This document shows positions 1 through 64,000 of a stretch of DNA of 64,000 nt, piece by piece (within the stretch, counting starts at the first letter, position 1; the number at the start of each line of letters is the position of its first letter). This stretch comes from Pseudothauera nasutitermitis (lineage in GTDB: Bacteria; Pseudomonadota; Gammaproteobacteria; Burkholderiales; Rhodocyclaceae), in the NCBI RefSeq assembly GCF_004801295.1, contig NZ_SSOC01000005.1, forward strand, positions 434,001 to 498,000, in the 5' to 3' direction. The notes under the pieces were generated by a model. That model saw only the letters and a list, made by a program, of their open reading frames with translations, was not told the DNA's origin and did not search any database. The position numbers and the translations under genes were made by a program.

Positions 1-1217
1 TACCACTTCTCGCCCATTACCCACTTGCTGCCGTCCCACTGGTGGACGCGCGCCCACGACGAACCCATGTGGTCGTCGCACGAGGTCTTGATCGGGCGCA
101 CCACGCCGGCCAGACCCAGCTCCTGCAGGCGGGCCTCGTCGATGTCCAGGTTCTCGAAGCCCCAGCGCACCTGCTCGGGCGTCATCACCTTGCCCTTGCC
201 GTACTGCTCCTGGGCGCGGCGGATGGCTTCCACCGTGAGCATGGAGATGAGCATGCCGCGGGTGTACAGCACGGAGCCCACCTCGTCGCGCGGACCGGAA
301 CCCTGGCCGGCGTCATGCACCTTCTTGAGGATGTCCTGGATCAGCGGATAGCCGGTACCGTTGGGGTTCAGCGCCAGGGCGTTGTAGCCCTTGGCGTTGG
401 CGCCCACGTCCTTCACGTCCGGTTCGGCGCCGGCCCACCACACGCCGTACAGCTTCTCGCGCGGGAAGCCGGTGGCCACCGCTTCCTTCAGCGCGGTGGA
501 GTTCATCACCCCCCAGCCCCACAGCAGCACGTAGTCGGGGCGGTCGCGGCGCACCTGCAGCCAGGTGGCCTTCTGCTCCACGCCCGGCGCGGTCACCGGC
601 AGCAGGTTGAGCTGGAAGCCGTGCATCTCGGCGCGCTTCTGCAGCAGCGGGATGGGCTCCTTGCCGAACGGCGAGTCGTGATAGACCAGCGCGATCTTCT
701 TGCCCTTGAGCTTGTCCAGCCCGCCTTCCTTCTCGCCCAGGTGCTGGATCAGGATGTCGGCCGCCGTCCAGTAGGTGCCCATCAGCGGGAAGTTCCACTT
801 GAACACGCCGCCGTCCTGCGACGCGGCCAGGCCGTAGCCCAGGGTGATCAGCGGCACCTTGTCGATCGGCGCCTTGTCGGTGAGCGCGAAGGTGATGCCG
901 GTGGATTGCGGATCGAACGACGAGGCGCCGCGGCCCTTCAGGCGCTCATAGCACTCCACGCCCCGGTCGGTGGCATAGCCGGTTTCGCATTCCTCGTAGG
1001 CGATCCTGACGCCGTTCACGCCGCCGTTGGCATTCACGTACTTCATGTAGTCCTGCTTGCCATTGGCCCAAGGGATGCCGTTGGGCGCATAGGCGCCGGT
1101 GCGGTACACCAGCAGCGGCACGTACTGTTCCTGCGCCTGCGCCAGCGTCGGCGTGGCCACACTCAGCGTCCCCAAGGTGGCGAGGGCCGCCGCCATTGCA
1201 AAAGGCTTGAACTTCAT
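1..1217 (-). CDS. livK: Branched-chain amino acid type ABC transporter substrate-binding protein (3' end outside window)
   Basis: Periplasmic ligand-binding protein of a high-affinity ABC importer of the LivK/Peripla_BP_6 type. 405 residues are visible, close to full family length, so only a few C-terminal codons are missing at the left edge. A typical Sec signal peptide opens the protein (MKFKPFAMAAALATL, then Ala-rich up to about residue 28), followed by a bilobal receptor sequence with motifs such as ALVYHDSPFGKE. The ATG is preceded by GGAGGAGA, which fixes the start. It is the last visible gene of an operon running acyl-CoA ligase, livG, livH, livM, livK. The linked CoA ligase suggests the ligand is a carboxylic or aromatic acid to be CoA-activated rather than leucine, but the ligand cannot be read from the sequence. 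Confidence 0.88.
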   Translation of the reverse strand, partial: MKFKPFAMAAALATLGTLSVATPTLAQAQEQYVPLLVYRTGAYAPNGIPWANGKQDYMKYVNANGGVNGVRIAYEECETGYATDRGVECYERLKGRGASSFDPQSTGITFALTDKAPIDKVPLITLGYGLAASQDGGVFKWNFPLMGTYWTAADILIQHLGEKEGGLDKLKGKKIALVYHDSPFGKEPIPLLQKRAEMHGFQLNLLPVTAPGVEQKATWLQVRRDRPDYVLLWGWGVMNSTALKEAVATGFPREKLYGVWWAGAEPDVKDVGANAKGYNALALNPNGTGYPLIQDILKKVHDAGQGSGPRDEVGSVLYTRGMLISMLTVEAIRRAQEQYGKGKVMTPEQVRWGFENLDIDEARLQELGLAGVVRPIKTSCDDHMGSSWARVHQWDGSKWVMGEKW

Positions 1218-1329
1218 TCCAGTCTCCTCCTGTTTTAGTCTTGCTTCCAAGGCACCCGGGTGCCTGTTCCTACGACGCCACGGCGGACAACGCCCCGCTG
1301 CCGCAGCAATACCCCCTGCCCGCCCCGCT

Positions 1330-2394
1330 TCAGTGCGGGAACGGCCACAGGCGCAGCTTCTGTTTGCCCACGCTCCACAGCTTGGCCAGGCCATGCGGCT
1401 CGACGATCAGGAAGAACACGATCAGCGCGCCGAAGATGATGTGCACCAGGTGGGCGATGGTGGCGGTAGACATGGGGATCCCCAGCCAGTGCGGGAGCTG
1501 GTCCAGCACGATGGGCAGCAGCACCATGAAGGCCGCGCCGAGGAAGGCGCCGGAGATCGACCCCAGCCCGCCGATGATGACCATGAACAGCAGCTGGAAG
1601 GAGCGGTCGATGGAGAACGCCGCCGGCTCCCACGCACCCAGATACACGAAGGCCCACAGCACGCCGGCCACGCCGACGATGAAGGAGCTCACCGCGAAGG
1701 CGGTCAGCTTGGCGTACACCGGGCGGATGCCGATCACCGCCGCCGCCACGTCCATGTCGCGGATCGCCATCCACTGGCGGCCGATGGCGCTGCGCACCAG
1801 GTTCTTCGCCAGCAGGGCGAACACGCACACCACCACCAGGCAGAACAGGTACTTGCTCACCGGCGAATCGATGGGGATGCCGAACACGCTGAGGTTGCCC
1901 ACGCTCACCGAACCCGAGGTGGAGTAGTTGGTGAACCAGTTGATGCGCAGGAAGGCCCAGTCGGTGAAGAACTGCGCGGCCAGCGTGGCCACCGCCAGGT
2001 ACAGCCCCTTGATGCGCAGCGACGGGATGCCGAACAGCACGCCGATGATGGTGGCGCACAAGCCGCCCAGCAGCATGGCGGCGATCAGCGGCATGCCGTC
2101 GATGCGCACCATGAAGTTGTAGGCCGCGTACGCCCCCACCGCCATGAAGGCGCCGGTGCCCAGCGAGATCTGCCCGCAGTAGCCCACCAGGATGTTCAGC
2201 CCCAGCGCGGCGAGCGAGAGGATCAGGAAGGGGATCAGGATGGCGCGGAAGAAGTATTCCGAGCCCACCATCGGCATCACCACGAAGGCCACCACCAGCA
2301 GCAGGGCGATGGCCCAGCGGTCCTGCAGGATGGGGAAGATCTGTTGGTCGGCCGCGTAGCTGGTCTTGAACTGGCCGTTTTCTCTGTACAGCAT
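1330..2394 (-). CDS. livM: Branched-chain amino acid type ABC transporter permease LivM
   Basis: Second membrane subunit of the importer, 354 residues. After a roughly 30-residue soluble N-terminus there are about nine hydrophobic segments and the LivM signature region LGLNILVGYCGQISLGTGAF, which contains the conserved Gly-Gln-x-Ser-x-Gly motif. The ATG follows GGGAGAAC at good spacing. It lies 30 bp downstream of livH, and 112 bp separate it from livK, so the genes are probably cotranscribed. It should pair with LivH to form the channel in the inner membrane. Nothing appears broken. Confidence 0.9.
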   Translation of the reverse strand: MLYRENGQFKTSYAADQQIFPILQDRWAIALLLVVAFVVMPMVGSEYFFRAILIPFLILSLAALGLNILVGYCGQISLGTGAFMAVGAYAAYNFMVRIDGMPLIAAMLLGGLCATIIGVLFGIPSLRIKGLYLAVATLAAQFFTDWAFLRINWFTNYSTSGSVSVGNLSVFGIPIDSPVSKYLFCLVVVCVFALLAKNLVRSAIGRQWMAIRDMDVAAAVIGIRPVYAKLTAFAVSSFIVGVAGVLWAFVYLGAWEPAAFSIDRSFQLLFMVIIGGLGSISGAFLGAAFMVLLPIVLDQLPHWLGIPMSTATIAHLVHIIFGALIVFFLIVEPHGLAKLWSVGKQKLRLWPFPH

Positions 2395-2424
2395 GTGGAT
2401 GTTCTCCCGGGAAGCGCGGCGCCG

Positions 2425-3354
2425 TCAGACGCGGTCGATGATCTTTTCGCCGAACAGGCCCTGCGGACGCACCAGCAGGAAGCCCAGCGCGAGCACGTAG
2501 GCGAACCAGATTTCGATGCCGCCGCCGAAGTAGGGGCCGATGTAGATTTCCGACAGCTTCTCGCCCACGCCGATGATCAGCCCGCCGATGATCGCCCCCG
2601 GCACCGAGGTCAGCCCGCCCAGGATCACCACCGGCAGGGCCTTCAGCGCCACCAGCGAGAGGGTGAACTGCACGCCCAGCTTGGAGCCCCAGATGATGCC
2701 GGCGATCAGCGCGGCGAAGCCCGCCACCGACCACACGATCACCCAGATCTTGTTGAGCGGGATGCCGATGGACTGGGCGGCCTGGTGGTCGTCCGCCACC
2801 GCGCGCAGCGCGCGCCCGGTCTTGGTCTTCTGGAAGAACAGCGCCAGCACGATCACCAGCAGCGCGGCGACGACCGCCGCCACCAGGTCTTCCTTGCTGA
2901 CCATCACGCCGCCCTCGAACACGCTTTCCATGATGAAGGCCGGGTCCTTCGGCATGCCCACGTTGATGCTGTAGATGTCGCTGCCGAACAGGGTCTGGCC
3001 GAAGCCGTCGAGGAAGTAGGCGATGCCCAGGGTGGCCATCAGCAGGGTGATGCCTTCCTGATTGACCAGCTTGGACAGGCAGAAGCGCTCGATCGCCCAG
3101 GCCAGCACCACCATCATCGCCATGGCGGCGATGAAGGCCAGCAGGTTGGCGAGCAGCAGGCTCTCGAAACCGAACCACTTGGGGAACCACTCCGCGAAGC
3201 GCGCCATCGCCAGCGCGGCGAACAGCACCATCGCGCCCTGGGCGAAGTTGAACACGCCCGACGCCTTGTAGATCAGCACGAAGCCCAGCGCGATCAGCGA
3301 ATACAACATGCCGGCCATCAAACCGCCGAACAAGGTTTCAAGAAAGAATCCCAT
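2425..3354 (-). CDS. livH: Branched-chain amino acid type ABC transporter permease LivH
   Basis: First membrane subunit, 309 residues, the usual LivH length. It begins MGFFLETLFGGLMAGMLYSL and carries the conserved GVFNFAQGAM motif near residue 35 and VPGAIIGGLIIGVGEKL near the C-terminus, with about eight transmembrane helices. It starts just after livG in transcription order (15 bp gap), consistent with one polycistronic message. It is expected to form a heterodimeric pore with LivM and to be driven by LivG and the LivF that should lie beyond the left edge. Confidence 0.9.
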   Translation of the reverse strand: MGFFLETLFGGLMAGMLYSLIALGFVLIYKASGVFNFAQGAMVLFAALAMARFAEWFPKWFGFESLLLANLLAFIAAMAMMVVLAWAIERFCLSKLVNQEGITLLMATLGIAYFLDGFGQTLFGSDIYSINVGMPKDPAFIMESVFEGGVMVSKEDLVAAVVAALLVIVLALFFQKTKTGRALRAVADDHQAAQSIGIPLNKIWVIVWSVAGFAALIAGIIWGSKLGVQFTLSLVALKALPVVILGGLTSVPGAIIGGLIIGVGEKLSEIYIGPYFGGGIEIWFAYVLALGFLLVRPQGLFGEKIIDRV

Positions 3355-3368
3355 GACTGTGTCCCCGC

Positions 3369-4151
3369 TCAGTGCGACGTGCCGAGGTAGGCACTGATGA
3401 CGTCTTCGTTGTTGCGCACCTCTTCGGGCACGCCGTCGCCGATCTTCTTGCCGTAGTCGAGCACCACGACGCGGTCGGAGATGTCCATGACCACGCCCAT
3501 GTCGTGCTCGATGAGCACGATGGTGGTGCCGAACTGGTCATTCACGTCGAGGATGAAGCGGCACATGTCCTGCTTCTCCTCCACGTTCATGCCGGCCATC
3601 GGCTCGTCGAGCAGCAGCATGGTCGGCTCCGCGGCCAGCGCGCGGCCCAGTTCCACGCGCTTTTGCAGGCCGTAGGGCAGCTGCCCCACCGGCGTCTTGC
3701 GCACGCTCTGGATTTCCAGGAAGTCGATGATCTCTTCCACCTTCTCGCGGTGGGCGATCTCCTCGCGCTGCGCCGCGCCCCAGTACAGCGCCATCTGCAG
3801 GATGTTGCTGTTCATCATCAGGTTGCGGCCGGTCATGATGTTGTCCAGCACGCTCATGCCCTTGAACAACGCGATGTTCTGGAAGGTGCGGGCGATGCCC
3901 TGGGTGGCCGCCATGTGCGGCTCCATCTTCTGGCGCTGCTGGCCGCGGAACAGGATCTGCCCTTCCTGCGGGTGGTACACCCCGTTGATGACGTTGAGCA
4001 TCGAGCTCTTGCCGGCACCGTTGGGGCCGATGATGGCGCGGATCTCGTGCTCGCGGACGTTGAAGCTGATGTCGGTCAGCGCCTTCACGCCGCCGAAGCG
4101 CAGCGAAATGTTCTGCAGGTCGAGGATGACCTCTCCGAACTTGCGTTCCAT
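3369..4151 (-). CDS. livG: ABC transporter ATP-binding protein LivG
   Basis: Cytoplasmic ATPase of the importer, 260 residues. It shows Walker A GPNGAGKSS (about residue 40), a Q-loop in ARTFQNIALF, a Walker B MLLLDEPMAG and the H-loop LIEHDMGVV. The LivG-specific pattern GIARTFQNI is present. The usual LSGGQ signature is replaced by PYGLQKR, as is common in LivG proteins (LPYGxQ). The start ATG lies 14 bp after the stop of the CoA ligase gene. The second ATPase LivF is not between these genes, so it is expected downstream of livK, outside the window. Confidence 0.9.
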   Translation of the reverse strand: MERKFGEVILDLQNISLRFGGVKALTDISFNVREHEIRAIIGPNGAGKSSMLNVINGVYHPQEGQILFRGQQRQKMEPHMAATQGIARTFQNIALFKGMSVLDNIMTGRNLMMNSNILQMALYWGAAQREEIAHREKVEEIIDFLEIQSVRKTPVGQLPYGLQKRVELGRALAAEPTMLLLDEPMAGMNVEEKQDMCRFILDVNDQFGTTIVLIEHDMGVVMDISDRVVVLDYGKKIGDGVPEEVRNNEDVISAYLGTSH

Positions 4152-4165
4152 GTTTCCTTTCCCCC

Positions 4166-6130
4166 TCAAGCGGCCTGGCGCTCGCCGCGCGGGGCGAAGG
4201 TCTTCACCTCCTCGATGCGCAGCGTGGCGGCGATCTTGCCTTCGCGGCCGTCTTCGTATTTCACCGGCGTCTCGATGTACTGCTCCTTGCGCCCTTCGTA
4301 GAGCGCGTCGATCAGCACCGCGTAGCGCTCGGAGATGAAGTTGCGGCGCACCTTGCGGGTGCGGGTGAGTTCGCCGTCGTCGGCGTCCAGCTCCTTGTGC
4401 AGGACCAGGAAGCGGCGGATCTGGCTGGCGCTCATCATCGGGTCGGCGGCCAGCTCGGCATTGACCTTCTCCACGCAGTCGCGGATCAGTTCGTACACCG
4501 CCGGCAACTGCGCCAGGTCGGTGTAGCCGGAATACGGCATGCCGCGCCGCTCGGCCCAGTTGCCCACCGCTTCCAGGTCGATGTTGATGAACGCGGTGAC
4601 CATGTCGCGGGCGTTGCCGAAGGCCACCGCCTCCTTGATGTGCTGGAAGAACTTGAGCTTGTTCTCGATGTAGTTGGGCGCGAACATCGAGCCGTCGGTG
4701 AGTTTGCCCACGTCCTTGGCACGGTCGATGATCTTCAGGTGGCCGTCCTCGTCGAAGAAGCCGGCATCGCCGGTCATGAAGTAGCCGTCCGCGTTGATCG
4801 ACTCGGCAGTGGCGTCCGGGCGCTTGTAGTAGGCCTTCAGCAGCATCGGCCCCTTCACCAGGATCTCGCCGTTGTCGGCCAGCTTGACCTCCACGTAGGG
4901 CGCCGGCTTGCCCACCGAATCGAGCTTGATCTGCCCGTCCGGCTGCAGACACACGTAGGCGCAGGTTTCGGTCTGCCCGTAGAGCTGCTTCAGGTTGATG
5001 CCGATGGAGCGGTAGAAGCGGAACAGGTCCGGGCCGATCGCCGCGCCCGCCGTGTAGGCCACGCGGATGCGGCTCATGCCCAGCACGTTCTTCAGCGGGC
5101 CGTAGATCAGCAGGTTGCCCAGCGCGTACTGCACGCGGTCGCCGAAGGACACCGGCTTGCCGTCCAGCAGGTCCGCGCCGCAGCGCCGCGCCACCTCCAT
5201 GAAATGATGGAAGAGCTTGCGCTTGAACGCGCCGGCGTCCTCCATGCGGATCATCACCTGGGTCAGCAGGCCCTCGAAGACGCGCGGCGGGGCGAAGTAG
5301 TAGGTCGGGCCGATCTCGCGCAGGTCGGTCATCACCGTCTCGCCGGACTCCGGGCAGTTGATGGTGAAGCCGGCCACGATGGCCTGCGCGAAGGAGAACA
5401 GGTGGTCGCCCACCCAGGCCATCGGCAGGTAGGAGAGGATGTCTTCCTTCTCGGTGAGATGGTCGAACTCCACCGCCCCGCGCGCCGCCGAGATGAACGC
5501 CCCGTGGGTCTGGCACACGCCCTTGGGCTTGCCGGTGGTGCCCGAGGTGTACAGCATCACCGAGACGTCGTCGGAGGCGCCCTTGCCGATCTCGGCATCC
5601 AGGAAGCCGCGCTGGCTCTCGTCGTGCGCGCGCCCCATGTCCTGCAGCGCGTCCAGGGCCATCAGCATGCTTTCCGTGTACTGGCGCAGCCCGCGCGGAT
5701 CGTCGTAGATGACGTGTTCCAGGAAGGGCACCTCGGGGTGGATCTCGAGCATCTTGTCCACCTGCTCCTGGTCCTCCACCACGGCGAAGCGGATCTCGGC
5801 ATCCTGCAGCACATAGGCCATTTCCTGCGCCACCGCGTCCTGGTAGAGCATCACCGGAATGCCGCCCAGGCACTGGCAGGCGGCCACCGAGCAGTACAGG
5901 CGCGGCCGGTTGTCGCCGATGATCGCCAGACGGTCGCCGCGCCGGAAGCCGAGCTGCGCCAGCCCGCAGGCGATGGCGCGCACGCTCTCGGCCACCTCGG
6001 CCCAGGTGTAGGTCTGCCAGATGCCGTATTCCTTCTCGCGCATCGCCGGACGCCCGGGGCGCACCCGGGCGTGGTGCATCAGCAGACGCGGGAAGGTGTC
6101 GAGCGCGGATTGCCCGCTGGTATCGGACAT
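4166..6130 (-). CDS. AMP-dependent acyl-CoA synthetase (long-chain or aromatic acid-CoA ligase family)
   Basis: Predicted adenylate-forming ligase that activates a carboxylic acid to its CoA thioester using ATP, 654 residues. The P-loop motif YTSGTTGKPKG is near residue 195, YGQTETCAY (A5-type motif) is in the middle, and YFMTGDAGFFDEDGHLKIIDRAKD holds the ribose-binding Asp and hinge Arg/Lys region. Length and the FACS-like C-terminus resemble long-chain fatty acid CoA ligases. The chosen ATG has AAAGGAGGAA at ideal spacing; an upstream in-frame start would lack one. As first gene of the liv operon it probably processes the acid imported by the transporter. Substrate is not determinable here. 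Confidence 0.85.
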   Translation of the reverse strand: MSDTSGQSALDTFPRLLMHHARVRPGRPAMREKEYGIWQTYTWAEVAESVRAIACGLAQLGFRRGDRLAIIGDNRPRLYCSVAACQCLGGIPVMLYQDAVAQEMAYVLQDAEIRFAVVEDQEQVDKMLEIHPEVPFLEHVIYDDPRGLRQYTESMLMALDALQDMGRAHDESQRGFLDAEIGKGASDDVSVMLYTSGTTGKPKGVCQTHGAFISAARGAVEFDHLTEKEDILSYLPMAWVGDHLFSFAQAIVAGFTINCPESGETVMTDLREIGPTYYFAPPRVFEGLLTQVMIRMEDAGAFKRKLFHHFMEVARRCGADLLDGKPVSFGDRVQYALGNLLIYGPLKNVLGMSRIRVAYTAGAAIGPDLFRFYRSIGINLKQLYGQTETCAYVCLQPDGQIKLDSVGKPAPYVEVKLADNGEILVKGPMLLKAYYKRPDATAESINADGYFMTGDAGFFDEDGHLKIIDRAKDVGKLTDGSMFAPNYIENKLKFFQHIKEAVAFGNARDMVTAFINIDLEAVGNWAERRGMPYSGYTDLAQLPAVYELIRDCVEKVNAELAADPMMSASQIRRFLVLHKELDADDGELTRTRKVRRNFISERYAVLIDALYEGRKEQYIETPVKYEDGREGKIAATLRIEEVKTFAPRGERQAA

Positions 6131-6261
6131 GCCGGATTCCTCCTTTGGTTTTCGTACCGCTTGTCTCCGCACCCGGACCGAATCGTTTTTATGGGCTCCG
6201 GGCGTGGCCGCGCCCGCAGGCGACGGCTTCTTTTTTCACGGCCGCAGTCTGGCAAGCCATG

Positions 6262-6282
6262 TTTGCGCAACTGTTTGCGCAA
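6262..6282. promoter_or_regulatory. Tandem TTGCGCAA palindromes upstream of the CoA ligase / liv operon
   Basis: Two identical copies of TTTGCGCAA (6262-6270 and 6274-6282) each contain the perfect palindrome TTGCGCAA with a 12-bp period. They lie about 130-150 bp upstream of the ligase start, in the only long intergenic gap on this side (6131-6324). This arrangement suits a dimeric regulator bound on one face of the helix, so I call it a candidate operator. No regulator gene is adjacent and no binding data exist. Confidence 0.35.
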
Positions 6283-6324
6283 TGTATCGAATTGTGAAGA
6301 TTGCGCTTCGGCGCACGCGGGCGC

Positions 6325-6903
6325 TCAACGCCCGGGGTGCGCGGCGCGTCCGCCGGCCAACAGGCGCAGCAGCGCGGCGCCCGCCTCGTCCAGCCGGCCG
6401 TCGTTGCGGATCACCCGCAGGCGCGAGTGGACGGGGCGCGGCACAGCGGCCGCGCGCGCCAGGCGAGCCTGGATTTCCGCAGCACTCTCGCGCCCGCGCG
6501 CCAGCAGGCGCTCGGCCAGGCGTTGCGGGGAAACCTCGATGAGCACCGGATGCAGCCGGCCGGGAAAGCGCGCCTCGGCATCGGCCAGCCCGGCGCGCGA
6601 GCCGTTCACCACCACCGTGGCGTCGGCCGCCAGCCAGTCGAGGATGTCCACGCCGATGCCATAGCGCAGCCCGTTGGCCGTCCAGTGCAGGGCGAAGCCG
6701 CCGGCCGCGCGCAAGCGCTCGAACTCGGCGGGCGTCAGCGCCACGTGGCGTTCGCCGCCGGCCCCGGCCGGGCGGGTGACGTAGCGCCGCGCGAAGCGCA
6801 CCGGCGCGTCGCCGATGCGCGCGCGGACGTGGTCGATCAGGCTGTCCTTGCCGGCGCCGGAGGGGCCGATCAGGTAGATCAGCCGGCCGGCCGCGCCGCT
6901 CAC
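6325..6903 (-). CDS. phnN: Ribose 1,5-bisphosphate phosphokinase PhnN
   Basis: Guanylate-kinase-like enzyme, 192 residues, that phosphorylates ribose 1,5-bisphosphate to PRPP, the last step of the C-P lyase pathway. The N-terminal P-loop is GPSGAGKDS (about residue 11), followed by the RRYVTRP segment typical of PhnN. I chose the GTG at 6903, which overlaps the stop of the preceding phnE by four bases (GTGA), giving the usual PhnN N-terminus directly before the P-loop. It is the last gene of the phn operon; 194 bp separate it from the next gene. Confidence 0.9.
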   Translation of the reverse strand: MSGAAGRLIYLIGPSGAGKDSLIDHVRARIGDAPVRFARRYVTRPAGAGGERHVALTPAEFERLRAAGGFALHWTANGLRYGIGVDILDWLAADATVVVNGSRAGLADAEARFPGRLHPVLIEVSPQRLAERLLARGRESAAEIQARLARAAAVPRPVHSRLRVIRNDGRLDEAGAALLRLLAGGRAAHPGR

Positions 6904-8243
6904 GCGTCCGCGCCCCGGATCAGCTTGCGGCGCAGCCAGCCGGAGAAGCTGTCCATGACCATCACCAGGATCACCACCAGGACGATGTAGTAGGCCACCT
7001 TCTCCCAGTCCTTCTGCGAGTTGATCGCCTGGGTGAGGAACATGCCGATGCCGCCGCCGACGATGGCGCCGATGATGGTGGCCGAACGCGTATTGGATTC
7101 GAAGTAGTACAGCACCTGGCTCATCAGCACCGGCATGATCTGCGGGATCACGCCGAAGCGGCAGCGCTGCAGGGCGTTGGCGCCGGTGGAGCGCACGCCT
7201 TCCTGCTGCTTCTCGTCGAGGTTTTCCAGCGCCTCGGAGAACAGCTTGCCGAAGGTGCCGATCTCGGTGAGCAGGATGGCCAGCGCGCCGGTCATCGGCC
7301 CCGGGCCGAAGGCGCGCGACAGCACGATGGTCCAGATCAGCCCGTCCACGCCGCGCAGGAAGTCGAACACGCGGCGCAGGCCGAAGCGCGCCAGGCGCGC
7401 GGGCGAGAAGCCGCGCGCCGCCAGGAAGGCCAGCGGCAGCACGATCAGCGCCGCGCCGAAGGTGCCGATGAAGGCCATCAGCACGGTCTCGAACAGCGCC
7501 CAGGCCACTTCGCCGTGCTGCCACACGCGGTTGTACCAGAAGCCCTCGAAGATGCCGCGCAGATTGGATTTTTCCGGCTCGATGCGCTCGTCCGACAGCG
7601 CCAGGCGGAGCAGTTCCGGCAGGGACTTGCCGTAGTACGGGCTGTCCAGCGTGAACCAGAACAGCTCCCAGCCGAGGAAATAGCGGAACAGTTCGATGCG
7701 CGTGCGCGTCACGGTGAGCCGCGCGCCGTCCAGGTACACCACCAGCAGCGTATCGGACTGGCTGATCCGCGGCCCGTCCCCGCCTTCCGGGAGCTGCACG
7801 CGGATGCCGCGCAGCGTCGACTCGGCGCGGATCTCGCCGAAACCGGGCACGGTGACCGCCACGCTGCCATCGGCGATCTCGGCGATCTGCCCGTTGCCCA
7901 GATCGACGCGCGCATCGCGCCCATCGATGTCCACCCAGTCGGGCAGCATGCCGGGCGGATAGGCGCCCTTGGCATCGCCCTCGACGGCCACCACGATACG
8001 TCCGGAACGCGTGTCCTGGGTCACGTGGGTCTTGTAGGAGTAGCTGTCGGCCAGCAGGATGCGCGCGTTGTCCGGGTTCATGCGCGCGGCCAGGCCCGGC
8101 ACGTCGAAGGCGAAGAACACGTAGGCCAGATAGGCCAGGATCAGCGCGGGAATGCCGATGCCCAGCAGGCGCCTGCGCGCGAACAGGCGGTCGGCCGCGG
8201 CGCAACGCGCGGCGAGGGGGTCCAGGGTGGCGGTGGCGCTCAC
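6900..8243 (-). CDS. phnE: Phosphonate ABC transporter permease PhnE, long form with N-terminal insert
   Basis: Inner-membrane permease for phosphonates. The C-terminal half is a normal PhnE/BPD permease with the EAA-like loop ENLDEKQQEGVRSTGA. At about 447 residues, however, it is much longer than a usual PhnE (about 260-290). A first membrane segment (about residues 27-48) is followed by some 165 polar residues rich in Asp, Gly and beta-type sequence before the second membrane segment, implying a soluble, probably periplasmic, insert. The GTG at 8243 lies four bases after the phnE1 stop; a TTG at 8267 is an alternative. It overlaps phnN downstream. Confidence 0.85.
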   Translation of the reverse strand: MSATATLDPLAARCAAADRLFARRRLLGIGIPALILAYLAYVFFAFDVPGLAARMNPDNARILLADSYSYKTHVTQDTRSGRIVVAVEGDAKGAYPPGMLPDWVDIDGRDARVDLGNGQIAEIADGSVAVTVPGFGEIRAESTLRGIRVQLPEGGDGPRISQSDTLLVVYLDGARLTVTRTRIELFRYFLGWELFWFTLDSPYYGKSLPELLRLALSDERIEPEKSNLRGIFEGFWYNRVWQHGEVAWALFETVLMAFIGTFGAALIVLPLAFLAARGFSPARLARFGLRRVFDFLRGVDGLIWTIVLSRAFGPGPMTGALAILLTEIGTFGKLFSEALENLDEKQQEGVRSTGANALQRCRFGVIPQIMPVLMSQVLYYFESNTRSATIIGAIVGGGIGMFLTQAINSQKDWEKVAYYIVLVVILVMVMDSFSGWLRRKLIRGADA

Positions 8244-8247
8244 GGCT

Positions 8248-9111
8248 TCAGTGCTCCACGTGGGCAATCTTGTTGCGGTAGCGCGCGGACAACTGGTCCA
8301 CGGCGACGATGGCGACGAACAGCAGGATGAAGATGGCCGCCGCCTGGTCGAAGCGCCCCTGCCCCCAGGTCATGGTGTTGCGCAGGTCGTAGCCGATGCC
8401 GCCGGCGCCGACGAAACCGAGGATGGCCGAGGCGCGGATGTTGATCTCGAAGCGCAGCAGGGCGTAGCTGAGCAGGTTGGGGGCGATCTGCGGCAGCACC
8501 CCCAGCCACATGCGCTGCAGCCAGCCGGCGCCCACCGAGGCCAGCCCTTCCACGGGCTTCAGGTCGGCGTTCTCGGCCACCTCGGAGAACAGCTTGCCGA
8601 GTGCCCCGGCGCTGTGCAGCGCGATGGCGATCATCGCCGGCACCGGCCCGCCGCCGAGCAGGAAGATCAGCACCAGGGCGACGACGATCTCCGGCAGCGC
8701 GCGCAGCACGTCCATCAGCCGGCGCCACAGCGGCACCAAGCGCGGCCAGCGCGCCAGCCCACGGGTGGACAGCAGCGCCAGCACGATGCCGCAGAGCCCG
8801 CCGGTCAGCGTGGATACCGCGGCGATGTTGAGCGTCTCCACCAGCGAGGGAAAGTAGTTCAGCAGATTACCCGGCATGCGGTCCAGACGTTCCCAGGTCT
8901 CGGCGAGCAGCCCGGCGGGAAAATCCAGCACGCGCGGCAGCCCGGCCAGGAAGCCCCCCGCGTTGCGCGATTCGGCGACGTTGAAGGCCGAAACCAGCAG
9001 CAGCACGAAGCACGACAGCAGGATGCCGCTGTACAGCCGGCGCCGGTGGGTCAGGGCAAGATAGTCGGCGGCCGGGTTCGGAGGCGGCAGCGAGGCGGGC
9101 GGATGGGCCAT
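8248..9111 (-). CDS. phnE: Phosphonate ABC transporter permease PhnE
   Basis: Standard-length permease of 287 residues with about six transmembrane helices. It has the cytoplasmic coupling motif ENADLKPVEGLASVGAG and the conserved GAGGIGYDL segment near the C-terminus. It should form a heterodimeric pore with the long PhnE encoded immediately downstream (gap of four bases). It is separated from phnD by 186 bp that hold a repeat element, but all genes keep the same orientation and presumably the same transcript. Confidence 0.9.
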   Translation of the reverse strand: MAHPPASLPPPNPAADYLALTHRRRLYSGILLSCFVLLLVSAFNVAESRNAGGFLAGLPRVLDFPAGLLAETWERLDRMPGNLLNYFPSLVETLNIAAVSTLTGGLCGIVLALLSTRGLARWPRLVPLWRRLMDVLRALPEIVVALVLIFLLGGGPVPAMIAIALHSAGALGKLFSEVAENADLKPVEGLASVGAGWLQRMWLGVLPQIAPNLLSYALLRFEINIRASAILGFVGAGGIGYDLRNTMTWGQGRFDQAAAIFILLFVAIVAVDQLSARYRNKIAHVEH

Positions 9112-9166
9112 GGGGGCTGGGCGGAGCGCCTTAGTGGTCAGGGCAGTCGTGTGAAGGGGCGGCCAC

Positions 9167-9287
9167 GCGCCCTCTCCCCAGGCCCCTCTCCCGCAAGGGG
9201 AGAGGAGAGTTTTGCTCCCGGGACGTCCCGTGCGGGCATCGGTTTTCTCCCTCTCCCCTCGCGGGAGAGGGCCGGGGAGAGGGCGCG
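9167..9287. repeat. Composite GC-rich palindromic repeat between phnD and phnE
   Basis: A left arm (9167-9194) and a right arm (9261-9287) are near-perfect inverted copies of each other, differing by about two bases of length. Each arm also carries its own short hairpin of the type CCTCTCCC-loop-GGGAGAGG. The same core recurs at 11913-11943. The element lies inside the 186-bp gap between two cotranscribed genes. This looks like a REP/MITE-type intergenic repeat that would fold into a long hairpin in the mRNA. Confidence 0.7.
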
Positions 9288-9297
9288 CCCCGCCTTC

Positions 9298-10197
9298 TTA
9301 CTGGCTGGCTGCCTTGCGCGCCTCGATGATCGAATCGTAGGCCTGATGGTTGATCGGCTGCACGCCCAGTGCCTCGCCGGCGAGCACACCGTAGGCACAC
9401 TTGGGGTCCAGGTAGGGCAGCGCGGTGAGCAGCGCCACCACGTCGAGCTTGACGCGTTCGGGCAGCGCCTTGCGCACCACGAACGGGCCTTCCGGAATGG
9501 TCTTGGAGCGCCAGATCTCGCGGATGGTGTTCATGTTCACGATGCCCGCGTCGGCTGCCTTGCGCAGCGCGCCGGAGTTGTAGCCGTCCGCCCAGTCGCC
9601 CATGCCGTCGGCCCAAGTCACCCCGGCCGCCACGTCGCCGTTGGCCACCGCGACGATGGTCTGCTCGTGGCCGCCGGTGAAGCGCACGTCGCCGAAGTAT
9701 TCACCCGGCTTCATCGAATAGCCTTCCCTGGGGATTTCGATGGAGGGAATCAGGTAGCCGCTGGTGGAATTGGGGTCGCCGAAGGCGAACACCTTGCCCT
9801 TCATGTCGGCCAGCGAGCGGATGCCGCTGTCGGTACGCGCAAAGCCCACCGCGTAGTAGCCGTAGGAGCCGTCCACGTTAGTCTTCACCACCACCGGCTC
9901 GACCGCGTCGGGGTTTTCCAGATGGATCGCCGCGTAGCTCGACGGCCCCACCCAGGCGAAGTCCAGCGTGCCGCCCAGCAGGCCCTGGATCAGCCCGTTG
10001 TAGTCGGCCGGGGTGAACAAGCGGGTGGGCACGCCGAGCAGCTTCTCCACCTTGACGCGGAAGCACTCGTTGGAATTGAGCCGGTCCTGGGCGTTCTCCC
10101 CGCCCATGATGCCGATGCGGAACTCGGTGATGCCCTGCGCGTGCGCGCCGGCGGCGAGAAGGGTGGTCATGCAGAACGCGGCAGCAAGCTTCTTCAT
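9298..10197 (-). CDS. phnD: Phosphonate ABC transporter substrate-binding protein PhnD
   Basis: Periplasmic receptor for alkylphosphonates, 299 residues. The signal peptide MKKLAAAFCMTTLLAAGAHA is clear. The mature part begins EFRIGIMGGENAQDR and contains the family motifs LDFAWVGPSSY and FGDPNSTSGYLIP, the Ser/Thr-rich stretch that in PhnD proteins contacts the phosphonate group. Length matches the family. It lies between phnC and the two phnE genes and will deliver substrate to that complex. Confidence 0.92.
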   Translation of the reverse strand: MKKLAAAFCMTTLLAAGAHAQGITEFRIGIMGGENAQDRLNSNECFRVKVEKLLGVPTRLFTPADYNGLIQGLLGGTLDFAWVGPSSYAAIHLENPDAVEPVVVKTNVDGSYGYYAVGFARTDSGIRSLADMKGKVFAFGDPNSTSGYLIPSIEIPREGYSMKPGEYFGDVRFTGGHEQTIVAVANGDVAAGVTWADGMGDWADGYNSGALRKAADAGIVNMNTIREIWRSKTIPEGPFVVRKALPERVKLDVVALLTALPYLDPKCAYGVLAGEALGVQPINHQAYDSIIEARKAASQ

Positions 10198-10272
10198 CGG
10201 TACTCCTTGGTGCGTGGTGGGCGCCCGGTCGGCGCGGGAAGGGTTGAAAAGCGGGAATGCGCGGCCGGCCTC

Positions 10273-11100
10273 TCAGGCGGCCACGCCGGCCAGCCGCGCG
10301 GCGCGCGGGCGGGCGTGCTCCAGCACGCTCAGGCTGGTCGAAGTGGCAGCTTCCGAAAAGCTCTCGTCGGCGCCGTAGATCTCGCGCGCCACCGCGGTGG
10401 TCAGCTCCTGCGGGCCGCCGTCGAACACCACGCGCCCGGCACGCATGCCGATCACCCGGTCGCAGTACTCGCGCGCGGTGTCCAGGGTGTGCAGGTTGGC
10501 GATCACCATGCGCCCGTCCTCCTCGTGGATGCGCCGCAGGGCGTCCATGACCACCTTGGCGTTGAGCGGGTCGAGGGAGGCGATCGGCTCATCGGCGAGG
10601 ATGATGCGCGGCTCCTGCATCAGCGCGCGGGCGATCGCCACGCGCTGCTGCTGGCCGCCGGACAGCGCCTCGGCGCGCTTGGCGGCCTGCTCGGCAATGC
10701 CCAGGCGCTCCAGGATGCCGATGGCGCGGTGGATGTCCGCGCGCGGGAACAGGTTGAGCAGCGTGGCCAGCGTGGAACGGCGGTTCAGCGTGCCGTGCAG
10801 CACGTTGGACACCACGTCCAGGCGCGGCACCAGGTTGAACTGCTGGAAGATCATCGCGCACTGCGACTGCCAGGCGCGCTTGGCGCGGCCACGCAGCGCG
10901 AGCACGTCGGCGCCGTCGAACAGGATGCTGCCCGCGCTGGCCTCGGTAAGGCGGTTCATCATGCGCAGCAGGGTGGACTTGCCCGCGCCGGAGCGCCCGA
11001 TGATGCCGATCATCGCCGGCCTGTCCACCGCGAAGCTCACCGCGTCCACCGCCACGTTGCCGCCGAACCGCTTGGTGACGCCTTCGATCTGGAGCGACAT
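10273..11100 (-). CDS. phnC: Phosphonate ABC transporter ATP-binding protein PhnC
   Basis: ATPase of the phosphonate importer, 275 residues. Walker A is GRSGAGKST, signature [15 protein letters not shown], Walker [14 protein letters not shown] and the switch His lies in [10 protein letters not shown]. The start at ATG 11100 ([14 protein letters not shown]) gives the normal N-terminus; an upstream in-frame extension to 11187 would be atypical. A tail of about 25 residues after the ATPase core is Ala/Arg-rich. It is 53 bp downstream of the hexapeptide transferase gene. Confidence 0.92.
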
Positions 11101-11153
11101 GCCCGTTCTCCTCGAACCGATCCCTTGATCCGTCCGATTCTGCGAGCCGCCGG

Positions 11154-11846
11154 TTAAGTCTCGTTTACGTCCGTATGACGATCGCACGGGAGGGATGCGG
11201 ACCTTTGCGCGGGGTCATCGGCCGGCTCGCCGGCGTAGCCGCCGTATCTGCGCGCGAAGTCCTCCACCGGGCCGCAGAATTCCGCTAGACGTTCGCGCAA
11301 CAGTTCGTGCGGCCAGTCCCACCAGGCGCTGCGCTCCAGCGCGGCGGCCAGCGCCGGGGAGAAGCGCCGGCGGATCAGGCGTGCCGGATTGCCGGCGACG
11401 ATGGTCCACGGCGCCACGTCGCGGGTGACCACCGCGCCGCTGCCAATGATCGCGCCGTCGCCGATGCGCAGGCCGGGCATGACGATGGCACCGTGGCCGA
11501 TCCAGGTGTCGTGGCCCACGTGCAGCACGCGCGCGCGGCGCGCGGCGAAGAAGGCCGCGTCGTCGGCCGCGTCCATGCCGTAGGCCAGCCGGCGGTAGGT
11601 GAAATGGTGCAGCGTGGGGCGGTCGAGCGGATGGGCGGTGGGTCCCAGGCGCACCATCGCGGCGATGTTGGCGAACTTGCCGACCTCCACGTTCTGCAGG
11701 ATGCAGTTCGGCCCGCAATAGGAATAGGCCCCCATGCGCACGTTTTCCAGCGTGCAGCGGTCACCGATCTCGGTCCACGGGCCCAGTTCGGTTTCCGTCA
11801 GCGCAACCTGTTCGCCCAGCGTGGGCTGCGGGGAGAGTTTCTTCAT
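11154..11846 (-). CDS. Phosphonate-operon hexapeptide-repeat acetyltransferase-like protein
   Basis: 230-residue left-handed beta-helix protein of the family found inside C-P lyase operons (xenobiotic/chloramphenicol acyltransferase-like). Hexapeptide repeats are visible as [16 protein letters not shown] and [17 protein letters not shown], with the catalytic-type His in [14 protein letters not shown]. It probably acylates a substrate, possibly an aminoalkylphosphonate in place of PhnO, which is absent here; this role is an inference from position. The C-terminal 25 residues are polar. It is transcribed between the DUF1045 gene and phnC. Confidence 0.8.
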
Positions 11847-11912
11847 CGTCGGGTCATCCTCGGTACGGGGAAAACGGTGGCGCGCGCCAATACAGTTCGG
11901 TCAGGGCCGGTC

Positions 11913-11943
11913 AAGCCCCTCTCCTGCGAGGGGAGAGGGGCTT
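11913..11943. repeat. Hairpin repeat (CCCCTCTCC core)
   Basis: A perfect inverted repeat with arms AAGCCCCTCTCC and GGAGAGGGGCTT lies two bases downstream of the DUF1045 stop codon, in the 98-bp gap before the hexapeptide gene. It shares its core with the composite repeat at 9167-9287. On the minus strand it has no U-tract, so it is more likely a repeat or mRNA-stability hairpin than a terminator. Confidence 0.55.
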
Positions 11944-11944
11944 T

Positions 11945-12754
11945 TCAGACGCCGGCCGGGGCACGCAGCGCGAAGCGCTCGACCAGTTCGAACGGTGCCC
12001 CGGCGCAGGGCTGGCGGAACAGGCTGAGCGCATCCACCGCCACCGGCCCGGCGAGCAGCGGGGCGAAATACGCGTCCAGTTCGGGCAGCAGACGCTCCAG
12101 CACCCCGTCCGCCAGCGTGTCGGTGAGCGTCATGTGGAAGCGGAAGCGCTCCAGCACCCACGGATAGCCCCAGCGCGCCAGCAGCGCCCGTTCGCGCGCG
12201 TCCAGCCCGGCGGCGGCGCGGCGCGCCAGCTCGGCGGCGTCCGGCGCGCGCCGCCAGGCGTCCAGCCCGGTCACGCAGGTGGCTGCCAGCGCGTCCAGTT
12301 CGGCCGCCGGTCCGGCCGGCACTAGGGCCAGGAAATCCCCTACGCGACCGACCCGCAGGCGCAACGCGAACGGCGCCAACTGCCCCGCCAGCCCCGCCAG
12401 CGCGGCGCGCAGGGAATCCTCGTCGCACCCCGCGCGCAGATGGAAGGGTGCCTTCAGCGTGGCGTGAAAGCCGTAGCGGCGCGGCTTGGCGGTGAAGGCG
12501 CGCACGGCGGTGGCGTCGAAGCCTTCCAGCGCCAACGGCGGCAGCTCGCCCGCGCCGCCCGCGGCGGCATCGCGCCCCAGCCAGGCACTGCCCGCCCGCC
12601 ACAAGGCGCTGTGCGGCGGCGGGGCGAAATACACCGCATGGCGGACGGCGGACGCTGCCGCGGCGCTGGCCGGAGCATCCTCCGCCCAGCGCGCGGCATG
12701 CGCCCCCCGGGGAGGATGGGCGCCCCCTTCGGACGGCCGGACGGGGGCGCTCAC
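11945..12754 (-). CDS. DUF1045 phosphonate-metabolism protein with two 2H-phosphoesterase-type HxT motifs
   Basis: 269-residue protein of the DUF1045 family, regularly encoded with C-P lyase. Two motifs, FHATL (His97, Thr99) and FHMTL (His207, Thr209), match the paired HxTx signature of 2H phosphoesterases, which open cyclic phosphates. No phnP is present, so this protein could hydrolyse the 1,2-cyclic phosphate made by C-P lyase; that is inference. The family normally starts close to the sequence VRHAVYFAPPP, which here is residue 37. The only usable in-frame start is GTG 12754, inside a repeat copy, so the first 36 residues are repeat-derived. The GTG overlaps the stop of a 28-codon ORF. 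Confidence 0.75.
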   Translation of the reverse strand: MSAPVRPSEGGAHPPRGAHAARWAEDAPASAAAASAVRHAVYFAPPPHSALWRAGSAWLGRDAAAGGAGELPPLALEGFDATAVRAFTAKPRRYGFHATLKAPFHLRAGCDEDSLRAALAGLAGQLAPFALRLRVGRVGDFLALVPAGPAAELDALAATCVTGLDAWRRAPDAAELARRAAAGLDARERALLARWGYPWVLERFRFHMTLTDTLADGVLERLLPELDAYFAPLLAGPVAVDALSLFRQPCAGAPFELVERFALRAPAGV

Positions 12755-12755
12755 T
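12711..12755. repeat. REP-like repeat, copy 1
   Basis: A 45-bp unit ending in a palindrome with GCGCCCCC and GGGGGCGC arms, about 85% identical to copy 2 at 12794-12838 and in the same orientation. It encodes the first 15 codons of the DUF1045 gene and provides its GTG start. Confidence 0.6.
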
Positions 12756-12837
12756 GGACTACCCTCCTGTCGCTGCGCGACATCCTCCCCAAGGGAGGGT
12801 GAGCGCCCCCTTCGGGCGGCCGGGCGGGGGCGCTCAT
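12751..12837 (-). CDS. 28-codon relay ORF between phnM and the DUF1045 gene
   Basis: A short ORF (MSAPARPPEGG... ending RRVVQ) starts at ATG 12837, overlapping the phnM stop as ATGA, and its TGA overlaps the GTG of the DUF1045 gene as GTGA. It is built entirely from the two repeat copies and the DNA between them. Its likely role is to keep ribosomes translating across the repeat so that DUF1045 stays translationally coupled to phnM. The peptide itself probably has no function. Expression is unproven. Confidence 0.4.
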   Translation of the reverse strand: MSAPARPPEGGAHPPLGRMSRSDRRVVQ

Positions 12838-12838
12838 G
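12794..12838. repeat. REP-like repeat, copy 2
   Basis: Second copy of the 45-bp unit, with a palindrome of GCGCCCCC/GGGGGCGC arms. It ends within the last codon of phnM and contains the phnM stop codon and the overlapping ATG of the relay ORF. The 38 bp between the copies include an additional small hairpin-forming segment. Confidence 0.6.
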
Positions 12839-13979
12839 CGACACGCTCGCCCAGGCGCCACACCTGGCGCACCAGGGGTCCATGGGCGGTCGGCCGCACG
12901 CGCGCCAGGTCGGCACGCCGGCCCACGGCGATTTCGCCGCGGTCGTGCAGGCCCAGCGCGCGCGCCGGATTGGCGGACACCAGCGCCACCGCATGGGGCA
13001 GCGCAAAGCCGACGTGCTCCGCGAGCATCCACGCGGCCTGCATCAGGCTGGCCGGGATGTAATCGGAAGTCAGCATGTCGAGCAGGCCCTCGCGCGCCAG
13101 TTCGCGCGCCGAGACGTTGCCCGAGTGCGAAGCGCCGCGCACCACGTTGGGCGCGCCCAGGATGGTCGCCAGCCCGTGGGTGTTGGCGGCGCGCGCGGCC
13201 TCCAGCGTGGTGGGGAATTCGCAGATCGCCGCGCCGCAGGCGCGCGCCTCGTCCACGTGGGCGACGGTGGCGTCGTCGTGGGTGGCCAGGGTGATGCCGC
13301 GCCGGCGGCAGGCTTCCGCCACCAGCGCGCGCTGGCGCGGCGCCAGTGCGCCCTGGCGGCGCTGGCGCTGTTCGATCATCGCATCCACCTGGGCGTCGCT
13401 GAGGCCGTGCTTGCCCTTGTAATAGATGCGGAACTTGTCCAGATCGACGAACTGGCGCGCGCCCGGCGTGTGGTCCATGACCGACACCAGCCGCACCAGC
13501 GGATTGTCCACGTGCGCGGCGAAGCTCTCTTCCATGTCGTCGGCCACCACCTCGCAGCGCAGGTGCAGCAGGTGGTCGGCGCGCAGATGCCCGGCGGCCT
13601 GCGCCTGGCTTATGCCTTCCACGGTGTCGCGTACGATGTCCTTGCGCCATTCCTTGCCGTGGTCGCTGCCGCAGGCAATGGCGTCGAGCACGGTGGTGAT
13701 GCCGGCGGTGGCCACCGCCGCATCGTGCGCCAGCACGCCCGGCAGGGTCGGCCAGCGCACGCCGGGGCGCGGCACCAGGTGGTGCTCGGCATTGTCGGTG
13801 TGGGCGTCGATCAGACCGGGCAGCAGATGGTCGCCGTCCAGGTCCAGCGCCGCCGGGCTGCGGCTGCGCCCTCGCCCCAGTGCAGCGATGCGCCCGCCGC
13901 GCAACACGACGTGGCCGTGCACGACCTCCTCGGCGAGGACGAGGAAGGCATTGTCGAGGATGATTTCGTTGCCGTTCAT
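12834..13979 (-). CDS. phnM: RPnTP diphosphohydrolase PhnM
   Basis: Amidohydrolase-fold enzyme, 381 residues, that removes pyrophosphate from alpha-D-ribose 1-methylphosphonate 5-triphosphate to give the C-P lyase substrate. The metal-binding motif appears as LIDAHTDNAEHHLVPRPGV (about residue 55-73), with further ligands in THDDATVAHV and TSDYIPASLM. The start ATG overlaps the phnL stop (ATGA) and gives MNGNEIILDNAFLV, typical for PhnM. The C-terminus ends at a repeat unit that follows the gene. Confidence 0.93.
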   Translation of the reverse strand: MNGNEIILDNAFLVLAEEVVHGHVVLRGGRIAALGRGRSRSPAALDLDGDHLLPGLIDAHTDNAEHHLVPRPGVRWPTLPGVLAHDAAVATAGITTVLDAIACGSDHGKEWRKDIVRDTVEGISQAQAAGHLRADHLLHLRCEVVADDMEESFAAHVDNPLVRLVSVMDHTPGARQFVDLDKFRIYYKGKHGLSDAQVDAMIEQRQRRQGALAPRQRALVAEACRRRGITLATHDDATVAHVDEARACGAAICEFPTTLEAARAANTHGLATILGAPNVVRGASHSGNVSARELAREGLLDMLTSDYIPASLMQAAWMLAEHVGFALPHAVALVSANPARALGLHDRGEIAVGRRADLARVRPTAHGPLVRQVWRLGERVA

Positions 13980-14725
13980 GCTGCGGCCTCCGTGTGCCCG
14001 ACCGCGTAGCTGCGCTGGCCGACCGCCGCGCGCACTTCCTCGTCGTGGAAGATGCCGACGATGGCCGCACCGCGCGCCAGCGCATCCTGGATCAGTTGGA
14101 TGACGATGCTGCGATTGTCCGCGTCCAGCGAGGCGGTGGGTTCGTCGAGCAGCATTACCGGATACTCGGCGATGAAGCCGCGCGCGATGTTGACGCGCTG
14201 CTGCTCGCCGCCGGAAAAGGTGGCCGGCGCCAGCGCCCACAGCGCGGGCGGGATGTTCAGGCGCGCGAGCAGGGCCTCGGCGCGGGCGCGCGCCTCGTCC
14301 GCCGCCACGCCGCGCGCGAGCAGCGGCTCCATGACCAGATCGATGCTGGCCACGCGCGGAATCACGCGCAGGAACTGGCTGACGTGGCCCAGCGTGGCGC
14401 GCCGCACGTCGAGCACGCGGCGCGCCGGCGCGCCGACCAGTTCCACCGGTTCGCCGCGGTGGCGCACGCGGATCGAACCGCGCTGCACCAGGTAGTTGCC
14501 GTACAGGCAGCGCAGCAATGTGGACTTGCCCGCGCCGGAGGGGCCGGCGAGGGTCAGGCATTCGCCGGCGCGCACTTCAAAGCCCGCGCCTTCGAACACC
14601 GGGATGCGCACGCCGCCCTGCATGTGCAGGATGAAATGCTTGTCCAGCCCGCGCACTTCCAGCATCGGCGGCCGCGCGGGCAGCGGTGCCGTAGCGGTGG
14701 CGGGCCGGGCGATGCACTGTTCCAT
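13976..14725 (-). CDS. phnL: Phosphonate C-P lyase system protein PhnL
   Basis: ABC-ATPase-like protein of the C-P lyase system, 249 residues; together with PhnG, H and I it takes part in forming ribose 1-phosphonate triphosphate. Walker A is GPSGAGKST, signature FSGGEQQRVNIARGF, Walker [13 protein letters not shown] and the switch His is in IFHDEEVRAAV. It is 29 bp after phnK and overlaps phnM. An extra roughly 20 residues before the conserved MLEVRGLDKHF are present, so translation could alternatively start at that internal Met. Confidence 0.92.
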   Translation of the reverse strand: MEQCIARPATATAPLPARPPMLEVRGLDKHFILHMQGGVRIPVFEGAGFEVRAGECLTLAGPSGAGKSTLLRCLYGNYLVQRGSIRVRHRGEPVELVGAPARRVLDVRRATLGHVSQFLRVIPRVASIDLVMEPLLARGVAADEARARAEALLARLNIPPALWALAPATFSGGEQQRVNIARGFIAEYPVMLLDEPTASLDADNRSIVIQLIQDALARGAAIVGIFHDEEVRAAVGQRSYAVGHTEAAA

Positions 14726-14754
14726 GTTCCGTTCTCCTCGTGGTTCGAGCGCGC

Positions 14755-15534
14755 TCAGACGCGCAGGATCGACGACACCAGCAACTGGGTGTAGGGGTGC
14801 TGGGGATCGTCCAGCACCTGGTCGGTGAGCCCCTGCTCCACCACCCGGCCGCCGCGCATGACCAGCAGGCGCTGGGCGAGCAGGCGCACCACGCCCAGGT
14901 CGTGGGTGACCACGATGGCCGACAGCCCCAGTTGCGCCACCAGCCCGCGCAGCAGGTCGAGCAGGCGCGCCTGCACCGAGACGTCCAGCCCGCCGGTGGG
15001 CTCGTCCATGAACAGCAGGCGCGGGCGGCTGACCAGGTTGCGGGCGATCTGCACGCGCTGCTGCATGCCGCCGGAAAAGGTCGCCGGCAGGTGGTCGAGG
15101 CGTTCGGCGCCGATCTCCACCTGGGCCAGCCAATGCGCGGCCTGCGTGCGGATGCGCCCGTAGTGGCGCTCGCCCACGGCCATCAGGCGTTCGCCCACGT
15201 TGCCGCCGGCTGACACCTCCATGCGCAGGCCGTCGCGCGGATTCTGGTGCACCAGGCCCCATTCGGTACGCAGCAGCAGGCGGCGCTCGGCCTCCGAAAG
15301 CGCGAAGACCTCGCGCAGGCGGCCGTCGGCGCAACGGTATTCCACCGTGCCGGCGCTGGGCTGCAGACGGGTCGCCAGGCAGTGCAGCAGCGTGCTCTTG
15401 CCCGCGCCGGATTCGCCGACGATGCCCAGCACCTCGCCCGGATGGAGGTCGAAATCCACCTGCGCGCAGGCCGTGCGTGCGCCGTAGCGGTGGGTGAGGC
15501 CGCGCACGCGCAGCAGCACTTCGTCGTCGCTCAT
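14755..15534 (-). CDS. phnK: Phosphonate C-P lyase system protein PhnK
   Basis: ABC-ATPase-like component that binds the PhnGHIJ core complex, 259 residues. Walker A GESGAGKST, signature FSGGMQQRVQIARNL, Walker B LLFMDEPTGGLD and H-loop VVTHDLGVV are intact. The ATG at 15534 overlaps the phnJ stop (ATGA); a start nine bases upstream would add MHA. The RTEWGLVHQNPRDGLRM segment is characteristic of PhnK. Confidence 0.92.
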   Translation of the reverse strand: MSDDEVLLRVRGLTHRYGARTACAQVDFDLHPGEVLGIVGESGAGKSTLLHCLATRLQPSAGTVEYRCADGRLREVFALSEAERRLLLRTEWGLVHQNPRDGLRMEVSAGGNVGERLMAVGERHYGRIRTQAAHWLAQVEIGAERLDHLPATFSGGMQQRVQIARNLVSRPRLLFMDEPTGGLDVSVQARLLDLLRGLVAQLGLSAIVVTHDLGVVRLLAQRLLVMRGGRVVEQGLTDQVLDDPQHPYTQLLVSSILRV

Positions 15535-16388
15535 GGCGTGCATTCCTCCGCCGGCCGTTCCGCGCGGCGCGCGCCGCAGTGGTCGGTGTCCGAGCACACC
15601 AGCATGCGGGTGCCGGCGTCGTCGGTGATGATTTCGTCCAGATAGCTGTCGGTGGCCCCGCACAATGCACAGGGCTGGCTCCAGCGCTCCACGGTGAACG
15701 GGTGGTCGTCGAAGTCCAGACTGTTCACCTCCGTGTAGGGCGGCACCGCGTACAGCCGGCGCTCGCGCCCGGCGCCGAACAGTTGCAGCGCCGGGCTGCG
15801 GTCCAGCTTGGGGTTGTCGAACTTGGGGATCGGGCTGGGGCTCATCAGGTAGCGCCCGGCCACCATCACCGGGTAGTCGTAGGTTTTGGCGATGCGCCCG
15901 TGGCGGGCCACGTCCTCGTACAGCGAGACGTGCATCAGGCCGTATTCCTTCAAGGCATGCATGCGCCGCGTCTCGCGCTCGCTCGCCTCCATCCAGCGCA
16001 GCGGCTCGGGAATGGGCACCTGGAAGACGACGATCTGCCCCTCGGCCAGCGGCGCCTCGGGAATGCGGTGGCGGGTCTGGATGAGGGTCGCCTCCACGAC
16101 GCGCGTGGTGGTCGCCACCCCGGCGGTACGCGCGAAGAAGCGGCGGATGGACACCGCGTTGGTGGTGTCGTCGGCGCCCTGGTCGATGACCTTCAGCACA
16201 TCCTCGCGCCCCAGCAGCGCGGCGGTGAGCTGGATGCCGCCGGTGCCCCAGCCGTAGGGCAGCGGCATCTCGCGCGAGGCGAACGGCACCTGGTGGCCGG
16301 GAATGGCCACCGCCTTGAGCAGCCCGCGGCGGATCGCACGCTTGGTCTGCTCGTCCAGATAGGCGAAATTGTAGCCGGCCTCATGCAT
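15531..16388 (-). CDS. phnJ: Carbon-phosphorus lyase PhnJ, radical SAM enzyme
   Basis: Catalytic C-P lyase, 285 residues. It cleaves the C-P bond of 5-phosphoribosyl 1-methylphosphonate by radical chemistry to yield methane and the 1,2-cyclic phosphate. The PhnJ cysteine pattern C-x2-C-x21-C-x5-C is perfect at Cys240, Cys243, Cys265 and Cys271; the first three bind the 4Fe-4S cluster and the last is the proposed thiyl-radical residue. The start overlaps the 3' end of phnI by eight bases. All features point to an active enzyme. Confidence 0.96.
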   Translation of the reverse strand: MHEAGYNFAYLDEQTKRAIRRGLLKAVAIPGHQVPFASREMPLPYGWGTGGIQLTAALLGREDVLKVIDQGADDTTNAVSIRRFFARTAGVATTTRVVEATLIQTRHRIPEAPLAEGQIVVFQVPIPEPLRWMEASERETRRMHALKEYGLMHVSLYEDVARHGRIAKTYDYPVMVAGRYLMSPSPIPKFDNPKLDRSPALQLFGAGRERRLYAVPPYTEVNSLDFDDHPFTVERWSQPCALCGATDSYLDEIITDDAGTRMLVCSDTDHCGARRAERPAEECTP

Positions 16389-17475
16389 CCTCGGGTTCCT
16401 CCGCGGGCCGGCCGGCGGCGGCGCGCAGCGCGCGCACCATCTCCAGCTCGGACTGGAAATCGACGTAGTGCGGCAGCTTCAGGTGCTCGACGAAGCCGGT
16501 GGCCTGCACGTTGTCGCAGTGGTACAGGACGAATTCCTCGTCCTGCGCCGGGGCCTGCACCGCTTCGTCCAGTTCGCCGGCGCGCAGCGCGCGGTCCACC
16601 AGCGCCATGCTCATCGCCTTGCGCTCGCCGTGGCCGAACACCAGGCCGTAGCCGCGGGTGAATTGCGCCGGACGCTCGGCCGAGCCCTTGAACTGGTTCA
16701 CCATCTGGCATTCGGTGACCGTGAGCGTGCCGATCTCGACGGCGAAGCCCAGTTCTTCCGGCACGAATTCCACCGCCACCTCGCCGATGCGCAGTTCGCC
16801 CACGAACGGATGGTTGCGCCCGTAGCCGCGCTGGCTGGAATAGCCCAGCGCGAGCAGGAAGCCTTCGTCGCCGCGCGCCAGCGCCTGCAGGCGCACGTCG
16901 CGGTCCACCGGAAAGCGGAACGGCTCGCGGGTCAGGTCGCCCACCGGCCGGCCGTCGTCGGCGGCTTCCGGCTCGATCAGCCCGTCGGCGCCGAGCAGAT
17001 CGGCGACCCGCGGCATGGCCGGCGCCACCGGTTCGGCGGCGCGTTCGGCCGGCGGCGGCACGGCGCCGCCCGCAGCCAGTTGGAAGTCGAGCAGGCGGTG
17101 GGTGTAGTCGAAGGTCGGCCCGAGGATCTGCCCGCCCGGCAGGTCCTTGAAGGTGGCCGACACGCGCCGGCGGATCGCCATCTGCGCGGTATCCAGCGGC
17201 TCGGCGGCGCCGAAGCGCGGCAGCGTGCTGCGGTAGGCGCGCAGCAGGAACACCGCCTCGATCAGATCGCCGCGCGCCTGCTTGATCGCCAGCGCGGCCA
17301 GTTCGGGGTCGTACAGCGAACCCTCGGCCATCACCCGGTCCACGCTGCCGGCCAGCTGCCCGGCGATCTGCTCCAGCGACAGCTCGGCCACCGCCGGATC
17401 GCCCCGGCGCGCCTCCGCCAGCCAGCGGTGGGCGTTGTCGATGGCGCGCTCGCCGCCTTTCACCGATACGTACAT
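16381..17475 (-). CDS. phnI: C-P lyase core complex subunit PhnI
   Basis: 364-residue subunit of the PhnGHIJ core, a nucleosidase that couples methylphosphonate to ribose triphosphate. It begins MYVSVKGGERAIDNAHRWL, the canonical PhnI N-terminus, and carries the conserved SSQRGYGRNHPFVGELR region and ALALVDRALR-like segment near the C-terminus. Length matches the family. One base separates it from phnH, and it overlaps phnJ. Confidence 0.95.
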   Translation of the reverse strand: MYVSVKGGERAIDNAHRWLAEARRGDPAVAELSLEQIAGQLAGSVDRVMAEGSLYDPELAALAIKQARGDLIEAVFLLRAYRSTLPRFGAAEPLDTAQMAIRRRVSATFKDLPGGQILGPTFDYTHRLLDFQLAAGGAVPPPAERAAEPVAPAMPRVADLLGADGLIEPEAADDGRPVGDLTREPFRFPVDRDVRLQALARGDEGFLLALGYSSQRGYGRNHPFVGELRIGEVAVEFVPEELGFAVEIGTLTVTECQMVNQFKGSAERPAQFTRGYGLVFGHGERKAMSMALVDRALRAGELDEAVQAPAQDEEFVLYHCDNVQATGFVEHLKLPHYVDFQSELEMVRALRAAAGRPAEEPEDA

Positions 17476-17476
17476 G

Positions 17477-18085
17477 TCAGGCCTCCGCCGGCGCGCAGGG
17501 CGGCTCGATGCGGGTGGTGCGCGGCAGCCCGCACACGCGCTCCGCGCAGGTGACGAAAAGGTCCAGTCCGCACGGATACAGCGCGTGCAGCATGGCGCGC
17601 GCGGCCAGCCATTCGTCATCCAGGCCGCCAATGTGGGTCCGGCACTCGCCGGCGATGCCCGGCCCGCGCAGGCGCAGCGCCCTGCCCTCACCGAGCGCGG
17701 CGGCCTCGACCACCAGCGTGGCGGCGCGTTCCGGCTCCTCTTCCGTGCCCAGCGCGAAACGTTCCAGCACAGGCAGTTCGGCGAACCCGCAGGCAAACGC
17801 GAAGGCGGCCTGTTCGGGTTCGGTCACGATGGGGCAGCCGCAGTGGAAACGCAGGAAACCGGCGGCCGGCGCGCAGGACGGCGCCAGCCACACCGGCGTC
17901 TCGAAATCCACCAGGGTCAGCGCCAGCGCGGCGGCGGCAGGCCCCAGGCCGGGCACCGCGCGCAGCGGCGGCGGCAGGCGGTGGATGCGCCCCGGGCGGG
18001 CCAGCGCGTCGAGCAGGGCGCGGAAAGCACGCTGCGCATCGTGCACCGGATCGGCGAAGCCCGGCAGCGTCGCGGTGTCGTTCAT
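17477..18085 (-). CDS. phnH: C-P lyase core complex subunit PhnH
   Basis: 202-residue core-complex subunit. The family pattern FADPVHDAQRAFRALLDALARPG near the N-terminus and the LPRTTRIE C-terminus are present (the former is an essentially invariant PhnH signature). It is thought to form a dimer inside the PhnG2H2I2J2 assembly. The ATG overlaps the phnG stop (ATGA), so PhnG and PhnH are translationally coupled. Confidence 0.94.
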   Translation of the reverse strand: MNDTATLPGFADPVHDAQRAFRALLDALARPGRIHRLPPPLRAVPGLGPAAAALALTLVDFETPVWLAPSCAPAAGFLRFHCGCPIVTEPEQAAFAFACGFAELPVLERFALGTEEEPERAATLVVEAAALGEGRALRLRGPGIAGECRTHIGGLDDEWLAARAMLHALYPCGLDLFVTCAERVCGLPRTTRIEPPCAPAEA

Positions 18086-18552
18086 GCGTCCTCCCCCCGC
18101 ACCAGGGTGAAGAACTCGACGCGGGTGGCGGCGGCCTTGCGCGCCGCATCCTCGCGCGCGGCGTGCGCGGCCTCGGCCAGCGGGCCGATCAGTTCGCGCT
18201 CCAGCTCGTCGTGCAGTGTCGGCTGCTGCAGCAGGGCGTCGAACAAGGCCGCCAGTTCGGCGCGCCGGCCGTCGCGCCCGGCCACGTAGGCATGGCCCAC
18301 CGCGCCGCCCTCCAGGCGCACGGCGGCGCGGGTCACGCACAGTTCGCCCAGGTTGAAGCGCCGGCCGCTGCCACCGGCGCGCCCGCGCGTCATCACCAGC
18401 CCGGTCTCGGGCCGGCGCAGCCATTCGAACGCGGGCGGCGCCGCGAAGCGCCGCCAGGCCCGTTCCAGCGTCTCGCGCGGGGCCTGCGCCAGCACGCCCA
18501 TCCAGCGCCGGCGGCGGGCGATGGCGGGATCGTCGTGGGGGTTCTGCATCAT
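18082..18552 (-). CDS. phnG: C-P lyase core complex subunit PhnG
   Basis: First structural gene of the C-P lyase operon, 156 residues. The conserved RRRRWMGVLAQAP and VTRAAVRL stretches mark PhnG. Two tandem ATG codons (18552 and 18549) follow an ACAGG element; I chose the first. It is transcribed away from phnF, and the intervening 105 bp hold the GTCTA/TAGAC palindrome that probably controls it. Confidence 0.92.
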   Translation of the reverse strand: MMQNPHDDPAIARRRRWMGVLAQAPRETLERAWRRFAAPPAFEWLRRPETGLVMTRGRAGGSGRRFNLGELCVTRAAVRLEGGAVGHAYVAGRDGRRAELAALFDALLQQPTLHDELERELIGPLAEAAHAAREDAARKAAATRVEFFTLVRGEDA

Positions 18553-18562
18553 CGGCACACCT

Positions 18563-18578
18563 GTCTATATGTCTAGAC
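18563..18578. promoter_or_regulatory. Candidate PhnF operator, GTCTA-N6-TAGAC
   Basis: The 16-bp sequence GTCTATATGTCTAGAC has inverted GTCTA/TAGAC half-sites and lies 11 bp upstream of phnG and 80 bp upstream of the divergent phnF. GntR/HutC regulators, the PhnF family, typically bind GT-TA-rich palindromes of this kind, so it is a good candidate for repression of phnG onwards and autoregulation. No ideal Pho box was found in this intergenic region. Confidence 0.5.
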
Positions 18579-18657
18579 GAATTGTGGCAGTATGATGCGG
18601 CAGGCTCCGGACCCCGGACAAGATGGATCATGCAGCACATTGGTAGAGGAATCCGAC

Positions 18658-19374
18658 ATGGAACGGACCAACGGCATCGCCCTGTGGCGGCAGATCGAAC
18701 GCACGCTGGCGGAGGAAATCCACGGCCCGGCCTACCGGCCCGGCGATCGCCTGCCGACCGAGGCCGAACTGGCCGCGCGCTTCGGCGTGAACCGCCACAC
18801 CCTGCGCCGCGCGCTGAGTGCGCTGCAGGAGGCCGGGCTGGTGAGCATCGAACAGGGGCGCGGCACCTTCGTGCATGCCGACGTGATGGAGTATCAGATC
18901 GGCAAGCGCACGCGTTTCAGCGAGAACGTGCTGCATTCGCGCCGCCAGCCCGGTGGCCGCCTGCTGCGCGCGCAGGAGGTGCCGGCCGGCGCGGAGACTG
19001 CCCGCGCGCTGGGCCTGCGGCCGGGCACGCCGGTGCTGCTGCTGGAAATGCTGCGCGAGGCCGACGGCCTGCCGGTGAGCCTGGCCATCCACTACTTCCC
19101 CAAGGAGCGCTGCGCGGGACTGATCGAGGCCTACGAGCACAGCGGCTCGATCACCAGCGCGCTGTTCAGCCTGGGCATCAAGGACTACACGCGCGCGCAG
19201 ACCCGCGTGACCACGCGCCTGCCGCTCGGCGACGAGGCACGCCTGCTGCGCCAGGCGCGCTCACAGCCGGTGCTGGTGTCGGAAGGCGTCAACCTCGATC
19301 CGGACGGCCTGCCGCTGGAATACTCGGTGGCCTGCTTCGCCGGGCAGCGCGTGCAGTTCGTCTTCGATACCTGA
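18658..19374 (+). CDS. phnF: GntR/HutC-family phosphonate operon regulator PhnF
   Basis: 238-residue repressor-type protein. An N-terminal winged helix (LPTEAELAARFGVNRHTLRRAL, about residues 35-56) is followed by a UTRA ligand-binding domain with the PVSLAIHYFP segment. The ATG is preceded by GAGGAAT. It is divergent from phnG, so it most likely senses a phosphonate-pathway compound and controls the operon. The stop codon lies within the 5-bp target duplication of the MITE that follows, and the reading frame is untouched by that insertion. Confidence 0.9.
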   Translation: MERTNGIALWRQIERTLAEEIHGPAYRPGDRLPTEAELAARFGVNRHTLRRALSALQEAGLVSIEQGRGTFVHADVMEYQIGKRTRFSENVLHSRRQPGGRLLRAQEVPAGAETARALGLRPGTPVLLLEMLREADGLPVSLAIHYFPKERCAGLIEAYEHSGSITSALFSLGIKDYTRAQTRVTTRLPLGDEARLLRQARSQPVLVSEGVNLDPDGLPLEYSVACFAGQRVQFVFDT

Positions 19375-19375
19375 G

Positions 19376-19639
19376 AGCCTGTCTACGCTCTTTTCATGGG
19401 TCCCGTTGCCCCGCCAGGCCGGCCGATGCAAGGCACAAAGCGCAGTCGGGCTGGTGGCCCGGCGAGCATTTGTAACGCCGCGGCGGCCGGCCTGGCGGGG
19501 CAACCCGAAGGGCAGCCGTCCAAAGCGCCCCGCTCCGCGTTGCGCGCCTTGCCAAGACCACCGGTATTGGCTGCGCCGCGCGCCTTGAGCGGAACACTTT
19601 GGGCGGCTGCGGGACCCATGAAAAGAGCGTAGACAGGCT
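19376..19639. mobile_element. 264-bp MITE-like element with 30-bp terminal inverted repeats and CTGAG target duplication
   Basis: The ends (AGCCTGTC...GACAGGCT) form a perfect 30-bp terminal inverted repeat. A direct CTGAG occurs at 19371-19375 and again at 19640-19644, the pattern of a 5-bp target-site duplication. A second, inner 21-bp perfect inverted repeat lies at 19405-19425 and 19484-19504. No transposase ORF fits inside, so it is non-autonomous and would need a transposase in trans. It landed exactly between the convergent stops of phnF and the GGDEF/EAL gene. The parent IS family is unknown to me. Confidence 0.85.
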
Positions 19640-19649
19640 CTGAGCAGCG

Positions 19650-21365
19650 TCAGCGTTTGCGCGCGGGATGGCGCGCGACGTCGTCGATGATCAGCATTTC
19701 CGCCTGGGCGGCGGTGACCGGACGGGAGTACAGATAGCCCTGGCCGTACTCCACGCCCATCTGGCGCAGCAGGGCTTCCTGCTCGGGCAGTTCGATGCCC
19801 TCGCAGACCACCTCGCGGCCGAGCTTGTGGGCGAGGTTGACGATGGTCTCGACGAAGCTGCGGTCGTCGGCACGCTCATGCATGTGCATGACGAAGGAGC
19901 GGTCCACCTTGAGCGCGTCGATGGGCAGGCGGTGCAGGTAGGACAGCGAGGAATAGCCGGTGCCGAAGTCGTCGAGCATCAGCTTGAGGCGGGTGCGCTT
20001 GAGCGCTTCGAGCAGTTCGATGGCGCGCTCGGCGTTCTCCATCATCGCGCTCTCGGTGATCTCCAGCTTCAGATGGCGGGCGGACAGGCCGGTCTCGCGC
20101 AGGGTCTGGCGGATTTCCGTGAGGATTTCCGGATGCAGCAACTGGCGGGCGGACAGGTTCACGCTCACCGTGAGCGCCGGCCGGCGTGGGAAGGCGCGCT
20201 GCCAGCGGCGCATCTGCGCACAGGCTTCGCGCAGCATCCAGCGGCCGATGTGCATGATCAAACCGTTTTCCTCGGCCAGCGGGATGAATTCCGCCGGAGA
20301 GATCAGCCCGCGCTCCGGGTGGTTCCAGCGCACCAGAGCCTCGAAGCCGGTCAGGCGGCCGTCGCGCATGCGCACGATGGGCTGGTAGTAGGCTTCGAAC
20401 TGGTCCTTCTCCTGCGCGCGGCGCAGGTCCAGCTCCAGGTCCAGGCGGCGCAGTGCCTCCTCGTGCATGCCGCGGTCGAACAGCACGTAGCCGCCGCCGC
20501 CCTGCCCCTTGGCACGGCGCATCGCCATGTTGGCGTCGCGCAGCATCACGTCGGCTTCCTCGTACTGCTCGCCGGACAGCGTGACCCCGGAGGACAGGCT
20601 GGAGAACACCTCGTGCTCGTGCAACAGGAAGGGCAGCACGAACTTTTCCTGCAGGCGCTTGATGACGCGCACCGGCGAGACCGCGTCGCGCACGTCCTCC
20701 AGCAGGATGCCGAATTCGTCGCCGCCCAGGCGGGCGACCATGTCGGTGGGCCGGGTGGTGCGCCGCAGCAGGTTGGCCACCTCGATCAGCAGCAGATCGC
20801 CGATGCGGTTGCCCAGGCTGTGGTTGATCACGCTGAAGCGGTCCACGCCGCAGTGGATCACCGCGAAGCGCAGATCCTTGCGGCGCTGCGCGCGCTGCAT
20901 GGCATGGCTGACGCGGTCGAGGAACAGGCCGCGGTTGGGCAGGCCGGTGAGGCCATCGACGAAGACCTCGGGCAGGCGCGCCTCGTGCCGGGTGAGACGC
21001 ACGCCGGTTTCGTGCGCGGAGGCGTAGAACAGGCCCTGGTCGGGGTCGTACGAAACGCTCCAGGCAAGGCCGACGTAGCTGCCGTCGGCCTTGCGACAGC
21101 GGCAGGAGAAACGCACGGTGGACAGGGCTTCGCCGATACAGCCGAGGCGGTCGATGACATCGCCGCGGTCGACCTCGTGCAGCAGTTCGGTAAACCGCCG
21201 CCAGCGCAATTCCTCCTGGCCGACGCCGAGCACCTCGCGCCACGACTCGCTCATCATCTGCACGACCCAGTCGTCGTCCAGGATCATCAGCAAGGCGCCG
21301 GGCAGGCGGAAGAATGCGCTCTCCGACGGCAAGACCTGCGGCGGCTTGCGGTAAATCTGCATCAT
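19650..21365 (-). CDS. PAS-GGDEF-EAL cyclic-di-GMP enzyme
   Basis: 571-residue cytosolic protein: a PAS-like sensor (about residues 20-130), a GGDEF domain and an EAL domain. The cyclase motif LGGDEF is intact, with an RPTD I-site five residues upstream, so product inhibition is possible. The phosphodiesterase part keeps EAL (FEALVRW), ITES, DDFGTGYSSLSYL, KVDRSF and QGYLYSRP, so hydrolysis should also be possible; net direction cannot be told. No membrane segment is seen. I start at ATG 21365. A 90-bp piece of its PAS region is duplicated at 22419-22508. Confidence 0.9.
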   Translation of the reverse strand: MMQIYRKPPQVLPSESAFFRLPGALLMILDDDWVVQMMSESWREVLGVGQEELRWRRFTELLHEVDRGDVIDRLGCIGEALSTVRFSCRCRKADGSYVGLAWSVSYDPDQGLFYASAHETGVRLTRHEARLPEVFVDGLTGLPNRGLFLDRVSHAMQRAQRRKDLRFAVIHCGVDRFSVINHSLGNRIGDLLLIEVANLLRRTTRPTDMVARLGGDEFGILLEDVRDAVSPVRVIKRLQEKFVLPFLLHEHEVFSSLSSGVTLSGEQYEEADVMLRDANMAMRRAKGQGGGGYVLFDRGMHEEALRRLDLELDLRRAQEKDQFEAYYQPIVRMRDGRLTGFEALVRWNHPERGLISPAEFIPLAEENGLIMHIGRWMLREACAQMRRWQRAFPRRPALTVSVNLSARQLLHPEILTEIRQTLRETGLSARHLKLEITESAMMENAERAIELLEALKRTRLKLMLDDFGTGYSSLSYLHRLPIDALKVDRSFVMHMHERADDRSFVETIVNLAHKLGREVVCEGIELPEQEALLRQMGVEYGQGYLYSRPVTAAQAEMLIIDDVARHPARKR

Positions 21366-21502
21366 CTGGTGGGGGCCTCGAAAGCCGGAAAAAACGCCAT
21401 CACCCTGCTCCACCGGGACGGCGGCCGGGCACCAGCGACTTTATCGGGAGGATACTACCCTGCCATCGCCCCGCCGCCCAGCATGCGGCGCACCATTACC
21501 CA

Positions 21503-21520
21503 GAGTGGGAACCCACTCTC
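21503..21520. promoter_or_regulatory. Palindrome AGAGTGGG-AA-CCCACTCT in the 408-bp gap 21366-21773
   Basis: This perfect 8-bp-arm palindrome lies about 140 bp upstream of the GGDEF/EAL start, in the divergent gap before the small membrane protein gene. It is a plausible operator, but no regulator is known. The rest of the gap holds no ORF that I can support. Confidence 0.3.
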
Positions 21521-21773
21521 CATCAGCCCCGAACGCTGCTGCCACGGCCAGCCCGCCGGGTTTCGCACTCATGCGCGCGGGGTCCCGTACCGCCTCCAGC
21601 CTGCTGATCGGGTCACGCCGTTCCAGTGGCTCGGACTGCCAGGCGTGCCGCTGGACAGCGGACCAGCATGGCACGAGCTGGCACACACGAGGCCGCCGAT
21701 TCGGGGCACAATCAGCCCAGCCCCCGTTTGCCGCGCCCGCCGGGCGCGCCATGCTCCACAAGCCTGCCCCCTC

Positions 21774-22358
21774 ATGCGCCTGACCGATCTCGGCACCCTG
21801 CCGCTGACCCTGATCGCCTCGCTGGTCGTCGCGGTGGTGCTGCTGACCATCCGCATCGTCATCATGCAGCGCGTGCAGCAGCGGCGCCAGCGGGAGAACC
21901 GCCAGGAAACCGAACGCCTGAAGTCGCTGGTCGCCGCCTACCGCTCGCTGGCCGGCTCATTCACGCCGGCCGAGCAGGAACACGGCACGCAGATCGAGGA
22001 AACCCTGGCGGACATCGTGCTGTTCGGCTCCCTCGCCCAGGTCGAGTTGGCGGCGCGCGCGGCCACCGAGCTGAAACGCGGCGAGACGGTGGACTACCAG
22101 CCGCTCGTCGAGGCCCTGCGCGCGGACCTGCGCACGCAACTGGGGCTCGAAGCGATCCCGCCCAGCCTGGCACTGCCGCCCTCCGGCCCCGGCCGCACCC
22201 AGCGCACCGGGCGCGGCGATGGCGAAGGCGGCGGCCGCGGCGAAGGACGGGGCGGAGGCGGTGGTGGGGGTGGCGCAGGCGGTGGAGCCATCGGCGTCGG
22301 CGGGCTGGCGGCGGGCATGGCGGTCGCCGACACCGGCTCGCCGCGCGATCCATCCTGA
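21774..22358 (+). CDS. Small membrane-anchored protein with Gly-rich C-terminus
   Basis: Unrecognised 194-residue protein. A single hydrophobic segment (about residues 8-31, LPLTLIASLVVAVVLLTIRI) is followed by a positively charged, Arg/Gln-rich coiled-coil-like stretch and a helical region ending near residue 125. The last 50 residues are very rich in Gly, Arg and Ala with a run of about eight Gly. The start is the ATG at 21774 and gives a classic N-out or N-in anchor; an upstream frame extension is not supported. No function is assigned. Confidence 0.5.
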   Translation: MRLTDLGTLPLTLIASLVVAVVLLTIRIVIMQRVQQRRQRENRQETERLKSLVAAYRSLAGSFTPAEQEHGTQIEETLADIVLFGSLAQVELAARAATELKRGETVDYQPLVEALRADLRTQLGLEAIPPSLALPPSGPGRTQRTGRGDGEGGGRGEGRGGGGGGGGAGGGAIGVGGLAAGMAVADTGSPRDPS

Positions 22359-22418
22359 ACGGTCAATACGGCGGCCGGACAAACCACACCCTTCGCCCTG
22401 GCATCCGGGGCGCGGCAA

Positions 22419-22508
22419 ATACAACCGAGGTGGTCGATGACGTCGCCGCGGTCGACCTCGTGTAGCAGTTCGGTAAACCGCCGCCAGCGCAATTCCTCCT
22501 GGCCGACG
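22419..22508 (-). pseudogene. 90-bp duplicated fragment of the PAS-GGDEF-EAL gene
   Basis: This segment matches 21136-21225 at 86 of 90 positions and corresponds to the PAS-region peptide around EELRWRRFTELLHEVDRGD. Three of the four differences are synonymous and one changes Arg to His, so the copy probably derives from a functional paralogous gene. No start, stop or domain context remains, so it is a remnant. Confidence 0.65.
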
Positions 22509-22593
22509 ATATCGCCTTCCCCTTGCGGCTCGCGCGGCCCGCTCTGACGGGCAGTCCAGAGGGGATCCAGCACAAGCCGCCTTTTTTGATCTG

Positions 22594-22617
22594 CGTTATA
22601 TCCATTCTTATATTGCG
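22594..22617. promoter_or_regulatory. ModE-like palindrome (TATAT-N7-TATAT flanked by CG)
   Basis: A CGTTATAT half is followed by seven bases and a second half ATATTGCG-like element; the core reads TATAT-N7-TATAT and is flanked by CG on both sides, as in ModE molybdate-repressor sites. It is an AT-rich island in GC-rich DNA, about 230 bp upstream of the first gene of the transport cluster. Two weaker inverted repeats (22638-22672, 22702-22720) follow. Assignment to ModE rests on motif memory and needs testing. Confidence 0.45.
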
Positions 22618-22845
22618 GTTATCAAATACGTGCTGGCGAGCGTATCGCTTGAACAAAGAGACTTAAGGCATACGTTCATCTTTCCGCCAGGATCGTTATT
22701 TCATCGAAGACATATCGATGTCCGGAAGAGGTTCGATGACGAACCGATTCGCAGCGCCCGCGCGGCCGCCGCAGCGCAGCCAAGTCTGCCGCCCCCTTGC
22801 CGTGCCGGCCGCCTGCCCGCGGCACCGATCCAAGCAGCACGCATC
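22618..22845. other. Leader region of the metal-uptake cluster
   Basis: About 230 bp between the ModE-like box and the first methyltransferase gene. It contains an imperfect inverted repeat near 22638-22672 (CGTATCGCTT against AAGGCATACG) and a CATCGA/TCGATG pair at 22702-22720. I see no coding potential and no recognised riboswitch. It is long enough for an mRNA leader with regulatory structure. Confidence 0.3.
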
Positions 22846-23637
22846 ATGAGCCTCGCCGCCATCGACTTCGGCCGCCTCTACCGCGACCACCTCGCCGCCG
22901 CCAAGCGCAACCCGAAGCCCGCCAGTGTCTGGGACGCGCGCGCCGCCGAGCTGGGCCGCAAGGCGCTGAAGAGCCGCTACGTAGACGAATTCATCGGCCG
23001 CATGGATCTGGCCGGCGCGCGCACGCTGCTCGACGTCGGCTGCGGCCCCGGCACCATCTGCCTGCCGCTCGCCGGGCGGCTGGAACGCGTGATCGGCCTC
23101 GATTTCAGCCGGGGCATGCTGGACGCGCTGCAGGAAAACGCGGCCGGACTCGAGCTCGACAACGTCGAGGCCCTGCAACTCGCCTGGGAGGACGACTGGG
23201 CGGCGGTGCCGGCCTGCGACATCGTCGTCGCCTCGCGCTCGACCACGGTCGCCGACCTGGAGGTCGCGCTGCACAAGCTGAACGACAAGGCGAAGCGGCG
23301 CGTATACCTGACCCACCTGGTCGGCGGCCGCTTCATCGACGACGCCGTGATCGAGGCCGTCGGACGCGATCTGCCGGCGCTGCCGGACTACATCTACGCC
23401 GTGAACATCCTGCACGGCATGGGCATCCACCCGCGCCTCGACTACATCGCCAGCGAGGGCCGGCTGACCGGCGCGACGGACTTCGACGAGTTCGCCGCGC
23501 ACGTGGCCTGGGCGCTCGGCGAACTCTCCGCCGCCGAACGCGAACGTCTGCATGCGTGGTACCTGCGCCAGCCGGCGCCGAGCCTCGGCGCCCCGATGCG
23601 CTGGGCCTTCATTTCCTGGGACAAGCAGCCGGATTGA
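22846..23637 (+). CDS. Class I SAM-dependent methyltransferase (cluster gene 1)
   Basis: 263-residue Rossmann-fold methyltransferase. The SAM motif I LLDVGCGPGTICLPLA lies near residue 60, with the acidic residue in VIGLDFS and motif II in CDIVVASRST. It begins MSLAAIDFGRLYRDHLAA after a suitable start in an Arg/Ala-rich leader. It is the first gene of a run with a permease, ATPase, TonB receptor and binding protein, so it may modify a small metal-binding ligand or a product of the pathway. Substrate is unknown. Confidence 0.75.
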   Translation: MSLAAIDFGRLYRDHLAAAKRNPKPASVWDARAAELGRKALKSRYVDEFIGRMDLAGARTLLDVGCGPGTICLPLAGRLERVIGLDFSRGMLDALQENAAGLELDNVEALQLAWEDDWAAVPACDIVVASRSTTVADLEVALHKLNDKAKRRVYLTHLVGGRFIDDAVIEAVGRDLPALPDYIYAVNILHGMGIHPRLDYIASEGRLTGATDFDEFAAHVAWALGELSAAERERLHAWYLRQPAPSLGAPMRWAFISWDKQPD

Positions 23638-23699
23638 ATCCAAGCCGGAACACCTCATGAACCCCGACACGCGCACGCCCCTCGCGCCGATACCGCAGC

Positions 23700-24755
23700 A
23701 TGGCTGAAGCGGCCTCCACCCATCCGCTGCCCGCCACCGCCCCGGCGGCCGCGCGCATGCGCTGGCTCGTCGCCCCCCTGCTGGCGCTGGCGGCCACGCT
23801 GGCCGCGCTGTCGTTCGGCCGCTATCCGCTGCCGCCCTGGGAGACCGTGCGCTTCCTGTTCGCCGCCGCCGGTTTCGTCTCCATGGAGCCGGAACGCTAT
23901 GCCCTGCTCCACAACCTGATCGTCGAAATCCGCCTGCCGCGCGTGCTGGCGGCGATCCTGGTGGGCGCCTCGCTGTCGGTGTCCGGCGCGGCCTACCAGG
24001 CGCTGTTCCGCAATCCGCTGGTCTCGCCGGGGCTGCTGGGCGTGCTGGCCGGGGCCTCCGCGGGCGCCGCGCTGGGCATCCTGCTGGACGGCCACTGGCT
24101 GCTGGTCCAGGCCGGCGCCTTCGTCATGGGACTCGCCGCGGTCGGCATCGGGGTGGGCATCGCCCACCTGTTCGGCGGCGGCTCGATCATCATGCTGGTG
24201 CTCGGCGGCATTCTCAGCGGCGCGCTGTTCACCTCGCTGCTGACGATGGTGAAGTACCTGGCCGACCCCTACAGCCAGTTGCCGGCCATCGTCTATTGGC
24301 TGATGGGCAGCCTCGGGCAGGCCGGCATCGGCGACATGGCCTGGGCCGCCCCGCCCATGCTGGCCGGCATCCTGCTGCTCTGCCTGATGGGGCGCGCGCT
24401 GGACGCGCTGTCCATGGGCGACGACGAGGCGCGGGCGCTGGGCGTGCCGGTGACGGCGGTGCGCCTGACCGCCATCGCCGTTGCCACCCTGATCTCGGCG
24501 CTGACGGTTTCCATCGCCGGCATGATCGGCTGGATCGGCCTCGTCGTGCCGCACATCGCGCGCCTGCTGGTGGGGCCGGGCAACGCCCGCCTGCTGCCGG
24601 CGGCGGCGAGCCTGGGCGCCGCCTTCCTGCTCTTCGCCGACGGCCTGGCGCGCAATCTGTTCGCCGCCGAACTGCCCATCGGCATCGTCACCGAGCTGCT
24701 CGGCATCCCGGTTTTCCTGCTCGTGCTGCACCGCGTGCGGCGGGGGTGGACATGA
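23700..24755 (+). CDS. FecCD-family ABC transporter permease
   Basis: 351-residue inner-membrane subunit of the BtuC/FecCD type with about ten transmembrane helices. Conserved segments AAILVGASLSVSGAAYQALFRNPLVSP (the FecCD hallmark near residue 80) and GWIGLVVPHIAR near the C-terminus are present. Only one permease gene exists, so it should act as a homodimer. It overlaps the ATPase gene by four bases. An upstream 16-codon ORF (23657-23707) ends inside its first codons and may couple translation. This family moves siderophores, vitamin B12, heme and, in MolBC systems, molybdate or tungstate. Confidence 0.9.
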   Translation: MAEAASTHPLPATAPAAARMRWLVAPLLALAATLAALSFGRYPLPPWETVRFLFAAAGFVSMEPERYALLHNLIVEIRLPRVLAAILVGASLSVSGAAYQALFRNPLVSPGLLGVLAGASAGAALGILLDGHWLLVQAGAFVMGLAAVGIGVGIAHLFGGGSIIMLVLGGILSGALFTSLLTMVKYLADPYSQLPAIVYWLMGSLGQAGIGDMAWAAPPMLAGILLLCLMGRALDALSMGDDEARALGVPVTAVRLTAIAVATLISALTVSIAGMIGWIGLVVPHIARLLVGPGNARLLPAAASLGAAFLLFADGLARNLFAAELPIGIVTELLGIPVFLLVLHRVRRGWT

Positions 24756-25537
24756 GCATCGCCGCCCGCGACATCCACTTCGCCTACCACGGCCGCCCCG
24801 TCCTGGCGGGCGCCAGCCTGGCGCTGGCCGCCGGCGAACGGGTCTGCCTGCTGGGCGCCAACGGCGCCGGCAAGAGCACGCTGCTCAGAATCCTGCTCGG
24901 CCTGCAGCGGCCCGACCGGGGCAGCGTGACGGTGGACGGCACAGCGCTGGCCGGCTGGCACCGCCGGCAACTGGCCCGTCGGGTCGCCTACGTGCCCCAG
25001 GTGCACGTCGCGCCCTTCCCCTACACGGTGCGCCAGGTGGCGCTGATGGGGCGCCTGCCGGCCACCGGCCTCCTCAAGGCGCCCGGCGCCGCCGACCGGG
25101 CCTGCGTGGGCGACATCCTCGAACACCTGGGCATCGCCCATCTCGCCGAGCGCGCCTACACCGAGATTTCCGGCGGCGAGCGGCAACTGACCCTGATCGC
25201 CCGGGCGCTGGCGCAAGAGGCCCTCCTGCTGGTGATGGACGAACCCCTGGCCGGGCTCGACTACGGCAACCAGGTCCGCCTGCTGGAGCGCCTGGAAGGG
25301 CTCACCGGGGAAGGCTACGGCGTACTGATGACCACCCACGATCCCAACCAGCCGCTCACCGGCAGCCAGCGGGTCGCCCTGCTGATCGACGGGCGCATCG
25401 CCGCCGACGGCCATCCTCACGAGGTCCTCACCCCGGAAGCGATCCACCGGCTCTACGGCGTGCGCGTCGAACTGCTGCATACCGCCGACGGCCGGCGCCT
25501 GGCCTTCCGCCCGGCCGGCAGGAGAGCCGCATGCTGA
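24752..25537 (+). CDS. FecE/BtuD-type ABC transporter ATP-binding protein
   Basis: 261-residue ATPase that powers the adjacent FecCD permease. Walker A GANGAGKST, signature ISGGERQLTLIARAL and Walker B LLLVMDEPLAGLD are intact. The start overlaps the permease stop (ATGA), indicating translational coupling. The RPDRG and YVPQ elements are typical of the FecE group of metallophore transporters. The chemical nature of the cargo is not shown by this subunit. Confidence 0.9.
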   Translation: MSIAARDIHFAYHGRPVLAGASLALAAGERVCLLGANGAGKSTLLRILLGLQRPDRGSVTVDGTALAGWHRRQLARRVAYVPQVHVAPFPYTVRQVALMGRLPATGLLKAPGAADRACVGDILEHLGIAHLAERAYTEISGGERQLTLIARALAQEALLLVMDEPLAGLDYGNQVRLLERLEGLTGEGYGVLMTTHDPNQPLTGSQRVALLIDGRIAADGHPHEVLTPEAIHRLYGVRVELLHTADGRRLAFRPAGRRAAC

Positions 25538-25635
25538 CCCGCCGCCCCCTCGCCACGGCCGCCCCGCGGCCCTGTGCAGCCCAAGGCGCGACGCCTTCCC
25601 GTCGCGCTTTTCAATCCGTCAAGGAGGAATACGTG

Positions 25636-27789
25636 ATGCACTGTCTTCGACCCGTCATGGCAAGCTTGCTGCTGCTGCCCGCCGTATCCCTGGCCGAAAC
25701 CGACAGCCCCAGGGTGTTGCCCGAAGTCGTCGTGAATCCCGCAGGCTTCACCGAGCAGGAGCGGGTGACCGCCACCAGCGCCTTCACGATCGCCGAAGAA
25801 ACCATCAAGCGCTCTTCCGCGCAGAACCTGAGCGAACTGCTGATCGAACAAGGCTTGCCGGTGGAGGCCACCCCGACCGACCACGGCGAGAACACCACCC
25901 TGATCCGCGGCTTCCACACCGAGCACCTGATGACCGAGGCCAACGGCAAGGTGCTGATCCTCATCGACGGCCGGCGCTCCGGGGTCGCCAATACCCGGCA
26001 GATTTCCCTGTACAACGTGGAACGGGTCGAGGTGCTGCGCGGGCCCGAGATGTTCAAGTATTCCATGGGCTCCTCCGGCGGCATCATCAACGTCGTCACC
26101 AAGCGGGGCGGGCCGGAATACTTCAGCGGTTCGGCGCGGATCGGCTTCGGCAGCCACGACGCCTACCGGGCCGGCGTGGATCTGCACGGCCGCGCGGGCC
26201 AGTTCGACTACACCTTCGGCTACGAACACGGCACCGTGCGCCGCGACTACAAGGACGGCCGCGGCAACAAGGTCCACAACACCCGCACCGACGCCACCGA
26301 ACGCCTCAACTTCAATCTCGGCTATACCTTCAACGAGCGGCACCGCATCGGCATCGACGGCTACCACTACAACGTGGACAAGGCGCACCGGCCGTCCTAC
26401 GTCGATGAGGAAGGAGAAATCCGCAACAACAGCTATACGGACCGCAAGACCCAGTTGATCCACCTGAACTACGAAGGCGCCAACGCGGACGGCAGCCTGT
26501 CGTGGAAAGCCAGCCTCGGGCAGGGCAAGGACCTCTACGAAACCTACGAAGCCGCCTCCCGCTACCCGAAGGGGCAGGAAGTCGATACGGACCGCGCCCA
26601 GGGCAGCCTGACCTATGCTTCCACGCTGTTCGATCTCACCGGGGGGCTGGATTACATCAAGTACGAGGTGGAAAACTCCTCCACCGCACGCGGCAACTTC
26701 CTGCGCCCGGGCGGGCTGGATCCCCAATGGGCGGGGGTGGGCTATCCCATGCACCCCACCAGCACCACCACCCTGTGGGGCGCCTACCTGATCGGCACGC
26801 TCAAGCTGCGGGACGGGACGCTGAACCTTTCCGGCGGCCTGCGCTATGAACGCGCGAGCGCCAAGGACCTGTCCGTCGGCGACGAGCACTACGACCGGGT
26901 GCCCTACTTCACCAGCAGGGGAATCACCTCACGCGATCAACTGCCCACCCGCCGCAACTTCGAGCACGTTTCGCCGACCGTCGGCGTGTCCTGGCTGCCG
27001 GTGGATGGACTCAAGCTGCGGGCCAACTACACTCAGGGCTGGCGGGCGCCATCGGGACGCCAGCTGTTCGCCAGCAGCTTCTACGAGGACTACGGTGCAC
27101 CCGGCGATCCCCGGCTCAAGCCCGAGTTCACCGACGCCTACGAAATCGGCTTCGACCTGGCGCGCACCGACTGGCGGCTGTCCGGCACCTACTTCTATTA
27201 CGAAATCAAGGACAACGTCTATATCTACCCGGGCGTGCGGCCCGACGGCGGCACCCCGCAAGGGCGGGTGGTCATGAACGTCGACAGGCGCATCCAGGAA
27301 GGGGTGGAAATCCAGGTCAGCGCGGACGTGGCCGGCCTGCTCGGCTACCGCAGCGTGGAACTGCGCCCCTACCTCAACCTCACCCACATGCTCCGCAAGA
27401 AGGAAGTCATCGACGAGGGCGGGCCGGGGCTGCTGGGCAAATGGTGGCCCATCGCCCGCATGCCGGACACCACCGCGAGCTACGGCATCCGCTTCAGCCA
27501 TCCGGCCTCGAAGTTCTCCGGGAACCTGAACTTCAACTTCTACGGCAAGCAGTACGGCGGACGCGCCAACGTCGGCGACGGTCCGCTGGTTGGCTTCGGC
27601 AACTTCACCGTGGCCAACCTGAGCCTGCGCAAGCGCCTGTGGGAAGCAGGGGAACGCAGCAGCGTGGACCTGAAGGTGGACATCAACAACCTGTTCGACG
27701 AAACCTACTCCTACCTCGGCCGGATCCCCCAGGATGCCTATGCCTACCCCGGCCGCAACTTCCATGCCACGCTGATCTACAACTTCTGA
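25636..27789 (+). CDS. TonB-dependent outer-membrane receptor
   Basis: 717-residue outer-membrane channel with signal peptide MHCLRPVMASLLLLPAVSLAE, a TonB-box-like PEVVV segment, an N-terminal plug (about residues 30-170) and a C-terminal barrel ending in IYNF with the terminal Phe required for assembly. The plug motif VEVLRGPEMFKYSMGSSGGIINVVTKRGG is present. It lies between the ATPase and binding-protein genes and should carry a ligand too large or too scarce for porins. AAGGAGGA at 25621-25628 precedes the ATG and sets the start at 25636. Confidence 0.93.
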   Translation: MHCLRPVMASLLLLPAVSLAETDSPRVLPEVVVNPAGFTEQERVTATSAFTIAEETIKRSSAQNLSELLIEQGLPVEATPTDHGENTTLIRGFHTEHLMTEANGKVLILIDGRRSGVANTRQISLYNVERVEVLRGPEMFKYSMGSSGGIINVVTKRGGPEYFSGSARIGFGSHDAYRAGVDLHGRAGQFDYTFGYEHGTVRRDYKDGRGNKVHNTRTDATERLNFNLGYTFNERHRIGIDGYHYNVDKAHRPSYVDEEGEIRNNSYTDRKTQLIHLNYEGANADGSLSWKASLGQGKDLYETYEAASRYPKGQEVDTDRAQGSLTYASTLFDLTGGLDYIKYEVENSSTARGNFLRPGGLDPQWAGVGYPMHPTSTTTLWGAYLIGTLKLRDGTLNLSGGLRYERASAKDLSVGDEHYDRVPYFTSRGITSRDQLPTRRNFEHVSPTVGVSWLPVDGLKLRANYTQGWRAPSGRQLFASSFYEDYGAPGDPRLKPEFTDAYEIGFDLARTDWRLSGTYFYYEIKDNVYIYPGVRPDGGTPQGRVVMNVDRRIQEGVEIQVSADVAGLLGYRSVELRPYLNLTHMLRKKEVIDEGGPGLLGKWWPIARMPDTTASYGIRFSHPASKFSGNLNFNFYGKQYGGRANVGDGPLVGFGNFTVANLSLRKRLWEAGERSSVDLKVDINNLFDETYSYLGRIPQDAYAYPGRNFHATLIYNF

Positions 27790-27797
27790 ACCGATCT

Positions 27798-27827
27798 TTC
27801 CGGGGGAGGGCCACCCCGCCTCCGGAA
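27798..27827. repeat. Imperfect hairpin between the TonB receptor and binding-protein genes
   Basis: Arms TTCCGGGGGAGG and CCGCCTCCGGAA pair at 10 of 12 positions. There is no U-tract, so it is more likely an mRNA-stability or attenuating hairpin than a full terminator. It is followed by a 13-bp sequence identical to one end of the MITE plus its flank. Confidence 0.35.
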
Positions 27828-27851
27828 GACAGGCTCTGAAGGGAGGGCTCA

Positions 27852-28928
27852 ATGCTGAACGGACGCGGAAGACTGCGCCTGCGGATCGCGGCACTGGCGC
27901 TGCTGGCCTGGAGCCTGGGCTGCGGCGCGGCAGCGGCGCACGCCCCGTCGGCGTGCACGACGGATGGCGCGCACGCCCGCGCCGTCGTCGACATGGCCGG
28001 GCGGACCGTCGCCCTGCCCCCGGCGGTGAACCGCGTCGCCACCGTCGGTTCGGTGCCGGTCATCAACGGCTATCTGTTCGCCCTCGGCGCAGGGCGGACC
28101 ATCGTCAACGGGCTGCCCGCGCGCTTCACCCAGTCGAAGCGCTGGTGGCTGCAGACCGCCATCGCCCCCTATCTGGCCGACCGCCCGGTGCTGCAAGGGC
28201 AGATCAACAGCGAGGTCGATCTGGAAACCCTCGTCCGGCTTGCCCCGGATCTCGTCATCACCATGGACCGGACCCGGATCCGGGCACTCGAGACCGCGCG
28301 GATTCCCGTCCTGTTCCTCGAATGGAAAGATGCGTCCGACATCCGCGCCAACCTGCATCTGCTCGGCTGCGCGCTGGATCGCCGGCCCCAGGGCGAGGAC
28401 TACCTGCGCTATCTGGACGACACGATGCGCCGCATCCGGCAGGCCCTGGACGGCGTGCCCCGGGCCGAACGGCCGAAAGTGCTGTACTTCAACCCGAACA
28501 CCATGGCGACGCCCCTGGACATCGCCAACTGGTGGATCGAGGAAGCCGGCGGCCAGAGCGTCACCGCCGGGCTGGCGGGGGGCGGCACGGCGCACTACTC
28601 CCACGAGCAGCTATTGCTGTGGAATCCCGACATCCTGATCGTCAATTCGCCGGAGCAGAAGACGGCCATCTACCAGGACGAACGCTTCGCCAGGCTGCCC
28701 GCCGTGCGCAACCAGCGGGTCCACGTCACCCCGGTCGGCGCCCACGCATGGGGGCAGAGAACCATCGAACAGCCGCTGACCGTGCTGTGGGCCGCCCAGC
28801 TCTTCCACCCCGCCCGGCTCGCGGACATCGACCTGGTCGGCGAACTGCGCACCTTCTACCGACGCTTCTTCGACTACCCGCTCACCGAACAGGAGGCCCG
28901 CGCCATCCTGGCCAGCCACCCGCGCTGA
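27852..28928 (+). CDS. FecB/MolA-type periplasmic binding protein
   Basis: 358-residue receptor of the Peripla_BP_2 (class III) family that delivers ligand to the FecCD/FecE pair. An N-terminal signal peptide of about 30 residues precedes a mature protein with the conserved core DMAGRTVALPPAVNRVATV, NSEVDLETLVRLAPDLVI and NPDILIVNSPE. An atypical lipobox-like SLGC is present, but the signal looks like type I. The same fold binds siderophores, B12 and the molybdate/tungstate of MolA. The ModE-like upstream box makes an oxyanion or its chelate attractive; this is an inference. Confidence 0.85.
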   Translation: MLNGRGRLRLRIAALALLAWSLGCGAAAAHAPSACTTDGAHARAVVDMAGRTVALPPAVNRVATVGSVPVINGYLFALGAGRTIVNGLPARFTQSKRWWLQTAIAPYLADRPVLQGQINSEVDLETLVRLAPDLVITMDRTRIRALETARIPVLFLEWKDASDIRANLHLLGCALDRRPQGEDYLRYLDDTMRRIRQALDGVPRAERPKVLYFNPNTMATPLDIANWWIEEAGGQSVTAGLAGGGTAHYSHEQLLLWNPDILIVNSPEQKTAIYQDERFARLPAVRNQRVHVTPVGAHAWGQRTIEQPLTVLWAAQLFHPARLADIDLVGELRTFYRRFFDYPLTEQEARAILASHPR

Positions 28929-29000
28929 TGCATACCGCCCTCGAAACCGGAAACAGCGGCCCGCGCCGCCAGCCGCCGATCGAACCCACAGGAGTCTTCC

Positions 29001-30047
29001 ATGGATACGAACACCGCCCCCGTTGATCTCGCCAGCCTCGCCGCGCCCACGGCCGCACGCACCATCCACCGCATCGTCGACGGCTTCAAATCCTTCCAGG
29101 TGCTGCACGCGGGCTTCGCCAGCGGCCTCTTCGACTGGCTGGACCAGCACGGCCCGGCGGAAAAATCCGCCATCTCGGCCGCCACCGGCCTGCGCGGCGC
29201 CCACCTCGGCGGCTTCCTGCAGGCGCTCGAAGACCTCGGCCTGCTCGCCCGCCGGCACGGCGCCTACAGCCTGGCCGCCGAACTACGCCCGGTGCTGGTT
29301 TCCGCTTCGCCCTGGTGCCGGGCCGCGGAAATCGAGGCCCTGTTGCAGCCGGCCCACGGCTGGCCGGACCTGCGCGCCTTCCTCAGCGAAGGCGGAGCGC
29401 CCCCGGCAACGCCGGCCGCCGCCCCGCCGCCCCTCGCCCTGCACCCCTTCCTGGACGAAGCCCTGCGGCTGGCCGGTACGCTCACCGCGCGCTGGCGGCA
29501 GCACGGCACGGCGCCGCACCGCCTGCTCTGCTTCGACGCCGGCGACGGCCTGGCCGCCGCCGCGCTCTGCCAGGCCCTGCCGGAACTCGGTGCCACGGTG
29601 GTGACCGCCCCCGCGGCCGTCCCTGCGACGCAGGCGACGCTGGAGGCCTGCGGCCTCGCCGGACGCACCGCCATGCAAGCCGGCAGCCCGCTCGACGTAC
29701 CGGTGTCCGGCAGCTACGACTGCGTCCTGCTGTTCCACGCCCTCTACCCGGTACGCAAATCCACCGCCGACGCGCTCGCCGCCACCGCTGCGCGCCTCGC
29801 ACCGGGCGGCGAACTATGCGCGGCGCACTGGTTCTGCCTGGAAGCCTGCGAAACCGCGCCGGGCGGCCTGCGCGACCTCGACAAGGCCGTGCTGACCGAC
29901 AGCCACCCGCTCTGCCACCTCGAACAATTCAGCCAGCGCCTGGAACAGGCCGGCCTCGCCGACATCGAACGCAGCGACCTGCCCGGCGAACACGGCAACA
30001 CCAAGCTGCACTTCGGCCGCCGGCCGCACAACGGAGAACACGCATGA
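29001..30047 (+). CDS. O-methyltransferase-like protein with winged-helix dimerisation domain (cluster gene 6)
   Basis: 348-residue protein. Residues 20-95 form an O-methyltransferase-type dimerisation/winged-helix domain (FKSFQVLHAGFASGLFDWL), and the C-terminal half is a Rossmann fold with a degenerate SAM loop DAGDGLAAAAL. An HWF-type segment (ELCAAHWFCLEACE) lies near the C-terminus. The degenerate motif leaves activity uncertain. It overlaps the downstream DUF364 gene by ATGA, suggesting joint function. Possible roles are methyl transfer to a metal-binding ligand or regulation. Confidence 0.65.
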   Translation: MDTNTAPVDLASLAAPTAARTIHRIVDGFKSFQVLHAGFASGLFDWLDQHGPAEKSAISAATGLRGAHLGGFLQALEDLGLLARRHGAYSLAAELRPVLVSASPWCRAAEIEALLQPAHGWPDLRAFLSEGGAPPATPAAAPPPLALHPFLDEALRLAGTLTARWRQHGTAPHRLLCFDAGDGLAAAALCQALPELGATVVTAPAAVPATQATLEACGLAGRTAMQAGSPLDVPVSGSYDCVLLFHALYPVRKSTADALAATAARLAPGGELCAAHWFCLEACETAPGGLRDLDKAVLTDSHPLCHLEQFSQRLEQAGLADIERSDLPGEHGNTKLHFGRRPHNGEHA

Positions 30048-30919
30048 ACCCGGCTCCCGACTCCATCCCCGGCGCCATCGAACGCCCGCCCACCCTGCTC
30101 GCCGACCTCCATGCCAGCGTGCTCGCACGCCTTGGCCCGGAGGCCGGCCAACTCACCGTCGCGCGCGCCGTGCTCGGCATCTTCTTCACCGGGGTCAAAC
30201 TCTCCAACGGCGCCGGCGGCCTGTGTGCCACGCCGATCAAGAGCGTGCCGGAGGCGGTGTGCTGCCCGAGTTCGGCGAAAGCCATGCCGACCCCCGGCAA
30301 GATCGCCGGACGCCCGGCCGCACAGATCCTGGAAGACCTGTACCGGCCGCAGGACCTGCGCCGCACCCTGGCCATCGCCACCCTCAACGCATTGGCCGAA
30401 ACGCTGTGGCTGCGCGACGGCGCACCGGCCGGCGTCGAACTGCGCGACGGCGACGCCTTCGATGCGCTCACCATCGCAGCGGGCCAGCGCGTCGCGCTGG
30501 TCGGCGCCTTTCCGCCCTACCTGCGCGAGCTGCGCCGGCGCGGCCAGCCCTTCCATGTCCTGGAGATGGACCCGGCCACCCTCAAGCCGGAAGAACTGCC
30601 GTTCTACGCGCCCGCCGAACGGGCCGCGGAAATCGTGCCGCAGGCCGAAGTCTTCATCACCACCGGCACGACGCTGATCAACGGCTCGCTCGACGGCCTG
30701 CTGCGCCTGCTGCGCCCCGGCGCCCAGGCCGCGGTCATCGGGCCGACGGCCACACTGATCCCCGAACCCTACGCCCGCCGCGGCGTCACCGCCGTCGGCG
30801 GCACGCGCGTACTGGCCGCGGACGAACTGCTGGAAATCCTTGCCGAGGGCGGCTCCGGCTACCACTTCTTCGGCAAGACCGTGGAACGTGTGACGCTGCG
30901 GTTGTCACCGGCGGGCTGA
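30044..30919 (+). CDS. DUF4213/DUF364 putative heavy-metal chelation protein
   Basis: 291-residue protein with a DUF4213 N-terminal domain and a Rossmann-like DUF364 C-terminal domain. A Cys-rich segment (GLCATPIKSVPEAVCCPSSA) near residue 65-82 contains three cysteines. The DUF364 part has EVFITTGTTLINGSLDGLL and VIGPTATLIPEP, the family's typical features. Members are commonly encoded beside metal-uptake ABC systems and are proposed to help make or process metal chelates. It is the last gene of the cluster and overlaps the second methyltransferase gene. Confidence 0.7.
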   Translation: MNPAPDSIPGAIERPPTLLADLHASVLARLGPEAGQLTVARAVLGIFFTGVKLSNGAGGLCATPIKSVPEAVCCPSSAKAMPTPGKIAGRPAAQILEDLYRPQDLRRTLAIATLNALAETLWLRDGAPAGVELRDGDAFDALTIAAGQRVALVGAFPPYLRELRRRGQPFHVLEMDPATLKPEELPFYAPAERAAEIVPQAEVFITTGTTLINGSLDGLLRLLRPGAQAAVIGPTATLIPEPYARRGVTAVGGTRVLAADELLEILAEGGSGYHFFGKTVERVTLRLSPAG

Positions 30920-30972
30920 AGTCCGGCCCGCCCGCCTCCGCGGGCGGCCGCTGCCCCATTCCCCAACGGCGC

Positions 30973-33900
30973 TCACATGCTGCGCCGGTACTGCCCGCCC
31001 ACCTTGTACAGCGCCTCGGTGATCTGCCCCAGGGAGCAGTGGCGCACCGCATCCACCAGCACCTCGAAGACGTTGCCGTTGTCGATGACGGTCTGCTGCA
31101 GGCGGGCCTGCCACTTGGGCGTCTCCTTGGCATGGCGGGCGTGGAAGTCCTTCAGACGGGCGAGCTGGCCCTGTTTTTCCTCGTCGGTGGAACGCGCCAG
31201 CTCGATCTCCTGCTGGGCCTGCCCCTTCGGGTTCAGGAAGGTGTTCACGCCGATGATCGGGTAGGAGCCGTCGTGCTTGCGGTGCTCGTAGTACAGCGAC
31301 TCTTCCTGGATCTTGCCGCGCTGGTAGCCGGTTTCCATCGCGCCGAGCACGCCGCCGCGGCTGGCGATGGCTTCGAATTCCTTCAGCACCGCCTCTTCCA
31401 CGAGGTCGGTCAGTTCCTCGACGATGAAGCTGCCCTGGTTGGGGTTCTCGTTCTTCGCCAGGCCCCATTCGCGGTTGATGATGAGCTGGATCGCCATCGC
31501 CCGGCGCACGGATTCTTCGGTCGGCGTGGTGATCGCCTCGTCGAAGGCGTTGGTGTGCAGGCTGTTGCAGTTGTCGTAAATGGCGATCAGCGCCTGCAGG
31601 GTGGTACGGATGTCGTTGAAGTCCATCTCCTGCGCATGCAGGCTGCGGCCGGAGGTCTGCACGTGGTACTTGAGCTTCTGGCTGCGCTCGTTGGCACCAT
31701 ACTTGTTCTTCATCGCCACCGCCCAGATGCGCCGCGCCACGCGGCCGATCACGGTGTATTCCGGGTCCATGCCGTTGCTGAAGAAGAAGCTCAGGTTGGG
31801 CGCGAAGTCGTCGATGTGCATGCCGCGCGCAAGGTAGCTCTCCACGTAGGTGAAACCGTTGGCCAGCGTGAAGGCGAGTTGGCTGATCGGATTCGCCCCG
31901 GCCTCGGCGATGTGGTAGCCGGAGATCGACACGGAGTAGAAGTTCTGCACCTTGTGGCGCACGAAATACTCCTGGATGTCGCCCATCATCTTCAGCGCGA
32001 ATTCGGTGCTGAAGATGCAGGTGTTCTGGCCCTGGTCTTCCTTGAGGATGTCGGCCTGCACCGTGCCGCGCACGGACGACAGCGTCCAGGCGCGGATCTT
32101 GGCGTATTCGTCCTCGGTCGGCTCGCGGCCGTTGTCAGCTCTGAATTTGGCGAGTTGCTGGTCGATCGCGGTGTTGAAGAAGAAGGCCAGGATGATCGGC
32201 GCCGGGCCGTTGATGGTCATCGACACCGAGGTGGTCGGGCAGCACAGGTCGAAGCCGTCGTAGAGCACCTTCATGTCGTCCAGCGTGGCAATGCTGACGC
32301 CGGAGTTGCCGATCTTGCCGTAGATGTCCGGGCGCGGGTCGGGGTCGCAGCCGTACAGCGTGACCGAGTCGAAGGCGGTGCTGAGACGGTGCGCCGGCAT
32401 GCCTTCGGAGACCTTCTTGAAGCGCCGGTTGGTGCGGAAGGCATCGCCCTCGCCGGCGAACATGCGGGTGGGGTCCTCGCCCTCGCGCTTGAAGGCGAAC
32501 ACGCCGGCGGTATAGGGGAAGGAGCCGGGCACGTTCTCCTTCATCAGGAATTTGAGCGTCTCGCCGTCGTCCTCATAGCCCGGCAGCGCCACCTTGCGGA
32601 TCTTGGTGCCGGACAGCGATTCGTGGGTGAGCCTGGTGCGGATTTCCTTGTCGCGGATCTTCACCACGTATTCGTCGGCGGCGTACAGCGCCTTTTCGGT
32701 CGGCCACTGTTCCAGCAGCTTTTTCGCCACCGGGGTGAGTTCGCCGTCCTTCCAGTCGATCAGTTCATCGAACGAGCCGATCTCCTTGCCGCGCTGTTCG
32801 AACAGCGCCTTGGCGATCTTCAGCGACTGGCGTTCGCGCGCCACGCGGGCCTGCTGCTGCACGTGCTTGTGGTAGTCACGCACGGTGTCGGCGATCTCGG
32901 CCAGATAGCGCGTGCGCTCGGCCGGCACGATGGCGCGGCCCTTGCTTGACGCCTTCACCGCCACCCTGGGCAGCGCGCCGGCCTCGGTCTTCAGCCCCTT
33001 TTCCTGCAGGCGCGGCAGCATCTCCTGGTACAGCGCGGTCACGCCGTCGTCGTTGAAGCGCGCCGCCATGGTGCCGAACACCGGCATTTCCTCGGTGCGC
33101 TGGGCGAACAGCTCGCGGTTGCGCTGGTACTGCTTGCGCACGTCGCGCAGCGCGTCCTCGGCGCCCTTGCGGTCGAACTTGTTGATGGCGACGAAATCGG
33201 CGAAGTCCAGCATGTCGATCTTCTCGAGCTGGCTGGCCGCGCCGAATTCGGGCGTCATCACGTACAGCGACAGGTCGACGAAAGGCACGATGGCCGCGTC
33301 GCCCTGGCCGATGCCGGAGGTCTCCACGATGACCAGGTCGAAACCGGCCAGCTTGCACGCGGCGATGACTTCCGGCAACGCGGCGGAAACTTCCGAGCCG
33401 GTCTCGCGGGTGGCCAGAGAGCGCATGAAGATGTGCTCGTGCTCGATGGCGTTCATGCGGATGCGGTCGCCCAGCAGCGCGCCGCCGGTGCGCTTGCGCG
33501 AGGGGTCGATGGAGACGATGGCGATCTTCAGGCGATCGTGCTGGTCCAGGCGGAAGCGGCGCACCAGCTCGTCGGTGAGCGAGCTCTTGCCCGCGCCGCC
33601 GGTGCCGGTGATGCCCAGCGTGGGCACCTTGGTCTTGGCGGCCGCCTCGCGCAACGCCTGCTTCACGTCCTCGCCACAGGCGCCGTTCTCCAGCGCGGTG
33701 ATCAGGCGGGCGAGCGCACGGCGGTTGCCGGCGGCCAGCTGCTTGAGGGCCTGGGCGGCGGATTTCGGCGCGGCGCTGGTGAGGTCCAAGTCCGACTGCT
33801 CCACCACGTCGTTGATCATGCCCTGCAGGCCGATGGTGGCGCCGTCCTCCGGCGAATAGATGCGCGTGACGCCGTAGTCGTGCAGCTCCTTGATCTCGGC

Positions 33901-34239
33901 CGGCACGATCACCCCGCCGCCGCCGCCGAACACCTTGATGTTCTCGCCGCCGTGGGCCTTGAGCAGGTCGATCATGTACTTGAAGAACTCGACGTGGCCG
34001 CCCTGGTAGCTGGTGATGGCGATGCCCTGCACGTCTTCCTGCAGCGCGGCGGTGACGATCTCGCCCACCGAGCGGTTGTGGCCCAGGTGGATGACCTCCG
34101 CGCCGGTGGATTGCAGAATGCGCCGCATGATGTTGATCGACGCGTCGTGGCCATCGAACAGCGCCGCCGCAGTGACGAAGCGCACCTTGTTCTTCGGCTT
34201 GTAGGGCGCGAGTTTGTGCGCCACGCTCAGGTCGGTCAT
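30973..34239 (-). CDS. icmF: Fused isobutyryl-CoA mutase IcmF
   Basis: 1088-residue, adenosylcobalamin-dependent mutase that interconverts isobutyryl-CoA and n-butyryl-CoA. Domain order is B12-binding (DGHDAS, about residue 30-36, lower axial His), a MeaB-like G-protein chaperone (Walker [10 protein letters not shown] about residue 200) and the catalytic TIM barrel. Two specificity residues follow IcmF rather than MCM: Phe594 and Gln738, equivalent to Phe598 and Gln742 of characterised IcmF. The start ATG follows GGAGGAGACC. It is divergent from an AraC-type regulator. Confidence 0.93.
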
Positions 34240-34369
34240 GGGGGTCTCCTCCACCTGCGTTCTTATATGCCCTGAATGGTAGAAGCGCCCCGGCGGGTTT
34301 GCCATTGCCGTTGCCGCCGCCTATCGTGCAAACTGCGCCAATCACCCACCGCCCCGCCCGACGCCGCCC

Positions 34370-35455
34370 ATGCCCCCCTCGCCCGCCTCCCGCCGCCCCG
34401 CTCCGCCGCGCAACGGCGGCAGAAGCCGCGCATCGGTGGCGATGGGCTTCGTGGACGGGCTGCTCTCCGGGATGCTGCGCCAGGGCCTGGACCCCGCCAC
34501 GCTGGTGCACGCGGCGAGCATCGACCTTGCGGATCCCGCCAGACGGGTCACGGCCGAACGCTACGCCGACCTGTACAACCGCGTCACCCTGGCGCTGGAC
34601 GACGAGGGCTTCGGCCTGTTCGAGCGCAAGCTGGCGCCCGGCTTCTTCGAATTCCTCTGCCGGGCCATGCTGGGCGCGCCCACGCTGGGCGAAGCACTGG
34701 CGCGCGCGGCGCGCTTCCTGCGCCTGACCCTGCCCGACCTGCGCCTGGACATCGAGCGCGACGGCCAGCACGCGCGCCTGCTGCTGAGCGAGACGCGCGT
34801 GCTGGCGGAGCGCATGGACGACTCCGGCCGCGTGTTCGCCTTCGAATGGCTGCTGCGCCTGCTGCACGGGCTGGCCTGCTGGTTCGCCGGACGCGGGCTG
34901 GCGCTCGACAGCGTGGCCTTCCCCTACCCGCGCCCGCCGCACGCCGACGACTACACGCTGGTCTACACCGCCGATTCGCGCTTCCACGCCCCCCGGCTGG
35001 AGGCCACGCTGCAGGCCAATCTGCTCGACCTGCCGCTGCGCCGCGACGAGGCCGCGCTGGAGCGCTTCCTGGATGGCGCGCCGGGGCGCATCACCCTGCT
35101 CTACCGGCGCGACCGGGAGATGGTCGCCCGCGTGCGCGACAGCCTGCGCGCCGCCCTGCCGGAGGCGTTGAGCGTGCGCGCGGCGGCCGCGCGCCTGCAC
35201 TTGTCCACGCGCACGCTGGAGCGCCGGCTGGAGGAAGAGGGTTCCAGTTTCCGCGCCATCAAGGACGCCCTGCGCCGCGACCTCGCCATCGCCCGGCTGA
35301 CCAAGACCGCCCAGCCCGTCGGCGAACTGGCCGCCGATCTGGGCTATGCCGATCCGTCCGCGTTCTATCGCGCCTTCGTCGGCTGGACGGGCGTTTCCCC
35401 CGAGCAGTACCGCAACCGCCTGGCCTCGGCACGGCAGACGGTTGCCGTACCGTGA
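34370..35455 (+). CDS. AraC-family transcriptional regulator with arabinose-binding-like N-terminal domain
   Basis: 361-residue regulator divergent from icmF. The N-terminal two-thirds resembles the AraC-type arabinose-binding domain found in oxidative-pathway regulators; the C-terminal DNA-binding part has two helix-turn-helices, LSVRAAAARLHLSTRTLERRL and ELAADLGYADPSAFYRAF. An internal Met at 34442 is an alternative start that would drop the polar N-terminus. It probably activates the divergent icmF or a neighbouring acyl-CoA pathway gene. The inducer is unknown. Confidence 0.85.
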   Translation: MPPSPASRRPAPPRNGGRSRASVAMGFVDGLLSGMLRQGLDPATLVHAASIDLADPARRVTAERYADLYNRVTLALDDEGFGLFERKLAPGFFEFLCRAMLGAPTLGEALARAARFLRLTLPDLRLDIERDGQHARLLLSETRVLAERMDDSGRVFAFEWLLRLLHGLACWFAGRGLALDSVAFPYPRPPHADDYTLVYTADSRFHAPRLEATLQANLLDLPLRRDEAALERFLDGAPGRITLLYRRDREMVARVRDSLRAALPEALSVRAAAARLHLSTRTLERRLEEEGSSFRAIKDALRRDLAIARLTKTAQPVGELAADLGYADPSAFYRAFVGWTGVSPEQYRNRLASARQTVAVP

Positions 35456-35519
35456 GACGCTTGAGCATCGAGCGGAGGGAACGCCTTTTCCGGGCGGAAG
35501 GCATACCGACAATGGTTCA

Positions 35520-35574
35520 GGCGTTCAGGGGTGTGGGCGGCGGCGATTTCGCGACAGCCACGCCCCTGAACGCC
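35520..35574. repeat. 12-bp inverted repeat in the 312-bp gap 35456-35767
   Basis: Perfect arms GGCGTTCAGGGG (35520-35531) and CCCCTGAACGCC (35563-35574) flank 31 bp. The left arm begins inside a direct repeat TTCAGGCGTTCAGG. It lies downstream of the AraC regulator and upstream of the histidine kinase; it may be a terminator without a U-tract or a regulator site. No other element is evident in the gap. Confidence 0.35.
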
Positions 35575-35767
35575 TCCCCCGCCTCTCCGCACACAGACAA
35601 CCCATGCCCGCGCACAGGCCGCGCCCACACCACCCCGCGCGCTTGACGCCCGCGCCGATTCTGGCGACGATGCAGCGCCGCCCCGCGCTGTGCGCCGCCT
35701 TCCATGCCGCGCACAGCACCGGGCAGGCACCAATAAAACTGACCGGCAAACGGAGACAACCGACCCC

Positions 35768-37828
35768 ATGGCGAAGCCGGCCGACCCCTTCGAGACGCAC
35801 TCCGCCCTCACCCCGGAGCAGCGCCGACGTTATGACCTGCTGCTCGCCGGGCTGGACTTGCTCGACCAGGCCATTGCGGTATTCGACGCCACGCCCAAGC
35901 TGGTGACCTGGAACCAGGCCCTGCAGCGCCTGCTCGACTTTCCCGAGTCGCTGCTGCGCGTCGGCCTGCCCTTCGAGGAACTGGTGCGCTTCAACGCCCA
36001 GCGCGGCGAATACGGCGAGGGCGACGTCGAACAGCTGGTGGCCGAGCGCATGGCCTCGGCACGTGCCTTCGAACCGCACTACGTGGAGCGCGCGCGCCCC
36101 AACGGCCAGGTGCTGGCGGTACGCGGCGTGCCGATTCCCAACCTCGGCTTCATCTCGCTGTGGACCGACGTCACCGAACAGCGCCGCGCCGAGGCGCTGA
36201 TCCAGCAGCAGAACGTCCAGCTCGAAGCGCGCGTGCGCGAACGCACCGCCGAACTGGAGCACGCCAACCGCGAAATCGACCAGATCGCCGGCGCGCTGCG
36301 CCTGTCCGAAGAACGCATGCGGCTGATCCTCGACGCCATTCCGGCGATGATCGCCCACATCGACGCCGGACAGCGCTACCTGTTCGCCAACCGCGCCTAC
36401 GCCGAGTGGTTCGGCGAGACCAAGCAGGGCATCGTCGGACGCTCCATCGCCGAAATGTTCGGCGCCGAAGCCTACGCCACCATCCGCGCCCACCTCGAAC
36501 AGGCCGAACAGGGCGAACGGGTGAGCTACGAATACGCCCGCAAGAACGCCGAAGGCCGCACCGTGCACGCACGCAGCGTGGTGGTGCCGGACGTCTCGCT
36601 GGAAGGCGGCTTCAAGGGCTACTTCGTGCTGTCCATCGACATCACCGAGCAGAAGGCCAGCCAGGCCGCGCTGATCCAGGCGCAGAAGATGGAAGCCATC
36701 GGCCAGCTCACCGGCGGGCTGGCGCACGACTTCAACAACCTGCTGTCCATCATCATCGGCAACCTCGCCGCCCTCAAGGAGCGCCAGCCCGCCGGCGGCG
36801 ACCCCGGCGAATACCTCGACCCCGCGCTGCACGCCGCGCGGCGCGGCGCCGAACTCATCAAGCGCCTGCTCACCTTCGCGCGCGGACAGACGCTGGAGCC
36901 GCGCGCCGTGGAAGTCGGCGCCCTGGTGCTGAACATGAGCCAGTTGCTCACCCGCACGCTCACCGAGAACGTGCAGGTGAGCACCCGGCTGCCGGAACAG
37001 CCGCTGCATGCCTTCGTCGACCCGCACCAGCTGGAAAACGCCCTGCTCAACCTGGCGATCAACGCGCGCGACGCCATGCCGGCCGGCGGCGAGCTGCGCA
37101 TCGCAGTGATGCCCCGGCACATCCCGGACAGCCTGTCGATGCTGGTCGAACTGCCGGTGGGCGACTACGTGCAGTTCGACGTCACCGACACCGGCTGCGG
37201 CATCCAGCCGGAAGCGCTCGCCCGCGTCTTCGAGCCCTTCTTCACCACCAAGCCCTTCGGCCACGGCAGCGGGCTGGGGCTGTCAATGGTGTATGGCTTC
37301 GTGCGCCAGTCCGGCGGCAACATCCGCGTGCGCAGCACGCCGGGCACCGGCACCACGGTCACCTTCGTGCTGCCGCAGACCGGCACACCGGCCGACGAAC
37401 CCGCCGAGCCGGTCGCCCAGCCCCCCGCGCGCGTCCGCCACAGCGGGCCGGTGCTGCTGGTCGAGGACGAGGCCGAAGTGCGCCGCATCATCCGCCTGCA
37501 ACTCACCGAACTCGGCTATCCGGTGATCGAGGCGCCGGACGGCCGCGAGGCTCTGGCCCTGCTGGAAAACGTCGCGGACATCGCCTTCCTGGTCAGCGAC
37601 ACGGTGATGCCCGGCGGCCTCGACGGGCGCGAGTTGGCCGCACGTGCGCGCGCCCTGCGCCCCGCGCTGCCCATCCTGCTGATCACCGGCTACGCGCGCG
37701 ACGGCCACAGCGGCGAAAGCGCCGAACCGGACGTACCCGTGCTGCGCAAGCCCTTCGACCGCGCCGCGCTCGCCGAGGCGCTGCACCAACTGGAACCGGA
37801 CACCGCGAGGGAAACCGCCCACCCATGA
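35768..37828 (+). CDS. PAS-domain hybrid histidine kinase
   Basis: 686-residue soluble sensor kinase. Two PAS domains (about residues 25-140 and 185-305) with a coiled-coil linker precede a HisKA domain with phospho-acceptor His320 in GGLAHDFNN, a HATPase_c domain with FEPFFTTKPFGHGSGLGLSM, and a receiver domain whose phospho-Asp is Asp611 in VSDTVMPGG. No transmembrane helix is seen, so the signal is cytosolic, perhaps redox or aromatic. The downstream response regulator overlaps it by four bases, so they are a likely pair. Confidence 0.92.
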   Translation: MAKPADPFETHSALTPEQRRRYDLLLAGLDLLDQAIAVFDATPKLVTWNQALQRLLDFPESLLRVGLPFEELVRFNAQRGEYGEGDVEQLVAERMASARAFEPHYVERARPNGQVLAVRGVPIPNLGFISLWTDVTEQRRAEALIQQQNVQLEARVRERTAELEHANREIDQIAGALRLSEERMRLILDAIPAMIAHIDAGQRYLFANRAYAEWFGETKQGIVGRSIAEMFGAEAYATIRAHLEQAEQGERVSYEYARKNAEGRTVHARSVVVPDVSLEGGFKGYFVLSIDITEQKASQAALIQAQKMEAIGQLTGGLAHDFNNLLSIIIGNLAALKERQPAGGDPGEYLDPALHAARRGAELIKRLLTFARGQTLEPRAVEVGALVLNMSQLLTRTLTENVQVSTRLPEQPLHAFVDPHQLENALLNLAINARDAMPAGGELRIAVMPRHIPDSLSMLVELPVGDYVQFDVTDTGCGIQPEALARVFEPFFTTKPFGHGSGLGLSMVYGFVRQSGGNIRVRSTPGTGTTVTFVLPQTGTPADEPAEPVAQPPARVRHSGPVLLVEDEAEVRRIIRLQLTELGYPVIEAPDGREALALLENVADIAFLVSDTVMPGGLDGRELAARARALRPALPILLITGYARDGHSGESAEPDVPVLRKPFDRAALAEALHQLEPDTARETAHP

Positions 37829-38544
37829 ACCGCTCCGACAACGCGACCATTCTCGTCCTCGAGGACGAACCCGCCATCGCCCGGCTGATCTGCACCAGCC
37901 TCAACGAATACGGTTTCCGCTGCGACCACGTATCCACCGGCCAGCGCCTGCTCGCCCTGGCCCGCCAGGCGGCGCCCGACCTGTGCATCGTGGATCTCGG
38001 CCTGCCCGACATGGACGGCATGCAGGTGGTACGCGAACTGCAGGAAGGCAGCCCCTGCGCGGTGCTCATCCTCACCGGGCGCAACGACGTCACCGACCGC
38101 GTGCTGGGCCTGGAACTGGGCGCCGACGACTACATCGTCAAACCCTTCGAACCGCGCGAACTGGTCGCCCGCGTGCGCTCCATCCTGCGCCGCTACCAGC
38201 GCGCCGCACCGGCCGAGGAAAGCGGCGGCGCAGCCAATCTGGCGCGCTTCGCCGACTGGATCTTCGACAAGGGGCGCCATGCGCTGGTCGCCCCGGACGG
38301 CAACGAGATCGGCCTGTCCTCCGCCGAAGCCGCGCTGCTGCTCACCCTGCTGCGCCGGCCCAACAAGATCCTCAGCCGCGAACAACTGCTCGGCGAGCGC
38401 GACGTCGATCCGTTCGACCGCAGCATCGACGTGCGCATCTCCCGCCTGCGCCGCAAGCTCGGCGACGACCCGCAGAACCCGCGCCTGATCAAAACTGTGT
38501 ACGGCGCCGGCTATCTGTTCGCCACCCCAGTGAGCTGGGAATGA
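37825..38544 (+). CDS. OmpR/PhoB-family response regulator
   Basis: 239-residue regulator with an N-terminal receiver (acidic pocket LEDEP, phospho-Asp57 in CIVDLGLPD, switch Lys in IVKPFEP) and a C-terminal winged helix (RREQLL-type recognition segment followed by [14 protein letters not shown]). It overlaps the hybrid kinase gene by ATGA and is its probable partner. The target genes are not evident from the sequence. Confidence 0.93.
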
Positions 38545-38562
38545 GGCCGCCCGGCAAGCGGC

Positions 38563-38593
38563 TTGCGCGGACGGTGCCCGCGCACTCTATAAT
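38563..38593 (+). promoter_or_regulatory. Promoter of the VOC gene with a -10 TATAAT
   Basis: TATAAT at 38588-38593 is a perfect -10, with TTGCGC 19 bp upstream as -35. It overlaps an ATAATTATGAAT sequence (38589-38600) also found in the mcm/gntR gap. The VOC start codon lies 36 bp downstream. Confidence 0.5.
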
Positions 38594-38629
38594 TATGAAT
38601 TCTTAATCCACAACACCGGAGACAACCCC

Positions 38630-39106
38630 ATGTCCGCACGTCCGTTCAAGATCCTCGGCATCCAGCAGATCGCCATTGGCGGCCTCAGCAAGGAAAAGCT
38701 GCGCACGCTGTGGGTGGACATGCTGGGCCTGCAGGTCTCGGGCACCTTCGCCTCCGAGCGCGAGAACGTGGACGAGGACATCTGCGCGATGGGCAAGGGC
38801 GCGTTCAAGGTGGAAGTGGACCTGATGCAGCCGCTCGACCCGGAAAAGAAGCCGGCCGTGCACACCACCCCGCTCAATCACGTCGGCCTGTGGGTGGACG
38901 ACCTGCGCGCGGCGGTCGAATGGCTCACCGCCCAGGGCGTGCGCTTCGCCCCCGGCGGCATCCGCCGCGGCGCGGCGGGCTACGACATCACCTTCCTGCA
39001 CCCCAAGGGCAACGAGGAATTCCCCATCGGCGGCGAAGGCGTGCTGGTGGAACTGGTGCAGGCCCCGCCCGAGGTCATCGAGGCCTACGCCAACCTGAAG
39101 GGCTGA
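38630..39106 (+). CDS. VOC-superfamily protein, possible methylmalonyl-CoA epimerase or glyoxalase-like
   Basis: 158-residue protein with paired beta-alpha-beta-beta-beta modules. It begins with an [24 protein letters not shown] segment and ends VLVELVQAP, similar to methylmalonyl-CoA epimerase (GVLIEL type) and to lactoylglutathione lyase. The metal site residues I can propose are Gln14 in IQQIAI, the His in HVGLWVDDL and the Glu in LVELVQ. Neither is certain. The shared upstream motif with the mcm region favours the epimerase reading, since no other epimerase is seen in the window. Confidence 0.6.
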
Positions 39107-39142
39107 ACGGCACGCAAGAAGCCGCCACGCCCGGGCGAACGC

Positions 39143-39958
39143 TCAGATGATGGCGTGGCGCACGCGCGCCGACACCCATTCGCTGAGCACCACGGTGCCC
39201 AGGATGACGATGAAGATCAACGTGACCTGCGGCCAGGCCAGGGTGTTGAGCGAGTGCGACAGCTCCAGGCCGATGCCGCCCGCGCCCACCAGGCCGAGTA
39301 CGGTGGATTCGCGGATGTTGATGTCCCAGCGGAACACCGTGATCCCGGCGAAGGCCGGCATGATCTGCGGAGCGATGGCGTAATCGAGCACCTGGGCGCC
39401 GGACGCGCCGGTGGCCGCCACCGCCTCGACCTGGCTGGCGTCGATCTCCTCGATGGCCTCGTAGAGCAGCTTGCCGATGAAGCCGATGGAACGCAGCGCG
39501 ATGGCGAGGATGCCCGCCAGCAGGCCGGGGCCGAGGATGGACACCAGCAGCAGTGCCCAGATCAGCGAGTTGATCGAACGCGAAGCGACGATCAGCAGCA
39601 GGGCCGCCGGGCGCACGAAGCGCACGCTGGGCGTGGTGTTGCGCGCCGCCAGGAAGGCCACCGGCACGGCCACGAAGAGCGCCAGCAGGGTGCCCAGCGT
39701 GGCGATGTTGAGGGTGTCCCACAGCGGCTGCCACAAGCGCTCCATGTAGCCCCAGCGCGGCGGGAACATGCGCTCGCCGATGTCGGCGGCCTGGCGCGGC
39801 GCATCGGCGACGAAGGCCCAGATGGTGTCGCGCGTCATCACCTGCCAGGCGAACACCACCAGCGCCACCAGCGCCAGCCAGCCGAACCAGGCGATCAGCC
39901 GCTGCCTGCCGCTGCGGTGCTGCCAGGATCTGCCCGTGGCGGACTGGAGGACCGGCAT
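39143..39958 (-). CDS. phnE: Second phosphonate-type ABC permease, PhnE-like
   Basis: 271-residue permease with six predicted helices. The EAA-like loop EAIEEIDASQVEAVAATGAS and the conserved ESTVLGLVGAGGIGLEL segment are present. Its ATG shares one base with the stop of the upstream permease (TGATG), so the two are coupled. It is the last gene of a PhnDCEE-type transporter separate from the C-P lyase operon. Confidence 0.88.
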   Translation of the reverse strand: MPVLQSATGRSWQHRSGRQRLIAWFGWLALVALVVFAWQVMTRDTIWAFVADAPRQAADIGERMFPPRWGYMERLWQPLWDTLNIATLGTLLALFVAVPVAFLAARNTTPSVRFVRPAALLLIVASRSINSLIWALLLVSILGPGLLAGILAIALRSIGFIGKLLYEAIEEIDASQVEAVAATGASGAQVLDYAIAPQIMPAFAGITVFRWDINIRESTVLGLVGAGGIGLELSHSLNTLAWPQVTLIFIVILGTVVLSEWVSARVRHAII

Positions 39959-40791
39959 CACTGCACCCACTTGCGCACGGCGCCGGAGACGTATTCCGAA
40001 ACCATGACGATGGCGATGATGATCAGCAGCACGGCGGCGGCCGAATCGAATTCGTAGCGGTCGATGGCGGTGTTGAGCGTGGCGCCGATGCCGCCCGCGC
40101 CGACGATGCCGATCACCGCCGACTCGCGGAAGTTGATGTCCAGCCGGTACAGCGACAGGCCGATCAGGCGCGGCATGACCTGCGGCTGCACCGCGTAGTT
40201 CACCCACTGCAGCCAGCTCGCGCCGGTGGCGCGCACCGCCTCGACCTGGCGTTCGTCCAGATCCTCGATGTCCTCGGCGAGCAGCTTGGCGATGAAGCCG
40301 ACGGTGGCGAAGCTCAGGGTGAGAAAGCCCGCCAGCGGCCCGAAGCCCACCATGGCGACGAACAGGATGGCGATGACGATTTCCTGGAAGCTGCGCGACA
40401 ACGCGACGACCGCGCGGCACGCCGCGTACACCGGCGCGGGCGCGAGATTGCGCGCCGCCCCCACGCCCACCGGAATGGCGAGCAGGATGCCGGCCACCGT
40501 GGCGGTCAGCGTCATCGTCAGGCTTTCCTGCAGGCCCAGCCAGATGTCCCCGCCGCGCGAGGTGAAATCCGGGCTGAAGAAGGCGCTCAGGAAGGCCCAG
40601 CCGCGCGGGATGCCTTCCCATACCCGCGTCCAGTTCACCTCCACCGAGCCCAGCCCGACCACCAGGTAGGCCAGCACGGCGGCGTACAGGGCATAGCGCC
40701 ACGCCGCGCTGGCGATGAAGGGCGGCCGCTTCCAGGTGGTCGGATAGCCCGGCGCCACGGCCAGCGCCGCCGTCTGGCGCGGGCCGCTCAT
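39958..40791 (-). CDS. phnE: Second phosphonate-type ABC permease, PhnE-like
   Basis: 277-residue permease partnering with the one encoded downstream. It has the coupling loop [20 protein letters not shown] and [17 protein letters not shown]. It overlaps the ATPase gene by four bases. The pair resembles PhnE subunits and also those of phosphite or hypophosphite transporters (PtxC-type), so the cargo is left open. Confidence 0.88.
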
Positions 40792-41657
40792 TTCAGCGCG
40801 ACCGCCAGCGCACCCGGCTCCCTGGCGAAGCGCACGGCCTCGCGGGCCGGCACGGGCGCCGGCGCCCCGGCCTCGGCGGCCATCTCGTCGCCCGCCTGGA
40901 TGGTGCCGCTCCAGTCCTCTTCGCCGTAGATCTGCGTCAGCACGTCCGCGCTCAGGCCCTCCGGCGGGCCGTCATAGACCACTTCCCCCGCGCGCAGGCC
41001 GACGATGCGCTGCATGAAGCGGCGCGCCAGGGCCACGTCGTGGATGTTGATGATGGCGGCCAGCCCGCGCTCCTCGCACACTTCGGTGATCAGCCGCATG
41101 ATCTGCCGCGAGGTCTTCGGGTCCAGGCTCGCGGTGGGTTCATCGACCAGCAGCAGGTCCGGGTTCTGCAGCAGCGCGCGGGCGATGCCCACGCGCTGGC
41201 GCTGGCCGCCGGAGAGCGCGTCGGCGCGCTTGTCCACATGGGCCGACAGGCCCACGCGGTCCAGCGTGGCGAAGGCCTGCGACACTGCCGCCGGCGGGAA
41301 GCGGCGCAGCAGGCTGCGCCAGAAGCCGACGTAGCCGAGCTGGCCGGAGAGCACGTTCTCCATCACCGTCAGGCGCTCGACCAGGGCGTACTCCTGGAAG
41401 ATCATGCCCATGCGCCGGCGCGCGCGGCGCAAGGCCCCGCGCCGCAGGCCGGTGAGCTCCAGGCCCTTCAGCCACACGCAGCCGGCGGAAGGCTCCACCA
41501 GCCGGTTGATGCAGCGGATCAGCGTGGACTTGCCGGCGCCGGACGGGCCGATCAGCCCGACCACCTGGCCGGCGGGGATCTCGATGGAAACCGCCTTCAG
41601 CGCCAGGTCGCCGGTCTTGTAGCGCTTGGTCAGCGCTTCGAGGCGCAGCATGCTCAC
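40788..41657 (-). CDS. phnC: Second phosphonate-type ABC ATPase, PhnC-like
   Basis: 289-residue ATPase. Walker [10 protein letters not shown], signature [15 protein letters not shown], Walker [14 protein letters not shown] and a switch His in [10 protein letters not shown] are intact. GTG 41657 overlaps the phnD stop by four bases; an ATG two codons downstream is equally possible. A C-terminal extension of about 40 residues (Ala/Pro-rich) is seen. It is encoded between the receptor and the two permeases. Confidence 0.9.
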
Positions 41658-42610
41658 TTGCAGTCGTAGCGCACGCCCATCGCGGCGTCGATGGCGCGCA
41701 CCACTTCCCAGTGTTCCTTGTAGGTGATCGGCATGAACTTCTCCTGCGGCGGCTCGGAACTGTTGAATTCCTTGGCCAGCTCGGAGCCTTCCCAGTCGTA
41801 GGTGAAGAAGGCCTGCTGGATCTTCTCCGCCAGTTCGGGCTTGAGGTTGTAGACCACGCCGTAGCCGGTGGTCGGGAAGGTCTGCGAGGTGTAGATCACC
41901 TCGAGCTGTTCGGGCTTCACCACGTTGCGCGACTGCATGCGCTGCTTCACCGAGTTGGCGATGGCCGCCGCCGGGTAGTCCTTGTTGGCCACACCCAGGA
42001 TGGAGTTGTCGTGCTTGCCGGAGAACACCGGCTCATAGTCCTTGCCGGCCTCCATGGAGAACTCCTGACGCAGCAGCGCGGACGGCGCCTTGTAGCCGGA
42101 GTTAGAGGTTTCCGAAGTGAAAGCGAGCTTCTTGCCGCGGATGTCCTCCACCTTGGCGATGCCCGAGCCCGGATAGGTGATGATCTCCATCTCGTAGCCG
42201 TAGCGGTTGTCCAGCGAGGCCATCATGGCGAACGGGCGGAAACCCGCGCAATTGACCGCCAGCGGGTTGGAGCCGGTGTTGAAGCCCGCCACGTGCAGGC
42301 GCCCGGCGCGCATCGCCTCGAGCTGCGCGGCGTTGGACTGCACCGGGAAGAACTGCACCTTCTTGCCGGTGACCTTCTCCATGTGCTTGAGGAAGTCGTC
42401 CCACACCTTGGCATACACGGCGGGGTCTTCCACCGGCGTGTAGGCGAACACCAGCGTGGCCGGGTCGATCCACTTGGCCGGATCGGCCGGCACGTCGGCG
42501 AGCAGGTCGCCGTCCTTGTCCTCGAAGCGGGCATCGAGCGCCTGGGCGGCGTTCATCGCGAGCACCGCGCAGGCGCCGGCCAGGGCGCGCGTCAGCATGT
42601 TCAGGGTCAT
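41654..42610 (-). CDS. phnD: Second phosphonate/phosphite-type periplasmic binding protein
   Basis: 318-residue receptor. A signal peptide ([20 protein letters not shown]) precedes the mature protein, which includes [20 protein letters not shown] and [17 protein letters not shown], the phosph(on)ate-oxyanion pocket segment of the PhnD family. Sequence is clearly different from PhnD at 9298, so ligand preference may differ. Its gene is first in the operon, and a Pho-box-like sequence sits 61 bp upstream. Confidence 0.88.
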
Positions 42611-42670
42611 CGGGCTACCTATGTCGGCAGAAAGGATTGCCGCACGATAGGCACGCCCCGTTACGTACAG

Positions 42671-42688
42671 ATGACGGTTCCTTGACGG
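42671..42688 (-). promoter_or_regulatory. Candidate PhoB box
   Basis: On the minus strand the sequence reads CCGTCAA-GGAA-CCGTCAT, a direct repeat in the 7-4-7 pattern of Pho boxes (consensus CTGTCAT-N4-CTGTCAT). It lies 61 bp upstream of the second phnD start, the expected position for PhoB activation, and suggests control by phosphate limitation. Confidence 0.55.
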
Positions 42689-42713
42689 CGCTCGCCGTCC
42701 CCGCGCAGCGTCA

Positions 42714-43625
42714 TTACGCTCGCACGCGCTCCGCCCCGCCGCCTGCGGCGCTTCCGCGCCCCAGCGCCACCCACAGGGTCGCCGCGCACACCAGTCCGCC
42801 GCCCAGCCAGGCCAGTGCGGACAGGCGCTCGCCGACGAAGGCGATGGCGAACAGCGCGCCGAACAGCGGCTCGCTGCCCATCAGCAGCGCCGCGCGGGTC
42901 GGCGTGGTACGCCGCAGCGCGTAGTTCTGCGCGAAGAAGGCGAACACCGTGCAGAACAGCACCAGATACCCGGTGTACAGCCAGAACGACGGCGCCTCGG
43001 GCAAGGCGAACGCCCCGGCGGGCAGCAGCGCGAGCGCGGCGCACAGGCTGCCGATGCCTACCACCACGGTCTGCACGGCGGTCAGCGCGAGGCTGGAAAA
43101 GTGCTTGCCCGCCGTCAGCCGCCGCGTCAGCACGACCATGCCGGCGCGCAGCACGGCTGCCGCCAGGATCAGCGCGTCGCCCAGGTTCAAGGCATCCAGA
43201 CGCGCCCCGCCGGTGAGCAGCCAGACCCCGGCCACCGACACGCAGGCCGCCAGGAATACCGTGCGCGCGGGCCGGCGCCCGAGCAGCAGCCATTCGGCGA
43301 ACGGCGTGAGGATCACGCACAGGCTGATCAGGAAGGCGGCGTTGGACGCCGTGGTGCGGAACACGCCGAAGGTCTCGCACAGGAAGATGGCCAGCAGGAG
43401 CAGCCCGGTCGGCACGCCCACGCGCAGCAGCGCCGGCCATTGCGCCGCCCCCGCGCGCAGCACGGCCGGCGCCAGCAGCGCGCCGGTCGCCAGCATGCGC
43501 AGGGCCACGAAGGCGAGCACCGGATAGTGGTTCAGCGCCTCCTTGGTGGTGCCGTAGCTGGTGCCCCACACCACGGCCGCCGCGAGCAGCGCCAGATCCG
43601 CCAGCCAAACCTTGCGGCCGTCCAT
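42714..43625 (-). CDS. EamA/DMT-family transporter
   Basis: 303-residue inner-membrane protein with ten predicted helices in two EamA repeats (first AAAVVWGTSYGTTKEAL, second starting near LDALNLGDALILAAAVL). It exports metabolites or amino acids in other members; substrate is unknown. The ATG at 43625 follows GGGGAGG; the ATG six bases upstream is an alternative. It is divergent from a LysR gene, which probably controls it. Confidence 0.88.
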   Translation of the reverse strand: MDGRKVWLADLALLAAAVVWGTSYGTTKEALNHYPVLAFVALRMLATGALLAPAVLRAGAAQWPALLRVGVPTGLLLLAIFLCETFGVFRTTASNAAFLISLCVILTPFAEWLLLGRRPARTVFLAACVSVAGVWLLTGGARLDALNLGDALILAAAVLRAGMVVLTRRLTAGKHFSSLALTAVQTVVVGIGSLCAALALLPAGAFALPEAPSFWLYTGYLVLFCTVFAFFAQNYALRRTTPTRAALLMGSEPLFGALFAIAFVGERLSALAWLGGGLVCAATLWVALGRGSAAGGGAERVRA

Positions 43626-43754
43626 CCCCATCCTCCCCACATCCGCCTTCCCGTGAAACGGAAGAAGCCCCCACGGGCTCTGCAGCGCGGATTCTCGGCC
43701 TCGCGGACGGGCGGTAGAATCGCCGGCAACGCACATCACTTGTTCCCTCACAGC

Positions 43755-44696
43755 ATGAATGACCCCGAGCGCCTGCACGCCCTGCTGCCCGATCTGGCGA
43801 TCTTCACGCGCGCGGCGGAACGCCTGGGCTTTTCGGCGGCGGCGCGCGAGCTGGGCATGACGCCCTCGGCGGTCAGCCGACGCATCGCCCATCTGGAAGG
43901 CGCGCTGGGCGTGCGCCTGTTCGAACGCAGCACACGCAAGCTGCGCCTGAGCGAGGCCGGCCAGACACTGCTCGCCCACTGTCGGAGCATGCTGGAAAAC
44001 GCCCGTGCCGCGCTGGACGGCGCCACCGCCTACCGGCAATCCCCGCACGGACGGGTGCGCATGAGCGTGCCGCGCGCCTTCGGGCGGCGGGTGATTCACC
44101 CGCTGGTCGCCCCCTTCCTGGCGGCCTACCCCGAGGTCGATGTGCAGTTGCTGGTCACCGACCGGGCGGTCGATCCTTTCGACGATGCGGTCGATCTGGT
44201 CGTGCGCATCACCGACGCGCCGCCCGAAGGACTCGCCGCCCGCCCGCTGCTGCGCGTGCGCCAGGTGCTGTGTGCCACGCCGGACTACCTGGCCCGGCGC
44301 GGCACCCCGGCCCATCCCGACGAACTGGCGGCGCACGACTGCCTGTTCCTGGGCGAGCAGCCCGCCGACCGCCAGTGGAAATTCCGCCGGGGCGAGGAAC
44401 GCGCGACGGTGGGCGTACGCGGGCGCTACGTGGTCAATCACGCCGAGATGCGCCTGGAAGGCATGCTGAACCACCTGGGCATCGGCAGCCTGCCGCATTT
44501 CGTCGCCGCCGAGGACATCGCGCGCGGCCAGCTCGTGCCCGTGCTGGAAGATTGGGAACTCCTCACCGCCTACCAGGGCACGGCCTATCTGCTCTACCCC
44601 GCCAACCGTTACCTGGCGCCCAAGTGCCGGGTGTTCATCGACTGGCTGGCGGCGCAGCTGGGCAGTGGGCACGGCGGCCCGCCGGACCTTCCCTGA
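43755..44696 (+). CDS. LysR-family transcriptional regulator
   Basis: 313-residue regulator with an N-terminal winged helix (FSAAARELGMTPSAVSRRIAHLEG, about residues 25-48) and a LysR substrate-binding domain (VRMSVPRAFGRRVIHPLV, LATPDYLARRG-type segment). It is divergent from the EamA gene with 129 bp between starts, the usual arrangement for a LysR activator and its target exporter. It has no partner cofactor hint. Confidence 0.9.
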   Translation: MNDPERLHALLPDLAIFTRAAERLGFSAAARELGMTPSAVSRRIAHLEGALGVRLFERSTRKLRLSEAGQTLLAHCRSMLENARAALDGATAYRQSPHGRVRMSVPRAFGRRVIHPLVAPFLAAYPEVDVQLLVTDRAVDPFDDAVDLVVRITDAPPEGLAARPLLRVRQVLCATPDYLARRGTPAHPDELAAHDCLFLGEQPADRQWKFRRGEERATVGVRGRYVVNHAEMRLEGMLNHLGIGSLPHFVAAEDIARGQLVPVLEDWELLTAYQGTAYLLYPANRYLAPKCRVFIDWLAAQLGSGHGGPPDLP

Positions 44697-44786
44697 CCAC
44701 CGTCACGCGCGCACGGACGCACCGCTGAAACGCCGACGGCGGCCCGCAGGCCGCCGTCGATGGGGGGTTGACGGAACGCGCCGCGC

Positions 44787-46181
44787 TCAGTCGGCTGCCG
44801 CCAGCTTGGCGTCGCGGATCGCCGCGTACTCGTCCTCCCAGAACCACTTCCGTTCGCCGAAGGCGGGCTGCAAATGGTTCAGCCAGGTGGCCTCCTCGTC
44901 GTACCTGGCGAAGAACGGGCGCTGCACCCAGTCCGGGTTGCGGCCCTGGATGAAGCGCAGCGCGATGACCTTCTCGCCGGCCACTTCGGTGACGCCCTGG
45001 ATTTCCACCTTGCCGGGGCTGGCCGACATGCTGGGGCCGCGCGCCGTGCGCGCCAGCCCGGAGACGCGCTGCATGGCCTCGCGGTAGATTTCCCAGGCGC
45101 GCACCAACGGCACCTCGAAGTAGTTGCGCGCGCCGGTGTCGCGCTCGACGAACATGTAGTACGGCACGATGCCCAGTTCCACCTGCTTCTGCCACATGCG
45201 CGCCCACACCGCCGGGTCGTCGTTGATGTGCGCGATCAGCGGGCCCTGCGCGCGGATCACCGCGCCGGTGCCGCGCACGCGGCGGATGGCGGCCTGCGCC
45301 ACCTCGGTGTCCAGCTCCTTCCAGTGGTTGTAGTGCGCCATCACCGCCAGCTGCTTGCCGGATTCCACCACGCGCTCGAACAGGTGGATCAGCTCATCGG
45401 CGTCCTCGGCGGAGACGAAGCGCTGCGGCCAGAAGCTGAGCGCCTTGCTGCCGATGCGGATCGTGCGGATATGGTCGAACTCCGGCGCCAGCAGCGGCTC
45501 CAGGTAGTTCTTCAGGTGGGCGGTCTTCATCACCATCGGGTCGCCGCCGGTGAACAGCACGTCGGTGACCTCGCGGTGGGTGCGCAGGTAGTTGTGCAGC
45601 ACCGCCGCCTCCGAGCTGGCGATGCGCAGCGCCTTGTCGCCGACGAACTGCGCCCAGCGGAAACAGAAGGTGCAGTAACTGTGGCAGGTCTGCCCCTGGC
45701 TGGGGAAGAACAGCACGGTTTCGCGGTACTTGTGCTGGATGCCGTCGAGGCGGTGGCCCTCCTCGTCGCGCGGCATGTTCATTTCCATCTGGTCGGCCGG
45801 GTGCGGGTTGAGTTCGTGGCGCACCGCATCGACCACGCGCGCCAGTTCGTCCTTGTCGGCCCCGGCGCGCAGCAGCGCGGCCACGCGCTCGTAGTGCGCC
45901 GGCGCGAGCATGCCGCGCTGCGGGAAGGTGAGCTGGAAGATGGGATCGTCCGGCACCCGGCGCCAGTCGATCAGTTCGTCGATGACGTACTGGTTCACGC
46001 GGAACGGCAGCACGGCGGACACCACCTTCATCTCGAAGCGCTGCGCCTCGCTCAGGCGGGCCAGCGCCTCGATGCGGTCCAGATCGCGCTGCGTGTAGAC
46101 CTTGAAGGCGGCCGGTTCGACACGGCCGGCGTCGCCGCCGAGCGACCATTGCGGGGCAAGGCTGTGGGTGGATGCTTGCAT
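44787..46181 (-). CDS. KamA-family radical SAM aminomutase-like protein
   Basis: 464-residue protein. The 4Fe-4S cluster motif C-x3-C-x2-C appears as CHSYCTFC near the middle, and the preceding NPHPADQMEMN region and following FTGGDPM match lysine 2,3-aminomutase (KamA/AblA) family members. The PLP-binding segment, PGGGGK in true lysine 2,3-aminomutase, is here SASPGKVEIQG, so the substrate is uncertain. Start ATG follows AAGGAGA. It is not adjacent to a lysine fermentation or beta-lysine acetyltransferase gene. Confidence 0.8.
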   Translation of the reverse strand: MQASTHSLAPQWSLGGDAGRVEPAAFKVYTQRDLDRIEALARLSEAQRFEMKVVSAVLPFRVNQYVIDELIDWRRVPDDPIFQLTFPQRGMLAPAHYERVAALLRAGADKDELARVVDAVRHELNPHPADQMEMNMPRDEEGHRLDGIQHKYRETVLFFPSQGQTCHSYCTFCFRWAQFVGDKALRIASSEAAVLHNYLRTHREVTDVLFTGGDPMVMKTAHLKNYLEPLLAPEFDHIRTIRIGSKALSFWPQRFVSAEDADELIHLFERVVESGKQLAVMAHYNHWKELDTEVAQAAIRRVRGTGAVIRAQGPLIAHINDDPAVWARMWQKQVELGIVPYYMFVERDTGARNYFEVPLVRAWEIYREAMQRVSGLARTARGPSMSASPGKVEIQGVTEVAGEKVIALRFIQGRNPDWVQRPFFARYDEEATWLNHLQPAFGERKWFWEDEYAAIRDAKLAAAD

Positions 46182-46371
46182 GCTTGTCTCCTTTTCTGCA
46201 CCGGCGCGCGCACCACCGGACCGCGCGGAACGCGGGGCGGAACTGGACTGCCGGATGACTGCTGCGGCGCGCGGCGCCGGAAGGAGGTCGCGTGGGGGGA
46301 GGCGACCGGCCGCACTCGCTCGGAAAGGCCGCCGGAAAGGACGGCGGCCGGGAATCAGTGCGGCAATGGTA

Positions 46372-46394
46372 TTGCACGATTTAGTTTCGTGCAA
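46372..46394. promoter_or_regulatory. Palindrome TTGCACGA-N7-TCGTGCAA
   Basis: Perfect 8-bp arms lie about 190 bp upstream of the KamA gene and 53 bp downstream of the GGDEF gene. No U-tract follows, so it looks more like an operator for KamA than a terminator. The gap 46182-46447 has no other recognised element. Confidence 0.35.
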
Positions 46395-46447
46395 ATACGA
46401 CAGGCCGCGCACGGGGAAGTTCCGGCCCGCGCGGCGGCGGTCCGTGG

Positions 46448-48334
46448 TCAGTGCGCCGGAACCTGCCCGCCGTCCACCGCCGCGCGCCGCCAGGCCCCAC
46501 GCCCGGCCGCCTTGGCGCGGTACATGGCGCGGTCCGCTGCGCGCACCAGGGTTTCCACGCTGTCGCCATCCATCGGGAACAGGGCGACACCGATGCTGCC
46601 GCCGATGCGGTAGCCGTCGCCATCGACATTCACCGGGCCGTCCAGCGCATCCACCAGCTTGGCGGCCACCGCCACGGCATCGGCCTCGTCGCCGACGGGC
46701 TCGACCACCGCGACGAACTCGTCGCCGCCGATGCGCGCCAGCGTGTCCGAAGCGCGCATCAGCCCGCGCATGCGCTCGGCGGCGATGCGCAGCACGCGGT
46801 CGCCCACCGCGTGCCCGCCCCGGTCATTGACCTCCTTGAAGCCGTCGAGGTCCACCACCAGCACCGCGAAACGCACACGCTGCCGCGCGGCGCGCGCGAT
46901 GGCCTGGCGCAGGCGGTCATCCAGCACCATGCGGTTGGGCAGGCCGGTGAGGGCGTCGTGGAAGGCCAGTTGCTGCAGGGCCTGCTCGTTCTCGCGCAGG
47001 CGCGCATTGGCCGCCTCCAGTTCGCCGGTGCGCTCGGCCACCCGGCGTTCCAGCGCCTGCTCGGTGACGCGCGCCGCCTCCAGCGCTGCCTGGCGGGCTT
47101 CCTCGCGCTCGCGGCGCATTTCGTTGATGCGGTCGGCCAACGCGAAGGAGAGCAGCAGCATCTCCAGCGCGGAACCGATCTGCATGGCGTAGATGGTCAC
47201 CCAGTTGGTCGGCACCCAGCCGAAGTTGCGCATGGCCATCACCGCCACGCCAAGCAGCAGCAGGATCCAGGCGACCAGAAAATAGCGCGCCCCCGGATGC
47301 CCGGCCCACCACGCGCGCACGCCGCAGACCACCGCCAGCGGCGCGAAGCACAGCCCGGCCAGCGAAGTGAGCATGGCGGCCGCGCGATAGCCGATCAGCC
47401 AGTGCGCGAGGATGGCGAACAGGAAGACGAACACCGACAAGCGCAGCAGGCCGTCCAGCCCCGGCACGGATCGGGAGGACGCCAGAAAGGCGCGGGTGAA
47501 CAACGCACCGAACAATCCGGCGGAGGCCATGCCGACCGGGAAGGAAATGTTGGCCCAGGCCGGCCAGGCCGGCCACAGGAACTGCGCGCCCAGGCCGTTC
47601 TGCCCGGCGAAGCCCACCGCCATGCCGGCGGCGAAACCGACGTAGTAGAGGAATACGCGCTCGCGCAGGGTGGCCCACAGCAACAGGTTGTACAGCGCCA
47701 GCGCGCTCAGCATGCCGAAGTACACCGCTTCCCCGGCATAACGGCGCTGGTCCTCGGCATGCAGGGCGGCGGGCGACCATAGCGTCACCGGCAGGGTCAG
47801 CGAGCCATGGGAGCGCACGCGCACGAACACCCGCAGTTGATCGCCGGCGCCGAAGTCGAGCGGAAAGACATGATTGATGTGCGCCAGCGGACGCGCGGAG
47901 AACGGCAGCAGATCGCCGGACCGCGCGCCCTTCCAGTCCCCCGTGGCGTCGGCCTGGAAGACCTCCACCTGGTCGAGCGAGGCAAAGCCGATTTCCAGCA
48001 GCCAGCGGGCCGGCGCATCCGGCGCGCGGCGCGGCTCCAGGTACAGCCAGACTGCCTCGTCGCGATAGCCGAAGTTGAGCGCGGCACGCCGAGTGGCGAT
48101 CGATGGCGCGCTGAAGCGGCCGGCGGCGAACGCCTCAACGGCCTGCCGCAGATCCAGATCGCCGCCGGGATCTGCGAGCACGCTCACCCAGGACGCGGCA
48201 TTGATCCGCGTGGCCGCCGCGTCCAGCCACGGCGCCCCGCCGGCACGTACCGGCGTACAGGCCCACAGCATGCACGACAAAAACAGCATGCTCCGCAGCA
48301 GGGCAAGGAACCGTGGCACGACCCGGGGATTCAT
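46448..48334 (-). CDS. 7TM-sensor diguanylate cyclase (7TMR-DISM with GGDEF)
   Basis: 628-residue membrane protein. After a signal-like N-terminus comes a periplasmic 7TMR-DISM extracellular domain (about residues 45-200), seven transmembrane helices (about 215-395), a coiled coil (REREEARQAALEAARV) and a C-terminal GGDEF domain. RIGGDEF is intact with RASD as I-site, so it should make cyclic-di-GMP in response to a periplasmic or membrane signal. No EAL domain is present. Start chosen at ATG 48334. Confidence 0.88.
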   Translation of the reverse strand: MNPRVVPRFLALLRSMLFLSCMLWACTPVRAGGAPWLDAAATRINAASWVSVLADPGGDLDLRQAVEAFAAGRFSAPSIATRRAALNFGYRDEAVWLYLEPRRAPDAPARWLLEIGFASLDQVEVFQADATGDWKGARSGDLLPFSARPLAHINHVFPLDFGAGDQLRVFVRVRSHGSLTLPVTLWSPAALHAEDQRRYAGEAVYFGMLSALALYNLLLWATLRERVFLYYVGFAAGMAVGFAGQNGLGAQFLWPAWPAWANISFPVGMASAGLFGALFTRAFLASSRSVPGLDGLLRLSVFVFLFAILAHWLIGYRAAAMLTSLAGLCFAPLAVVCGVRAWWAGHPGARYFLVAWILLLLGVAVMAMRNFGWVPTNWVTIYAMQIGSALEMLLLSFALADRINEMRREREEARQAALEAARVTEQALERRVAERTGELEAANARLRENEQALQQLAFHDALTGLPNRMVLDDRLRQAIARAARQRVRFAVLVVDLDGFKEVNDRGGHAVGDRVLRIAAERMRGLMRASDTLARIGGDEFVAVVEPVGDEADAVAVAAKLVDALDGPVNVDGDGYRIGGSIGVALFPMDGDSVETLVRAADRAMYRAKAAGRGAWRRAAVDGGQVPAH

Positions 48335-48470
48335 CGCCCGCGATTCTGCCACCGTCCCGCACGGCGCACCGTGCACCATTTCAGTGTGGACGAAAAAGAA
48401 CCGCCACGCTCCGCCGCTGCGCGGGTCGCTGTTCCCGAGGGGGGTGCTTTTGTCCTGGGGTGGCCCGGCG

Positions 48471-48499
48471 AAAAAAAAGGGCCCGCTCGCGCGGGCCCT
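48471..48499 (-). terminator. Rho-independent terminator after pccA
   Basis: On the minus strand AGGGCCCGC-loop-GCGGGCCCT is followed by an 8-U run (48478-48471 on that strand). It lies 69 bp past the pccA stop and marks the end of the propionyl-CoA operon. Confidence 0.9.
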
Positions 48500-48567
48500 G
48501 CCTCGACAGGCACCCGCCGTACATGCGGCGGGTCTCCCTCCCCATCGAACGAAAACGGGCTCGTCGT

Positions 48568-50553
48568 TTATTCGAACTCGACGATGACCTCATCCACCGC
48601 CAGGCTGGCGCCCGGCTTGGCGACCACTTTCTTGACCTTACCGTCCTGCTCGGCCTTGAGGACGTTTTCCATCTTCATGGCCTCGATCACCGCAAGCTTC
48701 TCGCCGGCCTTCACTTCCTGGCCTTCGCCCACGGCGACTTCGCGCAGCAGGCCCGGCATCGGCGACAGCAGGAACTTGGACAGATCCGGCGGCAGCTTCT
48801 TCGGCATCAGCGACAGCAGGTGGGCGGCATTCACCGTCATCACGATGGGCTCGACCTGCAGGCCGAAGTGCGAGATGCGGTAGCGCAGGCCACGGCGCTC
48901 GATCTGCAGGCTGAGCGGCTGGCCGTTCACCGTGCCGGCGAACAGCAGGTCGCCGAAGTGCCAGTCGGAAACGATGTCGTAGGTCTTGTCGCCGTGGGTG
49001 AAGGAATAGCCGCCCTCGATGCGCTTCACGCTCAGTGGGTATTGCTCGTCGCCGATCAGCACCACCCAGTCGACCGCCACTTTGCGGCCGTGGCCGGGCA
49101 ACTGCCCGTCGATCTGCACCGCGCGCTCGATGTAGCGGCGGCGCGCGAACGCGGCCACGGCGGCGAGCAGCGCGGGGTCGTCGTGGGGCACCATCGAGGC
49201 GTCGAAGCCCTGCGGGTACTCCTCGGCGATGAAGCCGGTGTTGAAGGCGCCCGAGACGAAGCGCGGGTGCTGCAGCAGCGCGGCCTGGAAGGGGATGTTG
49301 GAGTTGATGCCGCGGATGACGAAGCCGTTGAGCGCGTCGCGCATCAGGCGGATGGCGTCGTTGCGGTCCTTGCCGTGCACGATCAGCTTGGCGATCATCG
49401 AATCGTAGAACATCGAGATCTCGCCGCCTTCATACACGCCGGTATCCACGCGCACCCCGTTGCCTTCGGCCGGCGGCTGGAACTTCACCAGGCGGCCGGT
49501 GGACGGCAGGAAGCCGCGGAACGGGTCTTCGGCGTTGATGCGGCATTCGATGGACCAGCCGTTGATGCTGAGGTCTTCCTGGCGGATGGAGAGCGGCTCG
49601 CCGGCGGCCACGCGGATCATCTGCTCGACCAGGTCGATGCCGGTGATGTTCTCGGTGACCGGGTGCTCCACCTGCAGACGGGTGTTCATCTCCAGAAAGT
49701 AGAAGCTCTTGTCGGCGCCGACGACGAATTCCACCGTGCCGGCGGATTCGTACTGCACCGCCTTGGCCAGCGCCACGGCCTGCTCGCCCATCGCCTTGCG
49801 GGTGGCCGGATCGATGAAGGCGCTCGGCGCTTCCTCGATGACCTTCTGGTGGCGGCGCTGGATGGAGCACTCGCGCTCGTGCAGGTACACCGTGTTGCCC
49901 TGGCTGTCGGCCAGCACCTGGATTTCGATGTGGCGCGGCTCGACGACGAATTTCTCGATGAACACGCGGTCGTCGCCGAAGCTGTTGCGCGCCTCATTGA
50001 CGCAGGAGGCGAAGCCTTCGTGCGCTTCCTTATCGTCGTAGGCCACGCGCAGGCCCTTGCCGCCGCCGCCGGCGGAGGCCTTGATCATCACCGGGTAGCC
50101 GATCTTCTTGGCAATCTCGACCGCCTCGGCCGGGCCGGAAATGGCGTCGTTGTAGCCCGGAATGGTGTTGACGCCGGCTTCCATCGCCAGCTTCTTCGAC
50201 TCGATCTTGTCGCCCATCTTGGCGACCGAGTAGTGCTTCGGGCCGATGAACTTGATGCCTTCCTCTTCCAGCCGGCGCGAGAAATCCGCGTTCTCCGACA
50301 GGAAGCCGTAGCCCGGGTGCACCGCTTCGGCGCCGGTCTGCTTGCAGGCGGCGATGATCTTGTCGGCGACCAGGTAGGAATCCTTGCTGGGCGCCGGACC
50401 GATGCACACGGCCTCGTCGGCCATGTCCACATGCAGCGCGCTGGCGTCGGCCTCGGAATACACCGCCACGGTGGCGATGCCCATCTTGCGGGCGGTTTTA
50501 ATCACGCGGCAGGCAATCTCACCGCGGTTGGCAATCAGGATTTTCTTGAACAT
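48568..50553 (-). CDS. pccA: Propionyl-CoA carboxylase alpha subunit, biotin carboxylase and carrier
   Basis: 661-residue subunit: biotin carboxylase domain (MFKKILIANRGEIACRV start; GGGGKGLR ATP-grasp segment; EMNTRLQVEHPVTE) and a C-terminal biotinyl domain with Lys627 in EAMKMENV. It carboxylates biotin and, with the beta subunit, makes methylmalonyl-CoA. ATG 50553 gives the usual N-terminus; a start at 50574 would only add a few residues. It lies 21 bp after pccB. Confidence 0.95.
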   Translation of the reverse strand: MFKKILIANRGEIACRVIKTARKMGIATVAVYSEADASALHVDMADEAVCIGPAPSKDSYLVADKIIAACKQTGAEAVHPGYGFLSENADFSRRLEEEGIKFIGPKHYSVAKMGDKIESKKLAMEAGVNTIPGYNDAISGPAEAVEIAKKIGYPVMIKASAGGGGKGLRVAYDDKEAHEGFASCVNEARNSFGDDRVFIEKFVVEPRHIEIQVLADSQGNTVYLHERECSIQRRHQKVIEEAPSAFIDPATRKAMGEQAVALAKAVQYESAGTVEFVVGADKSFYFLEMNTRLQVEHPVTENITGIDLVEQMIRVAAGEPLSIRQEDLSINGWSIECRINAEDPFRGFLPSTGRLVKFQPPAEGNGVRVDTGVYEGGEISMFYDSMIAKLIVHGKDRNDAIRLMRDALNGFVIRGINSNIPFQAALLQHPRFVSGAFNTGFIAEEYPQGFDASMVPHDDPALLAAVAAFARRRYIERAVQIDGQLPGHGRKVAVDWVVLIGDEQYPLSVKRIEGGYSFTHGDKTYDIVSDWHFGDLLFAGTVNGQPLSLQIERRGLRYRISHFGLQVEPIVMTVNAAHLLSLMPKKLPPDLSKFLLSPMPGLLREVAVGEGQEVKAGEKLAVIEAMKMENVLKAEQDGKVKKVVAKPGASLAVDEVIVEFE

Positions 50554-50574
50554 GTTGTGGTTTCTCCCCGGCAC

Positions 50575-52107
<1,533 letters not shown>

Positions 52108-52165
52108 TGATGGCCTCCTTACAGTTTTTCCGTGCCCGGCACGCCGGGTTTGTTCTCGTTGGTCT

Positions 52166-53167
52166 TCAGTTCAGATGCCGCAGCAGGCGCAGTGCGGCGG
52201 CGGCCGGGGTGGCCTCGCCGCGCTCCACCGCCCTGGACAGCGCGGGCAGTTCTCCGCGCACCGCCGGATGCTGGCGGAAATGCTGGCGCAGGCCGGCATC
52301 GATCAGATCCCACATCCAGGCCAGCGCCTGGCGGCGGCGTTTCCCGGCGAATTCGCCGCTGTTCTCCATGGCCACGCGATAGTCGCACACCGTCTGCCAG
52401 AAGCGTTCCACGCCGTCGTGGCGCAGCGCCGACAGCGTGAGTACCGGCACCGTCCAGTTCGGGCTGGCCGGACGCAGCATGTGCAGCGCGGCCTTCAACT
52501 GCGCCTGGGCGCGGGTCGCGGCGGCGGCGTCGATGTCGGCCTTGTTCACCACGATCAGGTCGGCCAGTTCCACGATGCCCTTCTTGATGCCCTGCAGATC
52601 GTCGCCGGCGTTGGGCAGCTGCAGCAGACAGAAGATGTCGGTCATGTTGGCCACGGCGGTTTCCGACTGGCCGACGCCGACCGTCTCGACGATCACCACG
52701 TCGAAGCCGGCCGCCTCGCAGGCCAGCAGCGTCTCGCGCGTCTTTTCCGCCACACCGCCCAGCGAGCCGGCCGACGGGCTGGGGCGGATGAAGGCCGCCG
52801 GGTTCTGGCTCAACCCTTCCATGCGCGTCTTGTCGCCGAGGATGGAGCCGCCCGACACCGACGAGGACGGGTCCACCGCCAGCACCGCGACGCGCAGCCC
52901 CTGCCCGATCAGATGCAGGCCGAGTGCCTCGATGAAGGTGGACTTGCCCACCCCCGGCACGCCGGAAATGCCCACCCGCATCGCTCCGCCGGTGTGCGGC
53001 AGCAGCGCCTCGAGCACAGCCTGGGCGCGCGCCTGATGATCGGCGCGGCGCGATTCGATCAGCGTGATGGTCTTGGCGAGCGGGCGCAGCTGGCGCGCGA
53101 GCACGCCGTCGACCAGCGCGCGGTCGGCGGCGTCCAGTTGCGGCTGCGGGGCCAGCGGTCCGTTCAA
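52166..53167 (-). CDS. meaB: Methylmalonyl-CoA mutase chaperone GTPase MeaB (ArgK)
   Basis: 333-residue G3E-type GTPase. Walker [10 protein letters not shown], switch segments [19 protein letters not shown] and [10 protein letters not shown], and the base-recognition NKAD are all present. It loads and protects the adenosylcobalamin mutase encoded immediately upstream in transcription (10 bp away). This free-standing MeaB contrasts with the fused one inside IcmF. Confidence 0.93.
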
Positions 53168-53177
53168 GACGGCGGTC

Positions 53178-55343
53178 TCAGCCCGCCGCCCGCGCGTCGC
53201 GGATCTGCTTCAGCACCACCCGGGCGGCCACCGGGATCGGCGTGCCGGGGCCGAAGATGCCCTTGGCGCCGGCGGCGTACAGCGCGTCGTAGTCCTGCGC
53301 CGGGATCACCCCGCCGACGAAGACGATGATGTCGTCCGCACCGAGCTTCTTCAGTTCATTGACGATCTGCGGCACCAGGGTCTTGTGCCCGGCGGCCAGG
53401 CTGGAGCAGCCCACCGCGTGCACGTCGTTTTCCACCGCGTGGCGGGCGGCTTCCTCCGGGGTCTGGAAGAGCGGGCCGATGTCGATGTCGAAACCCAGGT
53501 CGGCGAAGGCCGAGGCCACCACCTTGGCGCCGCGGTCGTGGCCGTCCTGGCCCAGCTTGGCGATCATCACGCGCGGGCGACGGCCTTCCTCGGCGACGAA
53601 GGCCTCGATGTCGGCCTTCAGATCCTTCCAGTCCTGCTGTTCTTCCACGACGGCTCCATACACGCCGGACACGGCCTGCGGGTTGGCGCGGAAACGGCCG
53701 AAGACCTTTTCCAGCGCGTCCGACACCTCGCCCACCGAGGCGCGCAGGCGGATCGCCTTCACGCTCAGGTCGAGCAGGTTGCCCTCGCCGGTTTCCGCAC
53801 ACCGGGTCAACGCGTCCAGTGCGGCCTGCACGGCGGCATTGTCGCGCGTGGCGCGCACCTTGGTCAGGCGGGCGATCTGCGCCTCGCGCACGGCGTGGTT
53901 GTCGATGTCGAGGATCTCGATCGGGTCTTCCTTGGCCAGCTTGTACTTGTTCACGCCGACGATGACGTCCTTGCCCGAGTCGATGCGCGCCTGCTTGTCG
54001 GCGGCGCATTCCTCCACCTTCATCTTGGCCCAGCCGGATTCCACCGCCTTGGTCATGCCGCCCATGGCCTCGATCTCTTCGATCAGGTTCCACGCCTTGT
54101 CGGCCATGTCCTGGGTGAGCTTCTCCATCATGTAGGAGCCGGCCCAGGGGTCGACCACGTTACAGATGTGCGTTTCTTCCTGGATGATGATCTGCGTGTT
54201 GCGCGCGATGCGCGCGGAGAACTCGGTGGGCAGCGCAATGGCTTCGTCCAGCGCGTTGGTGTGCAGCGACTGGGTGCCGCCAAATACCGCCGCCATGGCC
54301 TCGATGGTGGTGCGCACCACGTTGTTGTACGGATCCTGCTCGGTGAGCGACCAGCCAGAGGTCTGCGAGTGGGTACGCAGCATCATGGACTTGGGGCTCT
54401 TCGGATTGAACTGCTTCATGATCCGCCACCACAGCAGACGCGCCGCGCGCATCTTGGCGATCTCCAGGTAGAAGTTCATGCCCACCGCCCAGAAGAACGA
54501 CAGGCGGCCGGCGAAGGTGTCCACGTCCATGCCGCTGGCGATGCCGGTGCGCACGTATTCCAGGCCGTCGGCCAGCGTGAAGGCCAGCTCGATGGCCTGG
54601 TTGGCGCCCGCTTCCTGGATGTGGTAGCCCGAGATCGAGATGCTGTTGAACTTGGGCATGTGGGCCGACGTGTACTGGAAGATGTCGGCGATGATCTTCA
54701 TCGACGGCGTCGGCGGATAGATGTAGGTGTTGCGGACCATGAACTCCTTGAGGATATCGTTCTGGATGGTCCCCGAGAGCTTGTCCTGGCTCACGCCCTG
54801 CTCTTCGGCGGCGATGATGTAGCCGGCCAGAATGGGCAGCACCGCGCCGTTCATGGTCATCGACACGGAAATCTTGTCGAGCGGGATGCCGTCGAAGAGG
54901 ATCTTCATGTCCTCCACCGAGTCGATCGCCACGCCGGCCTTGCCCACGTCGCCGGTCACGCGCGGATGGTCCGAGTCGTAGCCGCGGTGGGTGGCCAGGT
55001 CGAAGGCCACCGACACGCCCTGCCCGCCGGCCGCCAGCGCCTTGCGGTAGAAGGCGTTGGAAGCTTCCGCGGTGGAAAAGCCGGCGTACTGGCGGATGGT
55101 CCACGGCTTGACCGCGTACATGGTGGGCTGCGGCCCGCGCAGGAAGGGCTCGAAGCCCGGCAGCGTATCGGCGTGCGGCAGGCCGTCCGTATCCGCCTTG
55201 GTGTACAGCGGCTTCACCGTCAGCCCTTCCGGGGTGATCCAGTTCAGCTTGTCGACATCGCCGTCGGGCGCATGCTTGGACGCGGCCTTTTTCCAGGCTT
55301 CGAGATCCGGCTGCGGATAGACGGGCGGCTTGGCGTTGGACAT
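53178..55343 (-). CDS. mcm: Methylmalonyl-CoA mutase
   Basis: 721-residue single-chain mutase that converts (R)-methylmalonyl-CoA to succinyl-CoA using adenosylcobalamin. Substrate-specific residues are Tyr86 ([13 protein letters not shown]) and Arg204 (MVRNTYIYP), equivalent to Tyr89 and Arg207 of the characterised enzyme and unlike IcmF here. The C-terminal B12 domain has the axial His602 in GQDGHDRGA. Start ATG 55343. First gene of the mcm-meaB-pccB-pccA operon; the divergent gntR sits beyond a 333-bp gap. Confidence 0.95.
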
Positions 55344-55445
55344 GGCAAAACCTCGGTGACGCATCCTGTCGCGGAGCACGACGGCGCGGTCGTTGTATAA
55401 CGGGGCACGGCCCGGATCGTCCCTTGCCGGAAGGCGGCGACGAAA

Positions 55446-55549
55446 CCGCCCGCGGCCAATGCCGCGGGCGGCCGTCGACGCCCCGGCGCGCAGCGTAGCC
55501 CCTCTCTCTTCACCGGCGCCCGTGGGGCGCCGGACCTCCCATGCTACGC
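55446..55549. repeat. Two GC-rich stem-loops in the mcm/gntR gap
   Basis: The first has a perfect 11-bp stem (55446-55456 with 55461-55471, loop CAAT). The second nests a 9-bp stem (55513-55521 / 55525-55533) inside an outer GCGTAGC/GCTACGC pair (55493-55499 / 55543-55549). They lie between the mcm start and the AT-rich palindrome. I found no cobalamin-riboswitch B12 box here. Confidence 0.45.
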
Positions 55550-55593
55550 CGCGCGGGGAAGGTTGACTTGTTGCAATCCAGAAATAATACTTT

Positions 55594-55609
55594 ATCCATA
55601 ATTATGAAT
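55594..55609. promoter_or_regulatory. AT-rich palindrome, candidate operator of the GntR/FCD regulator
   Basis: ATCCATAATTATGAAT is a palindrome with seven of eight base pairs matching. It is 68 bp upstream of the GntR start, in the divergent gap with mcm. Its right part ATAATTATGAAT recurs at 38589-38600 upstream of the VOC gene. In this GC-rich DNA the exact 12-bp match is unlikely by chance, so a shared regulator is suggested. Confidence 0.45.
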
Positions 55610-55676
55610 GCAACGCCACCTGGCCCCATTCTGGGTGTAGCGTTCGCTACCTTCACACCAAATACAAAAACACACC

Positions 55677-56348
55677 ATGACCGCCTCCCGCATCGCGCCG
55701 CTCGCGCTGTACCAGGAAGTCGCCGAACGCCTGCGCCAGCGCATCTTCTCCCACGAACTGCCGCCCGGCACCTGGGTCGACGAACAGGCGCTGGCCGAGC
55801 AGTACGGCATTTCGCGCACGCCGCTGCGCGAAGCGCTCAAGGTGCTGGCCTCCGAAGGGCTGGTCACCCTGAAGCCGCGCCGGGGCTGTTACGTCACCGA
55901 GATTTCCGAGCGCGATCTGGACGAGATCTTCACCGTCATGGCCCTGCTCGAAGGCCAGTGCGCGCGCGCCACCGCGCAGCGCGCCTCGGACACCGGCCTG
56001 GCCCGCCTGCGGCAGATCCACGCCGAGCTGGAGCGCGCCGCGCGCACCGGGGACATCAACGGCTTCTTCGAGGCCAATCAGGCCTTCCACCACGAATTGC
56101 AGGAAATCGCCGACAACCGCTGGCTGCTGCAGGTGATCGCCGACCTGCGCAAGGTCATCAAGCTGTCGCGCCACCACTCGCTGTTCTCGGAGGGCCGGCT
56201 GGAGCAGTCACTGGCCGAGCACCGCGCCATTCTCGACGCGCTGCTCGCACGCGATGCCGACGCGGCCGAACTGCGCATGCAGGAGCATATCCGCGGCGGG
56301 CGCTCCGCACTCGCGCGCATCGCCCGCGCGCGCAGCCGGGCTGCCTGA
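55677..56348 (+). CDS. GntR-family (FCD) transcriptional regulator
   Basis: 223-residue regulator with a winged helix (VDEQALAEQYGISRTPLREALKVLASEGL) and an all-helical FCD effector domain whose metal-binding His residues may be in HHELQEIADNR and LSRHHSLF. It is divergent from the mcm operon and is the obvious candidate repressor or activator for it. The effector is unknown; a methylmalonyl or propionyl pathway metabolite would fit. Confidence 0.9.
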   Translation: MTASRIAPLALYQEVAERLRQRIFSHELPPGTWVDEQALAEQYGISRTPLREALKVLASEGLVTLKPRRGCYVTEISERDLDEIFTVMALLEGQCARATAQRASDTGLARLRQIHAELERAARTGDINGFFEANQAFHHELQEIADNRWLLQVIADLRKVIKLSRHHSLFSEGRLEQSLAEHRAILDALLARDADAAELRMQEHIRGGRSALARIARARSRAA

Positions 56349-56389
56349 ACACCGGAAGCAACGCCCCCGGTGCCACTGCGCCCGGCCGC

Positions 56390-57706
56390 TCAGTCGCGCG
56401 TCTCGGCTGCCGCCGGTGTGCCGGCGCGAGTCACCAGCACCTGGTCGATGCGGTAGTTGTCGATGTCCACCACTTCGAACTTGTAGCCGGCGTACTCCAC
56501 CGAATCGGTGCGCTTGGGCACCTTGCGCAGGCGGTACATCAGGAAGCCCGCCACCGTCTCATAGTTCTCGAAGCCTTCGAACACATCGATGTCGAGCGCC
56601 TGCATGACATCCTCGATCGGCGTCACGCCGTCGATCAGCCAGGAATGGTCGTCGCGCCGCACGATCAGCTCCTCCTGGAAGGGGCTGACCAGATCGCCCA
56701 TCACCGTGCTCATGACGTCCTGCAGAGTCAGCAGGCCGACCACCAGGGCGTACTCATTGACGATGATGGCGAAGTCTTCCCTGGCGTCGCGGAAGCGCTC
56801 CAGCGCCTCGAACAGGCTCAGCGTGTCCGGCAGCACGAGCACCTTGCGCACGATGGGCTCGGTGCGCAGCGACAGTTTCTGTCCATTGACGATGCGCGGC
56901 AGGATGTCCTTGGAATCCACATAGCCGATCACCGAATCGATGCCGTCCTTCTCGCACACCGGGTACTTGCCGTGGGGGTGTTCGGCGATCTTGTTGCGTG
57001 TGCTCTCTTCCGGCTCGCTCAGCGTGAGGAAGACGATGCTCTCGCGCGCGGTCATTGCCGACGGGATGATGCGCGAATCCAGTTCGAACACGTTGGCGAT
57101 CAGATGCTGCTCCTGGTTGAGCAGCACCCCTGCCTGCGCACCTGCGTCCGCCATCGCGACGATGTCGGCCGGGGTGATCTCCTCGCTGCGCACGCTGGGC
57201 ACGCCCAGCAGGCGGAACAGCCGGTTGGCCAGGCCGTTGAACACCCACACCAGCGGTGCGAACACAGTGACGCAGAACTGCATCGGCCGCACCGTGGCGA
57301 GCGCCAGGCGCTCGGGCTGCACCATGGCCAGGCGCTTGGGCATCAGGTCGGCGAACAGCACGAACAGCGAGGTCACCAGCACGAAAGCGATCAGGAAACT
57401 GGCGGTATCCAGCCACGGCCCGCCGTAGATGCGCCCGAGCAGGTCGGCAACATAGGGCGAGAGGGCGGATTCGCCGACGACGCCGCCGAGGATGGCCACG
57501 GCATTGAGGCCGATCTGCACCACGGTGAAGAAATGCCCGGGGCTGTCCTGCAGGGCCAGCACACGCTTGGCGTTGGGGTGCCCGCCCTCGGCCAGCAGGC
57601 GCAGCTTGACCTTGCGCGAGGCCGCCAGGGAGATTTCGGCGATGGAAAAAAAGGCGCTGACCGCGATCAGCAGGAGAATCAGAAACAGATGGTTGAGCAA
57701 CGACAC
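56390..57706 (-). CDS. CNNM/CorC-type membrane protein with CBS pair
   Basis: 438-residue inner-membrane protein of the HlyC/CorC/CNNM family: N-terminal DUF21 domain of about four helices (ISLAASRKVKLRLLAEGG typical), a CBS-domain pair (about residues 205-330) and a C-terminal CorC_HlyC domain (IIVNEYALVVGLLTLQDV and EVVDIDNYRIDQVLV). The family is associated with magnesium or cobalt efflux or homeostasis. A GTG start follows GAGGAG. It is convergent with gntR and has no obvious functional partner. Confidence 0.88.
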   Translation of the reverse strand: MSLLNHLFLILLLIAVSAFFSIAEISLAASRKVKLRLLAEGGHPNAKRVLALQDSPGHFFTVVQIGLNAVAILGGVVGESALSPYVADLLGRIYGGPWLDTASFLIAFVLVTSLFVLFADLMPKRLAMVQPERLALATVRPMQFCVTVFAPLVWVFNGLANRLFRLLGVPSVRSEEITPADIVAMADAGAQAGVLLNQEQHLIANVFELDSRIIPSAMTARESIVFLTLSEPEESTRNKIAEHPHGKYPVCEKDGIDSVIGYVDSKDILPRIVNGQKLSLRTEPIVRKVLVLPDTLSLFEALERFRDAREDFAIIVNEYALVVGLLTLQDVMSTVMGDLVSPFQEELIVRRDDHSWLIDGVTPIEDVMQALDIDVFEGFENYETVAGFLMYRLRKVPKRTDSVEYAGYKFEVVDIDNYRIDQVLVTRAGTPAAAETRD

Positions 57707-57897
57707 GATGACTCCTCGCCGGCACGTTCGGACCGCTCATGACGGCCGGCCGGATGCTGGAGTCTAACACTGTGCCATGCGGGGCGTTCGATCAACGCCT
57801 TTGTCATACCCTCTGAATCCCATCCGCACCTGAATCCGCGGGAGCGAACGATCGGCGATTTTCGCCCCCGCGAACCCCATCCGGACGGCCCGCAGCC

Positions 57898-59298
57898 TCA
57901 ACCGCCCGCGTGCGTCATCTCCAGCGGCACCACCCAGCGGTCGTAGTCCTGCGCGCTGACGAAGCCGGAAGCCAGCGCCGCCTCGCGCAGGCTCAGGCCC
58001 TCCTTGTGCGCCTGCTTGGCGATGGCCGCCGCGCGGTCGTAGCCGATGTGCGGGTTGAGCGCGGTCACCAGCATCAGGTTGGCCTCCAGATTCGCGGCGA
58101 TGCGTTCCCGCGCCGGTTCGATGCCGCGCGCGCAATGGTGCTCGAAGGCCTCGCTGGCATCGGCCAGCAGCTCGATGCTCTCCAGCACGTTGTGCGCCAT
58201 CACCGGCTTGTAGACGTTGAGCTGGAAATTGCCCTGGCTGCCGGCGAAGGCCACCGTGGCGTCGTTGCCGAACACCTGCGCGCACACCATGGTGAGCGCC
58301 TCGCACTGCGTGGGATTGACCTTGCCCGGCATGATCGACGAGCCCGGCTCGTTCTCCGGAATGCGCAGTTCGCCGATGCCGCAGCGCGGCCCGCTGGACA
58401 GCCAGCGCACGTCGTTGGCCATCTTCAGCAGCCCGCCGGCCAGCGTGCGCAACGCGGCGGAAGTCTGCACCAGCGCATCGTGCGCGGCCAGCGCGAAGAA
58501 CTTGTCCTCCGCATCCACGAAGGGCTGGCCGGTCAATGCGGCGATGCGCGCGGCGGCCACCTCGCCGAAGCGTGGATGGGCATTCAGCCCGGTGCCCACC
58601 GCCGTGCCGCCGATGGCCAGCGCATGCAGGCCGGGCAAGGCATTGCGCAGCGCCGCCAGGCCGAAGTCGATCTGGCTCACCCAGGCGCCGATCTCCTGCC
58701 CCAGGGTCACCGGCGTGGCATCCTGCAAGTGGGTACGCCCGGTCTTCACCACGTCGGCGAAGCACGCCGCGCGCTCGGCCAGCGTGTCGCGCAGCGCGCC
58801 CACGGCCGGGAACAGGCGGGCGTGGATCTGCTCGACCACGGCGATGTGCATGGCGGTGGGAAAGGTGTCGTTGGACGACTGCCCGCGATTCACGTGGTCG
58901 TTGGGATGCACCGGCGACTTGCTGCCGCGCACGCCGCCGGCCAGTTCGATGGCGCGGTTGGCGATCACTTCGTTGGCGTTCATGTTGGACTGCGTGCCGG
59001 AACCGGTCTGGAACACCACCAGCGGGAATTCCCCGTCCAGCTGCCCGGCGATGACCTCGTCGGCGGCACGCACGATCAGCAAGGCCAGATCCACCGGCAG
59101 TTCGCCCAGTTCGGCATTGGCCTCGGCCGCCGCGCGCTTGAGCACGCCCAGCGCGCGGATCATCGGGCGCTGCCAGCGGAAGCGCGCCACGCCGATGGGA
59201 AAATGCTCCACGGAGCGCTGCGTCTGCGCGCCCCAGTAACGTTCGGCGGGTACCTCCACGCTACCCATGGAATCGGTTTCACTACGCGTCGCGCTCAT
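57898..59298 (-). CDS. fumC: Class II fumarate hydratase
   Basis: 466-residue enzyme of the TCA cycle (fumarate to malate). The fumarase/aspartase signature [11 protein letters not shown] is near residue 320, with [25 protein letters not shown] and [16 protein letters not shown] forming the other active-site segments. Start chosen at ATG 59298 ([17 protein letters not shown]). It is transcribed after the actP operon but separated by a terminator, so it probably has its own promoter. Confidence 0.93.
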
Positions 59299-59363
59299 TC
59301 GGCTCTCCTCGGCAAGGGGGGACGGATAGTTGGAGCGTGGCCCACGCGATTCGATCCGCCAAG

Positions 59364-59389
59364 AAAAACCCCGCCACAAATGGCGGGGT
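59364..59389 (-). terminator. Rho-independent terminator after actP
   Basis: On the minus strand ACCCCGCC-loop-GGCGGGGT is followed by a U-rich tail (UUUUUC). It lies 45 bp past the actP stop and closes the DUF485-actP unit before fumC. Confidence 0.85.
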
Positions 59390-59433
59390 CCGGTCGTGCG
59401 GACGCGGGCGGTTTCCCGCCCGCGCGGCAAGGA

Positions 59434-61119
59434 TCAATGCACCGCTGCGCTGGCCGCGCCCACGCCGGTCTGCGCGCGCACGTACTGGTCGCCGAAGGCC
59501 TCGCGCTCGCGCTGTGCCTCGGCGCTGTTGTCGAGCAGGGACACGACGATGGCCGACAGGAAGGCCAGCGGCATGGAGAACAGCGCCGGCTGCGTGTAGG
59601 GGAACAGCGGCTCGGCGAAACCGAGCACGTCCACCCACACCGACTTGGACAGCACCACGAAGCTGACCGCGCTGAGCAGGCCGAGATAGCCGCCGGCCAG
59701 CGCGCCGCGCGTGGTCAGGTCCTTCCAGTACATCGACAGCACCAGCACCGGGAAGTTGGCCGAGGCCGCCACGCCGAAGGCCAGCGCCACCATGAAGGCC
59801 ACGTTCATCCTTTCGAACAGGATGCCGAGCAGGATGGCGACGATGCCCAGGCCGATGGTGGAGAACTTGGAGACGCGCAGTTCGTCCTTCTCCGAGGCCG
59901 TGCCCTTCTTGATCACGCGGGCGTACAGATCATGGGAGATCGCCGAGGCGCCGGCCAGCGCCAGGCCGGCCACCACCGCCAAGATGGTGGCGAAGGCCAC
60001 CGCCGACAGGAAGCCGAGCAGCAGGTTGCCGCCCACCGCCTGCGCCAGGTGCATGGCGATCATGTTGCCGCCGCCGATCACCTTGCCGCCGACGTCACCG
60101 CCTTCGAAGAAGCTCGGGTCGGTGCCGACGATGACGATGGAGCACAGCCCCATGATGGCGATCACGTTGAAGAAGTAGCCGATGATGCCCGAGGCGTAGA
60201 ACACCGACTTGCGCGCCTCCTTGGCATCGGTGACGGTGAAGAAGCGCATCAGGATGTGCGGCAGCCCGGCGATGCCGAACATCAGCCCGAGCGCCATCGA
60301 CAGCGCAGTGACCGGATCGGCCAGCAGGCTGCCCGGTGCGAGCAGGCGGGTGCCCAGCTTGTGCACTTCCATCGCGCGGTTGGTCAGCTCCTGGAAGCTG
60401 AAGCCGAACTGGCTGAAGGCCAGCAGCATCACCGCCGTGCCGCCGATCAGCAGCATGCAGGCCTTGATGATCTGCACCCAGGTGGTCGCCACCATGCCGC
60501 CGAAGGTCACGTACACCATCATCAGCGCGCCCACCACGAACAGCGCGATGTTGTAGTCCAGCCCGAACAGCAGCTTGATGAGCTGGCCCGCGCCGACCAT
60601 CTGCGCCACCAGGTAGAAGCACACCACGATCAGCGAGCTGATCGCCGCCATCGTGCGCACCTTGCCTTGGTTGAGGCGGTAGGAGGTGATGTCCGCGAAG
60701 GTGAACTTGCCCAGGTTGCGCAGGCGTTCGGCCATCAGGAAGAGGATCACCGGCCAGCCCACGAAGAAGGCCACCATGTAGATGTAGGCATCCACGCCCT
60801 GCATGTAGAGCATCGCGGTGAGGCCCAGCAGCGTGGCCGCCGACATGTAGTCGCCGGCGATCGCCAGCCCGTTCTGCCCGCCGGTGATGCCGCCGCCGGC
60901 GGTGTAGAAGTCGGCCGTGGACTTGGTGCGGCTGGCCGCCCAGTAGGTGATCCCCAGGGTGAGCAGCACGAACACGAAGAACATCGCGATGGCGTGCAGG
61001 TTGAGCGGCTGGCGCTCCACCTCGCCGAGCGCCGGCTTGGCCAGCGCGAGCGCAGGCACGGACAGGGCCAGCAGCCCCGCTCCCAGGCGGGAGGACAGCT
61101 TGAGCGCGTGCGTCATCAT
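59434..61119 (-). CDS. actP: Cation/acetate symporter ActP
   Basis: 561-residue sodium:solute symporter (SSS family) with about 13 transmembrane helices. ActP-specific elements include [31 protein letters not shown] near residue 70 and the [10 protein letters not shown] segment in the middle. It imports acetate and other short carboxylates. It overlaps the DUF485 gene by four bases (ATGA); the second ATG at 61116 may be used because it has better spacing to GGAGGG. A signal-like N-terminus is present. Confidence 0.93.
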
Positions 61120-61436
61120 TGACCCTCCCTCCAGGCAGCGGTCACGATTTCCGCGTTGAGTGCGTCCAGCTCTCCGTTGGCACGCCGCACGTACACCAGC
61201 GTCAACGCCAGGAAGACGACGAACTGCAGGAAACCCAGCACAATGCCCCAGGTCAGGTTGCTGCCCTCGAACAGACGGGTGGCGATGAACTCGGGGGCAA
61301 AGGCCACCAGCAGCACGAAGCCGTAGAAGAACACCGACAGGATGCCCATCATCGACCAGACGAGACGGGCGCGCTTGTTCACCAACTCCGCGAAGCGCGG
61401 ATTCTTTTTAATGTGCGCATACATCGAACTAGACAC
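61116..61436 (-). CDS. yjcH: DUF485 small membrane protein (YjcH-like)
   Basis: 106-residue protein with two hydrophobic segments (about residues 28-50 and 65-85), the DUF485 architecture that normally accompanies ActP. GTG 61436 lies just after GGGAGGAAAAA and is preferred over the ATG four codons in. It is translated together with actP and may be an accessory to acetate uptake. Confidence 0.85.
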
Positions 61437-61633
61437 TTTTTCCTCCCTCCAGAGAAAAACAACGAAAAAAGCCGTTGCCTTCCTCCACCCTCCTCGTTGG
61501 CCGCCCCGTCTGCGCGCGGCGTGCCATGTGCCTAATCTTCGAATGATATATAACATTTATAAGACTCGCAGTTATATTTTCATGAACACATAAATTTTAT
61601 TTATACAAATCCCATAACCTACTGTTTCCACTC
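61437..61633. promoter_or_regulatory. AT-rich divergent promoter region of DUF485-actP and enoyl-CoA hydratase
   Basis: Positions about 61540-61620 are strikingly AT-rich compared with the rest of the window, with stretches such as TATATAACATTTATAAG and TTTTATTTATAC. These provide several possible -10 elements in both directions. No clear operator palindrome was picked out. Confidence 0.45.
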
Positions 61634-62416
61634 ATGAACAGCCGCATCCAGCACAGCCTCTCCGACGGCATCGCCACCGTCACCCTCGCCAATCCCGCCA
61701 AGCTCAACGCCATCGACGCCGCGATGTGGCGCGACCTGCGCCGCGTCATGGAAGACCTCGGCAGCAACGCCGAGACCCGCTGCGTGGTGCTGCGCGGCGC
61801 GGGCGAACAGGCCTTCGCAGCCGGCGGCGACATCGAGGAATTCCTCACCGTGCGCGCCACGATGGACGACGCCCTGCACTACCACGACGAACTGGTGGCG
61901 CGTGCGCTCGACGCCATCCGCGCCTGCCCGACTCCCACCGTGGCGGCGATCCGCGGCGCCTGCATCGGCGGCGGGCTGGAGATCGCCGGCTGCTGCGACC
62001 TGCGCATCGCTGGCGAATCCGCGCGCTTCGGCGCGCCGATCAACAAGCTGGGCTTCTCCATGTACCCGGGCGAGATGGCCGGCCTGCTCGATCTGGTCGG
62101 CCCGGCGGTGCTGCTGGAAATCCTGCTGGAAGGGCGCATCCTGAGCGCCCGCGACGCGTTGCAGAAAGGCCTGCTGACGCGCGTGGTGGACGACGAGAAA
62201 GTGTTCGACGAAGCGCAGGCCTGCGCCGCGCGCATCGCCGCCGGCGCCCCACTGGTGGCGCGCTGGCACAAGCAGTGGGTGCGCCGCCTGGGCAGCGGCG
62301 CGCCGTTGAGCGAGGCGGAAAAGCGCGCCGCCTTCGACTTCCTCGCCACCGAGGACTACCGCGAAGGGCTGGCCGCCTTCCTGGAAAAACGCGCGCCGCG
62401 CTTCAGCGGGCGCTGA
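61634..62416 (+). CDS. Enoyl-CoA hydratase/isomerase family protein
   Basis: 260-residue crotonase-fold protein. The oxyanion-hole segments are AAGGDIEEF and GGGLEIAGCCDLRIAG, and a catalytic Glu is plausible in MYPGEMAGL. Likely hydrates or isomerises a 2-enoyl-CoA, possibly in short-chain or aromatic acid degradation. It is convergent with the TRAP permease gene and divergent from DUF485-actP. Exact substrate is unknown. Confidence 0.85.
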   Translation: MNSRIQHSLSDGIATVTLANPAKLNAIDAAMWRDLRRVMEDLGSNAETRCVVLRGAGEQAFAAGGDIEEFLTVRATMDDALHYHDELVARALDAIRACPTPTVAAIRGACIGGGLEIAGCCDLRIAGESARFGAPINKLGFSMYPGEMAGLLDLVGPAVLLEILLEGRILSARDALQKGLLTRVVDDEKVFDEAQACAARIAAGAPLVARWHKQWVRRLGSGAPLSEAEKRAAFDFLATEDYREGLAAFLEKRAPRFSGR

Positions 62417-62429
62417 AGCGCGCCCCGGT

Positions 62430-64000
62430 TCAGGCCGCCGCGCGCGCCGCCCCCCGGCGCGCGTTCAGCCAGTTGTGGCCCAGCACCGCGAAAATCACCG
62501 CCATGCCGACCACCTCGGGCCATACTCCGATCGCCAGGCAGGCGATGCCGGCGCCCAGCAGCGCCAGGCGCGACGGCCATCCCATCCAGGTGAACAGATA
62601 GCCTTCGAGCACTGCCACGAAGCCCACCAGTGCCACCAGCGCCACCACGCCGTTCCAGATCACCAGCAGCACCGGCCCGCCTATGATGATCTCCGGGTTG
62701 AACACCATGAACAGCGGGATCAGATACAGCCCCTTGGCGTACTTCCACGCATACACGCTGGTCTCCACCGGCCGGCTGCCGGCGATCGCCGCCCCCGCGA
62801 AGGCCGCCAGGGCGATGGGCGGGGTCACGTTGGAATCCTGCGAATACCAGAACACCACCAGGTGCACGATCAGCAGCGGAATGCCGAACTCCGCGCTCAT
62901 CGCCGGCCCCACCAGGATGATCAGCACGATGTAGCTCGCCGTCACCGGCAGGCCGAAGCCGAGAATCAGGCTGGCGATCAGCACGATGAACAGCGCCAGC
63001 ACGATGTTGCCGCCGGAGAAGGTCATCATCAGCGAGGAGAACTTCAGCCCCAACCCGGTCAGGCCGATGATGCCGACGATGATGCCGCCCACCGCGCACG
63101 CCAGGCTCACGATCAGCGCGCTGCGCGCGCCCACCTCGCAGGCCTGCACCAGCTTGCCCAGCCCCAGGCGCACGGCGGCCAGCGGCGTGGGCCGCAGTGC
63201 AGTCAACTCGCCGGCCGCACGCCGCGCCGGGTGCAGCGCCTCGAACAGATAGCGCGCCACGGCCACCGCGAGAATGGACAGGATGGCGTAGAAGCCCACG
63301 CGCATCGGCGACAGGCCCATCACCAGCAGGCCCACCAGGATCGCCAGCGGCAGCAGGAAGTGCCAGCCGGCGCGCATCACCTCGCGCACCACCGGCAATT
63401 CGCTCGGGTCCATGCCGCGCATGCCGCTCTTCATCGCCACGATGTGCACGAACAGATATACGGTGAGGAAGTACAGCAGCGCCGGATACACGCTGACCTT
63501 GACGATCTCCAGATAGGGCACGCCGGTGTACTCGGCCATCAGAAAAGCGCCCGCGCCCATCAGCGGCGGGGTGATCTGCCCGCCGGTGCTGGCCGCCGCC
63601 TCGATGCCGCCGGCCTGCGCCGGCTTGTAGCCCATGCGTTTCATCAGCGGAATGGTGAACGGCCCGGTGGTGGCCACGTTGGCCGGCGCGCTGCCGGTGA
63701 TCGAGCCCATGCCCAGCGAGGCCACCACCGCCGCCTTGGCCGGCCCGCCGGGCTTCCTGCCGGTGGCGGCATAGGCCAGGTCGATGAAGAACTTGCCGGC
63801 GCCGGTCACTTCCAGCACCGCGCCGAACAGCACGAAGATGAACACGTAGGTGGCCGCCACCCCCAGCGGCAGGCCGAAGATGCCCTCCTGCCCCAGGTAG
63901 AGCTGCGCCACCAGGCGCTCCACGCTGTAGCCGCGGTGCGCCAGGATGCCCGGCATGAACTCGCCCAGCCAGGGCAGCGCGCCGCGCGGCCCGGCCAGCG
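62430..64000 (-). CDS. TRAP transporter fused permease (DctQM-like), 5' end outside window
   Basis: 523 residues of a fused TRAP permease are visible, with at least twelve hydrophobic segments. Motifs of the large subunit include SLGMGSITGSAPANVATTGPF and AAASTGGQITPPLMGAG, plus the later GIIGLTGLGLKFS and ALPLVTASYIVLIIL-like segments. The beginning, including any small-subunit region, lies beyond the right edge. The associated binding protein (TAXI type) should be further right. It imports an organic acid using an ion gradient; the substrate is unknown. Confidence 0.85.
   Translation of the reverse strand, partial: LAGPRGALPWLGEFMPGILAHRGYSVERLVAQLYLGQEGIFGLPLGVAATYVFIFVLFGAVLEVTGAGKFFIDLAYAATGRKPGGPAKAAVVASLGMGSITGSAPANVATTGPFTIPLMKRMGYKPAQAGGIEAAASTGGQITPPLMGAGAFLMAEYTGVPYLEIVKVSVYPALLYFLTVYLFVHIVAMKSGMRGMDPSELPVVREVMRAGWHFLLPLAILVGLLVMGLSPMRVGFYAILSILAVAVARYLFEALHPARRAAGELTALRPTPLAAVRLGLGKLVQACEVGARSALIVSLACAVGGIIVGIIGLTGLGLKFSSLMMTFSGGNIVLALFIVLIASLILGFGLPVTASYIVLIILVGPAMSAEFGIPLLIVHLVVFWYSQDSNVTPPIALAAFAGAAIAGSRPVETSVYAWKYAKGLYLIPLFMVFNPEIIIGGPVLLVIWNGVVALVALVGFVAVLEGYLFTWMGWPSRLALLGAGIACLAIGVWPEVVGMAVIFAVLGHNWLNARRGAARAAA

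Follow-up and report, generated by a model that had tools for sequence, protein, structure and literature searches.

Seven adjacent genes of Pseudothauera nasutitermitis probably form an operon that is used during molybdenum starvation. ModE would control the TonB-dependent import of a molybdenum (or tungsten) complex, and the complex would then be processed in the cytoplasm. The link between the operon and molybdenum uptake is well supported. An earlier note on the same DNA had proposed the uptake of Mo or W. Three observations support that reading: ModE sites occur here and again in relatives, mod genes adjoin the cluster in several relatives, and the binding protein is MolA-like. TonB receptors serve cargo that porins cannot handle because of its size or scarcity. 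Because such a receptor is present, the cargo would be a chelate rather than the free oxyanion.

Organization of the operon

The genes lie in a 64,000-nucleotide stretch of DNA, here called the window. Seven open reading frames on the + strand at 22594-30919 encode MT1, FecCD, FecE, a TonB receptor, FecB, MT2 and a DUF4213/DUF364 protein. The intergenic gaps are, in gene order, 62, -4, 95, 62, 72 and -4 bases. The features are as follows.

22594..22617, no strand: ModE-type palindrome 1, CGTTATATCCATTCTTATATTGCG; 14 of 16 consensus letters, spacing 8
22694..22717, no strand: ModE-type palindrome 2, CGTTATTTCATCGAAGACATATCG; 13 of 16 consensus letters, 100 bases past palindrome 1
22846..23637, + strand: MT1, class I SAM methyltransferase, 263 aa (Pfam Methyltransf_25; aligned with relatives)
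23700..24755, + strand: FecCD-type permease (PF01032, E 1.1e-79)
24752..25537, + strand: FecE-type ATPase (PF00005), with a 4-base overlap with the permease
25636..27789, + strand: TonB-dependent outer-membrane receptor, plug and barrel; the start is 25633 GTG or 25636 ATG
27852..28928, + strand: FecB-type periplasmic binding protein, MolA-like (Pfam Peripla_BP_2)
29001..30047, + strand: MT2, methyltransferase-fold protein without the canonical SAM acids (Pfam, fold comparison, alignment)
30044..30919, + strand: DUF4213/DUF364 enzyme with an invariant Cys73-Cys74 (PF04016 2.8e-42, PF13938 8.3e-18)

The positions of the reading frames and the Pfam assignments bear out the earlier description of seven same-strand genes of these families with small gaps or overlaps. 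A GGDEF-EAL gene upstream and a long mutase-like gene downstream (both named from translation alone, not from a profile) lie on the opposite strand, so the operon most likely ends at the DUF364 gene. No tRNA was found in the window, and an Rfam search of it gave no family at gathering score and no riboswitch.

ModE-type palindromes

A pair of ModE-type palindromes, each 24 bases long, lies 229 and 129 bases 5' of MT1. The one at 22594 reads CGTTATAT-N8-ATATTGCG. The sites were scored against a ModE consensus from which the one printed in PMC2700814, CGCTATATA-N6-TATATAACG, differs by a single half-site letter. With at most three mismatches, the pattern is found at three places in the 4,723,750-base genome: two make up the operon promoter, and one precedes modE. 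A reversed control pattern also finds three places in the 4.72 Mb genome. The number of places is therefore not enriched genome-wide, and it is their location that provides the evidence.

Further evidence comes from relatives. Across 31 stretches (636 kb) there are 22 ModE sites with at least 13 of 16 letters, against 1 in five shuffled copies of the whole, and by predicted genes all 22 are intergenic. When the intergenic DNA of 22 stretches is considered, sites of at least 13 letters number 22 where 0.1 is expected. Paired sites at this threshold also occur in loci L009, L022, L046 and L048. None is present in L024, L026, L042, L043, L044, L051 or L052, stretches that are either off the cluster or have distant DUF364 relatives only. 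As a point against the ModE reading, three named gammaproteobacterial loci likewise have zero.

A half-site spacing of 8 is the sole spacing with sites of at least 14 letters. Sites of at least 12 letters number 18 at spacing 6, none at 7, three at 9 and nine at 10. Sites of 13 letters at other spacings, which also count against the reading, comprise five at spacing 6 and two at spacing 10. The excess at spacings 6 and 10 may reflect register slips of the repetitive half-sites. The ModE-like box of the earlier note is real and exceeds chance across relatives, and the palindrome at 22694 is a second one that had gone unreported. Judging by their sequence, both palindromes would bind ModE.

Transport proteins and other regulators

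By Pfam, the parts of an importer are present: a FecCD permease, an ABC ATPase and a Peripla_BP_2 protein. The receptor has a plug and a beta-barrel domain (PF07715, PF00593). MolA is among the best matches to FecB, tied with 4ovk and 4hn9, and YiuA is structurally close to FecB.

The resemblance to YiuA would also suit an ordinary importer of iron siderophores, haem or cobalamin, in front of which the ModE sites are incidental. The same can be said of the NCBIfam models listed, among which B12, F420-0, haem and siderophore profiles are the best for permease, ATPase and receptor. However, all those matches among the models listed are under their curated cut-offs, and the receptor is below the cut-off of every model among those listed (25 of 27). 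The best Fur score in the promoter is 10/19, lower than the window maximum of 13. In the intergenic DNA of 22 stretches, Fur scores of at least 13 occur 5 times against 2.7 and scores of at least 14 occur 0 times against 0.4; NikR scores of at least 10 occur 0 times against 0.4, with no enrichment. Rfam finds no cobalamin riboswitch in the window or in seven stretches, where its sole match is an SRP RNA in L009. Control by iron (Fur), nickel (NikR) or cobalamin is therefore unsupported by the site counts and the riboswitch search. In addition, the recurrence of ModE sites in betaproteobacterial relatives and in one alphaproteobacterium argues against their being incidental, which leaves an importer of this kind highly improbable. 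Fur or cobalamin sites in place of ModE sites had been named in the earlier note as evidence against a Mo or W role; they were looked for, and that role was not refuted.

Zur-like matches scoring at least 15 were seen 3 times against 0.4 in shuffles (intergenic DNA, 22 stretches). All three are one place, L023 3175-3219, an unrelated spot preceding a 358-aa gene about 8 kb from ModD-DUF364, and Zur control was dropped.

Molybdenum genes in the genome and in relatives

The genome encodes ModE itself at G000:C4:279523, with HTH and Mop domains and 101.9 bits against a cut-off of 98.5. It is surrounded by Mop, ModD, a complete modABC and a further modA-modB pair, each above its cut-off. Within the next 30 kb of the genome there is a receptor 58% like the second-module receptor of relatives (BLAST; Pfam), and the same 30 kb contain TonB/ExbB/ExbD-like genes (BLAST). 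Seven of eight molybdopterin-oxidoreductase matches in the genome are above cut-off; NADH dehydrogenase subunits can also match these models.

Scanning the genome collection once yielded 13 loci. Of the 399 genomes of the order, 4 have a match at E <= 1e-20; in the class the figure is 4 among 369 (the genome itself is in both counts, and two of the class matches are only 34-35% alike). The subfamily is therefore rare and patchy. Close relatives were defined as 16 genomes with DUF364 identity of at least 57%, a set that excludes L024, L042, L043 and L044 and counts L012 and G511:C44 once because they agree in contig number and length. In the stretches examined from these genomes, BLAST to reference genes finds FecB/CD/E in 12, MT2 in 11 and DUF2478 in 13. 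A ModE site of at least 13 letters is present in 10 of the 16, and a search of whole genomes finds MT1 in 10 of the 16 (20 entries searched, one genome apparently twice). The distant DUF364 loci L024 (52%), L042, L043 and L044 (32-34%) have neither a ModE site of at least 13 letters nor, by BLAST to references, a mod gene.

Several relatives' clusters include ModE, ModA, ModB, ModC, ModD, Mop, NifQ, NapA or TonB/ExbB/ExbD as neighbours. For instance, two ModE sites in L009 precede a row of genes in the order receptor, weakly ModA-like protein (21.6 bits against a cut-off of 25), DUF2478, FecB, FecCD, FecE, MT1, DUF364, ModD and ModE. ModD also adjoins DUF364 in L023. On a Paracoccus (alphaproteobacterial) plasmid, a receptor and a methyltransferase are accompanied by two FecB/CD/E sets and by a DUF364 at 48%; a ModE site of 14/16 letters lies 5' of the second set.

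These neighbours bear on the identity of the metal. Tungsten or vanadium could be the physiological cargo, with ModE as a shared sensor: the available text of PMC2954201 places W and V genes near DUF364 homologues, and that of PMC4031551 has MolA binding tungstate as well. However, NifQ, NapA (above cut-off) and a formate-dehydrogenase/nitrate-reductase-like neighbour (below cut-off) point to Mo, and no W- or V-specific neighbour was identified among the annotated genes. Such a cargo is very unlikely.

In genome G768, an island of about 44.6 kb, measured from its first ModE site as far as the modC end, has 38 genes. It includes 7 receptors (3 of 7 by Pfam, the rest by BLAST alone), 7 FecB (by BLAST alone) and 3 radical SAM proteins, with one each of MT1, MT2 and DUF364. 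Seven receptors and seven binding proteins against one DUF364 suit the import of several chelates that share one processing step.

The enzymes

By its sequence, MT1 is an ordinary SAM methyltransferase whose motif I is intact (LLDVGCGPG), with the acid and the glycines. MT2 matches the Pfam O-methyltransferase dimerisation domain at 23.8 bits, just below the cut-off of 25.6. In all 10 orthologues aligned, position 177 has Cys in place of the motif I Asp, and position 202 has T, V or I where the beta-2 acid is expected; 2 of 2 paralogues retain the two SAM acids. H276, C279, C283, H302, C305 and E308 are invariant in MT2, as is C177 in the orthologues, and the structural model is weak at residues 279-297 (pLDDT <50), which span part of this Cys/His site. 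MT2 probably lacks the usual mode of SAM binding.

The last protein has both DUF364 and DUF4213 above cut-off (PF04016 at 144.2 bits against 23). Cys73-Cys74 is invariant in its subfamily, as seen in a 17-sequence alignment.

Of the two SAM-methyltransferase-type proteins claimed at first, MT1 stands; MT2 keeps the fold and loses the canonical SAM-binding acids. For a suggested role of both in making or modifying a chelator the evidence is mixed: MT1 is of the SAM type by sequence, MT2 probably is not, and the annotated genes contain no synthetase.

Synthesis of this kind is nevertheless a way to explain the operon. The three enzymes could make a small Mo chelator, or molybdophore, with no need of peptide or NIS synthetases, and the transporter would retrieve its loaded form. 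The intact SAM motif of MT1 fits such a pathway, as does ModD, a relative of quinolinate phosphoribosyltransferase, where it adjoins DUF364 in L009 and L023. Chelator synthesis has also been proposed for DUF364 in the available text of PMC2954201. A radical SAM protein nearest to HmdB would fit too and is found in 4 of 19 genomes searched; the other 15, this one included, have no match at E <= 1e-20. On the other side, no NRPS, PKS or NIS synthetase, opine dehydrogenase or exporter is found among the seven operon genes or the 38 of the G768 island (some of these annotated by BLAST alone). One self-made chelator would also be ill suited to many receptors and binding proteins per cluster, and usual SAM binding by MT2 is improbable. 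Molybdophore synthesis is thus an unlikely role.

Alternatively, the cargo may be ready-made molybdopterin or a cofactor fragment, salvaged whole. Flavin- or pterin-like ligands are predicted in the passages available from the DUF364 structure paper (PMC2954201), and the second module of G764, G766 and G768 encodes a protein that fuses cytochrome c to Oxidored_molyb (Pfam in G768; BLAST in the others). However, none of the three copies has a Cys beyond the haem motif, which leaves them with no usual Mo ligand. The protein is also absent from the window's operon, and none of the annotated genes was identified as pterin-processing. Salvage is scarcely probable.

Proposed mechanism

The preferred reading, import of a Mo complex followed by its processing, can be described as a series of steps. 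When molybdate is scarce, Mo-ModE would leave both palindromes and the operon would be expressed by derepression. The TonB receptor would take in molybdate (or tungstate) as a complex that does not fit through porins, and FecB with FecCD-FecE would move it onward. Processing of the complex by the DUF364 enzyme, MT1 and MT2 would follow in the cytoplasm, and Mo would pass to Mop, ModE and cofactor synthesis.

It is about an even call that the enzymes process an imported chelate; that they synthesise the chelator is a doubtful second, and the rest falls to another role. Processing is favoured over synthesis by the many receptors per single enzyme set, by the lack of a synthetase in the annotated genes and by the 15 of 19 genomes that lack the radical SAM protein. 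It is also favoured by one genome in which a luciferase-type monooxygenase and an MFS gene lie behind a FecB/CD/E set. The luciferase-type monooxygenase family includes chelate-degrading enzymes.

A more specific and rather unlikely version is an economy of Mo-siderophores. Diverse chelates would be imported via TonB, and a cytoplasmic module of three proteins would remove the Mo. MT2 would be a SAM-free methyltransferase fold whose Cys/His site takes Mo(VI), and DUF364 (Cys-Cys) and MT1 would alter the ligand.

Comparison with known systems

Accounts of Mo uptake in bacteria usually have molybdate entering in free form. A ModE-controlled TonB route, if true, would mean that Mo, like iron, is scavenged as a chelate by dedicated machinery; TonB/ExbBD genes are present in some relatives' clusters. 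It would also supply DUF364 with a metal, a regulator and partner enzymes, and so with a means of testing its chemistry. According to the available text of PMC3440940, Mo limits the use of nitrate and dinitrogen in many freshwaters.

DUF364 proteins. Dhaf4260 (3l5o; PF04016) belongs to the same family as the operon's DUF364, whose subfamily is set apart by the invariant Cys73-Cys74. The available passages of PMC2954201 (2010) describe genes near DUF364 that transport Mo, W, V and iron, and propose heavy-metal chelation. The paper's text has 0 occurrences of 'TonB', 'outer membrane' or 'receptor', and in those passages the matches to 'ModE' are 'model' or 'mode'. The idea of an undescribed pathway is thus reduced, in that the link of DUF364 to Mo/W/V transport was already published, and retained for a ModE-controlled TonB system, which was not found described. 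No TonB- or ModE-linked DUF364 or FecBCD Mo system appeared in the literature searched, nor a reaction for DUF364, though structures have been solved; an earlier survey of ModE sites might mention such a receptor.

Methyltransferases. MT2 has an overall fold like that of DsyB, SibL and BchU (Foldseek E 6e-17 to DsyB). With a TM of ~0.54 and an rmsd of 9.2, its domain placement differs from that of DsyB. Unlike these enzymes, MT2 has neither the Asp of motif I nor the beta-2 acid, and it carries additional invariant Cys and His residues.

MolBC-A. The nearest importer is MolBC-A of Haemophilus influenzae, a type II molybdate/tungstate importer with low affinity for molybdate (PMC4031551, available text). 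The operon differs in having ModE sites, enzymes and a receptor of the TonB type; that paper has 0 occurrences of 'TonB'.

The ModE regulon and ModABC. ModE sites are treated in PMC2700814, where 'TonB' also occurs 0 times. The regulon shares its sensor, operator type and metal family with the operon. ModABC takes the free oxyanion using a ModA-type protein, whereas the operon encodes enzymes together with a TonB receptor and a binding protein of the FecB type.

Duplication upstream of the operon promoter

Ninety bases of the GGDEF-EAL gene are present twice in the window (22419-22508 and 21136-21225, 95.6% identity), and the copy at 22419-22508 sits immediately 5' of the operon promoter. The repeated segment is a partial duplication. 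It is perhaps a trace left by the operon's arrival.

Associated genes in relatives

Other genes accompany transport genes, ModE sites or Mo clusters in DNA stretches from relatives' genomes (L handles).

L061 282-3726 (Janthinobacterium MAG): 3' of a FecB/CD/E set, genes for a luciferase-type monooxygenase and an MFS protein
L013 2-1382, L049 163-1565: MT1, then TOBE protein
L046 12502-13311, L045 17952-18794, L048 2981-3784: cytochrome c-Oxidored_molyb fusion protein, second module
L004 2623, L006 1195, L022 8029, L046 17665, L047 10814: radical SAM proteins within Mo clusters

The Janthinobacterium pair could serve chelate breakdown or movement. In L013 and L049, MT1 has a ModE site of its own (15/16). 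The TOBE protein that follows is similar to the end of ModE, and no HTH part was seen for it.

The fusion gene adjoins the receptor and DUF2478 genes. In all three copies, cysteine is restricted to the haem motif, and the usual Mo ligand is therefore absent.

The radical SAM proteins are closest to HmdB, scoring 90-119 bits against its model, below the cut-off of 320.9.

In the own genome, a molybdopterin oxidoreductase frame (G000:C4:97606-99057) contains a single in-frame TGA. It is perhaps a selenocysteine formate dehydrogenase.

DUF364 in other settings

L069 2098-18491: Paracoccus copy of the system, adjoining methanol dehydrogenase (mox) genes
L070 7171-9561: distant DUF364 gene on an Azoarcus plasmid, adjoining VWA and AAA ATPase genes

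Because it adjoins mox genes, the Paracoccus copy may have a role with another metal. On the Azoarcus plasmid, where no Mo genes are among the genes listed, DUF364 occurs in a setting unlike the Mo-linked one.
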